From contig NZ_CABFVH010000004.1 of assembly GCF_902141855.1 (NCBI RefSeq), forward strand, positions 1-64,000: a stretch of DNA of 64,000 nucleotides, written 5' to 3'. This document shows positions 1-64,000 of this stretch, in pieces. Source of the stretch: Methylobacterium dankookense (lineage in GTDB: Bacteria; Pseudomonadota; Alphaproteobacteria; Rhizobiales; Beijerinckiaceae). The position numbers were made by a program, and so were the translations under genes. Position 1 is the stretch's first letter. Every line of letters starts with the position of its first letter. Below the pieces are notes generated by a model that saw nothing but the letters and a program-made list of their open reading frames with translations, was not told the origin of the DNA and did not search any database.

Positions 1-60
1 CCCGTGATCCTTGCGCCTCAAAGGGCAAAACGGTAGGAGATCGAGGCCGTAACGGGCAGT

Positions 61-137
61 CGGGGTGTAGCGCAGTCTGGTAGCGCACCTGGTTTGGGAC
101 CAGGGGGTCGTAGGTTCGAATCCTATCGCCCCGACCA
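61..137 (+). tRNA. tRNA-Pro (anticodon TGG)
   Basis: A full cloverleaf can be drawn. The acceptor arm starts CGGGG and ends CCCCG. The anticodon stem CCTGG/CCAGG encloses loop TTTGGGA, so the anticodon is TGG at 95-97. The T arm carries GGTTCGAATCC. The 3' CCA is encoded at 135-137. UGG reads proline codons by wobble. The gene lies 32 bp upstream of the complex I subunit gene on the same strand. Confidence 0.97.
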
Positions 138-169
138 TCTTCAGTTTGTCCGGAGCCGTTCCCGTCGCC

Positions 170-481
170 ATGCCGAGCGCCCGCATCTACCAGCCGTCGA
201 AGGACGCCTCGCAGTCGGGCCTCGCCCGCACCAAGTTCTGGATCCTGGAATTCGACCAGACGGCCCCGCGCGAGACCGACCCGCTGATGGGCTGGACGAG
301 CTCCGGCGACATGCTGCAGCAGGTCAAGCTCGAGTTCGAGAGCCGCGAGGAGGCCGTGGCCTACGCGACCCGCGCCGGCATCAGCTACCGGGTCGAGGAG
401 CCGCACAAGCCGATTCCCCGCAAGGGCCTGTCCTACTCGGACAATTTCAAGTTCAGCCGCACCGCGCCCTGGACGCACTGA
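170..481 (+). CDS. NDUFS4-type (18 kDa) accessory subunit of respiratory complex I
   Basis: A 103-residue protein of the ETC complex I subunit conserved region family. This is the alphaproteobacterial homologue of mitochondrial NDUFS4, a peripheral-arm accessory subunit near the NADH-oxidising module. Family hallmarks seen are the start MPSARIYQPSKDASQSG, the central WILEFD and GWTSSGD segments, and the C-terminal SDNFKFSR stretch. The ATG at 170 is preferred over an in-frame TTG at 146 because the family begins MxxARIY. No other nuo genes are present, which is normal because this gene usually lies apart from the nuo operon. Confidence 0.9.
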   Translation: MPSARIYQPSKDASQSGLARTKFWILEFDQTAPRETDPLMGWTSSGDMLQQVKLEFESREEAVAYATRAGISYRVEEPHKPIPRKGLSYSDNFKFSRTAPWTH

Positions 482-488
482 CAGAGGC

Positions 489-944
489 TCAGGGCTCCTG
501 CCGCGCCTTCCAGGCCGGGTAGGGCGAGGCGCCCTCCGGCCGCAGCTGCGCGAGCCGCATCGGCTGCTCGGCGAGCGGCCGGCACAGCTCGCCGTAGATG
601 GCGGCGGAGCCGGCGCCGTAGGTCTCGGCCTCCTCCGCCGCATAGGCGAAGTAGCCCTCGCGGAAGCCCGCGAGCCGCATGGCCGCGTGGCACATCGGGC
701 AGGGCTGGCCGCTCGCGTACATCACGGCCCCCGCGAAGTCGCGGCCGAGCGTCCGGCTCGCCGCGCGCAGCGCCACCATCTCGGCATGGTCGCTCGGGTC
801 GTTGGTCAGATGGACAGTGTTGGCCGCCCGCGCGACGACGGCGCCGTCCTTCACGATCACCGCGCCGTAGGGCGACCCGCCCGCCTCGACATTGCGCCGG
901 GCGATGGCCACGGCTTCGGCGAGATGGGCTTCGTGGGTCGTCAT
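489..944 (-). CDS. Nucleoside/guanine deaminase-like zinc hydrolase
   Basis: A 151-residue protein of the cytidine deaminase-like superfamily. The zinc and proton-shuttle motif HAE is at residues 53-55 and PCPMC is at 81-85 (zinc cysteines 82 and 85). This is the CMP/dCMP, guanine or tRNA-adenosine deaminase type of site. The tail, with AYAAEEAETYG and IYGEL, fits the free nucleobase/nucleoside deaminases better than TadA, but the substrate cannot be fixed from sequence. The ATG at 944 follows a strong GGAGGGAG ribosome-binding site. The gene lies 26 bp downstream of the radical SAM gene on the same strand, probably co-transcribed. Confidence 0.85.
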   Translation of the reverse strand: MTTHEAHLAEAVAIARRNVEAGGSPYGAVIVKDGAVVARAANTVHLTNDPSDHAEMVALRAASRTLGRDFAGAVMYASGQPCPMCHAAMRLAGFREGYFAYAAEEAETYGAGSAAIYGELCRPLAEQPMRLAQLRPEGASPYPAWKARQEP

Positions 945-970
945 CGCTTCTCCCTCCGGAAATCCTGGGG

Positions 971-2038
971 TCAGAACGCGTAGCGCACGGTGCAGTCCGG
1001 CAGGGTCTCGGCGAGCAGCGCCTTGAAGCGGGCGAGCCAGCGGCCCTTCCAGCCGGCGCGGTAGCGGACGTTCACGCCGCCGCCCTCCGAGACCTTGGCC
1101 TCCTGGATGTCCGGGCGCCAGAGCAGGCTCTCCGCCTTCGGGTGCCAGCCGAGATTGACCGCGTGCAGCCCCGCATTGTGGGTCAGCATGATCACTTCGC
1201 ATTTGAGCTGGGCCCTGGCCCGCGCCGAGATCCCGGCCTCGACCTGCCGGAACAGCTCCCGCCAGTCCGCCTCCCAGCCCTCGTAGAGGATGACGGGCGA
1301 GAAATTGGCGTGGACCTCGTAGCCGGCCTCCACGAAATCGTCGATCGCGGCGATGCGCTCGGGGATCGGCGCGGTGCGCACGTCGACCACCCGGGCGATC
1401 GTCTCCGGCATCAGCGAGAAGCGGATGCGGGTCTTGCCCCGCGGATCGTAGGCGAGGAGGTCGCGGTTCACCGCCTTGGTGGCGAAGGAGGCCTTGGCGT
1501 TCGGCAGGTCCCGGAACAGGGCGACGAGGTCGCGCACCCCGTCCGTTAGGGCGGCGTCGACCGAGAGGTCGCCGTTCTCGCCGATATCGTAGACCCAATG
1601 CTCCGGGTCGATCAGGTCGGGCTCGGGCAGGGGCCCCTGCCGCTTCGCGTGGCGGGCGATGGCCGCGCAGGCGGCCTCGGTATTCACGAACAGGCTGATC
1701 GGATTCGCGAAGCCCTTGCGCCGCGGCACGTAGCAATAGGCGCAGGCCATGGCGCAGCCGTTCGAGGTGGAGGGCGCGATGAAATGGGCGCTGCGCCCGT
1801 TCGGGCGCAGGGTCAGCCCCTTCTTCACCCCGAGCACCAGGGTGGAGCGCTTGATCCGCACCCAATCCTCGACCGAGCCGGCATTGCCGTGCAATTCCGG
1901 GATGTTCCAGTGCGAGGGCACCGGGATGCGCGCGGCGTCCGGAAAGCGCGCCAGGATCGCCCGGCCGTGGGGAAAGTCCCCGACGGTCGGCTCGTGGTAG
2001 ATCCGGCCGATATCGAGGAGGTCCCGGGTCAGCGCCAT
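971..2038 (-). CDS. Spore photoproduct lyase-like radical SAM protein
   Basis: A 355-residue radical SAM protein. The 4Fe-4S motif CxxxCxxC is at Cys95, Cys99 and Cys102, followed by YVPRRKG as in the spore photoproduct lyase family. That family uses a 5'-deoxyadenosyl radical, and its founding members repair thymine dimers in Firmicute spores. Homologues in non-sporulating alphaproteobacteria have no established role, so DNA repair here is only an inference. It appears to head a two-gene unit with the deaminase at 489-944. It is separated from glnD upstream by a hairpin. Confidence 0.85.
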   Translation of the reverse strand: MALTRDLLDIGRIYHEPTVGDFPHGRAILARFPDAARIPVPSHWNIPELHGNAGSVEDWVRIKRSTLVLGVKKGLTLRPNGRSAHFIAPSTSNGCAMACAYCYVPRRKGFANPISLFVNTEAACAAIARHAKRQGPLPEPDLIDPEHWVYDIGENGDLSVDAALTDGVRDLVALFRDLPNAKASFATKAVNRDLLAYDPRGKTRIRFSLMPETIARVVDVRTAPIPERIAAIDDFVEAGYEVHANFSPVILYEGWEADWRELFRQVEAGISARARAQLKCEVIMLTHNAGLHAVNLGWHPKAESLLWRPDIQEAKVSEGGGVNVRYRAGWKGRWLARFKALLAETLPDCTVRYAF

Positions 2039-2081
2039 GCGCGTCCTGATCTAGGCCACCCCGCGCAAAAATCCCGGGTGT

Positions 2082-2102
2082 CGAGAGGGATCATCCCTCT
2101 CG
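2082..2102 (-). terminator. Possible terminator downstream of glnD
   Basis: A perfect 9-bp inverted repeat, CGAGAGGGA/TCCCTCTCG, with a 3-nt loop lies just after the glnD stop. On the minus strand a run of five T follows about 10 nt later, at 2067-2071. The gap between stem and T tract makes it a suboptimal intrinsic terminator. Confidence 0.45.
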
Positions 2103-2123
2103 CGGGTCCGGGCGGAGCCCGGA

Positions 2124-4937
2124 TCAGGCCTCCCGCGGCGGAGGCGCGGCGACCAAGGCCTCCAGGCCCTCCGCCTTCAGGGCCGCCACGTCGCCGGCGA
2201 AGATCTCCATCACGGCGGCCCGGATCGCCGCGAGGCGGTCGGGCTGGGTGACGCGGGTGCCGATCAGGTCGGTCACGTAGAACACGTCCACCGCCCGCTC
2301 GCCGAAGGTGGCGATATGGGCCGAGGTGATGTTGAGCGAGAGCCGGCTGAAGGCGGTGGTCAGCTCGTAGAGCAGGCCGGGCCGGTCGAGGCCGGTGACC
2401 TCGATCACCGTCTCGCGGCTCGACAGGGCGTTGTCGATCGCCATGTCGGGCGGCACCAGGAAGGTCTTGGCGCGCGGGCTCGCGGCGGCGGGATGCTTGT
2501 CGGCCACGAGGTCGGCGATGCGGATCTCGCCCTTCAGCGCCCGCTCGATCGCCGCCGTGATGCGCTTGCCCCGGCGCAGCTCGTCCTCGTCCCGGTCGAA
2601 GGCGCGCGAGACATAGATCGAATCGAGGGCGAAGCCGTCCGAGGTGGTGAAGATCTGCGCGTCGACGATGTTGCCGCCCGCCGCCGCGCAGGCCCCGGTG
2701 ATGATGGCGAGCAGCCGCGGATGGTCGGGCGAGTAGACCGTGATCTCGGTGACGCCGCGCACCGGATCGGTCTCGACGTCGGTGGCGCTGGTGCGCCCCG
2801 ATTCCTCGACGCCGCGGATGAAGTTCGCGTCCTTGAACTGGCGCACGCCCTCCACCTTCAGCCAGTAGGCCTGGTTGTGGCGGGCGGCATAGGCGTCGAA
2901 GGCCTCCGCCGACCAGTCCGGCAGCTTCTCGCGCAGCGCGATCTGGATGAGGCGGACGCGGTCGGTGCGGGCGATCTCCGAATGGCCGCCGGAGAGGCGC
3001 ACCTCGGTCTCGTCGTAGAGGGTGCGGATCAGCGTCGCCTTCCAGGCCGTCCAGACGCCGGGCCCGACCGCGGTGATGTCGGCCACGGTCAGGATGGTGA
3101 GGAGCTTCAGGCGCTCCAGGCTCTGCACGATCGCGGCGAAGCGCTCGATGGTCTTCGGATCCGAGAGGTCGCGGCTCTGGGCCGTCATCGACATCAGCAG
3201 GTGGTGCTCCACCAGCCAGGACACCATCTCGGTCTCGGCCTGGCTCAGGCCGAAGCGCGGGCTGAGCTTCTCGGCGATGGCCGCGCCGGCGATCGAGTGG
3301 TCCTCGGGCCGGCCCTTGGCGATGTCGTGGAGCAGGATGGTGACGTAGAGCGCCCGGCGGTTGGTGATCGAGTGGATCAGGCGCGAGACCAGCGGATAGG
3401 CCTCCTCGACGCGGCCGGATTCGATCGCGGCGAGCGCCCCGATCGAGCGCAGCAGGTGCTCGTCCACCGTGAAGTGGTGGTACATGTTGAACTGCATCAT
3501 CGCCACGATGCGCCCGAAATCCGGGATGAAGCGGCCGAGCACGCCGGCCTCGTTCATCTGGCGCAGTACCAGTTCCGGCGAGTTCTTCGAGGTGAGGATG
3601 TCGAGGAACAGGCGGTTCGCCTCCTCGTCCGTGCGCAGCGAGGGGCCGATCAGGCGGAGTGACCGGCTGGCGACGCGCTTGGCGTCCGGATGGATCGGGA
3701 GGTTGTGCCGGTCGGCGAGCCAGAACAGGCGGATCAGGTTGACGGGGTCGCGCTCGAAGGCGTCCTCGGCACGCAGGTTCACCCGGCCGTGGTCGATCCA
3801 GAAATCCTCCGCCTCGATGGCGGTGGCGCGGAAGCGGTCGCGGAAGCGGCCGATCCAGCGGTCGAGCACCGGCGTGCGCTTGGCGTGGCGCGCCTCCAGC
3901 TCCGCGCAGACGATGGCGGTGAGGTCGCCGACATCCTTGGCGATGCGGAAATACGCCTTCATGAAGCGCTCGACGCCGGAAAGGCCGCCGCGGGGCCCGT
4001 AGCCGAGGCGTTCGGCGATGCGCGGCTGCAGCCCGAAGGAGAGCCGCTCCTCGGCGCGCTTGGTGACGAAGTGCATGTGGCAGCGCCCCCGCCACAGGAA
4101 CTCCTCGCAGCGCTCGAACAGCTTGTACTCGTCCGGCGTGAACAGGCCGGCATGGACCAGCTCCGCCTGGTCGCGCACGCGGTAGGTGTATTTGGCGATC
4201 CAGAACAGGGTGTTGAGGTCGCGCAAGCCTCCCTTGCCGTCCTTCACGTTCGGCTCGACGAGGTAGCGCGAGGAGCCGGCCTTCGAGACCCGCGCGTCGC
4301 GCTCGCGCAGCTTCGCCTCCACGAATTCGTGGGCCGTGCCCAGGACGAGCTCGCTGTCGAAGCGGGTGACGAGCTCCTCGAAGAGCTGGCGCGAGCCGAA
4401 CAGGTAGCGCGCCTCGAGGATCGACGTGCGGATGGTGATGTCGCTCCGCGACTCGCGCAGGCACTCCTCCACCGAGCGCGTGGCATGGCCGACCTTCACC
4501 TTGAGGTCCCAGAGCACGTAGAGCATCGCCTCGACGACGCTCTCCGACCACGCGGTCTGCTTGTAGGGCAGCAGGAACAGCAGATCGATGTCCGAGCCCG
4601 GCGCCATGGTGCCCCGGCCGTAGCCGCCGGTGGCGACCACCGTGAACTGCTCGCCCGTGCTCGGGTTGTCGTTCGGGTAGAGGCGCCAGACCACCGCGTC
4701 GTAGATCGCCCGCACCACCCCGTCGGTGAGCGTCGAGATCGCCTGGGCGCAGGCGAAGCCGTCGCGGTCCTTGAGGAGCTGCGCCTCGGCGGCCTTGTGG
4801 CCGCGCTCGATCACCGCCTTCAGCTCGGGCACCAGGATGGCCCGCAGCGCGGTCGGCTCGCGCACCTCCCGGTCGAGATTGTCGAGAACCTTGGCGAGGG
4901 CGGCGGCGGCGTCGAACATGGATACCCGTTCAAGCAT
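2124..4937 (-). CDS. glnD: Bifunctional [protein-PII] uridylyltransferase/uridylyl-removing enzyme
   Basis: A 937-residue GlnD, the cytoplasmic glutamine sensor that uridylylates PII when nitrogen is scarce and removes UMP when glutamine is high. Domains in order: nucleotidyltransferase (GGYGRGT at 104-110, DID at 116-118), a GlnE-type helical region, an HD domain (LLHDIAKGRPEDHS), and two C-terminal ACT domains beginning near VYSPDHPRLL and VTGLDRPGLLYEL. The length is normal. Two starts are possible, ATG 4937 or ATG 4919, and neither has a clear Shine-Dalgarno. Its substrate GlnB and GlnB's downstream target GlnA are also in this window (30.2-32.3 kb). Confidence 0.96.
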   Translation of the reverse strand: MLERVSMFDAAAALAKVLDNLDREVREPTALRAILVPELKAVIERGHKAAEAQLLKDRDGFACAQAISTLTDGVVRAIYDAVVWRLYPNDNPSTGEQFTVVATGGYGRGTMAPGSDIDLLFLLPYKQTAWSESVVEAMLYVLWDLKVKVGHATRSVEECLRESRSDITIRTSILEARYLFGSRQLFEELVTRFDSELVLGTAHEFVEAKLRERDARVSKAGSSRYLVEPNVKDGKGGLRDLNTLFWIAKYTYRVRDQAELVHAGLFTPDEYKLFERCEEFLWRGRCHMHFVTKRAEERLSFGLQPRIAERLGYGPRGGLSGVERFMKAYFRIAKDVGDLTAIVCAELEARHAKRTPVLDRWIGRFRDRFRATAIEAEDFWIDHGRVNLRAEDAFERDPVNLIRLFWLADRHNLPIHPDAKRVASRSLRLIGPSLRTDEEANRLFLDILTSKNSPELVLRQMNEAGVLGRFIPDFGRIVAMMQFNMYHHFTVDEHLLRSIGALAAIESGRVEEAYPLVSRLIHSITNRRALYVTILLHDIAKGRPEDHSIAGAAIAEKLSPRFGLSQAETEMVSWLVEHHLLMSMTAQSRDLSDPKTIERFAAIVQSLERLKLLTILTVADITAVGPGVWTAWKATLIRTLYDETEVRLSGGHSEIARTDRVRLIQIALREKLPDWSAEAFDAYAARHNQAYWLKVEGVRQFKDANFIRGVEESGRTSATDVETDPVRGVTEITVYSPDHPRLLAIITGACAAAGGNIVDAQIFTTSDGFALDSIYVSRAFDRDEDELRRGKRITAAIERALKGEIRIADLVADKHPAAASPRAKTFLVPPDMAIDNALSSRETVIEVTGLDRPGLLYELTTAFSRLSLNITSAHIATFGERAVDVFYVTDLIGTRVTQPDRLAAIRAAVMEIFAGDVAALKAEGLEALVAAPPPREA

Positions 4938-5218
4938 TCCGGTTCCGGCGGCCGGGCCGCTCCGGCGCGGAGCGCGTCACGCAGCACGAACCTCGGAACG
5001 AAACCTCAGGGACGACGCCCCGGTCCGGCCGGACCGGAGCCAAGCTCTAGCACGATCGCACCGGGCTGCCAGCTTTGCCGAGGGGGCGCGGCATAAGGCG
5101 CGGGGAGGCCTGTCGGCGTTCGTCCTTTTCCGCGGAAATTGCGTTTGACATAACGAACGTGGCGACCTAGCTCGACGGTATAGCGGAGTCCGCGAACGAC
5201 TCCGAGGGAGACCACGCC

Positions 5219-6202
5219 ATGCGCCTTCACCGCCGCACGCTGCTCGCGGCCGCCGCCTGCGCCCTCGCGCTGCTGGCCGGGCCGCTCGGGAACCCGGCCC
5301 GGGCCGAGGAGCCGAAGGAGATCCGCCTCGACTGGGCGACCTACAACCCGGTCGGCCTCGTGCTGAAGGAGAAGGGCTTCCTGGAGGAGGCGCTGAAGGC
5401 GAAGGGCATCAAGGTGCGCTGGGTCCAGTCGCTGGGCTCCAACAAGGCGCTGGAATTCCTCAACGCCGGCGCGATCGATTTCGGCTCGGCCGCGGGCGCG
5501 GCGGCGCTCGTCGCGCGCATCAACGGCAACCCGATCAAGGCGGTCTACGCCTTCTCGCGCCCCGAATGGACGGCGCTCGTCACCCGCAAGGATACCGGCA
5601 TCGCCAAGCCCGCCGACCTCAAGGGCAAGCGCGTGGCGGTGACCCGCGGCACCGATCCGCACATCTTCCTGATCCGCGCGCTCCAGGGCGCCGGCCTCAC
5701 CGAGAAGGACGCCAAGCTCGTCCTGCTCCAGCATCCGGACGGGCGCACGGCGCTCGACCGCGGCGACGTGGACGCCTGGGCGGGCCTCGACCCGATGATG
5801 GCGGCGGCCGAGATCGAGAACGGCGACGTGCTGTTCCACCGCGACGCCGCGGCCAATACCTGGGGCCTGCTCGACGTGCGCGAGGCCTTCGCGATGGAGC
5901 ATCCGGATCTCGTGCGCACGGTGATCGCGGCCTACGAGCAGGCCCGCGCCTACGCCATCGCCAACCCGCAGGCGCTCAGCGCCGCGCTCGTCGCCGCGAC
6001 CAAGCTGCCGGACGCGGTGATCGCCCGGCAGATCGAGCGCACCGACCTGTCGCAGCCGGCGATCGGGCCGGCGCAGGCCGAGTCGATCAAGGCGGCGGGC
6101 CTCGCCCTGCAGCAGGCCGGGGTGATTCCGGCCGGCACCGACGTGCCCGCGGCCGTCGACGGGCTGCTCGACGCGAGCTTCAACCCCGCCGCCGGGCGCT
6201 GA
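5219..6202 (+). CDS. ABC importer substrate-binding protein, sulfonate/nitrate/taurine type
   Basis: A 327-residue periplasmic protein. Residues 1-29 form a signal peptide (Arg-rich start, Ala/Leu core, cleavage near ARA-EE). The mature protein has the SsuA/NMT1-like features of an aliphatic sulfonate binding protein: LDWATYNPVGLVLKEKGFL near the start, then NAGAIDFGSA and PADLKGKRVAV. A GGGAG ribosome-binding site precedes the ATG. The permease gene starts 5 bp after the stop, so the two are translationally close. The ligand is probably a sulfonate, nitrate-like or related organic anion. The residues visible do not choose between them. Confidence 0.87.
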   Translation: MRLHRRTLLAAAACALALLAGPLGNPARAEEPKEIRLDWATYNPVGLVLKEKGFLEEALKAKGIKVRWVQSLGSNKALEFLNAGAIDFGSAAGAAALVARINGNPIKAVYAFSRPEWTALVTRKDTGIAKPADLKGKRVAVTRGTDPHIFLIRALQGAGLTEKDAKLVLLQHPDGRTALDRGDVDAWAGLDPMMAAAEIENGDVLFHRDAAANTWGLLDVREAFAMEHPDLVRTVIAAYEQARAYAIANPQALSAALVAATKLPDAVIARQIERTDLSQPAIGPAQAESIKAAGLALQQAGVIPAGTDVPAAVDGLLDASFNPAAGR

Positions 6203-6207
6203 GCGCG

Positions 6208-6993
6208 ATGGCGCCGCCGCTGCTGCGCCATGGCGGCCGCGCCCTCCTCGGTCTCGCCCTGCCGCTCGCCCTGGCGCTCGGCTGGGAGGTCGCGGTGGAT
6301 GCGGGCCTCGCCTCGGGGCGGCTCCTGCCGCCGCCGAGCCGGATCGGCAGGACGCTCCTCGACCTCGCCGCCTCGGGCGATCTCTGGATGCATGTCCAGG
6401 CGACGCTCGCCCGGGTCGGGCTCGGATTCCTCTGCGGCGCGCTCGCCGGCATCGTCGTCGGCGCGCTGGTGGCGACGCTGCCGCTCCTGCGCTGGCTGCT
6501 CGACCCGAGCCTGCAGGCCCTGCGCGCCGTGCCTTCCCTCGCCTGGGTGCCGCTCTTCATCCTGTGGTTCGGCATCCTCGAGACGCCGAAGGTCACCCTG
6601 ATCGCGGTGGGGGTGTTCTTCCCCGTCTATGTGGGCGTGGCCGGGGCGATCGCCTCGGTGGACCGCAAGCTGGTGGAGGTCGGGCGGATCTTCCGGCTGT
6701 CGCGCTTCGCGCTCGTCCGGCGCATCCTGCTGCCGGCGGTGCTGCCCGCGACCCTCGTGGCCCTGCGCACGGGGCTCGGCCTCGGCTTCCTGTTCGTGGT
6801 GGCGGCGGAGCTGATGGGCGCCTCGGAAGGGCTCGGCTACCTGCTGGTCGACGGCCAGCAATTCAGCAAGCCGGACCAGATCCTGGCCGCGATCATCGCC
6901 TTCGCGGTAGCCGGCAAGCTCGCCGACGCCGCCCTCGTCGCGGTCGCGACCCCGCTGGTGCGCTGGCAGGACACGGCGCGCGAGAGCCTGTGA
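6208..6993 (+). CDS. ABC importer permease, SsuC/TauC type
   Basis: A 261-residue inner-membrane permease of the BPD-transporter family with about six hydrophobic segments. The central part shows PSLAWVPLFILWFGI and the EAA-like loop with GRIFRLSRFALVRRILLPAVLP, which contacts the ATPase. The ATG at 6208 lies 5 bp after the substrate-binding protein stop. The matching ATPase is 820 bp downstream at 7813-8592, beyond two small minus-strand genes. Confidence 0.88.
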   Translation: MAPPLLRHGGRALLGLALPLALALGWEVAVDAGLASGRLLPPPSRIGRTLLDLAASGDLWMHVQATLARVGLGFLCGALAGIVVGALVATLPLLRWLLDPSLQALRAVPSLAWVPLFILWFGILETPKVTLIAVGVFFPVYVGVAGAIASVDRKLVEVGRIFRLSRFALVRRILLPAVLPATLVALRTGLGLGFLFVVAAELMGASEGLGYLLVDGQQFSKPDQILAAIIAFAVAGKLADAALVAVATPLVRWQDTARESL

Positions 6994-7003
6994 CCGGGCC
7001 GGC

Positions 7004-7168
7004 TCAGCCGCGCTCGGCGCGGGACTCCTCCCGCCGGTCCTCCCGCTGCGGCCGCGGCTGCTCCACGGGCGGGAACAGCTTCGCGAGGCCGCTCGCCACG
7101 CCGTACAGGACGGGATTCCGGGTCGGCCCCGAGCGGGGCGGTTGCAGATCGGTCTTCAACATATCCAT
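7004..7168 (-). CDS. Small hypothetical protein
   Basis: A possible 54-residue ORF starting MDMLKTDLQPPRSGPTR, with a hydrophobic patch (VLYGVASGLAKLF) and a charged Arg/Glu tail. Its codons favour G or C at third position, like real genes here. A weak GGCGGA lies about 9 nt upstream of ATG 7168, and an alternative ATG is two codons in. It occupies the gap between permease and ATPase on the opposite strand. No family recognised; it may be a chance ORF. Confidence 0.4.
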   Translation of the reverse strand: MDMLKTDLQPPRSGPTRNPVLYGVASGLAKLFPPVEQPRPQREDRREESRAERG

Positions 7169-7384
7169 CGCGTTCCGCCGGGAGCGGAGATGTCGCGTGC
7201 CCGTCTCGGCACATCTCGTAGGTCGGCAGACGATAATGCGCTCGGGATTACTTGGTTTCCGGCCGCGTGCGAGAATCCTGGCCGGCCGGGCCTGTCCCGG
7301 TGCGGCGCGGCACGCGCTCGAACCTGTCTTGGGGATGCGGGAAACCCCGGGGCCGCGCGCGATCGCGGCCCGGTCCCCCGCGCC

Positions 7385-7687
7385 TCAGCCGCGGCTGCGC
7401 AGCACGACCCGCACGGGCGCGTGCGGCAACGGGCAGGCGGCGGGCTGCACGGTCATCACGACGGAGCCCGGGCAGGCGGAGCGGCAGGCGAGGCCGGCAT
7501 CGATCTGGTCCCGGCCGCAGCCTTCCGCCTGGCAGAACCGGCCGAGATTCTCGCAGGTCGCGAGGAACCGGCCCGGGAGCGGCGCCGGGCGCTCGCGGAG
7601 ATCCGCGGCCCGGGCGGCGGGCACCGCGGACAGGAGGCCGAGAAGGATGAGGCCGAAGCGCAGCACGGCTGTCCGTCGATGGTTCAC
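7385..7687 (-). CDS. Small exported cysteine-containing protein
   Basis: A 100-residue protein with a clear Sec signal peptide (MNHRRTAVLR, then a Leu-rich core, cleavage near ARA-AD at about residue 27). Six cysteines follow at 45, 52, 57, 68, 72 and 85, enough for three disulfides in the periplasm. No family recognised. It sits between the permease and ATPase genes of the ABC importer but on the other strand. Confidence 0.6.
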   Translation of the reverse strand: MNHRRTAVLRFGLILLGLLSAVPAARAADLRERPAPLPGRFLATCENLGRFCQAEGCGRDQIDAGLACRSACPGSVVMTVQPAACPLPHAPVRVVLRSRG

Positions 7688-7812
7688 GCGGGCCCCTCGC
7701 GACCCGCTTTCCTCTCCCTAGCATCCTTCGCGGTCGCCGCCCGTGCCATTCCGGCGACAGGCCCCCCGCGTCTGCTAGGCTCGGCGACGCGATCCATCTC
7801 CCGAGGCGTAGC

Positions 7813-8592
7813 GTGCTCAGCATCGAAGACCTCTCGAAGACCTATGCCGACGGAACCCGGGCGCTCGCCGGGATCGGGCTGGCGGTGCCGGCGGGCGAGA
7901 TCGTCGCCCTGATCGGCGGCTCGGGCTGCGGCAAGACCACGCTGCTGCGCCTGATCGCCGGGCTCGACCGGGCGAGCGCGGGCGCGATCCGCCTCGACGG
8001 GGAGGAGATCCGCCGGCCCCATCCCGGGGTCGGCCTCGTCTTCCAGGAGCCGCGGCTGCTGCCCTGGCTCGACGTCGCCGGCAATGTCGGCTTCGGGCTC
8101 GCCGACCTTCCGAGGGCCGAGCGCGTCACGCGGGTCGCCCACGCCCTGGAGCGGGTCGGCCTCGCCGAGCATGCCGGGCGCTGGCCGCGGGACCTCTCGG
8201 GCGGCCAGCAGCAGCGTGTCTCGATCGCCCGCGCCTTCGTGGCGCATCCGCGGGTCCTGCTCCTCGACGAGCCGTTCTCCGCGCTGGACGCCTTCACCCG
8301 GAAGGACCTGCACGGCCACCTCCTCGCTCTGTGGGCGGAGACGCGGCCGACGATCCTGATCGTCACCCACGATGTCGGCGAGGCGGTGGCGCTCGCCGAC
8401 CGCGCCGTGGTGATGCGCCCGAAGCCCGGCCGCCTCGACGAGACGGTGACCCTGAAGCTGGCGCGCCCGCGCGACCCGGCCTCGGCCCAGAGCGAGGCGG
8501 CGGTGCGCCAGATCCTCGCCGCCCTCGACCGCTCGCTGAAGCCCGCCCCGGCCCGGAGCGAGGCCGCGCCCGAGGGGGCGAACTGGTGGTGA
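7813..8592 (+). CDS. ABC importer ATPase, SsuB/TauB type
   Basis: A 259-residue cytoplasmic ATPase. Walker A is GGSGCGKTT (35-43), followed by Q-loop VFQEPRLLPWLDV, signature LSGGQQQR, Walker B VLLLDEPFSALD and the H-loop in IVTHDVGEA. The RLLPWLDV wording is typical of the nitrate/sulfonate/taurine ATPases, which matches the binding protein and permease at 5219-6993. Translation starts at GTG 7813. It probably completes that importer, although the gene is separated from the other two and must be transcribed past, or independently of, the antisense small genes. Confidence 0.88.
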   Translation: MLSIEDLSKTYADGTRALAGIGLAVPAGEIVALIGGSGCGKTTLLRLIAGLDRASAGAIRLDGEEIRRPHPGVGLVFQEPRLLPWLDVAGNVGFGLADLPRAERVTRVAHALERVGLAEHAGRWPRDLSGGQQQRVSIARAFVAHPRVLLLDEPFSALDAFTRKDLHGHLLALWAETRPTILIVTHDVGEAVALADRAVVMRPKPGRLDETVTLKLARPRDPASAQSEAAVRQILAALDRSLKPAPARSEAAPEGANWW

Positions 8593-8675
8593 GGGGCGGC
8601 CTCGGATAGGGATTAACCGATCCTTGAGCGGGCCCCGGCCAGGCTGCGAGGCTGGCCAGCGCCGATACGACCCCC

Positions 8676-9776
8676 ATGGACGTCCTTCCCGACCTGCAGA
8701 CGCTGCGCCTGTGCAGCCTGCTCGCCAGCACGGCCTTCGGCCTCGTCTTCCTGGCCTTCTGGCAGGGGCGGCGCGCCGAGCCGTTCTGGCTGTACTGGGC
8801 GGGAAGCTCGCTCCTCTACGCCGCGCTGATGCTGGGCTTCGCCCGGGTCGAGCACGTGGCGCTGATCGCGCTGTTCTACGCGCTGCTCGCGGGCACCAAC
8901 ATCCTGATCCTCGCGGGCGTGCGCGCCTTCGACGGGCGCCCGGCCTTCCGGGCCTGGATGCTGCTGCCGATCCTCGCCACCGGCCTCGGCTGCGGCCTGC
9001 CCGCCTGGCTCGTGCCGGATCCGGCGCTCGCGGGCACGGTGAGCCGGATCGGCGGCACCGCCCTGCTCGCCTCCAGCTCCGCCCTCGCGGGCGCGACCCT
9101 CGCCTTCGGGCCCCAGGTCCAGCCCTCGCGTGGGCGCCGCATCGCCGGGCTCGCGATCCTCGGCTACCAGCCCTCCTACATCCTGGCGATCGTGGCCGAG
9201 GCCGCGGGCTGGTCGGAGCCCAACATGGCCGCGCTCCTGCCGATGCTGTCGGACCAGGTGCTGCTGGGCATCATGAGCCTCGGCCTGCTCGCCATGCCGG
9301 GCGAGCGGGCGCAGGGGGCGCTGCGCGAGGCGGCCCTGCGCGACGCGCTGACCGGCGCCTGGAACCGGGCGGGCCTCGCCGCGCGCTGCGGCCTGCCGGC
9401 GCCCGGCGCGGCGGTGATCCTGATCGACGTCGACCACTTCAAGGCGATCAACGACCGCCGCGGCCATGCGGCGGGCGATGCGGTGCTGGTGACGCTCGTC
9501 GCGCGCATCGCGGCGCTGCTGCCCGGGCCGGCCGACATCGTGGCCCGCCTCGGCGGCGACGAGTTCGCGGTGGTTCTGCACGGCACGACGCTCGCCGCCG
9601 CCCGCGGGCTCGCGGGCGAGATCCGGCTCGCGGCCCGGCGGGCGGGGGAGGCGCCGGCCTGGACGGTCAGCCTCGGCGTCGCCCCGGCGGAGGGCGCCGA
9701 CCTCGCCGGTGCCCTGGCCCGGGCGGATGCCGCCCTCTACGCCGCCAAGGCCGCCGGCCGCGACCGCGCCGCCTGA
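8676..9776 (+). CDS. Membrane-anchored diguanylate cyclase (GGDEF)
   Basis: A 366-residue protein. About six hydrophobic helices make up the first 210 residues, followed by a GGDEF domain with RLGGDEFAVVL, so it should make cyclic di-GMP from two GTP at the inner membrane. At the position of the RxxD product-inhibition site the sequence reads GPAD, lacking the arginine, so classical feedback inhibition is probably absent. No EAL domain. It starts 83 bp after the ABC ATPase gene and could be read through from it. Confidence 0.9.
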   Translation: MDVLPDLQTLRLCSLLASTAFGLVFLAFWQGRRAEPFWLYWAGSSLLYAALMLGFARVEHVALIALFYALLAGTNILILAGVRAFDGRPAFRAWMLLPILATGLGCGLPAWLVPDPALAGTVSRIGGTALLASSSALAGATLAFGPQVQPSRGRRIAGLAILGYQPSYILAIVAEAAGWSEPNMAALLPMLSDQVLLGIMSLGLLAMPGERAQGALREAALRDALTGAWNRAGLAARCGLPAPGAAVILIDVDHFKAINDRRGHAAGDAVLVTLVARIAALLPGPADIVARLGGDEFAVVLHGTTLAAARGLAGEIRLAARRAGEAPAWTVSLGVAPAEGADLAGALARADAALYAAKAAGRDRAA

Positions 9777-9862
9777 TCCGGCCGCCGACGGGGCGAAGCC
9801 CTGTTGAGATCGCGCGCGCTTGCCGCTAACCGCGGGGACCACACAAGAACCGAGGAAACACG

Positions 9863-10372
9863 ATGGACGCCACCGCCCTGCGCGCGCTTCAGGCCCCGCT
9901 CAAGGACCAGTACCGGCAGAGCCCCGACGCCGCCGTCATCACCCTGACGGCCAAGGGCTCGCTCGACGACACCGCCATCGCCTGCAAGGTCGAGACGGGC
10001 CGCGCGCTGGCGGTGGCCGGCCTACACCCGGCGACCGGCGGCTCGGGCGCCGAGCTGTGCTCGGGCGACATGCTGCTCGAGGCCCTGGTCGCCTGCGCGG
10101 GCGTGACGCTGAAGGCCGTCGCCACGGCGCTCGAGATCCCGCTGCGCGCCGGCACGGTGAGCGCCGAGGGCGACCTCGACTTCCGCGGCACGCTCGGCGT
10201 CGACAAGGAGGCGCCGGTGGGCTTCCGCGCCATCCGCCTGACCTTCGCCCTCGACACCGACGCGCCGCAGGAGAAGCTCGACCAGCTCCTCAAGCTGACC
10301 GAGCGCTACTGCGTGGTGTTCCAGACCCTGAACCACCGGCCCGAGCTGGCTGTCACCGCCACGAAGCGCTGA
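9863..10372 (+). CDS. OsmC family protein
   Basis: A 169-residue OsmC/Ohr-fold protein. Well-characterised members reduce organic hydroperoxides with a cysteine pair. Cysteines are seen in LVACAGVTL (Cys78) and ERYCVVFQ (Cys150), the two positions used by the family. The pattern LCSGDMLLEALVACAG is closest to the OsmC-like branch rather than Ohr. A ribosome-binding site, GAGGAAACACG, precedes the ATG. It converges on gcvP with a shared hairpin between. Confidence 0.87.
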   Translation: MDATALRALQAPLKDQYRQSPDAAVITLTAKGSLDDTAIACKVETGRALAVAGLHPATGGSGAELCSGDMLLEALVACAGVTLKAVATALEIPLRAGTVSAEGDLDFRGTLGVDKEAPVGFRAIRLTFALDTDAPQEKLDQLLKLTERYCVVFQTLNHRPELAVTATKR

Positions 10373-10380
10373 GTGGCTGG

Positions 10381-10406
10381 CGGAACCCGGGCGCGCCCGG
10401 GGTCCG
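10381..10406. terminator. Convergent hairpin between osmC-like gene and gcvP
   Basis: Thirteen-base arms CGGAACCCGGGCG and CGCCCGGGGTCCG pair with one mismatch and meet at the centre, in the 46-bp space between two converging genes. There is no T tract, so it is a probable bidirectional stop or RNA-end stabiliser rather than a classical intrinsic terminator. Confidence 0.45.
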
Positions 10407-10418
10407 CGGGGGACGGCC

Positions 10419-13259
<2,841 letters not shown>

Positions 13260-13270
13260 CGGACCCTCCT

Positions 13271-13323
13271 CACTTCGGCACGATCATTTGGGCACGATCA
13301 CTTGGGCACGATCACTTGGGCAA
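13271..13323 (-). repeat. 14-bp tandem repeats at the gcvH stop / gcvH-gcvP junction
   Basis: On the minus strand the unit TCGTGCCCAAGTGA occurs three times with single-base changes after the gcvH stop, and the end of gcvH (CCCAAGTGA) resembles its last nine bases. Plus-strand units are 13271-13284, 13285-13298 and 13299-13312, with the partial copy from 13313. Because 14 is not a multiple of 3, the successive TGA triplets fall in all three reading frames. Confidence 0.9.
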
Positions 13324-13674
13324 GGCGGCGTAAGCCGCCTCGTCCATCAGGGCCTCCATGTCGGCCGGGTCCTTGAGGCGCATGCGGTAGAGCCAGCCCG
13401 CGCCCTGCGGGTCGGCGCCCACCGTCTCGGGGGCGTCCACCACCGCGTCGTTGACCTCGGTGACCTCGCCGTCGAGCGGCGCGTAGACGTCGGAGGCCGC
13501 CTTGACCGATTCGACCACGGCCGCGGAGGCGCCCCTGGTGAGGGCCGCGCCGACCCTCGGCAGCTCGACGAAGACGAGGTCGCCGAGCTGCTCGGCCGCG
13601 TGCGCCGTGATGCCCACGGTCGCCACGTCGCCGTCGAGCTTCAGCCACTCGTGCTCTTCGGTGAATCTCAGCAT
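13312..13674 (-). CDS. gcvH: Glycine cleavage system H protein
   Basis: A 120-residue lipoyl carrier that shuttles the aminomethyl group between the P, T and L proteins. The lipoylated lysine is Lys58 in ESVKAASD. The family start [11 protein letters not shown] is intact. The ATG at 13674 follows a GGAGCGAC site and lies 29 bp after gcvT. The gene ends in LPK with the TGA that begins the tandem 14-bp repeats. Confidence 0.97.
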
Positions 13675-13703
13675 GGTGTCGCTCCTTGAAGGCAGAAGGG
13701 GTG

Positions 13704-14861
13704 TCAGCCGCGCTTGAAGCCGGCGGGACGGAAGGGGAGGGGGGTGACAGTGAGGGGCAGGCGCTGGCCGCGCAGCTCCGCGAGGACGCGGGTGCCGGGC
13801 TCGGAGAGCTCCGCCGGCAGGTAGCCCATGGCGAGCGGCGCCCCGAGGCTCGGCCCGAAGCCGCCCGAGGTGACCTGGCCGATCGCGCTCTCCCCGCCCT
13901 CGGCGAAGAGCGGGGCGCCGGCCCGCACGGGGGCGCGGCCCTCGGGGAGCAGGCCGACGCGGCGGCGGGCGGGGCCCGCATCGAGCTCCGCCAGGATGCG
14001 CTCGGCGCCGGGGAAGCCGCCGGGCCGGGCGCCGGTCCGTCGGCGGGCCGGCGAGATCGCCCAGGCCAGCGAGGCCTCGACCGGTGTCGTCGTCCCGTCG
14101 ATGTCGGAGCCGTGCAGGCACAGGCCCGCTTCGAGCCTGAGGGAGTCACGGGCGCCGAGGCCGACCGGCAGCACGGCGGGGTCGGTGAGCAGCGCCTCGG
14201 CGATCCGCTCGGCATCCGCCTCGGGGATCGAGATCTCGTAGCCGTCCTCGCCCGTATAGCCGGAGCGGGTCACGAGGCAGTCCGCGCCGAGGATCGTCAG
14301 AGGCCGCGCATCCATGAAGCGCATCGCCGCGGCCTCGGGTGCGAGGCGGGCGAGCGCCGCCTCGGCGCCGGGGCCCTGGAGGGCGACGAGGGCGCGCGAC
14401 AACGCCTCGACCGCGACGGAGCCCGGCAGGTGCGCGCGCAGATGCGCCGCGTCGGCCTCCTTGTTGGCGGCGTTGACGACGAGGACGAGCCGGTCGCCGA
14501 GATGGGCCACCATCAGGTCGTCGCGGATGCCGCCGGCTTCATCGGTGAACAGGGCGTAACGCTGGCGCCCGGGCTTCAGCCCGAGGATGTCGACCGGCAC
14601 CAGCGCTTCCAGCGCGCGGGCCGCCTCGGCGGTGTCGGCCGCGCGCAGGACGATCTGGCCCATATGCGAGACGTCGAACAGGCCCGCGCTGGCGCGGGCG
14701 TGCAGGTGCTCCTTGAGCAGGCCCGCCGGGTACTGGACCGGCATGGCATAGCCCGCGAACGGCACCATCCGTCCGCCGAGGCGGAGATGCAGATCGTGGA
14801 GCGGCGTGCGGCGAAGGGGGGTGGTCTCGACGGCCGGGACCGGCATCTGGGCTTTCTCCAC
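13704..14861 (-). CDS. gcvT: Aminomethyltransferase, T protein
   Basis: A 385-residue T protein that moves the methylene unit from H-protein-bound aminomethyl to tetrahydrofolate, releasing ammonia. Family features: [20 protein letters not shown] near the N terminus, [22 protein letters not shown] and the Arg in [12 protein letters not shown]. It is the first gene of the operon, with the tandem glycine riboswitch about 50 bp upstream. Start ATG 14861; an ATG five codons later (MPVPAVE) is a possible alternative. Confidence 0.96.
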
Positions 14862-14910
14862 GACAGAGTGCGTCCGAAAAGCCCCTCACGAGCGTTTCCG
14901 GCTGCCCCCA

Positions 14911-15100
14911 TCTGTCGCGGTTACCTGAGAGCTTCCCCCGCGTGTCGAACGCGAGGTTTCTCCTTCGGTGGACGCCTTGCGGCGCCTCTCTCCAGATTGT
15001 CCAACGATACGGTGATTGTGCCTGAGAGTTTCCGGGGGTGGTTGCTCCGTCGGCGCCATACCGGGTCCCGAAGGCCCCTGAGCTGAGCTCTCCCGTACCG
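14911..15100 (-). promoter_or_regulatory. Tandem glycine riboswitch (gcvT leader)
   Basis: Read on the minus strand, two consecutive glycine-aptamer cores are present. The first has GGGAGAGCTC, then CCGACGGAGCAACC and AACTCTCAGGCA. The second has GGAGAGAGGCGCC, then CACCGAAGGAGAAACC and AGCTCTCAGGTAACCGCGACAGA. These are the conserved GGAGAG, GAAGG.GCAA and CTCTCAGG blocks of the family. The pair lies directly before gcvT, the classic position, and should switch gcvTHP on when glycine is abundant. Confidence 0.94.
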
Positions 15101-15486
15101 TCTTGAATGGACGGCTTCGAGCTAACCACGAGAGCGCGTGCGGCGCAACATGGGGCATCGCCCCGGCGTGACATCGGCCATGCGGCGTCACGCGGGGCCG
15201 GCCGGACGGGCCTCGGCCGGAGGCCGCGGAGGGGGCCCGCGAGGTTCGATCACGGCTGCGCGAGCGCGTACCGTAGCATTCGTGTCGCAATGGCTAAGAT
15301 ATTTGCCGGCTTCGAGAATTTCGGTGGACCGGATACTGCTGATAGTCCTAGAAACAGTCTTGCTTCGCCGCGCTTCGCCATAGAAAAGCGCCACCGATCG
15401 GGTCGGTGGCACTGCCGGCCGACGCCCTCGCGAATCGCATGATCACCGGCCCTGCGCGCCGTCTGGACCTTCGAACCGAGACTGAG
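15101..15486. other. Divergent intergenic region, gcv riboswitch to RND adaptor
   Basis: No convincing gene. It must hold the gcv promoter (minus) and the RND operon promoter (plus). Bases 15285-15380 are less GC-rich than the surroundings, which fits a promoter segment. I see no strong consensus hexamers. An in-frame GTG at 15406 could extend the adaptor, but the ATG at 15487 is preferred. Confidence 0.5.
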
Positions 15487-16827
15487 ATGGACGCCCGCAA
15501 TCCCCTGGACCACGATGCCGGCGCGAGCGACGCGCCCGGCCGCGTGCGGCGCCGCTCCGGCCCCTGGACGGTCGCCGCCGTCCTGCTCGTGCTGATCGCG
15601 CTCGTCGGTGCCGTGGCGATCTTCCCGCAGCCGGTGCGCGACGCCGCCGGGCCGGTCATCGCCTATGTCGAGCACCTCCTGAAGTCCGAGGGGCCGGAGG
15701 AGCGGGACGAGGGCGAGGAGGACACCGCCTATTCCGGCGATCGCATCTTCCGGCCGACCAAGGAGCAGCGCGCGGCCTTCGAGATCCATCCCGTCGCCAC
15801 CATGACCTTCCGGCCGGAGGGCTCGGCGGAGGGGCGGATCGCCCTCAACGACGACGACAACGTGCCGGTGGCCTCGCCCTATTCGGGCCGCGTAGTGAAG
15901 GTGATGGCGCGCGCGGGCGACGAGGTGAAGCAGGGCGACGTGCTGCTCACCCTCGACGCCACCGACATGGTCCAGGCCCAGAACGACTACCAGACCGCGC
16001 TCAACAACGTGCAGAAGCAGCAGGCCCTGCTGAAGCTCGACCAGACCATCGCCGCCCGCCAGCAGGAGCTGTTCGCGGCCCGCGCCGTGGCGCTGAAGGA
16101 CTACCAGTCCGCCCAGAACGACGTGATCGCGGCGCAGAGCGACCTCAAGACCGCGGAAGCGACCCTCGACGCCACGCGCAACAAGCTGCGGCTGCTCGGC
16201 AAGACCGACGAGGAGATCGCCAGCTTCGAGAAGAACGGCCGGCTCAGCTCCGAGGTGCAGATCCGCGCGCCGATCGCCGGCACCATCGTCCAGCGCAAGG
16301 TCGGCGTCGGGCAGTTCATCTCCTCCTCGAGCGATCCCGCCTTCATCATCGGCGACCTCTCCACCGTCTGGCTGATCGCGAATGTCCGCGAGAGCGAGAT
16401 CCCGCGGATCCGCATCGGCCAGGAGGTCGAGGCGCGGGTGGCGGGCTTCGGCGCGCGCGTGTTCAAGGCGCGGGTCAACTACATGGCCGCGAGCCTCGAC
16501 CCGGCCACGCGCCGCCTCGCCGTGCGCAGCGAGGTCGACAACCCGGAGCGGGTGCTCAAGCCCGAGATGTTCGCGACCTTCACGATCATCACCGGCAAGG
16601 CCCAGCCCTCGCCCGCGGTGCCGCTCGCGGCGGTGGTCTACGAGGGCGCCAACGCGCATGTCTGGGTGGCGCGGCCCGACGGGGCGATCGTGGCCCGGGC
16701 GGTGAAGCTCGGCCTCATCAACGGCGACAACGCGCAGGTGGTCGATGGGCTCACCGCCGGCGAGGAGGTCGTCACCCGCGGCGCCCTGTTCATCGACCGG
16801 GCGGCGAGCGGCGACAAGGCCTCCTGA
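15487..16827 (+). CDS. RND efflux periplasmic adaptor (membrane fusion protein)
   Basis: A 446-residue adaptor of the HlyD/CzcB type linking the RND pump to the outer-membrane channel. One N-terminal membrane helix is at about 27-46, followed by an acidic linker (EERDEGEEDTAYSG). Then come a lipoyl/barrel-sandwich half (VASPYSGRVVKVMARAGDEV), a long Gln/Ala-rich coiled-coil hairpin, the second half (IRAPIAGTIVQRKVGVGQF) and a beta-barrel. ATG 15487 is chosen because the residues added by GTG 15406 look non-coding. It is the first of three genes, with the pump starting 23 bp after its stop. Confidence 0.9.
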   Translation: MDARNPLDHDAGASDAPGRVRRRSGPWTVAAVLLVLIALVGAVAIFPQPVRDAAGPVIAYVEHLLKSEGPEERDEGEEDTAYSGDRIFRPTKEQRAAFEIHPVATMTFRPEGSAEGRIALNDDDNVPVASPYSGRVVKVMARAGDEVKQGDVLLTLDATDMVQAQNDYQTALNNVQKQQALLKLDQTIAARQQELFAARAVALKDYQSAQNDVIAAQSDLKTAEATLDATRNKLRLLGKTDEEIASFEKNGRLSSEVQIRAPIAGTIVQRKVGVGQFISSSSDPAFIIGDLSTVWLIANVRESEIPRIRIGQEVEARVAGFGARVFKARVNYMAASLDPATRRLAVRSEVDNPERVLKPEMFATFTIITGKAQPSPAVPLAAVVYEGANAHVWVARPDGAIVARAVKLGLINGDNAQVVDGLTAGEEVVTRGALFIDRAASGDKAS

Positions 16828-16850
16828 GGTCGGACGGGGCCGGGGGCACC

Positions 16851-19800
16851 ATGAACAGCCTGATCGTCTTCTCCCTGCGCCAGCGCGTGCTGGTCTTCCT
16901 GATGTTCATGGTGATGCTGGGGCTCGGCTACGCCAGCTACACGCAGCTCAACATCGAGGCCTATCCCGATCCCGTCCCGCCGCTCGTGGACGTGATCACC
17001 CAGAATCCCGGCCAGTCGGCGGAGGAGATCGAGCGCTACATCACGATCCCGCTCGAGGTGGCGCTCGCCGGCATCCCGAACGCCACGGTGGTGCGCACCA
17101 TCTCGCTGTTCGGCCTCTCCGACGTGAAGGTGCAGTTCAACTACGCCTACACCTACGAGCAGGCGCTGCAGCGGGTGCTCAACCGCCTGTCGCAGCTGCC
17201 GCCCCTGCCGAACGGCGCCCAGCCGCAGATCTCGCCGACGAGCCCCGTGGGCGAGATCATGCGCTACAAGCTCGTCGGCCCGGCGGGCTATTCCTCCGCC
17301 GACATGAAGACCCTGCAGGACTGGGTCCTGCAGCGCCGCTTCAAGGCGATCCCCGGCGTCGTCGACGTCACCGCCTTCGGCGGCAGGGCCAAGGAATACG
17401 AGATCGCGGTCGACCTGAACCGGCTCCAGGCGCAGGGCATGACCCTGGTCCAGCTCGTCAACGCGCTCAACAACTCCTCGATCAACGTGGGCGGCCAGAC
17501 GCTCAATGTCGGCGAGCAGTCGGCCGTGGTGCGCGGCGTCGGCCTGATCCGCGACATGGACGACATCCGCGACACCATGCTGACCCAGGTCAACGGCGTG
17601 CCGGTGCTGGTGCGGGATGTGGCCGAGGTGCGCGTCTCGAACGCGCCGCGGCTCGGCATCGTCGGCCATGACGGGCAGAGCGACGTGGTCGAGGGCATCG
17701 TGCTGATGAGCCGCGGCGGCCAGAGCCTGCCGACCCTGAAGCGCGTCGAGGCCGAGATCGACCGGATCAACAACTCCACGATCCTGCCGCCGGACGTGAA
17801 GATCCAGCGCATCTACGACCGCTCGGGGCTGATCCACACCACCACCCACACGGTGATGCACAACCTCGTCTTCGGCGTGGTGCTGGTCTTCGTGGTGCAG
17901 TGGCTGTTCCTCGGCAGCTTGCGCAGCGCCATCATCGTGGCGGCCACCATCCCCTTCGCGCTCGGCTTCGCGATCCTGATCCTGGTGGTGCGGGGCGATT
18001 CGGCGAACCTCCTGTCGCTCGGCGCCATCGATTTCGGCCTGATCGTCGACGCAACGGTCATCATGGTCGAGAACGTGTTCCGGCACCTCGCCGAGCCCGA
18101 GCATTCGGAGGGGCAGAAGGCGCCGGGCGGGCTCACGGGGCGGCTCGGCACCATCGCCATCGCCGGCGCCGAGGTGAACCGGGCGATCTTCTTCTCGGCG
18201 ACGATCATCATCGTCGGCTTCCTGCCGCTCTTCACCATGACCGGCGTCGAGGGCCACATCTTCGGGCCCATGGCCAAGACCTACGCCTACGCGCTGGTCG
18301 GCGGCCTGATCGCCACCTTCACGGTCTCGCCCGCCCTCTCGGCGATTATCCTGCCGAAGCATGTGGAGGAGCGCGACACCCTGATCGTGAAGGTGCTGCG
18401 CTTCGGCCACGAGATCATCCTGACCTTCGGCCTGCGCAACCGGATCATCACCATCGCCGTGACGATCGCGATCCTGCTGGTCTCGGGCGTCGCCGCGCGC
18501 AATCTCGGCCTCGAATTCCTGCCGAAGCTCGAGGAGGGCAACCTCTACGTGCGCGGCACCATGCCGGCCTCGATCTCGCTGGAGGCCGGCAACACCTATG
18601 TCGAGCGCCTGCGCAAGATCTTCACCGAGGTGCCCGAGGTCGTCACCGTCATCTCGCACCAGGGCCGCCCCGCGGACGGCACCGACGCCACCGGTTTCTT
18701 CAACGTCGAGATCCTGGCGCCCCTGAAGCCGCTCGACCAGTGGCGCAAGGGGCTCGACAAGGAGACCCTGATCCGCGACCTCTCGAAGCGCCTGGAGCAG
18801 GACTTCCCCGGCATCGAGTTCAACTTCTCGCAATATATCGAGGACAACGTCCAGGAGGCGGCCTCGGGCGTGAAGGGCGAGAACTCGGTCAAGATCTACG
18901 GCAGCGACCTCGCCCAGATCACCAAGACCGCCGAATCGGTGAAGGCGGTGCTCGCCAAGGTGCCCGGCATCACCGACCTCGCGGTCTTCACCTCCCTCGG
19001 CCAGCCGACGGTGCGCATCGACGTGGACCGCCGCAAGGCCGCCCGCTTCGGCCTGTCCATCGGCGACGTGAACACCACGGTCGCGGCGGCGATCGGCGGC
19101 CAGATCGCGGGCGACCTCTACGAGTACGGCTCGGACCGGCACTTCCCGATGCGGGTGCGCCTCGCGCGGGAATACCGCTCCTCGCTGGAGACGATCCGCA
19201 ACATCACCATCGGCGCGCAGAACCCGAATGGCGGCGTGGTGCAGGTCCCGCTCTCCGAGATCGCCAGCGTCGACCTCGTCTCGGGCGCGGCCTTCATCTA
19301 CCGCGAGGACCAGGAGCGCTACATCCCGGTGAAGTTCTCCGTGCGCGGGCGCGATCTCGGCGGCGCGGTGCTGGAGGCGCAGGCGCGCGTGGCGGAAGGG
19401 GTGGAGATGCCCGCGGGCTACCACCTCGAATGGGTCGGGCAGTTCACCAACCTGAAGGAGGCGGTGGCGCGGCTCAGCCTCGTCGTGCCGCTGACCCTCG
19501 TGCTGATCGCGCTGCTCCTCTACATCAACTTCTCCTCGGTCGCCGACATGCTGCTCACGCTCTCGGTGATCCCGATGGCGATGATCGGCGGCATCCTGGC
19601 CCTGTTCCTCACGGGCACGCCGTTCTCGATCTCGGCGGCGATCGGCTTCATCGCGCTGTTCGGCATCTCGACGATGGAGGGCGTGATCCTGCTCTCCTAC
19701 TACAACCAGCTCATCGACGAGGGCTGGGAGCGGGCCGAGGCGGTCTGGCACGCCTCGATCGTGCGCATGCGGCCGGTGATGATGACCTGCGTCGCGGCCT

Positions 19801-19997
19801 GCGTCGGCCTCCTGCCGGCGGCCGTCTCCACCGGCATCGGCTCGCAGGTGCAGAAGCCGCTGGCCCTCGTCGTGGTGGGCGGCATCCTGCTCGCGCCGAA
19901 CCTCATCCTCGTGGTGCTGCCGGTGCTGGTCTCGCTGTTCTCGCGGCGCCGGCCGAAGCGCGCCGCGGCGCCCGCCGGCCACCGGGCCGCGGCGTGA
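16851..19997 (+). CDS. RND efflux pump, heavy-metal-efflux (CzcA-like) branch
   Basis: A 1048-residue inner-membrane proton antiporter with 12 expected helices and two large periplasmic loops. In the fourth helix the sequence DFGLIVDATVIMVEN places Asp394, Asp400 and Glu407 with the spacing of the CzcA acidic triad needed for metal/proton exchange. Antibiotic pumps of the AcrB type lack this pattern. This points to divalent-cation export, but the helix is not identical to known Zn/Co/Cd pumps and the substrate is inferred. The start MNSLIVFSLRQR is the usual family N terminus. It lies between adaptor and channel genes. Confidence 0.9.
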   Translation: MNSLIVFSLRQRVLVFLMFMVMLGLGYASYTQLNIEAYPDPVPPLVDVITQNPGQSAEEIERYITIPLEVALAGIPNATVVRTISLFGLSDVKVQFNYAYTYEQALQRVLNRLSQLPPLPNGAQPQISPTSPVGEIMRYKLVGPAGYSSADMKTLQDWVLQRRFKAIPGVVDVTAFGGRAKEYEIAVDLNRLQAQGMTLVQLVNALNNSSINVGGQTLNVGEQSAVVRGVGLIRDMDDIRDTMLTQVNGVPVLVRDVAEVRVSNAPRLGIVGHDGQSDVVEGIVLMSRGGQSLPTLKRVEAEIDRINNSTILPPDVKIQRIYDRSGLIHTTTHTVMHNLVFGVVLVFVVQWLFLGSLRSAIIVAATIPFALGFAILILVVRGDSANLLSLGAIDFGLIVDATVIMVENVFRHLAEPEHSEGQKAPGGLTGRLGTIAIAGAEVNRAIFFSATIIIVGFLPLFTMTGVEGHIFGPMAKTYAYALVGGLIATFTVSPALSAIILPKHVEERDTLIVKVLRFGHEIILTFGLRNRIITIAVTIAILLVSGVAARNLGLEFLPKLEEGNLYVRGTMPASISLEAGNTYVERLRKIFTEVPEVVTVISHQGRPADGTDATGFFNVEILAPLKPLDQWRKGLDKETLIRDLSKRLEQDFPGIEFNFSQYIEDNVQEAASGVKGENSVKIYGSDLAQITKTAESVKAVLAKVPGITDLAVFTSLGQPTVRIDVDRRKAARFGLSIGDVNTTVAAAIGGQIAGDLYEYGSDRHFPMRVRLAREYRSSLETIRNITIGAQNPNGGVVQVPLSEIASVDLVSGAAFIYREDQERYIPVKFSVRGRDLGGAVLEAQARVAEGVEMPAGYHLEWVGQFTNLKEAVARLSLVVPLTLVLIALLLYINFSSVADMLLTLSVIPMAMIGGILALFLTGTPFSISAAIGFIALFGISTMEGVILLSYYNQLIDEGWERAEAVWHASIVRMRPVMMTCVAACVGLLPAAVSTGIGSQVQKPLALVVVGGILLAPNLILVVLPVLVSLFSRRRPKRAAAPAGHRAAA

Positions 19998-20110
19998 TGC
20001 GGGCGCAACAGGCGCGCGCCACGGCCGTGCCGCAATGCAGCGCGGCGTTGACAGGGCGCCCCCCGGCGTCCCTCTACGGAGGGCGTGATGGGGCGGGGGC
20101 CGGCGGCGTG

Positions 20111-21661
20111 ATGGCAGGAAACGGACGGGCCCGGCCTGCGGGCCTCCGGCGCGCCGCCCCGCTGGTGGCCGCGGCGCTCGCCGCCCAGCTCGGTGCCTGC
20201 GCGGTGGGCCCGAACTTCGTGCCCCCGGCCGATCCGCCGGTGATGCGCTACACCAAGGAGCCGCTGGCCAATCCGAGCGCGGCGGACGCCATCACCACGC
20301 GCCAGGGCGGCTCGGCCGACCAGAGCTTCGTGGCCGGCGCCGACATCCCGGGCCAGTGGTGGACCCTGTTCCGCTCGAAGGCGCTAAACCGCCTCGTGGA
20401 GGAGGCGCTCGCCAACAACCCGAACCTAGAGGCGGCGCAGGCTTCGCTCCGCATCGCCCAGCAGAACGTGCTCGCCCAGAAGGGCACCCTGTTCCCGACG
20501 GTGACGGCGAACCCGCAGGCGCAGGGCTCCCGGGCGCCCGGGCTCGACCTGCAATCGCCCCTGCAGAACCAGAACCAGTTCCTCTACAGCCTCTACACGC
20601 CGCAGGTGCTGGTCGCCTTCAACCCGGACGTGTTCGGCGGCAACCGCCGCCAGATCGAGGCGCTCGAGGCCACCACCGAGAACCAGCGCTTCCAGCTCGA
20701 GGCGGCCTATCTCAGCCTCACCGCCAACGTCGTCGCGGCGGCGATCCAGGAGGCGTCGCTCCGCGCCCAGATCGACGCGACGAAGCGCGTGATCCAGGCC
20801 CAGACCGAGGTCCTGGAACTCTACAACAAGCAGCTCAGGCTCGGGCAGATCGCCGGCGCCGACGTGGTGCAGCAGCAGGCCCAGCTCTCGCTCTCGCAGC
20901 AGCTCCTGCCGCCGCTGGAGAAGCAGCTCGCGCAGCAGCGCAACCTTCTGACCGCGCTCGCCGGCCGCCTGCCGAGCGAGGAGGTCGGCCAGACCTTCAC
21001 CCTCGCCTCCCTGCGCCTGCCGACCCGGCTCCCCGTCAGCCTGCCCTCGCGCCTCGTGCAGCAGCGGCCGGACGTGAAGGCGGCCGAGGCCCTGGTGCAG
21101 CAGGCCTCCGCCAATGTCGGCGTGGCGGTCGCCAACCGCCTGCCGCAATTCAGCATCTCGGCCACCGGCGGCGCCAGCGCCGTGCGCATCGCCCAGCTCA
21201 CCAACCCGGGCGCGGCCTTCTTCACCATCATCGGCCAGGCGACGGCGCCGATCTTCGACGCGGGCACCCTCTACCGGCGCCAGCGCGCCTCGGAAGAGAC
21301 GCTGACCCAGGCCCAGGCCCAATACCGCGCCACCGTGATCACGGCCTTCCAGAACGTCGCCGACACGCTGCGCGCCCTCCAGGCCGACGCCAAGGCGGTG
21401 GCCGCGGCCTCGGCCGCCGAGAAGGCGACCGGCGAGAGCCTGGAGCTCATCCGCAAGCAATACTCGGCCGGCGCCGTGAACTCGACGCAGGTGCTGATCG
21501 CCCAGCAGGGCTACCTCTCGGCGCTCGTCACCTCGGCCGGGGCCCGCGCGACGCAGTACGCCGACACCGCGGCTTTGTTCCAGGCGCTCGGCGGCGGCTG
21601 GTGGAACCGCATGGACGTGGCGACGCCCCCGCCCGAGACGGATCCGGCGAAGTTCTTGTGA
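20111..21661 (+). CDS. Outer-membrane efflux lipoprotein, NodT/OprM type
   Basis: A 516-residue TolC-like channel. The lipoprotein signal peptide ends LGAC with the acylated cysteine at 30, then VGPNFVPP, the usual NodT-family continuation. Two outer-membrane efflux repeats follow, rich in Gln/Ala heptads (NNPNLEAAQASLRIAQQN, VQQRPDVKAAEALV). ATG 20111 is preferred over upstream starts because it gives a proper signal peptide. It is 113 bp after the pump gene and completes the tripartite exporter. Confidence 0.9.
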   Translation: MAGNGRARPAGLRRAAPLVAAALAAQLGACAVGPNFVPPADPPVMRYTKEPLANPSAADAITTRQGGSADQSFVAGADIPGQWWTLFRSKALNRLVEEALANNPNLEAAQASLRIAQQNVLAQKGTLFPTVTANPQAQGSRAPGLDLQSPLQNQNQFLYSLYTPQVLVAFNPDVFGGNRRQIEALEATTENQRFQLEAAYLSLTANVVAAAIQEASLRAQIDATKRVIQAQTEVLELYNKQLRLGQIAGADVVQQQAQLSLSQQLLPPLEKQLAQQRNLLTALAGRLPSEEVGQTFTLASLRLPTRLPVSLPSRLVQQRPDVKAAEALVQQASANVGVAVANRLPQFSISATGGASAVRIAQLTNPGAAFFTIIGQATAPIFDAGTLYRRQRASEETLTQAQAQYRATVITAFQNVADTLRALQADAKAVAAASAAEKATGESLELIRKQYSAGAVNSTQVLIAQQGYLSALVTSAGARATQYADTAALFQALGGGWWNRMDVATPPPETDPAKFL

Positions 21662-21902
21662 ACCGACCCGAGCGAAACGGACCGCCGGCGCGAAGAGCCC
21701 CCTGTTCCCGACGGCGGCCTGATCGATCGGCAGGCATGAAGGGGGTAACCCTGGACTCTTGCGGCGACTCGAATCGTCGGCCCCCCGAGTGGTTCGACGG
21801 TGCCGGACAGCCGATCGTGCCGGATCTGCTGGATGGGATGTCGTGACCAAATGCCGAGCGCAGGCGTGCCTGCGACACGCGTCCTTGTCGTCTTGATCCG
21901 GC

Positions 21903-22565
21903 TTACCAGCGTGTCGTGTTCGGTCGCTCAGGTATGAGCAAATCGGTGCGGTTTACAAAAGGCCCTTTTTCGATCACCGCCACGCTATCGTGCAGATGAA
22001 TGCCCCGCACCAGCTTTCCAATTTCGGAGGAAATTGGCTGGCTATCAATGTAGTGTGCATGGATCTCATCCATGAGAACTTTAAGCCGTTCGATGAAGGT
22101 GCCGGAGCGGTTGAGGCCGCCACCAAAATCCGGCCAGTAGGAGGCGTGTAAATCTTCGACAAGATACAAGGTATCTCTCGGCATTTTTGGGAATAGATAT
22201 TCAAAGGATCTGCAAATGTGTGCCGCTTGATGGCTGCCATCGTCTAATACAATGTCGGGTGCGCCGAATTCGTCTATGATTGATTGAAGGAATTCGTGAT
22301 CTCCCTGGTCTCCGATGCGCACAGCGATCTGTTCGTCTGCAAAATCTTTGCATTCGGGCCTGATGTCTGCAGTAATAATCTGGGCAGTAGGGCCAAAAAA
22401 ATGTTTCCACATTTGGGCTGATCCGCCATTCCCGGTGCCGATTTCGAGCATAACGAGATTTCTGTTGACCCACGGAGAAAAATAGCGCTCGTACAACGGC
22501 AAATAGTGAGCCCATTTGCGGATGGGTTTGCCTTGATTGGTCCAAAAATATTGATAGAGCGACAT
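21903..22565 (-). CDS. Class I SAM-dependent methyltransferase
   Basis: A 220-residue Rossmann-fold methyltransferase. LEIGTGNGGSAQMW forms the SAM-binding loop, TADIRPE ends strand 2 and DIVLDDGSHQ is the strand 4 acidic motif. The family resembles the sugar/antibiotic O-methyltransferases often annotated as cephalosporin-hydroxylase-like and found in O-antigen or natural-product clusters. No such cluster is here. Base composition is visibly AT-richer than the whole neighbourhood, with A/T-ending codons, suggesting recent acquisition. The acceptor is unknown. Confidence 0.8.
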   Translation of the reverse strand: MSLYQYFWTNQGKPIRKWAHYLPLYERYFSPWVNRNLVMLEIGTGNGGSAQMWKHFFGPTAQIITADIRPECKDFADEQIAVRIGDQGDHEFLQSIIDEFGAPDIVLDDGSHQAAHICRSFEYLFPKMPRDTLYLVEDLHASYWPDFGGGLNRSGTFIERLKVLMDEIHAHYIDSQPISSEIGKLVRGIHLHDSVAVIEKGPFVNRTDLLIPERPNTTRW

Positions 22566-22956
22566 TATAGTTTCCTCTCCTCAATTCGATTGCATCGTTC
22601 GCTCTGAGCTGTGAGCTTTCTTTGAGCGGATGAGCACTGGTCGGCGAGCGCTACTCTGGCAGCCTACGAGGGATGGCTGCGCCGGCCAACTCTTTCATGA
22701 ATGATTGCGGTTGCAAGTCGCCAATTTCGACAATGCAGGATCGCAAATGGCGCGGACATCGCGGCTTTCCCCGGTGGCCTCGCGGCTGGGATGAATGTTG
22801 ACCTCGACGAGGAGATCGAGGCGACCGCGACGCATTGAGGCCTGGTCGTCGACGGTCGGACGATCTTCGCGCGCGCCCCGGCGGATCAGGTCGAGCGGGC
22901 GATCACGACCGTCGAGGCGACCTTGCGCGAACCGCCGTCACCGATTCATCGGCGCG
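22566..22956. other. Intergenic region with a possible gene remnant
   Basis: Bases 22566-22740 continue the AT-richer composition of the methyltransferase island. From about 22790 the plus strand reads like a short eroded coding stretch: MNVDLDEEIEATATH then a stop, immediately followed in another frame by GLVVDGRTIFARAPADQVE. This could be a frameshifted remnant. No family recognised; low confidence that it was ever a gene. Confidence 0.3.
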
Positions 22957-23901
22957 CTACCGAGGCGAGGCCGCGATGTGGCGGCCGAGGAAATCGCGCG
23001 TCAGGCGGGCGACGTCGTCCGTCGCCTCGTCCAGCGCGAAGTGGCCGGCATCGAGGATGTGGAGTTCCGCCTTCGGCAGGTCGCGCAGATAGGCTTCCGC
23101 CCCCGGCACGATGAACGAGGGATCGTAGCGCCCCCACAGCACGAGGGTCGGCACGGGGTGGGCCCGCATCCAGGCCTGCCAGGCCGGATAGGACGCGACG
23201 TTGGTGCGGTAGTCGTAGAGAAGCGCGGCCTGGATCTCCCGCTGGCCCGGGCGCGACAGGGCGGCGTACTCGTCCATCCAGCCGTCCGGATTGTAGCGTT
23301 CGGGGTTGGGGCTGGTGCCGAGATGGCGTTGTTTCGCGCCTTCGAGCGCGGTGAAGGCCTCGACCTGCTCGGGATGGGCGGCGGGATCGGCCCGGTACCG
23401 GGCGATGCCCTGCCATTTCGCGCCGAGGCCCTCGGTATAGGCGTTGGCGTTCTGGACGATCAGCGCGCTCACCCGCTCAGGGTGGGCGAGCGCCATGCGG
23501 AAGCCGACCGGGCCGCCGTAATCCTGGAGAAACAGCGTGTAGCGCGCGATGCCGAGCCGCGTGACCAGCCCCTCCATGGCCGCGGCGAGGGCGTCGAACG
23601 TGTAGCTGAACCGGGTGGGCGAGGGGGCGTCGCTCTGGCCGAAGCCGGGATAGTCGGGCGCGATCAGGTGGTAGCGGTCGGCGAGGAGCGGCAGCAGCGG
23701 GTCCCACTGGCGCGAGGACGAGGGATAGCCGTGCAGCAGCAGGATCGTGGGCGCGTCCCGCGGTCCGGCCTCGCGGTAGAAGATGCCGACGCCGTCGACC
23801 TCGACGCGATGGTAGGTCGTGGTCGCCGAGACCGATGGGACCGGCTGCGGAATCCCCTGCCCGAGCGCCAGCGCCGCCGCGAGAACCGTTCGTGCCGGCA
23901 T
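22957..23901 (-). CDS. Exported alpha/beta hydrolase, haloalkane dehalogenase/epoxide hydrolase-like
   Basis: A 314-residue alpha/beta hydrolase with a short N-terminal hydrophobic signal (residues 1 to about 25). The oxyanion motif is HGYPSSSRQW and the nucleophile elbow is LQDYGGPVG, with aspartate rather than serine as nucleophile, as in haloalkane dehalogenases and epoxide hydrolases. The later acid is in GRYDPSFIVPGAE and the histidine in DAGHFALDE. The Asp nucleophile argues against esterase activity. The physiological substrate is unknown, and the neighbours do not help. Confidence 0.85.
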   Translation of the reverse strand: MPARTVLAAALALGQGIPQPVPSVSATTTYHRVEVDGVGIFYREAGPRDAPTILLLHGYPSSSRQWDPLLPLLADRYHLIAPDYPGFGQSDAPSPTRFSYTFDALAAAMEGLVTRLGIARYTLFLQDYGGPVGFRMALAHPERVSALIVQNANAYTEGLGAKWQGIARYRADPAAHPEQVEAFTALEGAKQRHLGTSPNPERYNPDGWMDEYAALSRPGQREIQAALLYDYRTNVASYPAWQAWMRAHPVPTLVLWGRYDPSFIVPGAEAYLRDLPKAELHILDAGHFALDEATDDVARLTRDFLGRHIAASPR

Positions 23902-23994
23902 GAGCCGCCTCCCTCGCCGCCCGAACTGGCTGCCCGAAGAATCACCCGGGGAGATAGGGCGTCCCGGCCGCCCAGGAAGCGAGCGCGCTCCGGC

Positions 23995-24780
23995 CTACAG
24001 CGCCACCCGCTCGCGCCGCCCGTGGCGCTCGAAATGGAACGGGATCTCCCGATAGGGCGCGAAGCCGGCGGCGACCTGCAACTCCAATTCGTCGAGGACG
24101 GCGCGGGTGATGAAGGGCAGGTCGAGCTTGCGCGCGGTGTCGAGGCGCAGCCAGTCGAGCTCCACGAACTCCGCCTCGGGCCCGACCCGGCCGGTCTCCT
24201 CCGCGGCGACGAGGCCGCGCTCGGCCACGAAGAAGCGCGTGTCGAAGCGGCGCACGTGCTTGGGCGGCGTGATCGCGCGGGCGACGAGGTGCAGGCCCTC
24301 CAGATCGGGCAGGACGCCGTGGCGGGAGAAGGCCTCCCAGTCGGGCGGGGCCGTCTCGGGCGGGCCGTAGTCGCGGGTGCCGACGAGGAGGCCGGTCTCC
24401 TCGTAGGTCTCGCGGATGGCGGCGAGCGCCAGCATGCGGCCGAGGTCCCGCGGCGGGCGCGAGACCTGGCGGGCGAGCGCGGCCTCGGCATAGTCGGGCA
24501 GCGCCCCGGCCACCGGCATCCGGCGGTCGTCGGGCTCCGTGCGGCCGCCGGGAAACACGAACCGCCCCGGCATGAAGACGAGGCGCGGGTTGCGCCGGCC
24601 CATCAGCACGCGGATCACGCCGCGGCGGCGCTCCATCAGGATCAGGGTCGCGGCGTCGCGGGGACGCAGGGATCTGGTGGGAGCCGCCTTGGCAGAAGCC
24701 GCCTTGGCCGCAGGGGCCGCCGCCGTCTCAGGCGCGTCCGAGCCCGGTCGATCCGTGTCCGCTGTTCCCAAGGCGTGCAT
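23995..24780 (-). CDS. NUDIX hydrolase
   Basis: A 261-residue protein with an Ala/Pro-rich N terminus, then a Nudix fold (VFMPGRFVFPGG; box ending AIRETYEETGL). The REuxEExG core is nearly complete, with Thr at the hydrophobic position, and the upstream E of the box is not obvious, so it is an atypical Nudix box. Family members hydrolyse nucleoside diphosphates linked to X. The start is uncertain: ATG 24780 overlaps the DUF983 gene by 53 bp, and later in-frame starts would cut into the fold. It is the last gene of a DUF983-Nudix pair. Confidence 0.8.
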   Translation of the reverse strand: MHALGTADTDRPGSDAPETAAAPAAKAASAKAAPTRSLRPRDAATLILMERRRGVIRVLMGRRNPRLVFMPGRFVFPGGRTEPDDRRMPVAGALPDYAEAALARQVSRPPRDLGRMLALAAIRETYEETGLLVGTRDYGPPETAPPDWEAFSRHGVLPDLEGLHLVARAITPPKHVRRFDTRFFVAERGLVAAEETGRVGPEAEFVELDWLRLDTARKLDLPFITRAVLDELELQVAAGFAPYREIPFHFERHGRRERVAL

Positions 24781-25201
24781 CCTCCCCCGCTGCGGAGCGC
24801 ACTCCCGGTAGCCCGCCGAAACCGTGCATGCCAAGGGCGTATTGCAAGCCGACCACCGCGCCCTTCACCGGTTGCAGCAGCGCGAGGGCGAGGCCGAGGG
24901 TGAAGAGAGGCCAGAAGCTGAGCTGGAACCACAGCGGCACGTCGTAGCTCATCTCCAGTTCCAGGATCAGGTAGCCGACGATGTGGGCGACGATGAAGAT
25001 CACGAGGTAGGGCGGCAGGTCGTCGGCCCGGTGGTGGTGCAGTTCGAGCCCGCAGGCTTCGCAGGCCGGCCGCACCTTGAGGAAGCGGCCGAAGATCCGG
25101 CCCTCGCCGCAATGCGGGCAGCGCCCGAGGAAGCCGCGGCCCATCGCCTTGATGAGTCCGGTGCGGGCCGGCGCGGCGGTCGGCAGGTCGCTGGCGGTCA
25201 T
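24728..25201 (-). CDS. DUF983 membrane protein with zinc ribbon
   Basis: A 157-residue protein. The N terminus holds CPHCGEGRIF and CEACGLEL, a four-cysteine ribbon typical of DUF983, followed by two hydrophobic helices (LVIFIVAHIVGYLILEL and WFQLSFWPLFTLGLALALL). Function is unknown. In many alphaproteobacteria this gene follows rnr and precedes a Nudix gene. Here rnr is nearby on the same strand, but a NIPSNAP gene on the other strand separates them. The 3' end overlaps the Nudix start by 53 bp. Confidence 0.85.
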   Translation of the reverse strand: MTASDLPTAAPARTGLIKAMGRGFLGRCPHCGEGRIFGRFLKVRPACEACGLELHHHRADDLPPYLVIFIVAHIVGYLILELEMSYDVPLWFQLSFWPLFTLGLALALLQPVKGAVVGLQYALGMHGFGGLPGVRSAAGEDARLGNSGHGSTGLGRA

Positions 25202-25276
25202 GGCCTCGTCGCCTCGGATGTCACACGGCGCCCTTGCTACCATGCCGGGCCCCCGGTCTGCACGCCCGTCTCGGAG

Positions 25277-25311
25277 CCCTTCGGCGTCCACTTCCGCGGA
25301 CGGCGCTCTAG
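25277..25311 (+). repeat. Fragment of the intergenic repeat family seen at 61.3 and 61.7 kb
   Basis: The stretch with GTCCACTTCCGCGGACGGCGC then TCTAG resembles the distal end of the elements at 61318-61427 and 61709-61815 (ATCCACTTCGGCGGAGAGCGCTCTA). It lies in the divergent DUF983/NIPSNAP promoter region, directly before the NIPSNAP coding sequence. Confidence 0.45.
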
Positions 25312-25338
25312 ATGAGCGCCGACACGCCGGAGGCCCGT

Positions 25339-25953
25339 ATGCTCTGTGAACTCGCCACGCTGACCTGCCCGCTCCTCGCCCTCGGCCAGGCCGCCGAGGC
25401 GGCCGATGCCTGGGTGAAGGACGGCGACGCTAAGGGGCAGCTTCTCGGCCGCTGGCGGACGGAGGTTGGCGCGCTCGGCCGCATCCTCGTGCTGCGCGGC
25501 TTCGAGGCGCCCGAGGACCTGACCTCGGAGCGTCGCCGCGCGCTTCTCAGCGCTAACCCCTTCAATGCAGGCTCCGTCGTCACGGCACTCGAGATGGACA
25601 GCTACGCCCCCTTCCCCTTCCTCCCCCCGATCCGGACCGGCCGGCGCGGCGGCCTGTACGAGTTCCGGACCTACCGGCTGAAGCCCGGGGGCCTGACGCG
25701 GACGCTGGCCGGCTGGGAACCGGCCATCGCACCGGCGCGCGACCTCACCGAGCACCTCGTGGTGAACATGTACGCCCTCGACGGCGCCCCGCGGATCACG
25801 CACATCTGGGGCTTCGAGAGCCTGGAGGAGCGGGGCAGGCTGCGTGCGCAGGCCTATGCGTCCGGGCACTGGCCGCCGAAGGGCGGCCCCGAGCAGATCG
25901 CCGAGGCCACCTCGTCCCTCGCGCTGCCGGAGCCCGGCTCCCCGCTGGCCTGA
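25339..25953 (+). CDS. NIPSNAP family protein
   Basis: A 204-residue protein with two ferredoxin-like NIPSNAP repeats. The first begins LCELATLTCPLLALGQ and the second LYEFRTYRLKPGGL, ending in the typical HIWGFESLEER segment. Bacterial NIPSNAPs are stress-linked or monooxygenase-like folds with no settled biochemical role. ATG 25339 is preferred over 25312 because CGGAGG lies about 5 nt upstream. It is oriented against rnr, converging with 6 bp between the ends, and is inserted between rnr and DUF983. Confidence 0.8.
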   Translation: MLCELATLTCPLLALGQAAEAADAWVKDGDAKGQLLGRWRTEVGALGRILVLRGFEAPEDLTSERRRALLSANPFNAGSVVTALEMDSYAPFPFLPPIRTGRRGGLYEFRTYRLKPGGLTRTLAGWEPAIAPARDLTEHLVVNMYALDGAPRITHIWGFESLEERGRLRAQAYASGHWPPKGGPEQIAEATSSLALPEPGSPLA

Positions 25954-25959
25954 GCGCGG

Positions 25960-28275
25960 CTAGCGCCGCGAGCCGCGATGCCGGTTGGAGCTGGTGCGGA
26001 TGCCGGCCGGCCTTCCGGGCGGCGCGGGATTGAAGGGGCGGCCCCCGGCCTTGGGCGGCTTCTTCGCACCCGTCCGCTTGGCGCCGGAGCGCGAGCGCCC
26101 CTCGGACAGCAACTCGAAGCGCAGCGCGCCGGCCACCGGCGCCGCCTCGACGAGTCGCACCTCGACCCGGTCGCCGAGGCGATAGGTCTCGCCCGTGCGC
26201 TCGCCCACCAGCGCGTGGCGGGCCTCCTCGTGGCGGAAATAATCGGCGCCGATGGTGGAGACCGGCACGAATCCGTCCGCCCCCGTCTCGTCGAGCTTGA
26301 TGAAGAGTCCCGAGCGCGTCACCCCCGAGATCTGGCCCTCGAAGGTGGCGCCGACCCGGTCGGCGAGGTGGTTGGCGATGAGCCGGTCGATGGTCTCGCG
26401 CTCGGCCGCCATGGCCCGCCGCTCGGCCGCCGAGATCTGTTCGCCGATCCGGTCGAGTTCGGGCACCGAGATGTCGCCGGCGAGCCCATCCTTTCCGAGC
26501 TTGCACGCGGTGATCAGCGCGCGGTGCACGACGAGGTCGGCATAGCGCCGGATCGGCGAGGTGAAGTGGGCGTAGCGGCGCAGGTTCAGCCCGAAATGGC
26601 CGAGATTCTCCGCCGCGTAGACGGCCTGCGCCTGGCTCCTCAGGATCACCTCGTTGAGGAAGACGCCGTGCTCGGTCTCGGCCGCCATGGCCAGGATGCG
26701 GTTGAACAGGGCCGGGCGCAGCGCCCCCTCCTTCGGCAGCTTGATGCCGACCGAGGCCAGCACCTCGCCGAGCGCCCGCATCTTCTCCAAGGCCGGCTCG
26801 TCGTGGACCCGGTAGATCAGCGGCTGGCGTGCATGCTCCAGGGTCTCGGCGGCGGCGACGTTCGCCTGGATCATGAATTCCTCGATCAGCCGGTGGGCGT
26901 CGAGGCGCTGCGGCACCACCACCCGGTCGACCTTGCCGTCGGGGCCGATCAGGACCTTGCGCTCGGGGAGATCCAGGGCGAGGGGCCCGCGCCGGTCGCG
27001 GGCGATCTTCAGGGCCTCGTAGGCGGCCCAGAGGGGGCGGAGCGCCACGTCGAGGAGGGGGCCGGTGGTCGCGTCGGGCTGCCCGTCGATCGCTCCCTGC
27101 GCCTGCGCATAGGAGAGCTTGGCGCGCGATTGCATCATCACCCGGTGGAAGCTGTGGCGGCGCTTCACCCCGTCCGCGGAGAAGATCATCCGCACGGCGA
27201 TGGCCGGGCGCTTCTCGCCCTCGCGCAGCGAGCAGAGGTCGTTCGAGATGCGCTCCGGCAGCATCGGCACGACCCGGTCGGGGAAATAGACCGAGTTGCC
27301 GCGCTCCAGCGCCTCGCGGTCGAGGCTGGAACCGGGGCGCACATAGGCGGCCACGTCCGCGATCGCCACGGTGACGACGAAGCCGCCCGGATTGTCCGGA
27401 TCGGGATCGGCTTCCGCCATCACCGCGTCGTCGTGGTCCTTGGCGTCCGGCGGGTCGATGGTGAGGAGCGGCTTGTCGCGCCAATCCTCGCGGCCCCGCA
27501 GGGTCGCAGGCTTCGCCGCGTCGGCCTCGGCGAGGGTGTTCTCGTGGAAGACGTGGGGGATGTTATGGAGGTGGAGCGCGATCAGGCTCACCGCCTTCTC
27601 GGAGCCGAGGGAGCCGAGCCGCTCGCGCACGCGGCCCTTAGGTAGGCCGAAGCGTGTCTCCCGCTCTAGACTGACGCTGACGAGGTCCCCGTCGCGGGCC
27701 TCGCCCTCCTCGCCCGGTGGGATCAGGATCTCGCTTCGCGCCCCCCGCTTCTCCACCGGCTCGATGCGGCCCCCCTGGGCGCCGGCCCGGTAGACGCCGA
27801 CGATCTCGGCCCTGTTCTTGCCGATGACCTTGATGATGCGGCCGGTGTAGCGCGTGTCCGAATCGCCGTCCGGCTCGACGCGGACCAGAACCCGGTCGCC
27901 GATGCCCGGCTGCGGCCGCTTGTCCTTGCGTCCGCCGCGGGCCGGCATCAGCACGATGGTCGGCGGCTTGCCCTCGCCCTTCCACTCGACGGGGCTCGCC
28001 AGGAACTCGCCCTGCCGGTCGCGCGAGCGGATGTCGCCGACCACAACCGGGGGCAGGCGCCCGGCCTTCGACAGGCCGCCGCGGGAGCGCTCGATCTGCC
28101 CCTCGCCCTCGATCTCCTTGAGCAGGCGCTTGAGGCCGATCTTGTCGGAGCCCTTCAGCCCGAAGGCCTGGGCGATCTCGCGCTTGCCGACCTTGTCCTT
28201 CGACTCGGCGATGAAGGCGAGGACCTGCTCGCGTGTGGGGAGGGGCGTGGAGGTCGCCGCTGCGCGCTTGGCCAA
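25960..28275 (-). CDS. rnr: Ribonuclease R (RNB-family 3'-5' exoribonuclease)
   Basis: About 771 residues. An N-terminal helix-turn-helix-like region (LPTREQVLAFIAESKDKVGK) is followed by cold-shock domains, then the RNB catalytic domain with TIDPPDAKDHDDAV (metal-binding aspartates) and SIR.YADLVVHR, then an S1 domain (ATFEGQISGVTRSGLFIKL) and a basic tail. It degrades structured RNA. The start is uncertain: no ATG gives a sensible N terminus downstream of the FMN reductase gene, and I chose TTG 28275. An in-frame ATG at 28503 overlaps the upstream gene by 94 bp and adds residues that look non-coding. Confidence 0.92.
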   Translation of the reverse strand: MAKRAAATSTPLPTREQVLAFIAESKDKVGKREIAQAFGLKGSDKIGLKRLLKEIEGEGQIERSRGGLSKAGRLPPVVVGDIRSRDRQGEFLASPVEWKGEGKPPTIVLMPARGGRKDKRPQPGIGDRVLVRVEPDGDSDTRYTGRIIKVIGKNRAEIVGVYRAGAQGGRIEPVEKRGARSEILIPPGEEGEARDGDLVSVSLERETRFGLPKGRVRERLGSLGSEKAVSLIALHLHNIPHVFHENTLAEADAAKPATLRGREDWRDKPLLTIDPPDAKDHDDAVMAEADPDPDNPGGFVVTVAIADVAAYVRPGSSLDREALERGNSVYFPDRVVPMLPERISNDLCSLREGEKRPAIAVRMIFSADGVKRRHSFHRVMMQSRAKLSYAQAQGAIDGQPDATTGPLLDVALRPLWAAYEALKIARDRRGPLALDLPERKVLIGPDGKVDRVVVPQRLDAHRLIEEFMIQANVAAAETLEHARQPLIYRVHDEPALEKMRALGEVLASVGIKLPKEGALRPALFNRILAMAAETEHGVFLNEVILRSQAQAVYAAENLGHFGLNLRRYAHFTSPIRRYADLVVHRALITACKLGKDGLAGDISVPELDRIGEQISAAERRAMAAERETIDRLIANHLADRVGATFEGQISGVTRSGLFIKLDETGADGFVPVSTIGADYFRHEEARHALVGERTGETYRLGDRVEVRLVEAAPVAGALRFELLSEGRSRSGAKRTGAKKPPKAGGRPFNPAPPGRPAGIRTSSNRHRGSRR

Positions 28276-28409
28276 AGAGTGAGGCTCGCTGCGCCGCGGA
28301 GTGCGGCGCCGGTTTGAGATCGATGTCCCTGGAAGATGGGGGCACGGCGCCCCCACGGCAACTTGGGGCCCGCGCTCCTCAACAGGTGACGCGCGGGAAT
28401 GATGCCGCC

Positions 28410-28988
28410 TCAGTACGGCGTGCCGCCCTGACGCTTGTCGCGCAGGGCCTCGGCGTACCAAGTCAGCTCGTCGAGGAAGCGGCCGGCCGCCTTCCTCAGC
28501 CATTCCTCGGCGGGCTCGCCCTGTTCGCTCAGGGCCTTGCCGATGCGCGGGATCGGCAGGAGCGAGGGGATGCTCGGCATGCCGAGCTCGCCCAGCATGG
28601 CGCGCAGCTGCATCGCCGCGCGCACGCCGCCATATTGTCCGGCCGAGTAACAGCAGATCGCCGAGGGGCGCCAGAAATACTCTTCCAGGAAGTGGTCGAG
28701 GGTGTTCGACAGGCCCGGCGGGATCGAGTGGTTGTACTCGCCCGAGACCACGACGAAGGCGTCGGCGCGGGTGTAGAGGCCGGCCAGCCGCTCCAGGGGC
28801 TCGGGCGCCCCGCCCTTCGGATATTCCTTGTACATCCGGTCGAGGAGCGGGAGCTTCAGCTCGGCTGGATCGACCAGTGGTGCCTGGTGCCCGCGGGATT
28901 CAAGCGCGCCGACGAGGAAGCGGGCGGCGCGGATCCCCTGCCGGTCGGAGCGCACGGAGCCGAGGATCACGGGGACGACGAGGGACAT
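28410..28988 (-). CDS. NADPH-dependent FMN reductase family protein
   Basis: A 192-residue flavodoxin-like reductase. ILGSVRSDRQGIRAARFL forms the FMN phosphate loop, and VVSGEYNHSIPPGLSNTLDH is the characteristic GEYNxSxPxxLKN-type segment. Family members reduce FMN, azo dyes, quinones or chromate with NAD(P)H. ATG 28988 has AGGAG at ideal spacing; an ATG two codons earlier is too close to that site. It lies upstream of rnr on the same strand with a 134-bp gap. Confidence 0.9.
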   Translation of the reverse strand: MSLVVPVILGSVRSDRQGIRAARFLVGALESRGHQAPLVDPAELKLPLLDRMYKEYPKGGAPEPLERLAGLYTRADAFVVVSGEYNHSIPPGLSNTLDHFLEEYFWRPSAICCYSAGQYGGVRAAMQLRAMLGELGMPSIPSLLPIPRIGKALSEQGEPAEEWLRKAAGRFLDELTWYAEALRDKRQGGTPY

Positions 28989-29038
28989 GGGCATCTCCTG
29001 AGGCCGGGCCGGCCGAAGCATAGACCTGCGCCCGCCTT

Positions 29039-29677
29039 TCAGGACAGGGTGCGCGGTCCTCCGGGCGTCGCGATGTCTGCGACGAGGCGGAGCGCGGCCC
29101 CCGCGCGGATCTCTGGCCCGCCGCTGAGGCCGATAGCGCGATGGAGGTCCGCGGCCCGTTCCGGCTCGGGATGCTCCAGGCGGAAGGCTGTGAGCCGCGC
29201 GCCGAGATCGGGCATGGCGCGGGCCGGGTTGCCGCTCGGGCCCCAATCCATCAGGCAGGGCAGCAGGCCGCCGAGCGGCAGGGTGCCGTCGTCGCGCAGC
29301 GCGAAGCGCCAGGCGAGGCTGCCGCGGCTCATGCGCAGGGGCGTGCCGAACAGGCCGGGATGCCGGGCGAGCAGGCCGTCGAGGTCGTCCGTGCGGGCGA
29401 CGAAGGCCCTGAGGCGCCGCCCGGCCTCCCAGTCGGCGCGGATCGCTGCCGCGTCGTCGAGGCCGAACCAGCGCGGCCGGGCGGGAGGAGGCGCTTCGGA
29501 ATCGACGGCGATCACTTCGAGGAAGAGCGCGTCGCCGAGCCGCAGCAGGTGGTTGCGCGTGCCCATCTCGCGGTGGCGCCCGCCCTCGGGGATGTCGAGG
29601 CCGAGTCTCTCGCGGATATGGGCGAGCCCTTCCGCGAGGGTGGGGGCCACGACGGCGAGGTGGTCGAGGACGGGCAT
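29039..29677 (-). CDS. VOC/glyoxalase-like domain protein
   Basis: A 212-residue protein of the Glyoxalase_3-like VOC group: LDHLAVVAPTLAEGLAHI at the start, GRHREMGTRNHLLRLGDALFLEVIAVD and a mid-protein WGPSGNP. The first His and Glu positions match a metal-binding VOC half-site. Members are often annotated as glyoxalase or dioxygenase superfamily with no known substrate. It lies between the FMN reductase and the CDI-immunity-like gene on the same strand. Confidence 0.8.
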   Translation of the reverse strand: MPVLDHLAVVAPTLAEGLAHIRERLGLDIPEGGRHREMGTRNHLLRLGDALFLEVIAVDSEAPPPARPRWFGLDDAAAIRADWEAGRRLRAFVARTDDLDGLLARHPGLFGTPLRMSRGSLAWRFALRDDGTLPLGGLLPCLMDWGPSGNPARAMPDLGARLTAFRLEHPEPERAADLHRAIGLSGGPEIRAGAALRLVADIATPGGPRTLS

Positions 29678-29692
29678 GCGGGTCTCCCGGTG

Positions 29693-30031
29693 CTACAGCC
29701 CCTTGCGCAGCCGATCGTGCACGAACGCCAGGAACTCGCGAAACCCCTGCGCATCGAAGAATTTCCAATCGGATCCCGTCAGGTCCCAGAGCTTGCTCAG
29801 TTCTTCGGGCGACAAGTCGCTCTCCAGAATCCGCCCGATGAAGTCGCGCAGCCTCCACTGCTCCTCGCCCTTGAAGCCCGCGATGACATGCAATGCCGCC
29901 TCCTCGAACGTTGCGTGGTCGAGAAGGATATCCTGATGGAAAAGCAGACCGAAACACGAGAATTCCGGCGTCGGCGGCAGGCGGCCGAGCCGTCGCTTCG
30001 CCCGGTTCCGCTTCTTCGTTCTCTGTTCCAT
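29693..30031 (-). CDS. CDI immunity (CdiI)-like protein, orphan
   Basis: A 112-residue soluble protein with a basic N terminus (MEQRTKKRNRAKRRL). It then shows FGLLFHQDILLDHATFEEA, RLRDFIGRILESDLSPEELS and a C-terminal FREFLAFVHDRL. The FHQD start, acidic helix and (W/F)xxxxxxL end pattern are like the small immunity proteins that neutralise contact-dependent inhibition toxins. This is recognition by pattern, not a search. No CdiA, CdiB or polymorphic toxin lies nearby. Composition is somewhat less GC-rich than the neighbours. Confidence 0.55.
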   Translation of the reverse strand: MEQRTKKRNRAKRRLGRLPPTPEFSCFGLLFHQDILLDHATFEEAALHVIAGFKGEEQWRLRDFIGRILESDLSPEELSKLWDLTGSDWKFFDAQGFREFLAFVHDRLRKGL

Positions 30032-30128
30032 CGTAAAGGGTCGGATCCAGCGATCATCGTCCGAATCTTTGGATAGGAATTTCGGCCGATCTGCAATCGC
30101 GCGACGACGTGCCGTTCAGAACGCGAAA

Positions 30129-30156
30129 CGCCGGAGCCTCGTCCGAGGCCCCGGCG
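30129..30156. terminator. Strong hairpin downstream of glnA
   Basis: CGCCGGAGCCTCG and CGAGGCCCCGGCG pair over 13 positions with one mismatch and a TC loop. On the minus strand the stem is followed by TTTCGCG, a short T tract. It lies about 50 bp after the glnA stop and probably ends the glnBA transcript. Confidence 0.6.
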
Positions 30157-30176
30157 TCGCGGATCCGTCCGACAGG

Positions 30177-30194
30177 CCGGGCGTCGCCGCCCGG
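30177..30194. terminator. Second small hairpin after glnA
   Basis: A perfect 7-bp stem CCGGGCG/CGCCCGG encloses four bases. Read on the glnA transcript strand the loop is GCGA, a GNRA tetraloop. It sits directly between the glnA stop and the larger hairpin and could stabilise the 3' end. Confidence 0.4.
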
Positions 30195-30204
30195 TCCGGC
30201 TCGA

Positions 30205-31617
30205 TCAGAGCGAGTAGTACTGCACGAACTCGATCGGGTGCGGGGTCATCTCGTAGCGCATCACCTCGGTCATCTTCAGCTCGATGAACGAGTCGATCTG
30301 GTCGTCCGAGAACACGCCGCCGGCCTTGAGGAAGGCGCGGTCCTTGTCGAGGTTCTGCAGGGCCTCGCGCAGCGAGCCGCAGACAGTCGGGATCTTCTTC
30401 AGCTCGCGCGGGGGCAGGTCGTAGAGATCCTTGTCCATGGCCGGGCCGGGATCGATCTTGTTGATGATGCCGTCGAGGCCGGCCATCAGCAGGGCCGAGA
30501 AGGCGAGGTAGGGGTTCGCCATCGGATCGGGGAAGCGGACCTCAACGCGCTTGGCCTTCGGGTTCGTCGTCCACGGGATGCGGCAGGAGGCCGAGCGGTT
30601 GCGGGCCGAGTAGGCCAGCAGCACGGGGGCCTCGTAGCCCGGCACCAGACGCTTGTAGGAGTTGGTCGACGGGTTGGTGAAGGCGTTCAGCGCCTTGGCG
30701 TGCTTGATGATGCCACCGATGTACCAGAGACATTCCTGGCTGAGATCGGCGTACTTGTCGCCCGCGAAGAGCGGCTTGCCGTTCTTCCAGATCGACTGGT
30801 GCACGTGCATGCCCGAGCCGTTGTCGCCGTAGACGGGCTTCGGCATGAAGGTCGCCGACTTGCCGTAGCTCTGCGCCACGTTGTGGATGCAGTACTTGTA
30901 GACCTGCATGTGGTCGGCGAGGAGGGTGAGCGTGTCGAACTTCATGCCGAGCTCGTGCTGGGCAGACGCGACCTCGTGGTGGTGCTTCTCGACCTTCACA
31001 CCCATCGACTGCATGGCGGCCAGCATCTCGCCGCGCATGTCCTGCGCCGAATCCTGCGGCGGTACCGGGAAGTAGCCGCCCTTGGTCTGGACCCGATGGC
31101 CGAGGTTGCCGCCCTCGTAGTCGGTGAAGCCGTTGGTCGGCAACTCGGTGGAGTCGAGCTGGAAGCCGGTATGGTAGGGGTCGGCGCCGAACTTCACGTC
31201 GTCGAAGACGAAGAACTCGGCCTCGGGGCCGACGAAGATCGTGTCACCGATGCCGGTCTGGCGCAGATAGGCCTCGGCGAGCTTGGCGGTCGAGCGCGGG
31301 TCGCGCGAGTAGGGCTGGCCTGTCGAGGGCTCCAGCACGTCGCAGACGATCGACATAGTGGAGGCCGAGAAGAACGGATCCATACAGGCGGTGACCGGGT
31401 CCGGCATCAGCAGCATGTCGGACTCGTTGATCGCCTTCCAGCCAGCGATCGACGAACCGTCGAACATGGTGCCGTCCTGGAAGATCTCGTCGTCGACGAG
31501 CGAGACGTCGAAGGTGACGTGCTGCCATTTGCCCCGCGGGTCCGTGAACCGGAAGTCCACATACTTGACGTCGTTGTCCTTGATCTCCCTCAGGACATCC
31601 GCTGCGGTCTTTGCCAT
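30205..31617 (-). CDS. glnA: Glutamine synthetase, type I
   Basis: A 470-residue GSI that makes glutamine from glutamate, ammonia and ATP as a dodecamer. Motifs: FDGSSIAGW, the metal-ligand region [20 protein letters not shown] and the ATP-site segment starting [13 protein letters not shown]. The adenylylation tyrosine is present in [11 protein letters not shown], so the enzyme should be controlled by GlnE. It follows glnB on the same strand with a 305-bp gap, the standard alphaproteobacterial order. GlnD for the upstream signal is at 2.1-4.9 kb. Confidence 0.97.
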
Positions 31618-31922
31618 CCCTAGGAATCTCCTTCAGTCCGGGCCTGCGCCGAGTCTGCCCCACACGGCCGGGCGGCCGAGCGAAGTGCGTAGGTCCTTGC
31701 CCGGGCGGCATTACAGGCGGGGATGGCGCAAGGCTAGAGGCATTTCGGGAGCGGGCGGATGCTGCGCTGGCATTAAGCCCTTGACCGGCCTCGCTTCTCG
31801 GGGTCGGCTCCGCTGTGCTGCATGATGACGAATGCCCAACCCTGTCGAGCCGGATCGCGCGGCGCGGCCCGGGCCGGGATTGATCGGGGCGGATTCGGCG
31901 CGCGCGGGCGCCGGGAGACGCT
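31618..31922. other. glnB-glnA intergenic region
   Basis: A gap of 305 bp with no convincing gene; short ORFs on both strands lack coding character. A glnA-specific promoter is likely here, because many relatives transcribe glnA both with and without glnB. I looked for a sigma-54 site (TGGCAC-N5-TTGC on the minus strand) and found no convincing match. Confidence 0.45.
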
Positions 31923-32300
<378 letters not shown>

Positions 32301-32392
32301 CTAACACCGCGCCATCGCCTTCGCCACGGCGATTTCCGGATGGCGCTGGGAAAACGGCCTATCGAACGGGCGCCTCCCGCACAAGGTTTCGG

Positions 32393-32417
32393 CAGGCTGC
32401 CTGCGGCAGCCTGTTTT
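32393..32417 (+). terminator. Intrinsic-terminator-like hairpin in the nnrD leader
   Basis: CAGGCTGCC and GGCAGCCTG form a perfect 9-bp stem with a TGC loop and are followed by TTTT at 32414-32417. It faces the same way as nnrD and lies about 55 bp before its ATG, so it would stop a transcript before nnrD rather than after a known gene. Confidence 0.5.
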
Positions 32418-32472
32418 CGCGGCAGGCGCTGGGCGACAGGCAGGCAAGGCTTTCGGTGGCGATGAGGGATCG

Positions 32473-33996
32473 ATGATAGGTGCGCGGCTGCTGACGGTCG
32501 AGGCAATGCGGCGGGTGGATGCGGCGGCAATCGCGGCCGGGACGCCCGGCCTCACGCTGATGGAGCGGGCTGGAGCCGCGGTGGCCGCGCGCGCCCGCGT
32601 GCTGCTCACCGAAGGCGGGCGGGAGGGGGGCTCCGTCCTCGTCCTGTGCGGGCCCGGCAACAATGGCGGCGACGGCTTCGTGGCCGCGCGCCATCTCGCG
32701 AAGGCGGGCTTCGCCGTGGAGGTGGTCCTGCTGGGGCGCCGCGACGGGCTCTCCGGGGATGCGGCCGGTGCCGCCGCAGCCTGGGCCGGGCGGGTGCGCG
32801 AGGGTGCGCCGGACGTGCTGCCGCCCTGCGGTCTCGTGATCGACGCCCTGTTCGGGGCCGGCCTCTCGCGCGACCTCGATGGCGAGGCACGCGCCCTGGT
32901 CGAGCGGGTGAACGCCTCCCGCCTCCCCGTCCTTGCCGTCGACGTGCCAAGCGGGCTCGACGGCGATACCGGCGCGGTGCGCGGCGTCGCGATCCAGGCC
33001 GCCGAGACGGTGACCTTCGTCGCGCTCAAGCCCGGCCACCTGCTCCAGCCGGGCCGGAGTCTGTGCGGTGCCCTGCACTGTGCCGATATCGGCACCGGTG
33101 CGGCGGCGCTCTCCGCCGGGCTGGCAGGCTGCCCCGCGCTCTTCCGCAACGGGCCAGAACTCTGGGGGGCGGGCTTCCCGCACCTGACGGGGGAGAGCCA
33201 CAAATACACGCGCGGCCACGCCCTAGTGTTGTCGGGGCCGGCTTGGCGCACCGGCGCAGCCCGGCTCGCTGCCCGCGGGGCGCTGAGGGTGGGCGCCGGA
33301 CTCGTCACTGTGGCCTCGCCCGCCGACGCGCTGGCCGAGAACGCCGCGCAGCTCACCGCGATCATGCTGCGCCCTTGCGAGAGCGCCGACGACCTCGACG
33401 ACCTCCTCACCGACGAGCGCCTGAATGCGGTGCTGCTCGGCCCCGGCCTTGGCAGCGGCGAGCCGACCCAGGAGCGTGTGATGGTGGCGGCCTCCGCGGG
33501 CCGCGCCCTCGTCCTCGACGCGGACGCGCTGACGAGCTTCAAGGGTCAGGCCGCGACGCTGGCCGGCTACATTCGGGATGGGGAGGCGCGGGCTGTGGTC
33601 ACCCCGCATGCGGGCGAGTTCGCCCGGCTCTTCGCCGGGACCGATGCGGTTGAGGAGGGGCTCGGCAAGGTCGAGCGGGCGCGCCGTGCCGCCGCGCTCA
33701 GCGGCGCCGTGGTGGTGCTCAAGGGGGCCGATACCGTGGTCGCGGATCCCGACGGGCGCGTCGCGATCAACGACCACGCAACGCCCTGGCTCGGCACGGC
33801 GGGGGCGGGAGACGTGCTCGGCGGCCTGATCGCGGGGCTGCTTGCGCAGGGCATGGCGCCGTTCGAGGCTGCCTGCGCCGGCGTGTGGCTCCACGGCGAT
33901 GCCGGCCTGCGCCACGGGCCGGGACTCATTGCCGAGGACATCCCGGAGCTGATGCCGCAGGTGCTCGCCGAGCTGCTGTCTCGCCTGGGGCGGTGA
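32473..33996 (+). CDS. nnrD: Bifunctional NAD(P)HX epimerase/dehydratase
   Basis: A 507-residue fusion that repairs hydrated NADH/NADPH. The N-terminal YjeF epimerase domain has LTVEAMRRVDAAAI and the loop LVLCGPGNNGGDGFVAARHL. The C-terminal ADP-dependent dehydratase domain, of ribokinase-like fold, has KYTRGHALVLSGP, LGPGLGSGEP, VVTPHAGEFARLF and GTAGAGDVLGGLIAG. Length and order match the fused bacterial form (Nnr). Start ATG 32473 is in a divergent arrangement with glnB and converges on the oxidase-like gene with 4 bp between stops. Confidence 0.95.
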   Translation: MIGARLLTVEAMRRVDAAAIAAGTPGLTLMERAGAAVAARARVLLTEGGREGGSVLVLCGPGNNGGDGFVAARHLAKAGFAVEVVLLGRRDGLSGDAAGAAAAWAGRVREGAPDVLPPCGLVIDALFGAGLSRDLDGEARALVERVNASRLPVLAVDVPSGLDGDTGAVRGVAIQAAETVTFVALKPGHLLQPGRSLCGALHCADIGTGAAALSAGLAGCPALFRNGPELWGAGFPHLTGESHKYTRGHALVLSGPAWRTGAARLAARGALRVGAGLVTVASPADALAENAAQLTAIMLRPCESADDLDDLLTDERLNAVLLGPGLGSGEPTQERVMVAASAGRALVLDADALTSFKGQAATLAGYIRDGEARAVVTPHAGEFARLFAGTDAVEEGLGKVERARRAAALSGAVVVLKGADTVVADPDGRVAINDHATPWLGTAGAGDVLGGLIAGLLAQGMAPFEAACAGVWLHGDAGLRHGPGLIAEDIPELMPQVLAELLSRLGR

Positions 33997-34000
33997 TCGC

Positions 34001-35575
34001 TCAGGTGACCTCGAAGCAGGTCCACAGGCCCGTGTCGAAGCGCTCCAGCACCGTGGCGCTGATCAGCCAGCGCCCGGGATTGTCAGCGAGGAAGGCGATG
34101 CGGGCGGTGCGGCCCTCGAGGAGCTGGAAGGTGTCGAGCCAGTAAGGCTCCCAGCCGTCGTCGAGCGGGTGGAGCAGGCGGAAGACATGGCCGTGCAGGT
34201 GCAGGCCCTGTGGGAAGGCAGTATCGTTGCGTAACGCCAGCACCACCACCTGCCCGCGCTTCACCGAGAAGATCGGCGCGAGGCCCACCGTGCCGCTCGC
34301 CCCGTTCACCGACCAGACCTTGGCCGGGTCGCCCGTGAAGACCGGCTCCGCCGGCGGTTTGTCCTTCGGTGTGTCCTTGGCCGCATCCTTCGGCGCCACG
34401 GCCCCGCCGGTGATGATCACATCCCGTCGCATCGCGTTCTGGAGCTTGATCTCGGCCGGGAGCAGCTTGTTCTCGCCGATCGGGGCGATCGGGCCGCGCT
34501 TCTCGGAGACGGGCTCGCCCTTGGTGACGACGCTCGCCAACGCAAGGCCCTGGCCGATCAGCGCGCTGATCGACCCCTTGGCGCCTGGCTCTGGGGGCAG
34601 GTCGACCAGGAGATCGTAGCGCGTGCCCGGCGGGAAGGGCAGGGTGGCGCGCAGCGGTTCGAACGTGTCCGTCGGCTGCCCGTCCACGGCGGCGACGTAG
34701 ACTTTCAGGCCTTCGAAGCGGATGCGGGTGCCTCGGGCGTTGCAAGCGTTGGCAAGGCGTACGCGTATGCGCGAGCCCGGGCGCGCCTCGAAGCCGTCGG
34801 GGACCGGGCGGCCGTTGACGGTGACGAGGTTGCCGAGGCGGCCGTTCGAGGCGGCGAAGAGCGTCTGCCCGAACGGCATCAGGCTCGCGTCGGCCTCGAG
34901 GCGCCAGTCCTGCACGAGGAGCGCCACGTCGGCATCGACCGCGGGCGGCGCCTTCTCCTCCACGATGAGCATCCCCGCGAGGCCCCGGCCCGAGGGCTCG
35001 CTCGACCCGCCGACCACGAGGGGGCGCACCAGGAAGGTGCCGGCATCGGGGGGCGTGAAGGCGTAGGTGAAGTCGGCGCCTGGCGCGATCGGCGCCTGGG
35101 TGACGCCGCCGACGCCGTCCATGGCGTTGCGGTTGCGCACCCCGTGCCAGTGCAGCGAGAGCGGCTTGTCGGTGCGGTTCTCGACCCGCACGCGCAGCTC
35201 CTCGCCGAGCTTGATCCGCAGCACCGGCGGCGCGGCCTTGCCGTCGAAGCACCACGACGCGGTCTCGGCGGCCGGCTCCTCGCGCAGGCGGAGCTTGCCC
35301 GGCCCGGCGACGAGGGGGCGGGCCGGCGCCTTGGGCGCCGCCTCCGGCTTCGGGGCGTCGGCCTTGGGGGCGTCGGGCTTGGGGGCGTCCTTCGCGGCGG
35401 GCTTAGCCGCCTGCGCCAGCGCGCCGCCCGGCAGCAGGCCGAGCGCGGCCGCCCCGCCGAGCAGGGCGCGGCGCGTCGGCACCCCCGCGGGCCCCCCCTC
35501 GACGGATGGCGGCGCGTCGCAAGGTGGCGTCTGGCAAGGTGACACGGTGCGAGGCGGCATCTGGCGAGGCGGCAT
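34001..35575 (-). CDS. Multicopper-oxidase-fold protein lacking most copper ligands
   Basis: A 524-residue exported protein. A twin-arginine signal (PTRRALLGG, then a hydrophobic core to ALAQA) and a Lys/Pro/Ala-rich linker precede three cupredoxin domains. The first copper motif, HWHG (142-145), is present. The second HxH is replaced by Arg-Pro-Leu at 184-186 (GTFLVRPL). The third keeps HLHGH (459-463) but has Gln in place of the first His. The fourth, normally HCHxxxH, reads SATVLER (506-512), removing the type 1 cysteine and both flanking histidines. Oxidase activity is therefore unlikely; it may be a structural relative, as FtsP/SufI is. ATG 35575 lies in imperfect GC-rich repeats, so the true start could be later, before PTRRALL. 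Confidence 0.85.
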
Positions 35576-35656
35576 CGGAATCCTTGCGCGGTCGGGGCCG
35601 CCGCTTGTAGCCGCCGTGCCCCTCCGGCGCCACCGCCGCCACAGCCCGCAAGTTTT

Positions 35657-35687
35657 TTGCTGCTTGCCGCGGCGCGCGTGCTATAGA
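35657..35687 (+). promoter_or_regulatory. Probable promoter of tRNA-Leu
   Basis: TTGCTG at 35657-35662 and TATAGA at 35682-35687 are separated by 19 bp (18 if CTATAG is taken as the -10). The tRNA starts 43 bp beyond. The -10 is good, the -35 moderate and the spacing slightly long. Confidence 0.4.
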
Positions 35688-35729
35688 GCCGCCCTCCGGC
35701 GGCCGGATTCGCGCCGGGCGTCGGCGCGC

Positions 35730-35814
35730 GCGGGCGTGGCGGAACTGGTAGACGCGCTGGATTTAGGTTCCAGTGTCGCAAGACGTGGGGGTTCGAGCCC
35801 CTCCGCCCGCACCA
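35730..35814 (+). tRNA. tRNA-Leu (anticodon TAG)
   Basis: An 85-nt class II tRNA. The acceptor stem GCGGGCG pairs with CGCCCGC. The anticodon stem CTGGA/TCCAG has loop TTTAGGT, so the anticodon is TAG. A long variable arm (GTGTCGCAAGACGT) follows, typical of leucine tRNAs, and the T arm is GGTTCGAGCCC. CCA is encoded at 35812-35814. It lies 164 bp upstream of tig. Confidence 0.96.
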
Positions 35815-35978
35815 GCACCGCCGCAGGGACCGGTATCGGCTTCAGCCTCGCGAGGGACGCCGACCGCCGACCCGTACCGCACGCCCCGCCCGCATCCGCC
35901 GCCCCGATGCGCGCCCGAAACGGCGCCGCAGATTCGTTTAAGACCCGACCACACGGACCGTTTTTGAGAGCGACGACG

Positions 35979-37367
35979 ATGCAGGTGACCGAGACACATT
36001 CCGAGGGGCTGAAGCGTGAGTTTCAGGTTCTGCTCCCGGCCAAGGACCTCGAGGATCGCCTGAATTCCGAGCTCACGGGCCTCAAGGACAAGGTGCAGCT
36101 CAAGGGCTTCCGCCCGGGCAAGGTGCCGGTGGCGCACCTGCGCAAGGTCTATGGCCGCTCGGTGATGGCCGAGGTCGTCCAGAACGCGGTGAACGAGGCC
36201 AACCAGAAGATCATCACCGACAACAACCTCAAGCTCGCCCTCGAGCCCCAGGTCGAGTTCCCCGAGGACAAGGCCGAGGTCGAGAAGGCGCTCGAGGCCA
36301 AGGGCGACTTCGCCTTCAAGGTGAACCTCGAGGTGCTGCCGACCTTCGAGCTCGCCGACCTCTCGGACGTGAGCCTGACCAAGTTCGTGGCCAAGCCCTC
36401 CGACGAGGAGGTCAAGGAGGCGCTCGACCGCATGGCCGGCCAGACCCGGCCGTTCAGCGCGCGCGCCGAGGGTGAGGAGGCCGCGAGCGGCGACCGCGTT
36501 ACCATCGACTTCGTCGGCCGCATCGACGGCATCGCGTTCGAGGGCGGCAAGGGCGAGGGCATCGACCTGGAGCTCGGCTCGAACACCTTCATCCCGGGCT
36601 TCGAGGACCAGCTCGTCGGCGCCAAGGTCGGCGAAGCCCGCGTCGTCAAGGCGACCTTCCCGGAGGCCTACGGCGCCGAGGCCCTCGCCGGCAAGGATGC
36701 CGAGTTCGACGTCACCGTCACCGCGATCCAGACCCCGGGCGAGGCCAAGATCGACGACGAGCTCGCCAAGAACCTCGGCCTGGAGAGCCTCGACAAGCTG
36801 AAGGAGGCGATCTCCCAGGCGATCGGCTCGGATTACGAGGCGGCCTCGCGGCGCAAGCTCAAGAAGGCGCTCCTCGACGCGCTGGACGGCAAGTACGCCT
36901 TCGACCTGCCGCCCTCGCTGGTGGCCCAGGAATTCGCCAACGTCTGGGCGCAGGTCGAGCAGGACCTGAAGACCCGCGGCAAGAGCTTCGAGGACGAGGG
37001 CACCACCGAGGAGGCCTCGCAGGCCGAGTACCGCAAGATCGCCGAGCGCCGCGTGCGGCTCGGTCTGGTGCTTGCGCAGGTCGGCGAGAGCGCCGATATC
37101 AAGGTCTCCGACGAGGAGGTAAACCAGGCCCTCATCGCCCGGGTCCGGCAGTTCCCGGGCCAGGAGCAGCAGGTCTGGGACTTCTACCGGAAGAACGCCC
37201 AGGCGCTGGCCGAGCTTCGTGCGCCCCTGTTCGAGGAGAAGGTGGTTGACCACGTTCTCTCGCAGGTCAAACTGGTCGAGGAACCCGTCTCGAAGGAGGC
37301 GCTGTTCGCCGACGAGGATGCGGAAGCCGACGGCGCCGAGGCCTCGACCGAGTCGAAGGCCGACTAA
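35979..37367 (+). CDS. tig: Trigger factor (ribosome-associated chaperone/PPIase)
   Basis: A 462-residue chaperone that binds near the ribosomal exit tunnel. The ribosome-binding signature GFRPGKVP is at 43-50. The FKBP-like PPIase domain starts near [14 protein letters not shown], and a helical substrate-binding C domain follows with an acidic tail. ATG 35979 gives the canonical MQVTET start; upstream in-frame sequence crosses the tRNA and is not coding. It is first in the tig-clpP-clpX-lon block, a widely conserved order. Confidence 0.97.
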
Positions 37368-37500
37368 GCCCGGCGTCTGTCCTGATTGGCAGCGGGCTGT
37401 ATCGTTAGGCGGCGTTTAAGCACCGCCGGTGTTCGCTGACATGCCCGGCCGCCGCGTGATTCGCGGCGCCGGGCCCCTTGGAGCCCTGGGGCAGGACGTG

Positions 37501-38127
37501 ATGAGAGATCCGGTCGACTTCTACAACAGCGCGCTCGTGCCCATGGTGGTCGAGCAGTCGAGCCGCGGCGAGCGCGCCTTCGACATCTATTCCCGCCTGC
37601 TCCGCGAGCGGATCATCTTCCTGACCGGACCGGTCGAGGATCAGGGCGCCTCGCTGATCGTGGCGCAGCTGCTCTTCCTGGAGGCGGAGAACCCCAAGAA
37701 GGAAATCTCCTTCTACATCAACTCGCCGGGCGGCGTGGTCACCTCCGGCCTGTCGATCTACGACACCATGCAGTTCATCCGCTGCCCGGTGACGACGCTC
37801 TGCGTCGGCCAGGCCGCCTCGATGGGCTCGCTGCTGCTGGCCGCCGGCGAGCCCGGCCACCGCTTCGCCCTGCCCAACGCCCGGATCATGGTGCACCAGC
37901 CCTCCGGCGGCTTCCAGGGCCAGGCCACCGACATCCTGATCCATGCCCGCGAGATCGAGGCGCTGAAGCGCCGCCTCAACGAGATCTACGTGAAGCACAC
38001 GGGCCGCGACTACGACACCATCCATCAGGCGCTGGAGCGCGACAACTTCATGACCGCCGACGCGGCCAAGGAGTTCGGACTGGTGGACGAGGTGATCCAC
38101 AAGCGGCCCGAGCCCGCCGCGGCCTGA
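37501..38127 (+). CDS. clpP: ATP-dependent Clp protease proteolytic subunit
   Basis: A 208-residue serine protease that forms the tetradecameric chamber fed by ClpX or ClpA. The catalytic Ser107 is in GQAASMGS and His132 in IMVHQPSGG, with the Asp later in the helical tail region; INSPGG is also present. ATG 37501 ([18 protein letters not shown]) matches the family start and has CAGGA about 5 nt upstream. ATG 37441 and GTG 37429 are possible but would add an unusual N terminus. It lies 133 bp after tig. Confidence 0.96.
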
Positions 38128-38340
38128 GGCGACGGAACCCCGCGTGCCCTCGACCGCGTTTGCCGGCTGAGGGCACGCCCGCCATGGCCTTGATCCCGCC
38201 ACGGCAGCGTGTTTGCATCGGCGATCCGGGAGGAGCCGTCACAAGCGCGCAGGTGACTTTTTCTTTAAGCGGATTCCCTTACCTGTGAACGATGCGCGTG
38301 CGCCCCGGGCTGGCAGCGCACGACACGATCGGAGACCGAT

Positions 38341-39612
<1,272 letters not shown>

Positions 39613-39897
39613 GCCGGGCTGCTCGTAGCGCATGCATAACGCCTTGAGGGGGCAGGCCGAATCCGGATCCTGCCGCCTCCGTGGCGGAGGCGGCGGCATC
39701 TTGAAACCGGCGCCGCCGCACATCACCTGAGGCTTAGCGCGGTGGCCGTCAGCCCACCTTCGGGGGACGGTGCCGCGCCACCAGCCGCAAAGTCCACGTC
39801 CCTTTATCCGACCCTCGCGGCCCGGTCGGCGCCTCGCACAGTGCTCGCTCCCGGATGGAGGCGCACCCGCCCGGCGTCCATCATGAGGAAGTCAGTC

Positions 39898-42318
39898 ATG
39901 ACTCAATCGAAATCGCGCCAGCCTGTCGTCCCGGGCTCGACGGGGGCCTACGCGGTCCTGCCGCTGCGCGACATCGTGGTGTTCCCCCACATGATCGTGC
40001 CGCTCTTCGTGGGGCGCGAGAAGTCGATCCGCGCCCTTGAGGAGGCGGTGCGCACGGACCGCCACATCCTGCTCGCGACCCAGATCAACGCGGGCGACGA
40101 CGACCCGGCCACCGACGCCATCTACACGATCGGCACGCTCGCCTCCGTCCTGCAGCTCCTGAAGCTGCCCGACGGCACCGTGAAGGTGCTGGTCGAGGGC
40201 GCCGGCCGCGCCAAGCTCACCGGTTTCACCCGCTCGGACGAGTATTACGAGGCCGAGGCCGAGGCCCTGCGCGACGAGCTCGGCGACAAGGTCGAGGCCG
40301 AGGCTCTGGCCCGCTCCGTGCTCTCGGAGTTCGAGAACTACGTCAAGTTGAACAAGAAGATCTCGCCCGAGGTCGTCTCCGCCGTCACCCAGATCGACGA
40401 GCCCTCGAAGCTCGCCGACACGATCGGCTCGCACCTGCTCGTCAAGATCTCCGACAAGCAGGGCATCCTGGAGACCCCCACGGTGGCGCAGCGCCTGGAG
40501 CGCGTGCTGTCGCTGATGGAAAGCGAGATCTCGGTCCTCCAGGTGGAGAAGCGCATCCGGACCCGCGTCAAGCGGCAGATGGAGAAGACCCAGCGCGAGT
40601 ACTACCTCAACGAGCAGATGAAGGCCATCCAGAAGGAGCTCGGCGACGAGGACGGTCGCGACGAGCTGGCCGAGCTCGAGGAGAAGATCGAGAAGACCAA
40701 GCTCTCGAAGGAGGCCCGCGAAAAGGCCACCGCCGAGCTGAAGAAGCTGCGCCAGATGTCGCCGATGTCGGCCGAGGCCACCGTCGTGCGCAACTACCTC
40801 GACTGGATGCTCGGCATCCCGTGGGGCAAGCGCTCGAAGATCAAGAAGGACCTGCTCGGCGCCCAGGCGCTGCTCGACGAGGACCATTTCGGCCTCGACA
40901 AGGTCAAGGAGCGGATCATCGAGTACCTCGCCGTGCAGCAGCGGGCGAACAAGCTCACCGGCCCGATCCTCTGCCTCGTCGGCCCCCCCGGCGTCGGCAA
41001 GACCTCGCTCGGCAAGTCGATCGCCAAGGCCACGGGCCGCGAGTTCGTGCGCATGTCGCTCGGCGGCGTGCGTGACGAGGCCGAGATCCGCGGTCACCGC
41101 CGGACCTATATCGGCTCGATGCCCGGCAAGATCGTGCAGTCGATGCGCAAGGCCAAGACCTCGAACCCGCTCATCCTGCTCGACGAGATCGACAAGATGG
41201 GCATGGACTTCCGCGGCGACCCGTCGGCGGCCCTGCTCGAGGTTCTGGATCCGGAGCAGAACAGCACCTTCAACGACCATTACCTCGAGGTCGATTACGA
41301 CCTGTCGAACGTGATGTTCGTGACGACGGCCAACACCCTCAACATCCCTGCGCCCCTGATGGACCGCATGGAGGTGATTCGCATCGCCGGCTACACCGAG
41401 GAGGAGAAGCTCGAGATCGCGCGCAAGCACCTGATCCCGAACGCGCTCAAGAAGCACGGCCTCGACACCAAGGAATGGTCGGTCGACGACGAAGGGCTGC
41501 TCATGCTCATCCGCCGCTACACGCGGGAGGCGGGCGTGCGCAACCTGGAGCGCGAGATCTCCAACCTGATCCGCAAGGCGGTGAAGGAGATCCTGATCAC
41601 CAAGGTCAAGCAGGTCGTGGTGAACGTCGAGACCCTGCCCGTCTTCCTCGGCCCGCCGAAGTTCCGCTACGGCGAGATCGACGCGGACGATCAGGTCGGC
41701 GTGGTCACGGGTCTGGCCTGGACCGAGGTCGGCGGCGAGCTGCTGACGATCGAGGGCGTCATGATGCCCGGCAAGGGCAAGATGACGGTCACGGGCAACC
41801 TGAAGGACGTGATGAAGGAGTCGATCTCGGCGGCGGCGAGCTATGTCCGCTCGCGGGCCCTCGATTTCGGCATCGAGCCGCCGCTCTTCGAGCGCCGGGA
41901 CATCCACGTCCACGTTCCCGAGGGGGCGACCCCGAAGGACGGCCCGTCCGCCGGCATCGCCATGGCGACCGCCATCATCTCGACGCTCACCGGCATCCCG
42001 GTGCGCCGCGACGTGGCGATGACGGGCGAGGTGACGCTCCGCGGCCGGGTGCTGCCGATCGGCGGCCTGAAGGAGAAGCTGCTCGCCGCGCTGCGCGGCG
42101 GCATCAAGACGGTGCTGATCCCGGAGGAGAACGCCAAGGACATCGCCGAGGTGCCGGACAGCGTGAAGAACGGGCTGGAGATCGTGCCCGTGGCGCGCAT
42201 GGACCAGGTGCTGGAGCGGGCCCTGGTTCGCCAGCCCGAGCCGATCGAGTGGGACGAGCCGCTGCCCGCGGCCAAGCCCGCCCGGGACGAGGACGGCGCC
42301 GCCTTCGTGGCGCACTAG
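39898..42318 (+). CDS. lon: Lon ATP-dependent protease
   Basis: An 806-residue LonA. The N-terminal substrate domain begins [23 protein letters not shown] coiled-coil follows, then the AAA+ domain with Walker A GPPGVGKT (362-369). The C-terminal protease domain has catalytic Ser684 in [11 protein letters not shown] and the lysine of the GGLKEKLL segment near 725-727. ATG 39898 is chosen because GAGGA lies 8 nt upstream and the N terminus matches the family; ATG 39883 overlaps that site. It ends 28 bp before a strong terminator. Confidence 0.97.
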
Positions 42319-42346
42319 AGCCCCCTGTCAGGCCTAGCCTGAGACC

Positions 42347-42376
42347 GGCCCCCGGAGCATGCTCCGGGGGCCTTCT
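42347..42376 (+). terminator. Strong terminator after lon
   Basis: GGCCCCCGGAGC and GCTCCGGGGGCC form a perfect 12-bp stem with an AT loop, followed by TTCT. It closes the tig-clpP-clpX-lon block. The palindrome may also act on the minus strand, although no gene is known to end there. Confidence 0.75.
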
Positions 42377-42474
42377 GCCGGGCCTCGCCGCGCGGATCCA
42401 GCCGGACGTGCCCTGCCGAGAGCATCGGCCTCGGGCCGGGGCTGACCCGGCTGCTGGCGCGCGATTCAGCCTGA

Positions 42475-43071
42475 TCAGTCCCGCGCCGGGAACGGCCCCG
42501 CATGGGTGAAGTCGGTGATGGGGCGGCGGCCGTTCGGCTGCTCGCGGGCCCGCTGCTCGTCGCTCAGCTGGTCCCAGGGGATCGCCCGGCCGACCGCGTA
42601 GGCCGCCTCGACGCGGTGATGCTCGGGCAGGTTCAGCACCGCGGGGGCGCGGGCCTGGTCGAAGCCCGTCATGCCGTGGGCGTGCCAGCCCTGGCGGATC
42701 GCTTGGAGCTGGAAGGCGAGGGAGGCCGCGCCCGTATCGAGGGAGTGGCTGTAGGAGGGCTTCAGCTCGTCGCCGACCTTCATCCGCCCGTTCGAGACGA
42801 GGAACAGGAGCGCGCCCGTATTGGCCACCCATTTCTGGTTGCCGGGCACGAGCAGGCCGAAGAACGTGTCCCAGTGCGCGTCCCCGCGCAGCGCGTAGAG
42901 GAAGCGCCAGGGCTGGGAGTTGTAGGAGGAGGGCGCCCAGCGTGCCGCCTCGATCATCCGCAGCAGCTCGGCTTCCGGCAGGGCCTCGCCGCTGAAGGCG
43001 CGCGGCGAGCGCCGCTCCAGGAAGCGCGGATCGATGTCGTGGTCGGGCTGGCGGGGCGTCGGTTCGGTCAC
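42475..43071 (-). CDS. Nitroreductase family flavoprotein
   Basis: A 198-residue FMN-dependent nitroreductase-like protein. ERRSPRAF is the FMN-phosphate contact region, ARWAPSSYNSQPWRF is the classical WAPSxxNxQPW motif, and the C-terminal half has ALGL-type helices. Members reduce nitroaromatics, quinones or flavins with NAD(P)H; the substrate here is unknown. It is the downstream member of a possible pair with mepA-like 43142-44065, with a 70-bp gap. Confidence 0.9.
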   Translation of the reverse strand: MTEPTPRQPDHDIDPRFLERRSPRAFSGEALPEAELLRMIEAARWAPSSYNSQPWRFLYALRGDAHWDTFFGLLVPGNQKWVANTGALLFLVSNGRMKVGDELKPSYSHSLDTGAASLAFQLQAIRQGWHAHGMTGFDQARAPAVLNLPEHHRVEAAYAVGRAIPWDQLSDEQRAREQPNGRRPITDFTHAGPFPARD

Positions 43072-43141
43072 GGGCGGTCTCCGGTGGGCGTCGCGCGCGG
43101 GGCGCGAGCGTGACCGGAGGATCGGACCGCGCGCCGAAAAA

Positions 43142-44065
43142 TCAAGGCGCCTTCAGCACGCTCCGGCAGGCGGCGGGCAGCGCCGCCATGGTCATCGGCG
43201 GCCTCGGCTTCGGCTTCACCTTCGGCGGCTTCGGGTTCAGCACCGCGTCGCTGAACCAGTAGGCGAGTTCCTCGCCGCAGCCGTCGCCGCCGGGCGGGGG
43301 CGCCTGGTCCTCGCAGGCGCCCTGGCCGTCCGGGCAGGCGAGGCGGATATGGAAATGGTAGTTGTGCCCGTACATCGGGCGCACCTTGGAGAGCCAGGAG
43401 CGGCTGCCCGTGCTCTCGCGGCAGAGCGCCTTCTTGATCGCCGGGTTGACGAAGAGGCGCGCCACCTCCGGCTGCTCGGCGGCGAGGCGGATGATGCGCA
43501 GGTGCTGCGGCGTCCAGGCCTCGGTGTCGATGTCGAGCCGGTCGGCGCGCACCACGTTGGTGGCAGACATCTCCTCGCGCTCCTGCCGCGTCAGGCGGCG
43601 GTCCGGCATCGGCGTCAGCCAGACGTCGGCGTCGAGGCCGAGCTGGTGCGAGGCGTGGCCGGTGAGCATCGGCCCGCCGCGGGGCTGCGACATGTCGCCG
43701 ACGAGGAGGCCCGGCCAGCCGACCCGGGGCGCCTGGGCGGCGAAGCGCTCCAGGAAGTCCACGAGATAGGGCGTGCCCCACATCCGGTTGCGCGAGAGCC
43801 GCATCACCTGCCAGCGCGCGCCGTCGACGGGCAGCGCCTCGCCGCCCGCGAAGCAGCCCTTGGCGTAGGAGCCGTAGGCGCGCACCGGCCCCGATGCGGG
43901 GCCGGTGGCCCGGCCGAACAGGGCCTTGGCCGGCGTTGCGGGATCGTCGGGATTGGCGAGCGGCGGCAGCGGCTTCGGGGTCAGCGTGCCGCGATCCTGC
44001 GCTGCGGCGGAGCCGGCAGCGAGGACGAGGAGGGCGGCGGCGAGGAGGCGCGGCGTGATCGGCAT
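43142..44065 (-). CDS. mepA: Penicillin-insensitive murein endopeptidase (LAS metallopeptidase)
   Basis: A 307-residue periplasmic enzyme with a signal peptide (residues 1 to about 22, ending AAA-QD). The MepA hallmarks are YGSYAKGCFAGGEALP, TGHASHQLGLDADVWL (zinc His and Asp) and MYGHNYHFHIRLACP with the C-terminal zinc His. It cleaves D-Ala-meso-DAP crosslinks in peptidoglycan. The tail past residue 250 is Lys/Pro-rich with extra cysteines. The PRC-barrel gene is divergent upstream. Confidence 0.93.
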   Translation of the reverse strand: MPITPRLLAAALLVLAAGSAAAQDRGTLTPKPLPPLANPDDPATPAKALFGRATGPASGPVRAYGSYAKGCFAGGEALPVDGARWQVMRLSRNRMWGTPYLVDFLERFAAQAPRVGWPGLLVGDMSQPRGGPMLTGHASHQLGLDADVWLTPMPDRRLTRQEREEMSATNVVRADRLDIDTEAWTPQHLRIIRLAAEQPEVARLFVNPAIKKALCRESTGSRSWLSKVRPMYGHNYHFHIRLACPDGQGACEDQAPPPGGDGCGEELAYWFSDAVLNPKPPKVKPKPRPPMTMAALPAACRSVLKAP

Positions 44066-44126
44066 CGAAGGTCCGTCTCTCCCGGCGGCGTGTCGGAGCG
44101 TGGCGGTATAGCGGCTGAAGCTTGCC

Positions 44127-44152
44127 GGAACGTGGCGTCCGCTCGGGGCGTT
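44127..44152 (+). promoter_or_regulatory. Perfect sigma-EcfG consensus promoter
   Basis: GGAAC at 44127-44131 and CGTT at 44149-44152 are separated by exactly 17 bp, the published consensus of the alphaproteobacterial general-stress sigma factor. It points at the PRC-barrel gene, whose ATG is 76 bp downstream. An EcfG-like sigma factor is encoded at 53495-54190. Confidence 0.7.
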
Positions 44153-44228
44153 TTTCGGGCGGGGTGCCCCGAGGGATGCCCCAAGAGGACTTCAAGAGGA
44201 CGTCAAGGGGAGCCCGAGGGAGAGAGCC

Positions 44229-44609
44229 ATGGATGCCGACGAACGGATGCCGCGCGAGCCGCGCAGCCTGATCGCCAGCGACCGGGTGATCGGCACAGAC
44301 GTACGCCGCTCCGACGGCGAGCGGGTCGGGGTGATCGAGCGGCTGATGCTCGACAAGGTCTCGGGCCGGGTCGCCTACGCGGTGATGAGCTTCGGCGGCT
44401 TCCTCGGCCTCGGCAGCGACTTCTACACGCTGCCCTGGGGCGTGCTGCGCTTCGATCCCGGCCACGATGCCTACGTGGTGGACATCACCGAGGAGCAGCT
44501 GCGCTCCGCGCCGCCGCGCTCGCCCGAGGGCACCGACCCGTCGGACGACCGAGCCTGGGAGGAGCAGGTGCACCGCTACTACAACGCGGCGCCCTATTGG
44601 GGGATCTGA
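44229..44609 (+). CDS. PRC-barrel domain protein
   Basis: A 126-residue soluble protein with one PRC-barrel: LIASDRVIGTDVRRSDGERVGVIERLMLDKVSGRV and YAVMSFGGFLGLGSDFYTLPW, the usual bacterial stand-alone form. Such proteins are commonly induced by osmotic or oxidative stress, and their molecular role is unclear. Start ATG 44229 has GGGAGAGAGCC upstream. A perfect GGAAC-N17-CGTT promoter lies in front, so I infer general-stress control. Confidence 0.88.
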   Translation: MDADERMPREPRSLIASDRVIGTDVRRSDGERVGVIERLMLDKVSGRVAYAVMSFGGFLGLGSDFYTLPWGVLRFDPGHDAYVVDITEEQLRSAPPRSPEGTDPSDDRAWEEQVHRYYNAAPYWGI

Positions 44610-44731
44610 CACCGGACGGCGATGGTCTCGACGCGATCACCGTCTGCCCACGCGACGGCGCGGCGGCGATCGTTCGCCGTGCGCATCGCTCCCGACCATC
44701 GCTCGGGATCGATGCAACGGTCTGAGGGCGC

Positions 44732-45349
44732 TCAGCCCTCCACCGGCCCGCACCAGCCCGGCAGGTAGCCGGCATCGGGCGACTTGGCGAGGCGCAGCGC
44801 CTCCTCCAGCGCCTCGGAGAAATCGCCCTCGACGCGCTTGGCCTTCATGTGCCGGCGCAGGAAGTCGGCCCAGAGGAACTCGCTGAAGGGCGTGGTGTCC
44901 TTGGCGAAGCCGCCGGCCCGGCGCAGCTCGCCCGCGAGGCTGCGGAAGGGATCGTCGACGAGGTCGACGATGCCCTTCGGGATGTCCTTGAAGGTCTGGC
45001 GCGTGCCCGCCGCGTCGTAGGGGTGCGACCAGGCCTTGTGGTCGCACACGGTCCAGAAGGCGTCCTTGTCGAGCTTGTGCAGGTCGGCCACCACGGTGAC
45101 CTGGATCGATTCGACGCCCTCCAGCTGCAGGGCGCGGGAGAGGTGGTGGTGGTCGATGACGTAGTGGCGCTTCTTCGGCCCGAGCAGGGTCGGGATCGTG
45201 TGCGAGCCGAGGAACTTGTCCTTCTTGTCCGGGTCGTGCTCGCGCCAGCGGCGGCGCTTCTCCTCGACCTCGCGGAAGCCGACGGTGATCTGCGTCGGGC
45301 GCAGCTCCGCGATCGGGACCAGGGTGAGGATGGGTTCGCGCGGGGCCAT
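44732..45349 (-). CDS. ParB-like (ParBc_2) nuclease-fold protein
   Basis: A 205-residue protein of the stand-alone ParB-like group. The N terminus has LTLVPIAELRPTQITVGFREVEEK. DHHHLSRAL at 66-74 is the equivalent of the ParB GNRR/GHHR core. It lacks the HTH and dimerisation domains of partition ParB, so it is not a chromosome-partition protein. The biochemical role of this family is not settled. Start ATG 45349; the sequence upstream is a 447-bp gene-free stretch. Confidence 0.82.
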   Translation of the reverse strand: MAPREPILTLVPIAELRPTQITVGFREVEEKRRRWREHDPDKKDKFLGSHTIPTLLGPKKRHYVIDHHHLSRALQLEGVESIQVTVVADLHKLDKDAFWTVCDHKAWSHPYDAAGTRQTFKDIPKGIVDLVDDPFRSLAGELRRAGGFAKDTTPFSEFLWADFLRRHMKAKRVEGDFSEALEEALRLAKSPDAGYLPGWCGPVEG

Positions 45350-45796
45350 GGCTCGGATACTCCGATCGAAACGTCGCCGAGTCCCGGTCTGTCACGGGCG
45401 GCCGGGCACGGCCAAGGCTTCCCCGTTCACGTTCCCGGGACCGGGCATCGTCCTTGGCATCGCGCTTGGCATCGCCCTTGGAGCCGTGCCCGATCCCGTT
45501 GGATCGGGACGCGACGCTCAGGATCAGGTCGCGAAGGGGATCAGCTCGAATGAAGACCGGCTTGATCCGCCGAGACAGGCTCTCAGCCCTTGTTCCAACG
45601 CGCTCTCGTTCGCCGAGCCGGCTTCCACGTCCACTTCGGCTTAGGAGCGCTCGGAGGTCAGAACCCAATCAGCTTGACCGTGCGAGGGGCTGCTTTCGAC
45701 CCAACCCGGCCGTACAGGCCCGCGTCAGTGGTCCCCGAAAGCGGTCATTCGTCGGGCGTCCGGCACCTTCAGCTACCGTGGGTATCGCGGGCGCGG
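45350..45796. other. Gene-free region with degenerate repeats
   Basis: About 450 bp without a convincing gene. It contains a short GATCCCGTTGGATC inverted repeat near 45490 and the degenerate repeat copy at 45590-45653. Reading frames through it lack coding character. It holds the promoter of the ParB-like gene, and the LysE gene ends into it. Confidence 0.6.
45590..45653 (-). repeat. Degenerate copy of the 61-kb intergenic repeat
   Basis: AACGCGCTCTCGTTCGCCGA, then CACTTCGGCTTAGGAGCGCTC, matches the order of elements in the copy at 61709-61815 (GACGCGCTCTCTTGCGCCGA ... CACTTCGGCGGAGAGCGCTC). Small insertions and substitutions separate them. Same orientation as that copy. Confidence 0.55.
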
Positions 45797-46426
45797 TCAG
45801 GCCGCAGGACGACGTGCTGCGGCAAGAGCCAGTCCGAACACGACCATCATGGCTCCGCTCAGTCGGTTGACCGAGCGCAGGCCCCTGGCGCTCCGCATAA
45901 ATCTTCTCAGGCGCGCCCCAGCGAAGGCATACGTCACGACCGAGACCCCTTCAAAGACCAAGTACAGACTTCCGACGGTGGCGAAGCTGACCCAGTAATT
46001 TTCAGGGGCGATGAACTGCGGGAAGAAGGCCGTGAAGATAAGGATGGCCTTGGGATTGCCAAGCGCGACGAAGAACTCCTGCCGGAATAGGTCACGGGTG
46101 TTCTGTGCCGAGGCGACCACGCGATCTTCCAGGCCGATGCTCTCCTTTGTCAGGAGCAGCCGGGCACCGATCCAGACCAAGTACGCTGCACCAACCCATT
46201 TGAGTGCCGCGAACAGCAGTTCGGATGTGGTGAGCAGCACCCCGAGGCCGAGCGCGGTCATGAAGATCATGATCGCGAAGGCGATCAGCCGCCCCGTCGC
46301 GGCGATGACGGCGGTGCGCATACCGTGCCGTGCACTCGTGGTCACCGCCAGAAGGTTGTTCGGGCCGAACGCCATCGCCAGGGCAAAGCAGGCCGGAACG
46401 AACAGTAGCAGGGTTTGGGTGGTCAT
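45797..46426 (-). CDS. LysE/RhtB family amino-acid exporter
   Basis: A 209-residue inner-membrane exporter with about six helices. The family start is FVPACFALAMAFGPNNLLAVTTSARHG (GPxxL motif), then the conserved WVGAAYLVWIGARLL and LGNPKAILIFTAFFPQFI. It exports amino acids or homoserine-like compounds. The ATG overlaps the stop of the upstream membrane-protein gene by 4 bp (ATGA), so the two are translationally coupled. A divergent Lrp-type regulator starts at 47324 and is the likely controller. Confidence 0.9.
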   Translation of the reverse strand: MTTQTLLLFVPACFALAMAFGPNNLLAVTTSARHGMRTAVIAATGRLIAFAIMIFMTALGLGVLLTTSELLFAALKWVGAAYLVWIGARLLLTKESIGLEDRVVASAQNTRDLFRQEFFVALGNPKAILIFTAFFPQFIAPENYWVSFATVGSLYLVFEGVSVVTYAFAGARLRRFMRSARGLRSVNRLSGAMMVVFGLALAAARRPAA

Positions 46427-47199
46427 GCGGTCCTCGTGACCGGGACGCGGCGGATCAACTTGAGCGCGCCGGTTTGCACCAGCAGCGTGGCGACCAGCGC
46501 CGCCAGGAAGGCGGGCAGGATGCCCGCAGGTACTAGGAGCAGCCCGAGAACGAAGAAGAACGTCGCGAACCCGTAGAGCGCCAGCACCATGCCGCGCAGC
46601 ACCTGGGTTGCCATGGCAGCCCCACGCATGCGGTGGGCAAAGACGGCCAGGATTGCGCCGAACACCGGGAAGCTGGCGAGCACGCCCGCGGTCTTCGCGC
46701 CGACGAAGGCGGCAGCGGCGGTGAGGGTGAGCACCAGGGTCGTGGCCACCACCATGCGGGCGGGCAGATCCCACCAGGGTGCGGCGATGGTGCTGCGCAC
46801 CGCCTCGCGGTGGGGGATGAGGTGGGCCGAGGCCGACAAGGCGACCAGTGCGACGGCGAAGTAGCCCCAGTGGGGCAGCGGCGCGGCCTGGAGCAGGAAA
46901 CCGGAACCAGCGTAGGCTGCCGCACCCCCCACGAGGGCCAGCGGCCAGCCCTGACGCGTCAGGAGCGCGTAGCCGAGGCTGAAGGCCGCCTGGGCCGAGG
47001 TGCCGACCAGGGAGCCGTTGGTGGCGGTGGCTGCGAAGTCCGGGCCGTACTGAATGGCCAGGAAGGCGGCGACCGGGCCGGAGGTGAGCGGCAAGCCGAC
47101 CAGCCAGCCCCCGATGGCATCCCCCCAACGTCGTCCGGCCAAGCTGGCGGCGAGGATCAGCAGCGGCGGCAGGACCACCTTGAAGACTATGAGGCTCAT
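46423..47199 (-). CDS. Polytopic membrane protein of unknown function
   Basis: A 258-residue, very hydrophobic protein with roughly seven to eight helices and few charged residues outside a short loop (PHREAVRST). Segments such as GGWLVGLPLTSGPVAAFLAIQYGPDFA suggest a transporter-like or GtrA-like membrane protein, but I do not recognise the family. It is the first gene of a two-gene unit with the LysE exporter (ATGA overlap) and divergent from the Lrp-type regulator. A partner role in amino-acid export is an inference from context. Confidence 0.8.
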   Translation of the reverse strand: MSLIVFKVVLPPLLILAASLAGRRWGDAIGGWLVGLPLTSGPVAAFLAIQYGPDFAATATNGSLVGTSAQAAFSLGYALLTRQGWPLALVGGAAAYAGSGFLLQAAPLPHWGYFAVALVALSASAHLIPHREAVRSTIAAPWWDLPARMVVATTLVLTLTAAAAFVGAKTAGVLASFPVFGAILAVFAHRMRGAAMATQVLRGMVLALYGFATFFFVLGLLLVPAGILPAFLAALVATLLVQTGALKLIRRVPVTRTA

Positions 47200-47252
47200 T
47201 GGGGCAGGGATGGTTCGTCCTTGTGCTCCGGAAAGGTAGCTCAGAAGCCGAT

Positions 47253-47282
47253 TTTTGAAATTTCGTTTTGAAGCTCATTTTG
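47253..47282. promoter_or_regulatory. Phased TTTTG repeats, probable Lrp-type operator
   Basis: Three TTTTG elements start at 47253, 47266 and 47278, spaced 13 and 12 bp, in an AT-rich patch within the 124-bp divergent promoter region. Lrp/AsnC proteins bind phased AT-rich sites, so this fits autoregulation plus control of the exporter pair. Confidence 0.4.
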
Positions 47283-47323
47283 CGCTTCGGTATGTCAGTT
47301 GCTGGCCTCCAGAGAAACTTGCC

Positions 47324-47845
47324 ATGCAAAAAACGCCGTCTGACATGCGAAATGGAAAGCGCGAGGACCGTCCGGAGATCGCACTCGATGCCATTGACCG
47401 GCGCATCCTCGACCGTTTGCAACGCGACAGCACGGTCTCCAATCAGGATTTGGCGCATCAGGTCGGCCTGTCGCCTCCTGCCTGCCTGAAGCGTGTGCGA
47501 GCCTTGCGGTCGGCGGGGATCATCACCCGCACCGTTGCGATCCTGTCGCCCGAGGTGCTGGGCTACCCGATGATCACGGTTGCGCGGGTCAAACTGGAGT
47601 TGGCGAATGAGAGTGCCAATCATGCCTTCGAGGCACGCATGGCCGAGCTACCTCGCGTCGTGCAGTGCATGACCGTGGCCGGGGACTACGACTACGTCCT
47701 GCTCATCCGCAGCCGCGATGTGGGCCACTATCAGGACTTTGCCCGCAGGGTGCTCAAGCTCGCGCCGGGCATCCGCTCTTACACGAGCGAGATCGTATTG
47801 CAGGTCCACAAGGCGACGACTGAACTGCCAATCGATCCGGTCTGA
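47324..47845 (+). CDS. Lrp/AsnC family transcriptional regulator
   Basis: A 173-residue regulator. The N-terminal HTH is LDAIDRRILDRLQRDSTVSNQDLAHQVGLSPPACLKRVRAL. The C-terminal RAM/ligand domain includes VVQCMTVAGDYDYVLLIRSRD. ATG 47324 is preferred; an in-frame start at 47255 would run through the probable operator. It is divergent from the membrane-protein/LysE pair. This arrangement usually means amino-acid-induced export. Third-position GC is lower than in core genes nearby. Confidence 0.92.
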   Translation: MQKTPSDMRNGKREDRPEIALDAIDRRILDRLQRDSTVSNQDLAHQVGLSPPACLKRVRALRSAGIITRTVAILSPEVLGYPMITVARVKLELANESANHAFEARMAELPRVVQCMTVAGDYDYVLLIRSRDVGHYQDFARRVLKLAPGIRSYTSEIVLQVHKATTELPIDPV

Positions 47846-47954
47846 GCGAGCGGAACGGCGGCGTCCGCTTCGGTGCCTTTAACGTTCGGAGGCGGACCAG
47901 CCGAAACCCACCCTCAGCAGCCCTTCGTACGGCCAACCCGATTGAGTTCAGGCC

Positions 47955-48674
47955 CTAGTAGCGGGTGGTGAGCGCGGTGAGCCAGTCGGGCGAGGCCGCG
48001 ACCGCCCAGGCCTCGGCGCGCTTGTCGAATCCGCCGAGGACGAGGAGGCCGAGCGCCACGAGCACGGCGCCCATCGCCGCCCTGGCGCCCCGGCCGGCAC
48101 GGCCGAGATCCCGCCGCCGGGCGAGCAGCGCCTCGCGGGAGATGAGACCGAGCAGCGCGAGCGGCGCGGCCGCCCCGATCCCGAAGGCGAGCATGGTGAG
48201 CGCCACCGCGCCGAGATGCTCGCCGCGCGCCGCGAGCAGCGAGGCGGCCCCGAGCGTCGGCCCGACGCAGGGGCTCCAGGCCGCGCCGAGCAGGAGCCCC
48301 ACCGCGAACTGGCCCCCGAGCCCCCGGCCCGCGACGCTGCCGAGGCGGCGCTCGCCCCAGGCGCCGACCGGTCCGGCGAGCGCCGTGGCCCGGGCCTGGA
48401 GCGCCGGGATCAGGAGGACGAGGCCGACCAGGACGAGGAGCACCGCGCCGAGGCTGCGGAACAGGTCGCCGTCGAGGCCGATCGCGAAGCCGACCGTCGC
48501 GACGAACAGGCCGATCCCGGTGAAGGACAGGGCGAGCCCGGCGGCGAGCGCCACCGGCCCGAGCCGGTGCTCCGAGGCCGCCGTGGCGAGCACGATCGGC
48601 ACCAGCGGCAGCACGCAGGGCGAGAGCGTCGAGAGCAGGCCGGCGAGGAGGGCGAAACCGATGGTGCCGAGCAT
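47955..48674 (-). CDS. ccdA: CcdA-type thiol-disulfide membrane transporter
   Basis: A 239-residue membrane protein of the DsbD/CcdA family with six helices. The redox cysteines lie in LLSTLSPCVLPLVPI and LGAAWSPCVGPTLG. It passes reducing equivalents from cytoplasmic thioredoxin to the periplasm for cytochrome c assembly or related thiol chemistry. No partner thioredoxin-like gene is adjacent, so the specific pathway is unknown. Confidence 0.9.
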   Translation of the reverse strand: MLGTIGFALLAGLLSTLSPCVLPLVPIVLATAASEHRLGPVALAAGLALSFTGIGLFVATVGFAIGLDGDLFRSLGAVLLVLVGLVLLIPALQARATALAGPVGAWGERRLGSVAGRGLGGQFAVGLLLGAAWSPCVGPTLGAASLLAARGEHLGAVALTMLAFGIGAAAPLALLGLISREALLARRRDLGRAGRGARAAMGAVLVALGLLVLGGFDKRAEAWAVAASPDWLTALTTRY

Positions 48675-48852
48675 GACGAGGTCCGCGACCGGTCCGGATC
48701 CGGGCGGTCCGGCCGGACGCCCTGAACCCCGTTCGCTCGCATGCGCCTGCGGGTTTCGCCAGCCGCGCGAGACCGGACGTCGTCGCCTGAACTGCCGACT
48801 ATGCTTCCGGGTCCGCGTTGCGGCGGCGGCCCACGCGGACTAACCCGGAGGC

Positions 48853-50610
48853 ATGCGCTATTATCTCGGCCTCGCCACCACCTTCCACGACCCGGCCCTC
48901 GCCCTGATCGGGCCGGATGGCGGCGTGCTCTTCGCCGAGGGCGCGGAGCGCGTCCTGCAATACAAGCGCGCCCCGAACTGCGAGCCCGATCCCGCGGGCC
49001 GGATGGTGGGCCTGCTCGAGAAATACGTGCCCCGCGGCTCCGAGATCGTGGTGGCGTCGAGCTGGGGCGCGCAGTTCAGCGAGTTCCTGCGCGGCCAGGA
49101 GCGGAGCGGCGCCTTCGACCTGATGGCGCTCGCCGGCCATCCGACCACCCTCAACCGCTCCTTCGTGCCGGAGCGGGCCGAGCGCATCTTCATCGCCGAC
49201 CTCGCGCTCGCCCAGGCGCGGGCCGGCTACGGCACCCTGCTCGCCCTCAACCAGGAGACGCGGGGCACGGGGCAGCCGGCGCGGGCCGAGATCGTGGCGC
49301 AGCATCGCTTCCCCCACCATCTCGCGCACGCCGCCTACGCCCTCTGGGGCAGCCCGTTCCGCGAGGCCACGGCGCTCATCGTCGACGGCATGGGCGAGAC
49401 CGGCGCGGCGGCGATCTATGCCCTGCGCGACGGGCGCATCGCGGAGGTGCGCCGCCAGCGCGGGCGCGGCTCCGTCGGCTTCCTCTACGGCCTCGTCACC
49501 GATCTCGCCGGCTTCGACCAGATCAAGGGCGAGGAATGGAAGATCATGGGGCTCGCCCCCTATGGCCGGCCCGATCCGGAGCTGATGGGGCTGCTCCGCC
49601 GTCTCTACGCGGTGGAGAACGGGCGCCTGCGCTTCGCCGACGACGCCACGGTCCAGGCGGTCGCCGCCGAGATCCTGGCGCGCCGCCCGGCCGAGGCCCC
49701 GGAGAGCGGCTGGGCCGACCTCGCCCGCAGCGGCCAGGAGATCTTCTGCGAGCTGATGGACGTCCTCGTGGCCGAGGCCCACGCGCTCGGCCCGCACGAG
49801 AACCTCGTCATCGCCGGCGGCTGCGGGCTCAACTCCTCCTATAACGGGCGCGTCCTCGGGCGCTCCCCGTTCTCCCGCCTGCACGTGCCCTCGGCGCCGG
49901 GCGACGACGGCAACGCCATCGGTGCGGCCTGGCTCGCCTATGCCGAGGATCATCCGGACTGGACCGGCCCGGCGCCGGAGGCCCGCCCGCTCAGCCCCTA
50001 TCTCGGCTCGCGCGTCTCCACCGAGCCGATGGAGCGGCTGGCCGAGCAGGAGCCCCGCGCCCGGCGCCTCGGCCATGAGGGCGTCACCCGCGAGGCGGCG
50101 CGGATCCTCAGCGAGGGCGGCCTCGTCGGCTGGGTGCAGGGGCGGGCCGAGTTCGGGCCCCGGGCGCTCGGCAACCGCTCGATCCTGGCCGATCCGCGCC
50201 CCGCGGGCGCCAAGGACGCGCTCAACGCCAAGGTGAAGTACCGCGAGGGGTTCCGCCCCTTCGCGCCCTCGATCCTGGCCGAGGCCGGCCCCGACTGGTT
50301 CGAGGACTACGCCGACAGCCCCTACATGGAGCGGACCCTGGTCTGGCGGGATTCGGTGCGGGCGCGCGTCCCGGCGGTGGTGCATGCCGACGGCACCGGG
50401 CGGCTCCAGAGCGTCACGCAGGCGCGCAACCCGGCCTATGCGGGGCTGATCGCGGCCTTTGCCGAGATCACCGGCGTGCCGATCCTGCTCAACACCAGCT
50501 TCAACGTGATGGGCAAGCCGATCCTCCACAGCGCGGAGGACGCGATCCTGATGTTCTACACCACCGGCCTCGACGCGCTGGTGGTGGAGGATTGGATCGT
50601 GGTGAAGTGA
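48853..50610 (+). CDS. Carbamoyltransferase (NodU/CmcH/TobZ family)
   Basis: A 585-residue enzyme. The N-terminal ASKHA-fold half has YLGLATTFHDPALALI, HHLAHAAYALWGSPF and ALIVDGMGETG. The C-terminal carbamoyltransferase domain has GRAEFGPRALGNRSILADPR and NTSFNVMGKPIL. It moves carbamoyl from carbamoyl phosphate via carbamoyl-AMP to a hydroxyl of a sugar, Nod factor or antibiotic. Its start ATG 48853 has a GGAGGC site. No glycosyltransferase or synthetic genes lie nearby, so the acceptor is unknown. Confidence 0.93.
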   Translation: MRYYLGLATTFHDPALALIGPDGGVLFAEGAERVLQYKRAPNCEPDPAGRMVGLLEKYVPRGSEIVVASSWGAQFSEFLRGQERSGAFDLMALAGHPTTLNRSFVPERAERIFIADLALAQARAGYGTLLALNQETRGTGQPARAEIVAQHRFPHHLAHAAYALWGSPFREATALIVDGMGETGAAAIYALRDGRIAEVRRQRGRGSVGFLYGLVTDLAGFDQIKGEEWKIMGLAPYGRPDPELMGLLRRLYAVENGRLRFADDATVQAVAAEILARRPAEAPESGWADLARSGQEIFCELMDVLVAEAHALGPHENLVIAGGCGLNSSYNGRVLGRSPFSRLHVPSAPGDDGNAIGAAWLAYAEDHPDWTGPAPEARPLSPYLGSRVSTEPMERLAEQEPRARRLGHEGVTREAARILSEGGLVGWVQGRAEFGPRALGNRSILADPRPAGAKDALNAKVKYREGFRPFAPSILAEAGPDWFEDYADSPYMERTLVWRDSVRARVPAVVHADGTGRLQSVTQARNPAYAGLIAAFAEITGVPILLNTSFNVMGKPILHSAEDAILMFYTTGLDALVVEDWIVVK

Positions 50611-50621
50611 GAGGCTCCCGG

Positions 50622-50646
50622 CCCTCCCCCTTCTGCGGGGGGAGGG
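50622..50646. terminator. Convergent hairpin after carbamoyltransferase
   Basis: CCCTCCCCC and GGGGGAGGG form a perfect 9-bp stem with a 7-nt loop in the 48-bp space between converging genes. There is no T run, so its strength is uncertain. Confidence 0.5.
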
Positions 50647-50658
50647 AAGAGAGTGGCC

Positions 50659-51009
50659 CTACTCGCAGACCTCGACGCGCTTGTAGGTGAAGTCCTCGTC
50701 GTTCAGCCACACCTTGCGGCGCTCGTAGTGGCAGATCGGGCCGCGGGGGCGGCGCACCACCACCTCCTCGGGCTCCTCCACCACGACGCGGCGCTGGCGG
50801 TATTCCGGCGGGGGCGGCGGCTGGTTGGCGCCGTTGATGAGGGCGCCCGCCGCGACGCCGCCGACCACGCCCGCGGCGAGGCCGCCGATGATCGCGGCGT
50901 TCTGGCCGTCGCGGGCCGAGCCCGGCGCGACGGCGGCGACGAGAAGGGCGCCGACGAGCGCGGCGCGCGCTCCATGCCGGATCGGCCCGAGGACAGGGGT
51001 GGTGCGCAC
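50659..51009 (-). CDS. Small exported glycine-zipper protein
   Basis: A 116-residue protein. A hydrophobic leader (ARAALVGALLVAAVA) is followed by a Gly/Ala zipper (AIIGGLAAGVVGGVAAGALING), then PPPPPEYRQRR and a C-terminal domain with two cysteines (GPICHYERRKV and RVEVCE). This resembles small envelope proteins of Hyphomicrobiales with a glycine-zipper plus Pro-rich linker. The GTG start at 51009 is assumed; a later start is possible. Confidence 0.65.
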   Translation of the reverse strand: MRTTPVLGPIRHGARAALVGALLVAAVAPGSARDGQNAAIIGGLAAGVVGGVAAGALINGANQPPPPPEYRQRRVVVEEPEEVVVRRPRGPICHYERRKVWLNDEDFTYKRVEVCE

Positions 51010-51102
51010 GCTCGAAATCTCCCGCTGGGGTCGCAGGAGTTCAGCGCCCGGATGTTTAAGAATCCGCCAACGCGATGGGCACGATCGTCTTGTGCGGCAG
51101 CG

Positions 51103-51777
51103 TCAGGCGAGCAGCCCGTCGAGGCTGCCGAGCACCGCGGCGGGGGCGAGATCCGCATACTCGTCCGGCAGGCCCCGGCGGTTGATCCAGGCGCAGCGCA
51201 GGCCGAAGGCGGCGGCGCCCGCGATGTCCCAGCGGTTGGAGGAGCAGAACAGCACGCGCTCCCGCGCCGCCCCCGCCCGCGCCACGGCGTCGGCATAGGC
51301 GGCGGGGGCCGTCTTGAAGGTCTGCGCGGCCTCGACCGAGAGCAGGGCGTCGAGATGCGGCCCGAGTCCGGCCGAGGCGACGGCCCGCTCCAGCATCGCG
51401 GCGTTGCCGTTCGAGAAGACGCCCGTGCGGATCCCGCGGGCCCGCAAGCCGCGCAGCACGCCCGGCACTTCGGGATAGGCGTCGAGGTCGCGATAGGCGT
51501 CGAGCAGGGGCTCGCGCAGGGCAGGGTCCACCGTCGGATGGAGCGCGAGCGCGTAGTCGAGGGCTTCCTCGGTCAGCGCCCAGAAGCTGCGGTAGCGTCC
51601 GCTGAGCGCGCGGATCCAGCTGTATTCGAGCTGCTTGTTGCGCCAGACCTCCGAGAGATGGGCGGCGTCGGGCCCGATCGCCGCGGCGTGGCGCTGCACG
51701 GCCGCGTGCACGTCGAACAGGGTGCCGTAGGCGTCGAACAGGACGCAATCGGTGCCGTCGAGCAGGGCTTGGGTCAT
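51103..51777 (-). CDS. Haloacid dehalogenase, type II (HAD superfamily)
   Basis: A 224-residue HAD hydrolase. The nucleophile is Asp15 in LFDAYGTLFDV. Then come GVFSNGNAAMLE (motif II Ser) and FKTAPAAYADAV (motif III Lys), and a C-terminal SSNRWDIAGAAAFGL. The DAYGTLFDV and SNRWDxxGA segments are specific for (S)-2-haloacid dehalogenases rather than phosphatases. ATG 51777 is preferred to an ATG ten codons upstream. Confidence 0.92.
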   Translation of the reverse strand: MTQALLDGTDCVLFDAYGTLFDVHAAVQRHAAAIGPDAAHLSEVWRNKQLEYSWIRALSGRYRSFWALTEEALDYALALHPTVDPALREPLLDAYRDLDAYPEVPGVLRGLRARGIRTGVFSNGNAAMLERAVASAGLGPHLDALLSVEAAQTFKTAPAAYADAVARAGAARERVLFCSSNRWDIAGAAAFGLRCAWINRRGLPDEYADLAPAAVLGSLDGLLA

Positions 51778-51840
51778 GGGCGGGTTCCGGCTCCGTGCCA
51801 CCCGCATCTGGGGCCGGACCGGGCCCGCGGCCAGCCCCGC

Positions 51841-53370
51841 TCAGCGCCGCCGCAGGCGCACCCCGACGCCGTACAGGAAGCCGAGGAGCAGGAGGCCGTA
51901 GAGCGCGGCCCCCGCGAGTCCGAGCAGGCCGAGCACCGCGATCTCGCGCCCGTGCGGCAGGGCCGGCACCAGCCGGTCGGCGAGGGGCAGGCCGTAGAGG
52001 GCGAGGAGGGCGAGCGCCGCGCAGGCCAGCGCCACGCCGAGCACGGTGAGCCCGAGCGTGCGACCCGGCGCGGTCCAGCCCCGGCGCCAGGCGAGGCCGA
52101 CGAGGATGGCGAGGTTCACCCATTGGCTGATCGCGGTGGCGAGCGCGAGGCCGGTGACGCCGTAGGGCCCGGTCAGCACCAGCTTCAGCGCCACGTTGAC
52201 GAGGATGGCGCTGAGCGAGGCCCAGAGCGGGGTCATCGTGTCCTGCCGGGCGGTGAAGCTCGGCACGGCGCTGCGCACCAGCACGACCGCCGGGAGGGCA
52301 AGGCCGTAGGCGGCGAGCACCTCGGCGGCCCGGGCGGCATCCTCCGCCGAGAAGGCGCCGCGCTGGAACAGGGCCGCCATGATCAGGCCGGGCAGGGTGA
52401 GGAAGGCCACCGTGAAGGGCGCCGACAGGGCGAGCGAGAACCCGGCCGCCCGGTTCTGCGCCGCATGCGCCCCCGCCACGTCCCCGGCCGCGATGCGCCG
52501 GCTCATCTCGGGCAGAAGGACGGTGCCGGCGGCGATGGCGATGACGCCGAAGGGGAGCTGGTAGAGCCGGTCGGCGTAGTAGAGCGCCGAGACCGCGCCG
52601 GTCGGCAGCAGGCTCGCGATGATGGTGTCGGCGAACGCCGCGATCTGGAACCCGGCCGAGCCGATCACCGCGGGGCCGAGCACCTTGAAGAACTTGGTCA
52701 TGGCCGGATCGCGCAAGGCTGGCCGGGCGAGCCCGGGCGCGATGCCGGCCCGGCGCGCGTCCCACCAGACCAGGGCGAATTGCAGCACGCCCGAGACGGC
52801 GACGCCCCAGGCGGCGGCATAGGCCGCGTTCGGGAACAGGAAAGCCAGCGCCAGCGCCGCCAGCATCGCGAGGTTGAGGAGCACCGGCGCGCCGGCCGCG
52901 GCGGCGAAGCGGCGATGCGCGTTCAGGATGCCGGAGACCAAGGTCACCAGCGTCATGAACAGCAGGTAGGGGAAGGTGATCCGCGTGAGCGAGACCGCGA
53001 GCGCGAAGCGCTCCGGATCCTCGGAGAAGCCCGGGGCGAGCCCCCGCACCACCAGGGGCATCAGGGGAAGGGCGAGCGCCAGCAGGGCGAGCTGGACGAC
53101 GAGCATCAGGGCGAAGATGCGGTCGGCGAAACCCTTGGCGGCGCCCGGCGCGCCGGCCTCGCTGAGCCCCGCATAGGCCGGCACGAAGGCGGTGTTGAAG
53201 GCGCCCTCGCCGAAGATCGCCCGGAAATGGTTCGGCAGGCGGAAGGCGACGACGAAGGCGTCGGCCATCGGCCCCGCGCCCATCACCGCGGCCATCACCA
53301 CGTCGCGGGCGAAGCCCGTGACCCGCGAGACCAGGGTCCAGCCGCCGACGGAGAGGATGGAGCGGATCAT
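51841..53370 (-). CDS. murJ: Lipid II flippase
   Basis: A 509-residue polytopic membrane protein with about 14 helices. The MurJ/MviN hallmarks are ILSVGGWTLVSRVTGFARDVVMAAVMGAG at the start, FRLPNHFRAIFGEGAFNTAFVPAY and later YADRLYQLPFGVIAIAAGTVLLPEMSR. It flips lipid II to the periplasm for peptidoglycan synthesis. In many relatives it follows glnD; here the two are about 47 kb apart. Start ATG 53370. It lies 63 bp upstream of the HAD gene. Confidence 0.95.
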   Translation of the reverse strand: MIRSILSVGGWTLVSRVTGFARDVVMAAVMGAGPMADAFVVAFRLPNHFRAIFGEGAFNTAFVPAYAGLSEAGAPGAAKGFADRIFALMLVVQLALLALALPLMPLVVRGLAPGFSEDPERFALAVSLTRITFPYLLFMTLVTLVSGILNAHRRFAAAAGAPVLLNLAMLAALALAFLFPNAAYAAAWGVAVSGVLQFALVWWDARRAGIAPGLARPALRDPAMTKFFKVLGPAVIGSAGFQIAAFADTIIASLLPTGAVSALYYADRLYQLPFGVIAIAAGTVLLPEMSRRIAAGDVAGAHAAQNRAAGFSLALSAPFTVAFLTLPGLIMAALFQRGAFSAEDAARAAEVLAAYGLALPAVVLVRSAVPSFTARQDTMTPLWASLSAILVNVALKLVLTGPYGVTGLALATAISQWVNLAILVGLAWRRGWTAPGRTLGLTVLGVALACAALALLALYGLPLADRLVPALPHGREIAVLGLLGLAGAALYGLLLLGFLYGVGVRLRRR

Positions 53371-53494
53371 CGCGCGCGGGCCCCGGGCTCACGCGCCGGA
53401 GACGAGGGCGCGGTCATGGCCGAGCCCTAGCAGATCGGAGGGCGCCCGCGTGCCGGTGCCGCGGCCACACCCGGCGAAAGATCGCGCGTGGGGA

Positions 53495-54190
53495 TCAGAC
53501 CGAGGGCTGCTCGATCCGGTCGAGGCCGAGCGCCTCGGCGAGCCAGGCGCGGGCGCGGCTGACGCGGCTCTTCACGGTGCCGGTCTGGCAGCCGATCACC
53601 GCGGCGGCGGCCTCGTAGGTGAGGCCCTGCGCGCCGACGAGGATCAGCGCCTCGCGCTGCGCCGCCGGCAGCTTCGCCATCGTCGCCCAGACGTTCTGCA
53701 GGGCGATGTGATCGACCTGATCGGGCAGGCAGACGAGGGCCGAGGCGGCGGCGCCGTCGACATCCTCCACCTCGCGGCGGTGCTTGCGGATCTCGCTGTA
53801 GAACTGGTTTCGCAGGATCGTGAACAGCCAGGCGGTGAAGTTGGTGCCGGGCTGGAACCGGTTCCGGTTCGCCCAGGCCTTGAGCAGCGTCTCCTGGACG
53901 AGGTCGTCGGCGCGGGCCGGGCTCACCGCCAGCGACAGGGCGAAGGCGCGCAGGGCCGGCAGCACCTCGATCAGGTCCTGGCCGAAGCGGGCCTCAGAGG
54001 CGGCGTCCTGGCCGTCGAGCAGCGTGGTGAGGCGCTCGATCAGCGCGACGAGATGGGCGGGCCGCTCCTCGATCAGCAGGGCGTAGGTCTCGCGAAGCTG
54101 GGCGCCGAGATGGTCGCGCACCGACGCCGTGAGCGCCGCGGCGTGCGCGGCGGGGTCCGCCAGGCACAGCATGTCCTTCGGTTCGGTCAC
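53495..54190 (-). CDS. EcfG-type sigma factor with N-terminal NepR-like segment
   Basis: A 231-residue protein. Residues about 70-140 are sigma region 2 (ADDLVQETLLKAWANRNRF then TNFTAWLFTILRNQFYSEIRKHRRE), which is EcfG-like. Residues about 165-220 are region 4 (LPAAQREALILVGAQGLTYEAAAAVIG). Upstream, residues about 24-59 (LGAQLRETYALLIEERPAHL then IERL) resemble the NepR anti-sigma core. GTG 54190 is chosen because GGAGG lies about 9 nt upstream; ATG 54172 is an alternative. Controls the general stress response if it behaves like EcfG. No phyR or separate nepR is adjacent, which is unusual. Confidence 0.82.
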   Translation of the reverse strand: MTEPKDMLCLADPAAHAAALTASVRDHLGAQLRETYALLIEERPAHLVALIERLTTLLDGQDAASEARFGQDLIEVLPALRAFALSLAVSPARADDLVQETLLKAWANRNRFQPGTNFTAWLFTILRNQFYSEIRKHRREVEDVDGAAASALVCLPDQVDHIALQNVWATMAKLPAAQREALILVGAQGLTYEAAAAVIGCQTGTVKSRVSRARAWLAEALGLDRIEQPSV

Positions 54191-54323
54191 GCGCCGAATC
54201 CTCCCTCGCGAGCTGTGTCCGCCCCGGTTGGTTTGGGCGAATAAGAAAAATTCGAAGGAGGTTTTGGCAAGTGAATTATGAACACGCGGTGACGGCTTCA
54301 CGGCGAAGTTGCAGAAATGCGGA

Positions 54324-54354
54324 AGCCGCCCACCTGGGGTGCAGGCGGGCGGCT
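54324..54354 (-). terminator. Terminator-like hairpin after sodB
   Basis: AGCCGCCC (54324-54331) and GGGCGGCT (54347-54354) form an 8-bp stem with a 15-nt loop, about 40 bp past the sodB stop. On the minus strand it is followed by TCCGCATTTC, with only a weak T tract. Confidence 0.5.
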
Positions 54355-54393
54355 CCGGAACGCGTCGGCAGGATGTGGAGGGCGTGACCCGCC

Positions 54394-54993
54394 TCAGGCG
54401 TTCGCCTCGGCGTACATCTTCTCCACGTGCTCCCAGTTCACGAGGTTCTCGATGAAGGCCTTGAGGTAGTCGGGCCGGCGGTTGCGGTAGTCGATGTAGT
54501 AGGAGTGCTCCCAGACATCGACGCCGAGGATGGGCTTGGCGCCGTGCACGAGCGAGTTCTCGCCGTTCGGGGTCTTCAGGATGGCGAGCTTGCCGTCCTT
54601 GACCGCGAGCCAGGCCCAGCCCGAGCCGAACTGGCCGATGCCGGCCTGGATGAAGTCGGCCTTGAACTTCTCGAAGCCGCCGAGGTCCTCGTCGATCTTC
54701 TTGGCGATCGCGCCGGGCGGGGTGCCGCCGCCGTTGGGCTTCATCCAGTTCCAGAAGTGGATGTGGTTGTAGTGCTGGCCGGCGTTGTTGAACAGCGCCT
54801 GGTTGGTGTTGTAGGAGGCCTTGACGATCTCCTCGACACTCTTGCCCTGGAGATCGGTTCCTTCGAGAAGCTTGTTGCCGGTATCGACATAGGCCTTGTG
54901 GTGCTTGTCGTGGTGGAACTCCAGCGTCTCCTTCGACATGTAGGGGGCCAGCGCGTCGTAGGCGTAGGGCAGTTCCGGCAGGGTGAAGGTCAT
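54394..54993 (-). CDS. sodB: Superoxide dismutase, Fe/Mn type
   Basis: A 199-residue superoxide dismutase. Metal ligands are His27 (LEFHHDKHHKAYV), His in QHYNHIHFW, and Asp/His in VDVWEHSYYIDY. The N-terminal LPELPYAYDALAPYMS is typical of FeSOD. The in-frame sequence upstream of ATG 54993 is non-coding in character, so that start is firm; GGAG lies about 8 nt upstream. It precedes the sigma-factor gene on the same strand with a 200-bp gap. Confidence 0.96.
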   Translation of the reverse strand: MTFTLPELPYAYDALAPYMSKETLEFHHDKHHKAYVDTGNKLLEGTDLQGKSVEEIVKASYNTNQALFNNAGQHYNHIHFWNWMKPNGGGTPPGAIAKKIDEDLGGFEKFKADFIQAGIGQFGSGWAWLAVKDGKLAILKTPNGENSLVHGAKPILGVDVWEHSYYIDYRNRRPDYLKAFIENLVNWEHVEKMYAEANA

Positions 54994-55307
54994 GCGTCCG
55001 TCTCCGTTCTCGGGGCTCGTCGGCGTCGGTGTCCGGCTGCGGTCTCGGCGGCCCGGGCGAGGCATCCCGCGCGGCGGCCCGGCCGGAGGCCGTTCATCCG
55101 AGATCCGTTCCAGGGGCCGTCGAGCGACGACGGCCCGGTAGGTAAGTCGGCGGGCGCGCGGCGGCAACGTGGCGCACGCCCTTTTCCCCGGCGCCGCGCC
55201 AGGGTTTTGCAAAACCAATGCAGACGCTTACTGTGCGCCGCGCCCCCGCCCGGGGGCCGGGCCGATGTCCGGCCGACTCGCCGATCGCCCTCAAGCCTGA
55301 GAGTTCC
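54994..55307. other. Divergent promoter region, sodB and 310-aa protein
   Basis: A gap of 314 bp between divergent starts. No gene. I see no clear sigma-70 pair and no GGAAC-N16/17-CGTT match in the sodB direction; one GGAAC-containing stretch near 55105 lacks the second half. Confidence 0.45.
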
Positions 55308-56240
55308 ATGATTGTTGCGCTGTTCGCGCTGGCTGCAGCCCTGGTGATCGGCGGGAGCGCCGCCGTGGTGCAGGGCTTCCCCTTCGTCCGGCTGGAGAGC
55401 GGGCTCGCCATGGTGATCGCGGGGGCGAGCACGGCCTCCGCCGGCGCGATCCTGTTCGGGCTCGGCGTGGTCGCCCTCGGCCTCAAGCGGGTCGAGAAGG
55501 GCCTCAAGATGCGTCGCGAGGCGGAGGGCGGCCCGGTCCCCGTTCCGCCGCCGGTCTCGACGCTCGGCGCCGTCTTCCCCGAGCCGCCGCGCCCGGTCCG
55601 CCCGATCCTGCCGGGCCTGACCGGCCTCGCCGCGGGTGCCGTCGGCGGCGCGGCCGTCGCCGGGGCCGCCGAGAAGCGCCCGAGCGAGCCGACCTTCGAG
55701 GACAGCCTGTTCGCGCCCGCCCCGCCCGATCCGAGCCAGCCGGAGCTTCCGATCCCGGCACCCGAGGCCGCGCCCGAGCCGCATCGTCAGCTGCGCCAGG
55801 ATCCGCCCCTCGAGGATCCCGTGCCCGCGCCGGCGCCCGACGACGGCGTCGCGCCCGAGGACGACCTCTTCGCCGGCCCCACGCAGCCCGAGCCCGAGCC
55901 GGTCGCGCATGAGCCGATCGCACATGAGGAGGCGGGCGCCCCCGCCCTGCGGCCGAGCCTCGACGCAGTTCCCGAGCCCCCTGCCCCCGAGCCCCCTGCC
56001 CCCGAGCCCTCTGCCCCTGAGCCTACCGCCCCTGAGCCCGCCGCGCCCGAGCCGGAGGAGCCCGCGCCGCCGCGAGAGGTGGTCGGCAAGTACGCTTCGG
56101 GCGGCAACACCTACGTGATGTATGCCGACGGCTCGATCGAGGCCGAGACCCCGCGCGGCCGCTTCAGCTTCGCGTCCCTCGACGAGCTGAAGGCCTTCAT
56201 CGACGCGGGCGGGGAGGGGACGGCGCGCGGCGCCGCCTGA
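55308..56240 (+). CDS. Membrane protein with Pro/Glu-rich repeats
   Basis: A 310-residue protein. Two hydrophobic helices are at the N terminus (MIVALFALAAALVIGGSAAVV and the second near MVIAGASTASAGAILFGLGVVALGL). A long Pro/Glu/Ala-rich cytoplasmic-style region has six 15-bp PEPxA repeats. A conserved-looking C-terminal 40 residues follow (GKYASGGNTYVMYADGSIEAE then GRFSFASLDELKAFI). The end resembles a small domain seen in several Hyphomicrobiales proteins of unknown function. ATG 55308 is preferred; an upstream in-frame start would add a non-hydrophobic Arg-rich leader. Confidence 0.7.
   Translation: MIVALFALAAALVIGGSAAVVQGFPFVRLESGLAMVIAGASTASAGAILFGLGVVALGLKRVEKGLKMRREAEGGPVPVPPPVSTLGAVFPEPPRPVRPILPGLTGLAAGAVGGAAVAGAAEKRPSEPTFEDSLFAPAPPDPSQPELPIPAPEAAPEPHRQLRQDPPLEDPVPAPAPDDGVAPEDDLFAGPTQPEPEPVAHEPIAHEEAGAPALRPSLDAVPEPPAPEPPAPEPSAPEPTAPEPAAPEPEEPAPPREVVGKYASGGNTYVMYADGSIEAETPRGRFSFASLDELKAFIDAGGEGTARGAA
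55971..56060 (+). repeat. Six 15-bp tandem repeats encoding PEPxA
   Basis: Units of CCCGAGCCCCCTGCC run from 55971 to 56060, with the last two diverged. They encode the repeated PEP(P/S/T/A)A pentapeptide of the 310-residue membrane protein, and copy number could vary by slippage. Confidence 0.85.
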
Positions 56241-56314
56241 TCCTGCGTAAGGTAGGCACTCGGAGCCTGTCCGGGCGGATCGAGCGGCTGTTAACCCTGC
56301 TTATCCCCTCCGCG

Positions 56315-56424
56315 ACCTCATCCTGAGGTGCCGCGCCAGCGGCCTCGAAGGAGGCCTCCAGCAGGCTCCGAGATCCCTGGAGGGCTCCTCGAGGCCCGCT
56401 CACGCGGGCGCCTCAGGATGAGGT
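56315..56424. repeat. REP-like palindromic intergenic element
   Basis: A 110-bp imperfect palindrome whose ends are ACCTCATCCTGAGG and CCTCAGGATGAGGT, with an inner pair around GCCTCGAAGGAGGCC and GGGCTCCTCGAGGCC. It has the look of the dispersed CATCCTGAGG elements common in Hyphomicrobiales. It lies between the 310-residue protein gene and the histidine kinase gene, which converge on it, so it may also act as a terminator. Confidence 0.75.
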
Positions 56425-56487
56425 GGTTTGGTCGGAGGAGCCGAGATCTCCGTATGAGGATCGGTCGATTCCGCTCAAGACAGACGC

Positions 56488-58212
56488 TCAGACCAGCGGG
56501 TTGAGCGCCTCGTTGCGCGCCGGGACCGGCGCCACCATGGTCAGGGCGAACCCGTCCGGCGCGTAATCGGTCGTCACCTCGGCCTGGACCTGGGTGGTCA
56601 GCACCCGCTGCAGCAGGCGGGTGCCGAAGCCCTGGCGGCGCGGCGTCTGCACGGCGGGGCCGTCGCTCTCGCGCCAGGCGAAGTGCAGGATCCCCGCCTT
56701 GCCCCCGGGCTCCAGCGACCAGCGCACCGCGACCTTGCCGCGGCGGTTCGAGAGCGCCCCGTATTTGGCGGCATTGGTGGTCAGCTCGTGGATCGCCATG
56801 CCCACCGGCACCGCCATCTCGGAGGGCAGCTCGATATCCGGCCCCTCCAGGGTGATGCGCCCGTCCGCGCCGTCATACTCCTCCGCCTCCGCATAGGGGC
56901 GCAGCTCGTTGGCGAGGAGGTTGCGCAGGCTCGCGGTCTGCCACGTCGCCTCGGTGAGCACCGAATGGGTGTGGGCGAGCGACTTGATGCGCCCGACGAA
57001 GGCTTCGTAGAAATTCTCGATGCTGGAGGCGGTGCGCGCCGTCGAGCCGACGATGGCCTGGACGGTGGCCAGGGTGTTCTTCACCCGATGGTGCAGCTCG
57101 CGGATGAGGAGCGCCTGCCGCTCCTCGGCCTGCAGCCGGTCGGTCACGTCGGCGACGACGCCGATCAGCCGGCGCGGCAGCCGGTTCGGCGCGTCGCGCT
57201 CGAAGCGTCCGGCCATGTCGATGGTCCGCCACGCCCCGTCATCCTTGCGCCGGATGCGCCCGGTGACGTGCAGGATCTCGTCCTCGCGCAGGGCCCGCGA
57301 GATCGCCTTCCGCATCGCGTCGCGGTCGCCCGGATGCAGCACGTCGTCGAGGAACTCGGTCTTGCCGATGGTTCCGTCCTCGGGCGTGCGCCCGAAGATC
57401 TCGAACATGCGCTCGTTCTCCCAGATCGCTTGGTCCTCGAGCATGTGCCACTCGAAGATCCCGAGCCGGGCGATCGAGGTCGCGACCCGCAGGCGCTGGT
57501 CGCGGGCGACGAGCTCGTCCCGCGCCTGGACCCGGGTGGTGATGTCCTGCAGCACGCCCGCCAGCCCGCTGACGGCGCCGTCCGGCCCCCGCAGCGCCTG
57601 GCCCCGGGTCGCGATGACCACCGGGCGCCCGTCCCCGACCCGCCCGAGGGTGCCCTCGAAGCTGTAGGCGCCGCCCTCGGCCAGTGCCGCACGCACGCTC
57701 TGGGTGAGGCGCTCGGCCTCCGCCTCGGGCATGACCGCGCGCAGGGCCTCCCAGGTCACGGGCTCGCCCGGCGGATGGCCGAGGATCTGCGCGGCGCGGC
57801 GCGACAGGGTGATCCGGCCGCTCGCCCGCTCCCAGCGCCACTCGCCGAGGCCGGCGGCGACGAGGGCGTCGCGGTTCTCGTCCGAGCGCGCCGCCTCGTC
57901 GGGATCGACGCCCTCGACCACGAGGGTGGCGCCCGAGCCCCGCACCCGCACGTCCACGAGGCTGCCATCCGCCCGCTTCCAGCGGCGGATCCCTGCCTCC
58001 ATCGACTCGGAATCGGGCAGGAGGTCTGCGGCGGGCCGCCCCGCGAGGGCGCCGGGCGCGTAGCCGAGGAGGACGCAGAGGGCGGGGTTGGCGTCGCGGA
58101 TCAGGCCGCGGTCGTCCGTGAGGACGGCGAGACCGACCGCCGCCGCCTCGAAGGCAACGCGATGCAGGTCCCCAGCCTCGGCGGCCTGACCGTGGTCAAC
58201 GCCCTCGCCCAA
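56488..58212 (-). CDS. PAS-domain HWE-family sensor histidine kinase
   Basis: About 574 residues, cytoplasmic-looking with no clear membrane helix. Three PAS-type regions come in order (LAVLTDDRGLIRDANPAL; the GEWRWERASGRITLSRRAAQ region; LGIFEWHMLEDQAIWENERMFEIFG), with a PAC end VADVTDRLQAEE. The HWE kinase core follows, with LLIRELHHRVKNTLATVQAI (phospho-His) and HELTTNAAKYGALS (N box). HWE kinases often feed PhyR-type stress regulators, light or general stress signals. The start is uncertain: TTG 58212 with GAGG upstream was chosen because an in-frame ATG at 58506 overlaps trmB. Confidence 0.88.
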   Translation of the reverse strand: MGEGVDHGQAAEAGDLHRVAFEAAAVGLAVLTDDRGLIRDANPALCVLLGYAPGALAGRPAADLLPDSESMEAGIRRWKRADGSLVDVRVRGSGATLVVEGVDPDEAARSDENRDALVAAGLGEWRWERASGRITLSRRAAQILGHPPGEPVTWEALRAVMPEAEAERLTQSVRAALAEGGAYSFEGTLGRVGDGRPVVIATRGQALRGPDGAVSGLAGVLQDITTRVQARDELVARDQRLRVATSIARLGIFEWHMLEDQAIWENERMFEIFGRTPEDGTIGKTEFLDDVLHPGDRDAMRKAISRALREDEILHVTGRIRRKDDGAWRTIDMAGRFERDAPNRLPRRLIGVVADVTDRLQAEERQALLIRELHHRVKNTLATVQAIVGSTARTASSIENFYEAFVGRIKSLAHTHSVLTEATWQTASLRNLLANELRPYAEAEEYDGADGRITLEGPDIELPSEMAVPVGMAIHELTTNAAKYGALSNRRGKVAVRWSLEPGGKAGILHFAWRESDGPAVQTPRRQGFGTRLLQRVLTTQVQAEVTTDYAPDGFALTMVAPVPARNEALNPLV

Positions 58213-58327
58213 TCCCGACCTCGAACCTGCCGTCCGCCGCGGCGATGCGGCGGCCCGGCGCGGCCAAGATGGCGAGAGCCGAGGGCTGGAGCAAGGTTCG
58301 GGGCGGGGCGACGGATCGAAGCAACAG

Positions 58328-59074
58328 CTAAGTTCGCGGCACCCGCGCGAATTCGAGATAGGTCGGGGGCCGCCCGGCGGCGATCGCCTTGGCCTCGTAG
58401 CGGGTCCCGGGCCAGCCGGGATAGGGCTGCCGCCAGTCCGCCGCGCGTCCGGCGGTCCAGTCCAGGTCCGGGCAGCGGGCGGCGCGGGCGAGCGTCCAGC
58501 CGGCATAGTCGTCGATGTCGCTGGCGAAGCGGAACAGGCCGCCGTCCTTCAGGACCCGCGCGATCTCGGCGAGCGAGGCCTCGGAGACGAAGCGCCGCTT
58601 GCGCTGGCGCCGCTTCGGCCAGGGATCGGGATAGAGCAGGTAGACCCGGTCGAGGCAGGCATCGGGCAGCCGGTCGAGGAGGGCGGTGACGTCCTCGTCG
58701 CGGATGCGGACGTTGCCGAGCGCCTCCTCGTCGATCGTGCGCAGCAGCTTGGCCACGCCGTTCACGAAGGGCTCGGCCCCGATGATGCCGACCTTGGGAT
58801 GGGTGCGGGCCTGGGCGGCGAGGTGCTCGCCGCCGCCGAACCCGATCTCCAGCCAGACCCCGTCGGGGTCCAGGCCGGGAAAGAGCGTCCGCGGATCGAG
58901 CCGGGCCCCGCCCGGCGGCAGCGCCACGCGCAAGGCCGGCAGGAGCCGCGCGAGGCGCTCCTCCTGGGCCTCGCGCAGGCGCTTGCCCTTGCGGCGGCCG
59001 AAGAAGGCGCGCTCGGCCTCCTCCGCGTGGTCCCTGCCCTCCGTGCCGGGAGGGATCCGATCCCTCCCGGTCAT
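58328..59074 (-). CDS. trmB: tRNA (guanine-N7)-methyltransferase
   Basis: A 248-residue SAM-dependent enzyme that makes m7G46 in tRNA. WLEIGFGGGEHLAAQA is the SAM loop. VYLLYPDPWPKRRQRKRRFV is the family signature (PDPWxKxRHxKRR), and the C-terminal GTRYEAKAI segment is conserved. Start ATG 59074 lies 7 bp after the metK stop, so the two are almost certainly co-transcribed, an order common in Hyphomicrobiales. Confidence 0.95.
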   Translation of the reverse strand: MTGRDRIPPGTEGRDHAEEAERAFFGRRKGKRLREAQEERLARLLPALRVALPPGGARLDPRTLFPGLDPDGVWLEIGFGGGEHLAAQARTHPKVGIIGAEPFVNGVAKLLRTIDEEALGNVRIRDEDVTALLDRLPDACLDRVYLLYPDPWPKRRQRKRRFVSEASLAEIARVLKDGGLFRFASDIDDYAGWTLARAARCPDLDWTAGRAADWRQPYPGWPGTRYEAKAIAAGRPPTYLEFARVPRT

Positions 59075-59081
59075 GGGCGGA

Positions 59082-60260
59082 TCAGGCCAGCGCCGACTTC
59101 AGCTTGGCGGCGAGGTCGGTGCGCTCCCAGGAGAAGCCGCCATCCGCGTCCGGCTCGCGGCCGAAATGGCCGTAGGCCGAGGTCCGCGCGTAGATCGGCT
59201 TGTTGAGGCCGAGCGCCGTGCGGATGCCGCGGGGCGAGAGGTCGATGGCGTCCGTCAGGACCGCCTCGAGCTTGGCCTCGTCCACGTTGCCGGTGCCGTG
59301 CAGGTCGACATAGATCGACAGCGGCTTCGAGACGCCGATGGCGTAGGAGAGCTGGATCGTGGCGCGGCTGGCGAGGCCGGCGGCGACCACGTTCTTGGCG
59401 AGGTAGCGCGCGGCATAGGCGGCCGAGCGGTCGACCTTGGTCGGGTCCTTGCCGGAGAAGGCGCCGCCGCCATGGGGCGCCGCGCCGCCATAGGTGTCGA
59501 CGATGATCTTGCGGCCGGTCAGGCCGCAATCGCCGTCGGGGCCGCCGATGACGAACTTGCCGGTCGGGTTGATGTGCCAGACGGTGCCTTCGGTGATCCA
59601 GGCCTCCGGCAGGGCGGCGCGGATATAGGGCTCGACGATGGCGCGCACGTCGGCCGAGTCGAGGGACTCGTCGATGTGCTGGGTCGAGAGCACGATCTGC
59701 GTGGCCTCGACCGGCTTGCCGTTGGCATAGCGCACGGTGACCTGGCTCTTGGCGTCCGGGCCGAGCTTGGCCGCGTCGCCCTGGCGCGCCTTGCGGGCGT
59801 CGGCGAGGTCCTTGAGGATCTTGTGGGCGTAGAAGATCGGGGCCGGCATCAGCGCCGGGGTCTCGTCGGCGGCGTAGCCGAACATGATGCCCTGGTCGCC
59901 CGCGCCTTCATCCTTGTTGCCGGCGGCGTCGACGCCCTGCGCGATGTCGGCGGACTGCGCGTGCAGGTGGATGGCGACGTCGTTGTTCTTCCAGTGGAAG
60001 CCGTCCTGCTCGTAGCCGATGTCCTTCACGGCCTCGCGGGTCAGCGCCTCGAGGTCCTTGAAGGTGACCGAGTCGGGGCCGCGCACCTCGCCCGCGATGA
60101 CGATGCGGTTGGTGGTGGCCAGCGTCTCGACGCCGAGGCGCGCCTCGGGCATCGCCGCGAGATAGGCGTCGACCACCGTGTCGGAGATGCGGTCGCAGAC
60201 CTTGTCCGGGTGACCTTCGGATACGGATTCGCTGGTGAACAGGTAGTCGGAACGCGGCAT
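59082..60260 (-). CDS. metK: S-adenosylmethionine synthetase
   Basis: A 392-residue enzyme that makes SAM from methionine and ATP. Conserved: [33 protein letters not shown], and the glycine-rich [25 protein letters not shown] 60260 gives the canonical start [12 protein letters not shown]; upstream in-frame sequence is not coding. It lies between the XRE regulator and trmB. I checked the 160-bp leader for a SAM-II-like riboswitch and saw none. Confidence 0.97.
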
Positions 60261-60419
60261 TGCGAGCCCCCGAGATTCGTGCAGGCCCGCCTTCGAAAAC
60301 GAGGCGCCTAGCCCGGATTGACAGAACGCGTTCTGGCACCCGGTTCGCGCCAAGGTCAAGCCGAAACAGCGAACGCTTCCGTTATTCCGGACAAAGTGGC
60401 CGGAAAATCAGTCTCCCGA

Positions 60420-60830
60420 TCAGTCGCTGAGGCGCTTGCTCAGGACCTGCGCGGCGGCGGCGATGTCGCGCTTCACCGGGTCCGGGAAATGGTCGCTGAC
60501 ATGCTTGGCGACGGCTTCGGCGAGGCCCTGCAGGTTGCTCTCGGCCCGGTAGCTCTGCTGGGCGGATTCCCCGAATCCGTTGAGCGGCACATCGTCGAGG
60601 CGGGGGGCGCCCTGGAAGAAATACTCGAGCGGGACGCCGGTCATGCGGGAGAAGATGTCGAGATGGACCGCACTGATGCGGTTGGTGCCCTTCTCGTATT
60701 TCTGCAGCTGGGCGGCCGACATGCCGAAGCTTTCCGCCACGCGCCTCTGGGTCAGCGAGGCTTTTCGCCGCTGTTCGGCGATGCGCTGTCCGACGTAGAC
60801 GTCACGCTGATCGGTCTTCTGGCCTGCCAT
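60420..60830 (-). CDS. XRE-family helix-turn-helix regulator
   Basis: A 136-residue regulator. The HTH (VGQRIAEQRRKASLTQRRVAESFGMSAAQLQKYEKGTNRIS) spans residues about 13-55. The C-terminal region is likely a dimerisation or ligand domain. It lies directly upstream of metK, the same place as in many Hyphomicrobiales, where its target is not firmly known. Control of metK or of itself is an inference. Confidence 0.9.
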   Translation of the reverse strand: MAGQKTDQRDVYVGQRIAEQRRKASLTQRRVAESFGMSAAQLQKYEKGTNRISAVHLDIFSRMTGVPLEYFFQGAPRLDDVPLNGFGESAQQSYRAESNLQGLAEAVAKHVSDHFPDPVKRDIAAAAQVLSKRLSD

Positions 60831-61417
60831 GAACGCTCTCGCAGTGTGCCCTGGTCCGCATCTGCCCGCGAACCCGGAACGAGTTACGGTCGAGCTTAGG
60901 CGCGCCGTTCGGGTTTGTCACGGCGCCCGCTACCAGGGGTAAGCGAATTGCATTCAAATTGCTAGGACAACTGCAGCGGGCAGCGGGACGAGCATTCTCG
61001 CACGGCCGAGCCGGCCGTCCGGAATTCTTTCGTCGAATCAACGGGTAAGAGGCGCCTGCCATTTCGGGCGCGGCGAGGGCTCGGTTCGGGATCGAGAAGA
61101 CCGTGGGCAACCTGGCGGAAGTCAAGCGGTTTCGGGGGTGGAGTCACTGCGAATCGTGGGGGCGCGCGGCACTCCTGCAGTGGTAGGCTGCCATGGCACG
61201 GTGCATGCAGATCCATCGGCGCCCCTCCCAGGTCTCAACCCAGGGATACGGGGCCGCGGGTCGGCCGGAGCGGCTTCGTCTCCTCTCCCGGTCGGCCCGT
61301 CGCGGACGCCCCGGCTGGAGCGCTCTCCGCCGAAGTGGGCACCGGTTCGGCGCAAGAGAAGCGCGTCAAAACGAGGATTGAGAGCCGATCTCGATTGCAA
61401 CGCGATCGGGAACGGCT
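60831..61417. other. Gene-poor region with repeat copy
   Basis: About 590 bp with no convincing gene; short ORFs on either strand have weak coding character. It contains an AT-rich patch near 60940-60965 upstream of the XRE gene and most of the repeat copy at 61318-61427. Confidence 0.6.
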
Positions 61418-61427
61418 CTAGCGCTCC
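61318..61427 (+). repeat. Intergenic palindromic repeat, copy A
   Basis: A 110-bp element: GAGCGCTCTCCGCCGAAGTG, CACCGGTTCGGCGCAAGAGA, then GCGCGTCAAAAC and a terminal hairpin of GATCTCGATTGCAACGCGATC. Its inverted copy lies at 61709-61815. The last ten bases overlap the 3' end of the zinc-ribbon gene. The CGAAGTGGxxACCGGTTCG-type core is common in alphaproteobacterial genomes. Confidence 0.8.
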
Positions 61428-61633
61428 GTGCCGAAGGGCTCCTCGTCGCGTTCGGCCGGCTCGTAGGCGCACCACTCGCACACGCCCTTCTCCGCCATCC
61501 GGTCCCCGTTCCGCTGGGAGCAGAGCGGGCAGACCAGGAGCGTCAGCTTGGTGGGCGACCTGAGGCCGAGTCCGCGTCCGAGGAAGGTCACCTTGCGGCT
61601 CGCACCCTCGGTGCTGGTGCGGTTCTGGCCCAT
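61418..61633 (-). CDS. Small zinc-ribbon protein
   Basis: A 71-residue protein with CPLC (Cys35, Cys38) and CEWC (Cys52, Cys55), a plausible four-cysteine zinc ribbon, and an acidic C terminus (AERDEEPFG). Start ATG 61633, close to an AGGGAGGC site. No family name recognised. It is bracketed by the inverted repeat copies A and B, and its stop lies in copy A. Confidence 0.6.
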   Translation of the reverse strand: MGQNRTSTEGASRKVTFLGRGLGLRSPTKLTLLVCPLCSQRNGDRMAEKGVCEWCAYEPAERDEEPFGTER

Positions 61634-62078
61634 TGCCTCCCTCGGAACGAAGCGGGCCCATGCCCAAGCTCACGGTCTAACGGCCGGGGGCCGCCGAGGT
61701 TGCGGTGCTCCTAGACCCGTTCCCGATCGCGTCGCAATCGGGAACGGGTCCAAGCTCTTGTTTTGACGCGCTCTCTTGCGCCGAACCGGTATCCACTTCG
61801 GCGGAGAGCGCTCTAAGCAGGGAGGCGCGGCTCGCGAGCCGGGACGCGCCCGCCGGACAATCGGGTCGAGAGGTTCCGGCGGGCGCGTGCGGTCGGGGGA
61901 TCGGACCCCGACGGAGAAAAACCTACGATGGCGGCATGACGGCCGCACGACAGGGTCGGCCACAAGGAAGCGGCGCGACCCGTGAGGGCCGCGCCGCAGG
62001 TGGTCCGTGGTCTCGGTTACGAACGCGGGCGCCTTAGCAAGCGCCGGGCCAAACCCGCCATGCCTTCACTGCTGCCGC
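61634..62078. other. Gene-free region with repeat copy B
   Basis: About 445 bp. It contains copy B at 61709-61815 and otherwise no convincing gene; in-frame stretches on both strands overlap the repeat. A short GC-rich hairpin is possible near 61840-61880 (GACGCGCCCGCCGGAC and CCGGCGGGCGCGT), which may be a terminator. Confidence 0.55.
61709..61815 (-). repeat. Intergenic palindromic repeat, copy B (inverted)
   Basis: The reverse complement matches copy A closely: AGCGCTCTCCGCCGAAGTGG, ACCGGTTCGGCGCAAGAGAG, GCGCGTCAAAAC and the terminal hairpin around CCCGATTGCGACGCGATCGG. The terminal stem is longer and more perfect than in copy A, GACCCGTTCCCGAT and ATCGGGAACGGGTC. Confidence 0.8.
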
Positions 62079-62354
62079 TCATCGCCCGCCGCCACCCTGG
62101 GGCGCGGTCTGGGAGGGCTGGTTGGCGTTGCCGGCCGCCGACGAGTCGTTCGACATCGTGTCGGCCGGGCGTCCGCTCGGCGAGTAGGTGGCGGCGCCCG
62201 GAGAGCCGGTGGCGCCCGTGGTCGGGGTGCCGACCCCGGCGGCCCCCGGAGCCGGCGCGGCGGGAGTCGGCGTGCCGGGCGGTGTGGGAGCCTGGGCGGC
62301 GGCCATCGCGGTGAGCGACAGCGTCACGGGAAGAGCCAGCAGGACAGAACGCAT
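62079..62354 (-). CDS. Small exported Pro/Gly/Thr-rich protein
   Basis: A 91-residue protein. The signal peptide is MRSVLLALPVTLSLTAMAAAQ (cleavage after AAA or AAQ). The mature chain is low complexity: Pro/Thr/Gly/Ala with a Ser/Asn-rich end, no cysteine. ATG 62354, with GAGG about 5 nt upstream. It resembles other small exported proteins in this region. Function unknown. Confidence 0.65.
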   Translation of the reverse strand: MRSVLLALPVTLSLTAMAAAQAPTPPGTPTPAAPAPGAAGVGTPTTGATGSPGAATYSPSGRPADTMSNDSSAAGNANQPSQTAPQGGGGR

Positions 62355-62565
62355 GGGAACCTCGCTATGCGGTTCCGGGGCGAACGTGCGGGCGGCGCGT
62401 GGGTTCGGGCGTAGGGCTTGTGACCGCCGTCCCGGTGTCAGGCTTGGGCGCTGGCATCCGGACGGGTGGATGTGGAAGAACCATGCAAGGCGGTGCGGGC
62501 GTCCGGCACGATCCTTCTTGCACCTTGGGCGGAGGGCTGATACCTCGCGCTTGGCCCCAGGCCAT

Positions 62566-62592
62566 AAAAAAGGCCACTCCCGAAGGAGCGGC
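62566..62592 (-). terminator. Intrinsic terminator with no upstream gene
   Basis: On the minus strand GGCCGCTCC, loop TTCG, GGAGTGGCC, then TTTTTTAT. It is a canonical Rho-independent terminator (9-bp stem with one G-T pair, UUCG tetraloop, six T). No protein gene ends here. Confidence 0.85.
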
Positions 62593-62660
62593 CCGAAGTC
62601 TAGGGAGGAAACGCCCAGTCAAGGGCTGCCAGACCGCGACGCCATCGCCGCCTGACTTCT
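62566..62660 (-). ncRNA. Candidate small RNA ending at an orphan terminator
   Basis: About 95 nt transcribed leftward. From its 5' side it shows a small stem GCGA/TCGC, a stem GCCC/GGGC with loop TTGACT, a single-stranded TTTCCTCCCTAGACTT that contains the anti-Shine-Dalgarno-like CCTCCC (62603-62608), and the terminator hairpin. A weak promoter (TTGTGT, 17 bp, CATACC) lies upstream near 62690-62662. The layout is like the rhizobial sRNAs with CCUCC loops, but no homology is claimed. Confidence 0.4.
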
Positions 62661-63183
62661 CTGGTATGCCATCCTGCGGCGCACAACACAATCGTTTGCG
62701 ACGCACACGGCCCCTGCATTTCGTTCATACCTGAACGGTCCGGTGCGGTGGCGCACCTGCGCCGGGTTGTGCCTCACGCCCGCGCGTGGTCGCGCCCGGC
62801 GGCTCAAGACCACGAATATCGGTGGACTGTCGGCCCGGCACGGGCTCGGACATGGATGGCATCCCCGGCAGGGAGGATCGACCGTCCTGAATTTCTGTTT
62901 CAGATCAACGCGTAAGAGCGAAAACCTCAGCTTGAGTTGTAGGACTCGGATGCCGGTCTGACAAGCCGAGTCGCGAGGCTGAGACTGCTCGCCTCCATGC
63001 GTCGAAAGACCTGGAGCTGACGAGAGGCCCGACTGCCCGCAGGGGTCACACATTTCAGAGGCCATACGTGACACGCGGGATCAGGGTTCCCCCCTATGGC
63101 CTGACCTGATGGCCCTCCAGGCGAACGCGAGGCCGGGCCCTTGCCTGGGTCCAGCCCGCACGCTCAGCTTGCTGCTACGGAGG

Positions 63184-63459
63184 CTAGCGGGTCGGCGCAG
63201 TGGTGCCCTTGCCCGCAGCGCCAGGCGTTGACCCCGCGCCTGCATCGTTGGCGCCCGTGCTGTTCGACGTGCCGGACCGGCTTTTGTCTCCCGTCGAGGG
63301 GCCACTGCCTGCCGCACCAGGAGACGACCCGGCGCCGGCATCATTGGCGCCCGTGCTGTTCATGGTGCCTGACTTGGTGGTCCCCGAGCCGCCCTCCGCA
63401 GCGTAGGCGGCCGATCCGAGGGCCAGGATGCTGGCAAGGGCTATCGCTGTGGCTTTCAT
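63184..63459 (-). CDS. Small exported low-complexity protein with internal duplication
   Basis: A 91-residue protein. The signal peptide is MKATAIALASILALGSAAYA-AE. The mature chain holds two near-identical units, SGTMNSTGANDAGAGSSPGA and SGTSNSTGANDAGAGSTPGA, with a short linker between, and a TAPTR end. A strong GGAGGA site precedes ATG 63459. A near-consensus EcfG promoter lies about 40 bp upstream. Function unknown; envelope or periplasmic, possibly stress-linked by its promoter. Confidence 0.8.
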   Translation of the reverse strand: MKATAIALASILALGSAAYAAEGGSGTTKSGTMNSTGANDAGAGSSPGAAGSGPSTGDKSRSGTSNSTGANDAGAGSTPGAAGKGTTAPTR

Positions 63460-63500
63460 GGCGTTCCTCCGTGGTGGTTGGCGTTGAGCACGCCGAAGCC

Positions 63501-63525
63501 AACCCACGCTGAGGTGCCGCGTTCC
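63501..63525 (-). promoter_or_regulatory. Probable EcfG-type promoter
   Basis: On the minus strand GGAAC (63525-63521), 16 bp, then GGTT (63504-63501). One mismatch from GGAAC-N16/17-CGTT. The duplication protein starts 42 bp downstream. Confidence 0.4.
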
Positions 63526-63642
63526 GGGACAGTGCCGGTGTCTTCCGATCAGGGGCGGGCGTGGATCACCTCTCATCGGTGCCACTTTGCGGCGCGGGAG
63601 CCGTTGACCTCGAAGCGAGCTCGCCGTGCCGTAAGGTCCCCG

Positions 63643-63831
63643 ATGAAGAACCCTATGATGAGCTTCTGGCTGTCTGCTGCGAACCAAGCTGCCGGCTGGT
63701 GGCTCGGCACCGCGACCTCCTTGGCCCGCCGTCAGCAACAGCTCGCCTTGGCGGAGATGACCAAAGTCCCGCGGGGAAAGAGGCGTTCGAAGATGCGGAT
63801 GGGCAAGGCGAAGCGCCGAACGAAGTCCTGA
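63643..63831 (+). CDS. Small basic protein, possible phasin-like fragment
   Basis: A 62-residue protein starting MKNPMMSFWLSAANQAAGWWLG, then a very basic end (KVPRGKRRSKMRMGKAKRRTKS). AAGG about 7 nt upstream supports ATG 63643; in-frame sequence before it is not coding in style. The FWLSAANQAAGWW segment resembles short granule-associated or phasin-like proteins of this group; recognition is weak. It is divergent from the exported protein at 63184-63459. Confidence 0.5.
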   Translation: MKNPMMSFWLSAANQAAGWWLGTATSLARRQQQLALAEMTKVPRGKRRSKMRMGKAKRRTKS

Positions 63832-63840
63832 GGCTGCTGC

Positions 63841-63954
63841 TCAGTGCCGAACCAGGTGCACTCCCGAGTCTGCCGCAGGCACATGATGCCGGCTGCCGTG
63901 AGTGAGTAGGCCGGCAAGGCCAAGCGCGGCGACGAAGGCGAGGCAGCGAACCAT
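63841..63954 (-). CDS. Very small ORF with signal-peptide-like start
   Basis: A 37-residue ORF beginning MVRCLAFVAALGLAGLLTHG, a plausible export signal or membrane anchor, then a His/Val-rich end. There is no strong ribosome-binding site. It may be chance; listed because no other gene explains the window end. Confidence 0.25.
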   Translation of the reverse strand: MVRCLAFVAALGLAGLLTHGSRHHVPAADSGVHLVRH

Positions 63955-64000
63955 GCAGGGCTCACGTGCGGGCATGCTCAAGGTTCGGCTTGAGGTCCGG

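Follow-up and report, generated by a model that had tools for sequence, protein, structure and literature searches.

The window, that is the whole stretch of 64,000 nucleotides from Methylobacterium dankookense analysed here, encodes a multicopper-oxidase-like protein that has no ligand of a type 1 (T1) copper site left, and this protein belongs to a clade of degenerate oxidases which share a sequence element of their own. With moderate confidence we read it as an exported pseudo-oxidase: a laccase-like ancestor would have lost one histidine, His 508, a single time, its T1 site would have gone piecemeal, and the protein would have been kept for another role.

Domains and copper-ligand motifs of the window protein

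The coding sequence (34001..35575, minus strand), identified from the list of open reading frames and Pfam, has 524 codons as listed, its true start being uncertain. The domains Cu-oxidase_3, Cu-oxidase and Cu-oxidase_2 are all present with scores above cut-off (PF07732 111.3, PF07731 71.4 and PF00394 33 bits), which places the protein in the multicopper oxidase superfamily by its fold. With the models for CueO (101.7 bits, cut-off 525) and CopA (94.4 bits, cut-off 478.95) it stays below threshold. In its own genome neither a second match to PF07732 or PF07731 in the profile search nor a further match to the window protein itself was found.

The N-terminus carries a Tat-type signal, T34-R35-R36-ALL...ALAQA (35411..35476, minus strand), predicted from the conservation of the twin arginines, R35 being present in 112 of 112 and R36 in 111 of 112 aligned sequences, and each of them in 98% of the 106 proteins encoded in the chromosomal slot described below. 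The motif TRRALL makes the window protein a predicted Tat substrate. Between signal and first domain lies a linker rich in Ala, Pro and Lys (residues 56-87; 35315..35410, minus strand), in which a short 15-bp tandem repeat is seen.

The first-pass annotation had read motif 2 as RPL, a Gln at the head of motif 3 and SATVLER in place of motif 4, and both the translated reading frame and the alignment bear this out. Motif 1 is kept as H142-W-H144, followed by G, and provides a T2 and a T3 ligand position (35144..35152; this and the following motifs are on the minus strand). The former motif 2, HxH, is now R184-P-L186, so that both T3 histidines are gone (35018..35026). Motif 3 reads Q456-G-L-H459-L-H461-G-H463 (34187..34210), with Q456 in place of the T1 His and with H459 (T2) and H461 (T3) retained. 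The former motif 4, HCHxxxH, has become S506-A507-T508-VLE-R512 (34040..34060), with loss of the T1 Cys, the T1 His and two T3 His. Following the usual assignment we take H142 and H459 to be the two T2 ligands. First-sphere ligands left in the window protein are thus four out of eleven (H142, H144, H459 and H461), all of them trinuclear. The His/Cys/His set of the T1 site, as required in a functional laccase, is completely gone (Q456, A507, R512), and of the eight trinuclear histidines of a functional multicopper oxidase four are kept. The earlier description of a fold stripped of its T1 site is therefore correct; its stress was on T1, but the trinuclear site too is down to half of its ligands. 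All 26 intact homologues that were checked possess 11 of 11 ligands, including His at both positions of motif 2.

A single clade of degenerate oxidases

Homologues were sought with the window protein and with profiles, and a chosen subset was read as stretches of 3-17 kb. For a first tree 152 sequences were aligned and 135 kept; those dropped had a low score, a domain of less than 330 residues or an identical domain. This tree splits into 26 intact sequences (11/11 ligands each) and 109 degenerate ones with an SH-aLRT value of 99. Between one and eight of the eleven ligands are kept in the degenerate proteins, and each of the 109 lacks at least one T1 ligand, so that orthologues with intact motifs, which would have pointed to recent decay, did not turn up. 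Displacement of the ligands to other conserved Cys or Met residues, the other outcome named beforehand as fatal to the idea, was not seen either: among the 106 slot members conservation stays below 85% in every column of Cys or Met, and the only His columns of at least 85% outside the ligand set are H463 and H469.

A larger tree of 176 sequences left out 18 of the 135 sequences of the first tree and 8 of 27 class-wide ones, all close to sequences that were kept, and intact status was here defined by an HCH within the last 50 residues. In this tree 100 degenerate sequences form one clade (SH-aLRT 98) and the 75 HCH-bearing sequences another (SH-aLRT 93). In the unrooted tree all 101 degenerate sequences are found on one side of a branch (SH-aLRT 93). 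The one outside the clade, L309, is a second degenerate oxidase (L309:4229-5602) with LHWYGIR, FWLSP, DQPLHIHGH and WGIQSTIAER at the motifs; it lies on a long branch between the degenerate and the intact clade, lacks DDxWxP, shows no slot genes in its 6.5 kb locus and possibly represents an independent loss of ligands.

The clade spans five family-level groups (f1, f20, f36, f50 and f52). Among 119 genomes of the family, 85 are represented in the trees by a full-length clade member, one more (G462) encodes the identical domain of another member (L109), two (G459, G520) carry a partial gene, and in 31, whose weaker matches were only partly read, no clade member was seen. Two genomes harbour two clade members each (G466 with L171 and L193, G434 with L181 and L228), possibly by duplication or by a mixed assembly. 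Order-wide, 206 of 397 genomes match at E 1e-85, and the stretches read were chosen by score and family. Class-wide, 76 of 385 genomes match at E 1e-60; 30 of these loci were read, and the 27 from outside the order have all motifs intact. Confinement of the clade to the order would thus be a finding of this sample.

Chromosomal position

Most of the degenerate proteins are encoded in one chromosomal slot between a divergent tRNA-Leu/tig-clpP block and a convergent nnr-glnB-glnA block. In the window this slot is flanked on one side by an nnr-like gene for an NAD(P)HX epimerase/dehydratase (32473..33996, plus strand), which converges on the oxidase-like gene, by glnB for the PII protein (31923..32261, minus strand) and by glnA for glutamine synthetase (30205..31617, minus strand), and on the other side by a divergent tRNA-Leu gene with the anticodon tag (35730..35814, plus strand), downstream of which tig, clpP, clpX and lon follow. 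The names of these neighbours (nnr, glnB, glnA, tig, clpP, clpX, lon) are presumptive and were given by sequence. The ends of the converging nnr-like and oxidase-like genes (33996-34001) are only 4 bases apart.

If any match to a flank gene in the locus is counted as slot membership, 104 of the 109 degenerate sequences have one. The five without are L109, L181, L187, L192 and L228, the last of which lies at the end of a contig of only 3 kb. The 13 kb locus of L109, from Enterovirga rhinocerotis, is free of matches to tig, nnr, glnB, glnA and clpP, and this clade member has apparently been relocated. Two intact oxidases (L305:3690-5582 and L306:3756-5420), both from a single genus in a different family of the order, lie beside tRNA-Leu (tag), tig and clpP in the same orientation as in the slot, while their other neighbour is a cysteine-synthase-like gene in place of nnr. 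These two related genomes suggest that the ancestor was in the slot while still intact; among the remaining intact relatives close to the clade whose loci were read, no flank of the tRNA-Leu/tig type was seen. None of the slot genes showed a functional link to the oxidase-like protein.

How the copper sites were lost

The ligands were followed through 99 clade sequences (L228, which ends with its contig, and L309 are not counted), and the numbers of changes were taken from the clade tree together with four intact sequences. His 508, the second His of HCH, which we take to be a T3 ligand on the bridge from T1 to the cluster, is present in none of the 99, for which a single change on the tree suffices, so that the clade can have been founded by its loss. 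The T1 ligands behave differently: His 456 is kept in 7 of the 99 sequences (5 changes), Cys 507 in 12 (7 changes) and His 512 in 24 (6 changes). From this uneven retention we infer that the T1 site was taken apart step by step; it is whole in no sequence read. Loss of the T1 site in one step is ruled out by the 12 sequences with the Cys and by eight that keep two of the three T1 ligands. In L209, L211, L220 and L221 (and also in L258 and L261) the two ligands kept include the Cys, and these proteins are possible intermediates of T1 loss.

The residual histidines are labile as well. All four of them (H142, H144, H459, H461) are present in 43 of the 99 clade sequences, and the independent events on the clade tree that bear on a joint loss of residual His pairs are few. 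At the former T3 position 184 and the former T1 position 512, Arg is the commonest residue among the slot members (74/106 and 59/106, respectively).

Within Methylobacterium the picture is uniform. In the window protein and 77 named sequences of the Methylobacterium group, a near sample drawn from the 80 closest of 266 relatives, R184, L186, Q456 and R512 are each found in 78 of 78 cases, and position 507 is Ala in 56, Ser in 22 and Cys in none. Because the same substitutions occur in 78 of 78 sequences, as against 11 of 11 ligands in all 26 intact homologues, chance is excluded, and the T1 loss common to the whole genus sample rules out recent decay in one strain. The survey of orthologues that had been proposed to see whether the substitutions are fixed thus gives a divided answer: they are fixed in Methylobacterium, where the T1 ligands are absent throughout, but vary outside the genus, where the T1 Cys survives in the dozen clade members mentioned above. 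Of the residual histidines, H142, H459 and H461 are present in 78 and H144 in 77 of the 78 sequences. This near-invariance suggests that they are in use in Methylobacterium, and we count it against the pseudo-oxidase reading.

The family of the window gene is under purifying selection. Over 2443 pairs with dS between 0.1 and 0.7, which are not independent of one another, the dN/dS ratio (pairwise Nei-Gojobori, residues 90-524) has a median of 0.33 and a maximum of 0.56.

A new conserved element and the predicted structure

Shortly behind motif 3 the window protein has the sequence R466-LLHPL-D472-D473-G-W475-E-P477 (34145..34180, minus strand), which was recognised by its conservation in the clade: R466, D472, D473 and P477 are found in 99 of 99 sequences and W475 in 98. 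Written as R.L...DD.[WY].P, the pattern occurs in 98 of the 101 degenerate sequences of the larger tree and in 0 of the 75 intact ones. The exceptions are L228, cut by its contig end, L309, and L241, which is on a long branch and in which the residues align with other spacing. Judged from the alignment, it is this element and not the metal ligands that the clade conserves best. Among intact laccase-like oxidases of the order, all eleven ligands are kept in 26 of 26 checked, and the element is missing from all 75.

A structure predicted from an alignment of 63 sequences consists of three cupredoxin domains (pLDDT 70.9, pTM 0.75; an earlier model from 23 sequences reached a pLDDT of 66.1), and the part of the model that holds the element has a pLDDT below 50. 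The closest solved fold according to VIA-align is Lac15 (4f7k_B; Z 31.5, rmsd 3.2, 346 aligned residues, 30% identity), and it is intact relatives that surround the clade in the tree. Foldseek ranks 6vow first.

Proposed origin and function

A laccase-like multicopper oxidase, perhaps already beside tRNA-Leu and tig, would have been the ancestor. The second His of HCH would have been lost once at the base of the clade, the T1 ligands would have followed piecemeal, and the protein would have been retained for another role. In the classical cycle the substrate gives electrons to T1, from where they are transferred to the cluster for the four-electron reduction of O2. As the T1 site is incomplete and H508 missing in every member sampled, this cycle should be impossible in the clade. 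Instead, a putative surface around the DDxWxP loop probably binds a periplasmic partner or ligand, and R184 and R512 at former T3 and T1 positions may replace the lost charge of the metal. In the Methylobacteriaceae some loose binding of iron or copper by the four remaining histidines may persist, and across the clade the metal would be residual or optional. That metal is optional is favoured by the contrast between the residual histidines, kept together in fewer than half of the clade sequences, and the invariant element. A comparable fate is known from the coagulation factors V and VIII, which have the oxidase fold, have lost most copper ligands and keep metal for structure; they are eukaryotic proteins of unrelated function.

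Melac13220 and a possible non-blue oxidase

One relative of the window protein has been published. Melac13220 from Methylobacterium extorquens (WP_147019975.1, 50 kDa) was described as an "Fe2+ activated non-blue laccase" (PMC9456135). Among 111 genomes of the genus, three contain an exact match to the 18 gene-specific bases of the forward primer, one match each, and all are located at the start codon of orthologues of the window gene (477, 479 and 485 aa). An exact match to the reverse primer is absent from the 111 genomes, but it shows 1-3 mismatches to the ends of the same three genes, two of which encode SFEVS-stop like the primer. A similar fit of the primers is found in named Methylorubrum loci. 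Going by these primers, Melac13220 is very probably an orthologue of the window protein.

The purified protein is colourless, without a band at 610 nm or a shoulder at 330 nm, and EPR silent; it contained 0.71 Cu and 2.33 Fe per molecule and bound Fe2+ in ITC with N = 1.81 and K = 3.18e7 per M (PMC9456135). It is reported to oxidise ABTS with a kcat of 14.6 per s, which rises five-fold to 74.5 with Fe2+, and also 2,6-DMP (PMC9456135). The authors state that it contains a T1 site; a term search of the text of PMC9456135 finds none of the words histidine, cysteine, motif and alignment, and in the accessible part of that paper we found no analysis of the clade, the slot or the motifs. Melac13220 has been published as a laccase with T1 copper, whereas the T1 ligands are absent in the close relatives that were read. 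Their absence would account in a simple way for the lack of colour and of an EPR signal, and the T1 site assumed for Melac13220 is probably absent. Iron or copper held loosely by the residual histidines would explain why it is colourless and rich in iron. The suggestion of the first-pass annotation that the window protein may be a partial metal binder gains from this very probable orthologue, in which about 0.7 Cu and 2.3 Fe were measured and T1 gave no signal in the published spectra (PMC9456135). Its statement that the protein is no normal oxidase is right as far as the classical blue mechanism goes; for Melac13220, however, oxidation of ABTS is reported (PMC9456135).

The chief rival of the pseudo-oxidase reading is a non-blue metallo-oxidase, in which iron, with some copper, on the four histidines and perhaps on new acidic ligands would replace the copper cluster and oxidise small substrates without T1. 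The metal content of Melac13220, its Fe2+ binding and its activation by Fe2+ (PMC9456135) speak for it, as do the primers that fit the ends of the orthologues and the four histidines that are near-invariant in Methylobacterium; the reported oxidation of ABTS and 2,6-DMP counts against a mere binding protein. However, all four histidines are kept in only 43 of the 99 clade sequences, the T1 site was assumed in PMC9456135 and no ligand mutants were found in the part of it that was accessible, and the ABTS assay was run at pH 1.5 with free Fe2+ added. Moreover, the construct (pET-28a, NdeI/BamHI) included the signal sequence, the cells were grown with 1 mM CuSO4 (PMC9456135), and judging from the vector the protein probably carries a His tag. 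Part of the metal and of the activity could thus stem from copper-fed overexpression, from the probable tag and from a reaction of ABTS assisted by iron at pH 1.5. On balance we regard a non-blue metallo-oxidase as possible and our pseudo-oxidase reading as clearly the better of the two. A particular form of metal swap, in which H463, H469, D472 and D473 together with the residual histidines would build a new Fe2+ or mixed site, seems doubtful to us; if it were true, the protein would be a periplasmic iron-binding protein or an iron-dependent oxidase on the scaffold of a copper oxidase.

Relation to FtsP

SufI/FtsP of E. coli resembles the window protein in its three-cupredoxin fold, the absence of a copper site, its export as a Tat substrate and its descent from oxidases (PMC2661564). 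As SufI keeps 2 of 12 ligands, shows no copper in its structure and is, in the view preferred by the authors, a scaffold of the septal ring (PMC2661564), the clade might by analogy consist of metal-free structural proteins, for example stabilisers of division or of the envelope. The model matches SufI (2uxv) with Z 24.5, and the drift of the ligands across the clade would fit such a role as well. An orthologue of FtsP is ruled out: the window protein reaches 35.8 bits with the NCBIfam equivalog model of FtsP, NF008135 (cut-off 581), and in a tree with CueO and FtsP of E. coli, FtsP groups with CueO at 99 (by a quick tree method and with FtsP on a long branch), while 28 sampled degenerate sequences form one clade (SH-aLRT 100) that adjoins the intact L112, L113, L114 and L305 (join 88). 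E. coli FtsP, on its separate branch with CueO, also lacks RxLxxxDDxWxP. The clade lies among intact alphaproteobacterial oxidases, apart from E. coli FtsP, and the proposal of the first-pass annotation, a distinct Tat-exported lineage in analogy to FtsP, is supported by this topology, the failure of the FtsP model and the conserved twin arginines. A shared function is another matter, because no division gene is found among the slot neighbours read and Melac13220, very probably an orthologue, contains metal, and we think it unlikely. That the gene is decaying and heading for loss in the window strain, as the missing ligands and the 31 of 119 family genomes in which no clade member was seen (weaker matches there being partly read) might suggest, is highly improbable in view of the open frame, the median dN/dS of 0.33, the genus-wide T1 loss and the invariant clade element.

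Significance

In a literature search based mostly on titles and the openings of abstracts, a bacterial family with the oxidase fold that is kept without copper was found only for FtsP, and nothing on the present clade apart from Melac13220. Within this search no description of the lineage, its slot, the loss of ligands or the element was found; the protein itself has a published relative. If the pseudo-oxidase reading is right, this would be a second copper-free family with the oxidase fold, and one that can be traced from intact relatives via one founding loss to a new invariant element. It would also offer an explanation from sequence for a published "white laccase", which matters for work on dye degradation and for the naming of genes by their fold alone. 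The clade lets one put the question whether an oxidase fold without T1 copper may still turn over substrate, and with which metal.
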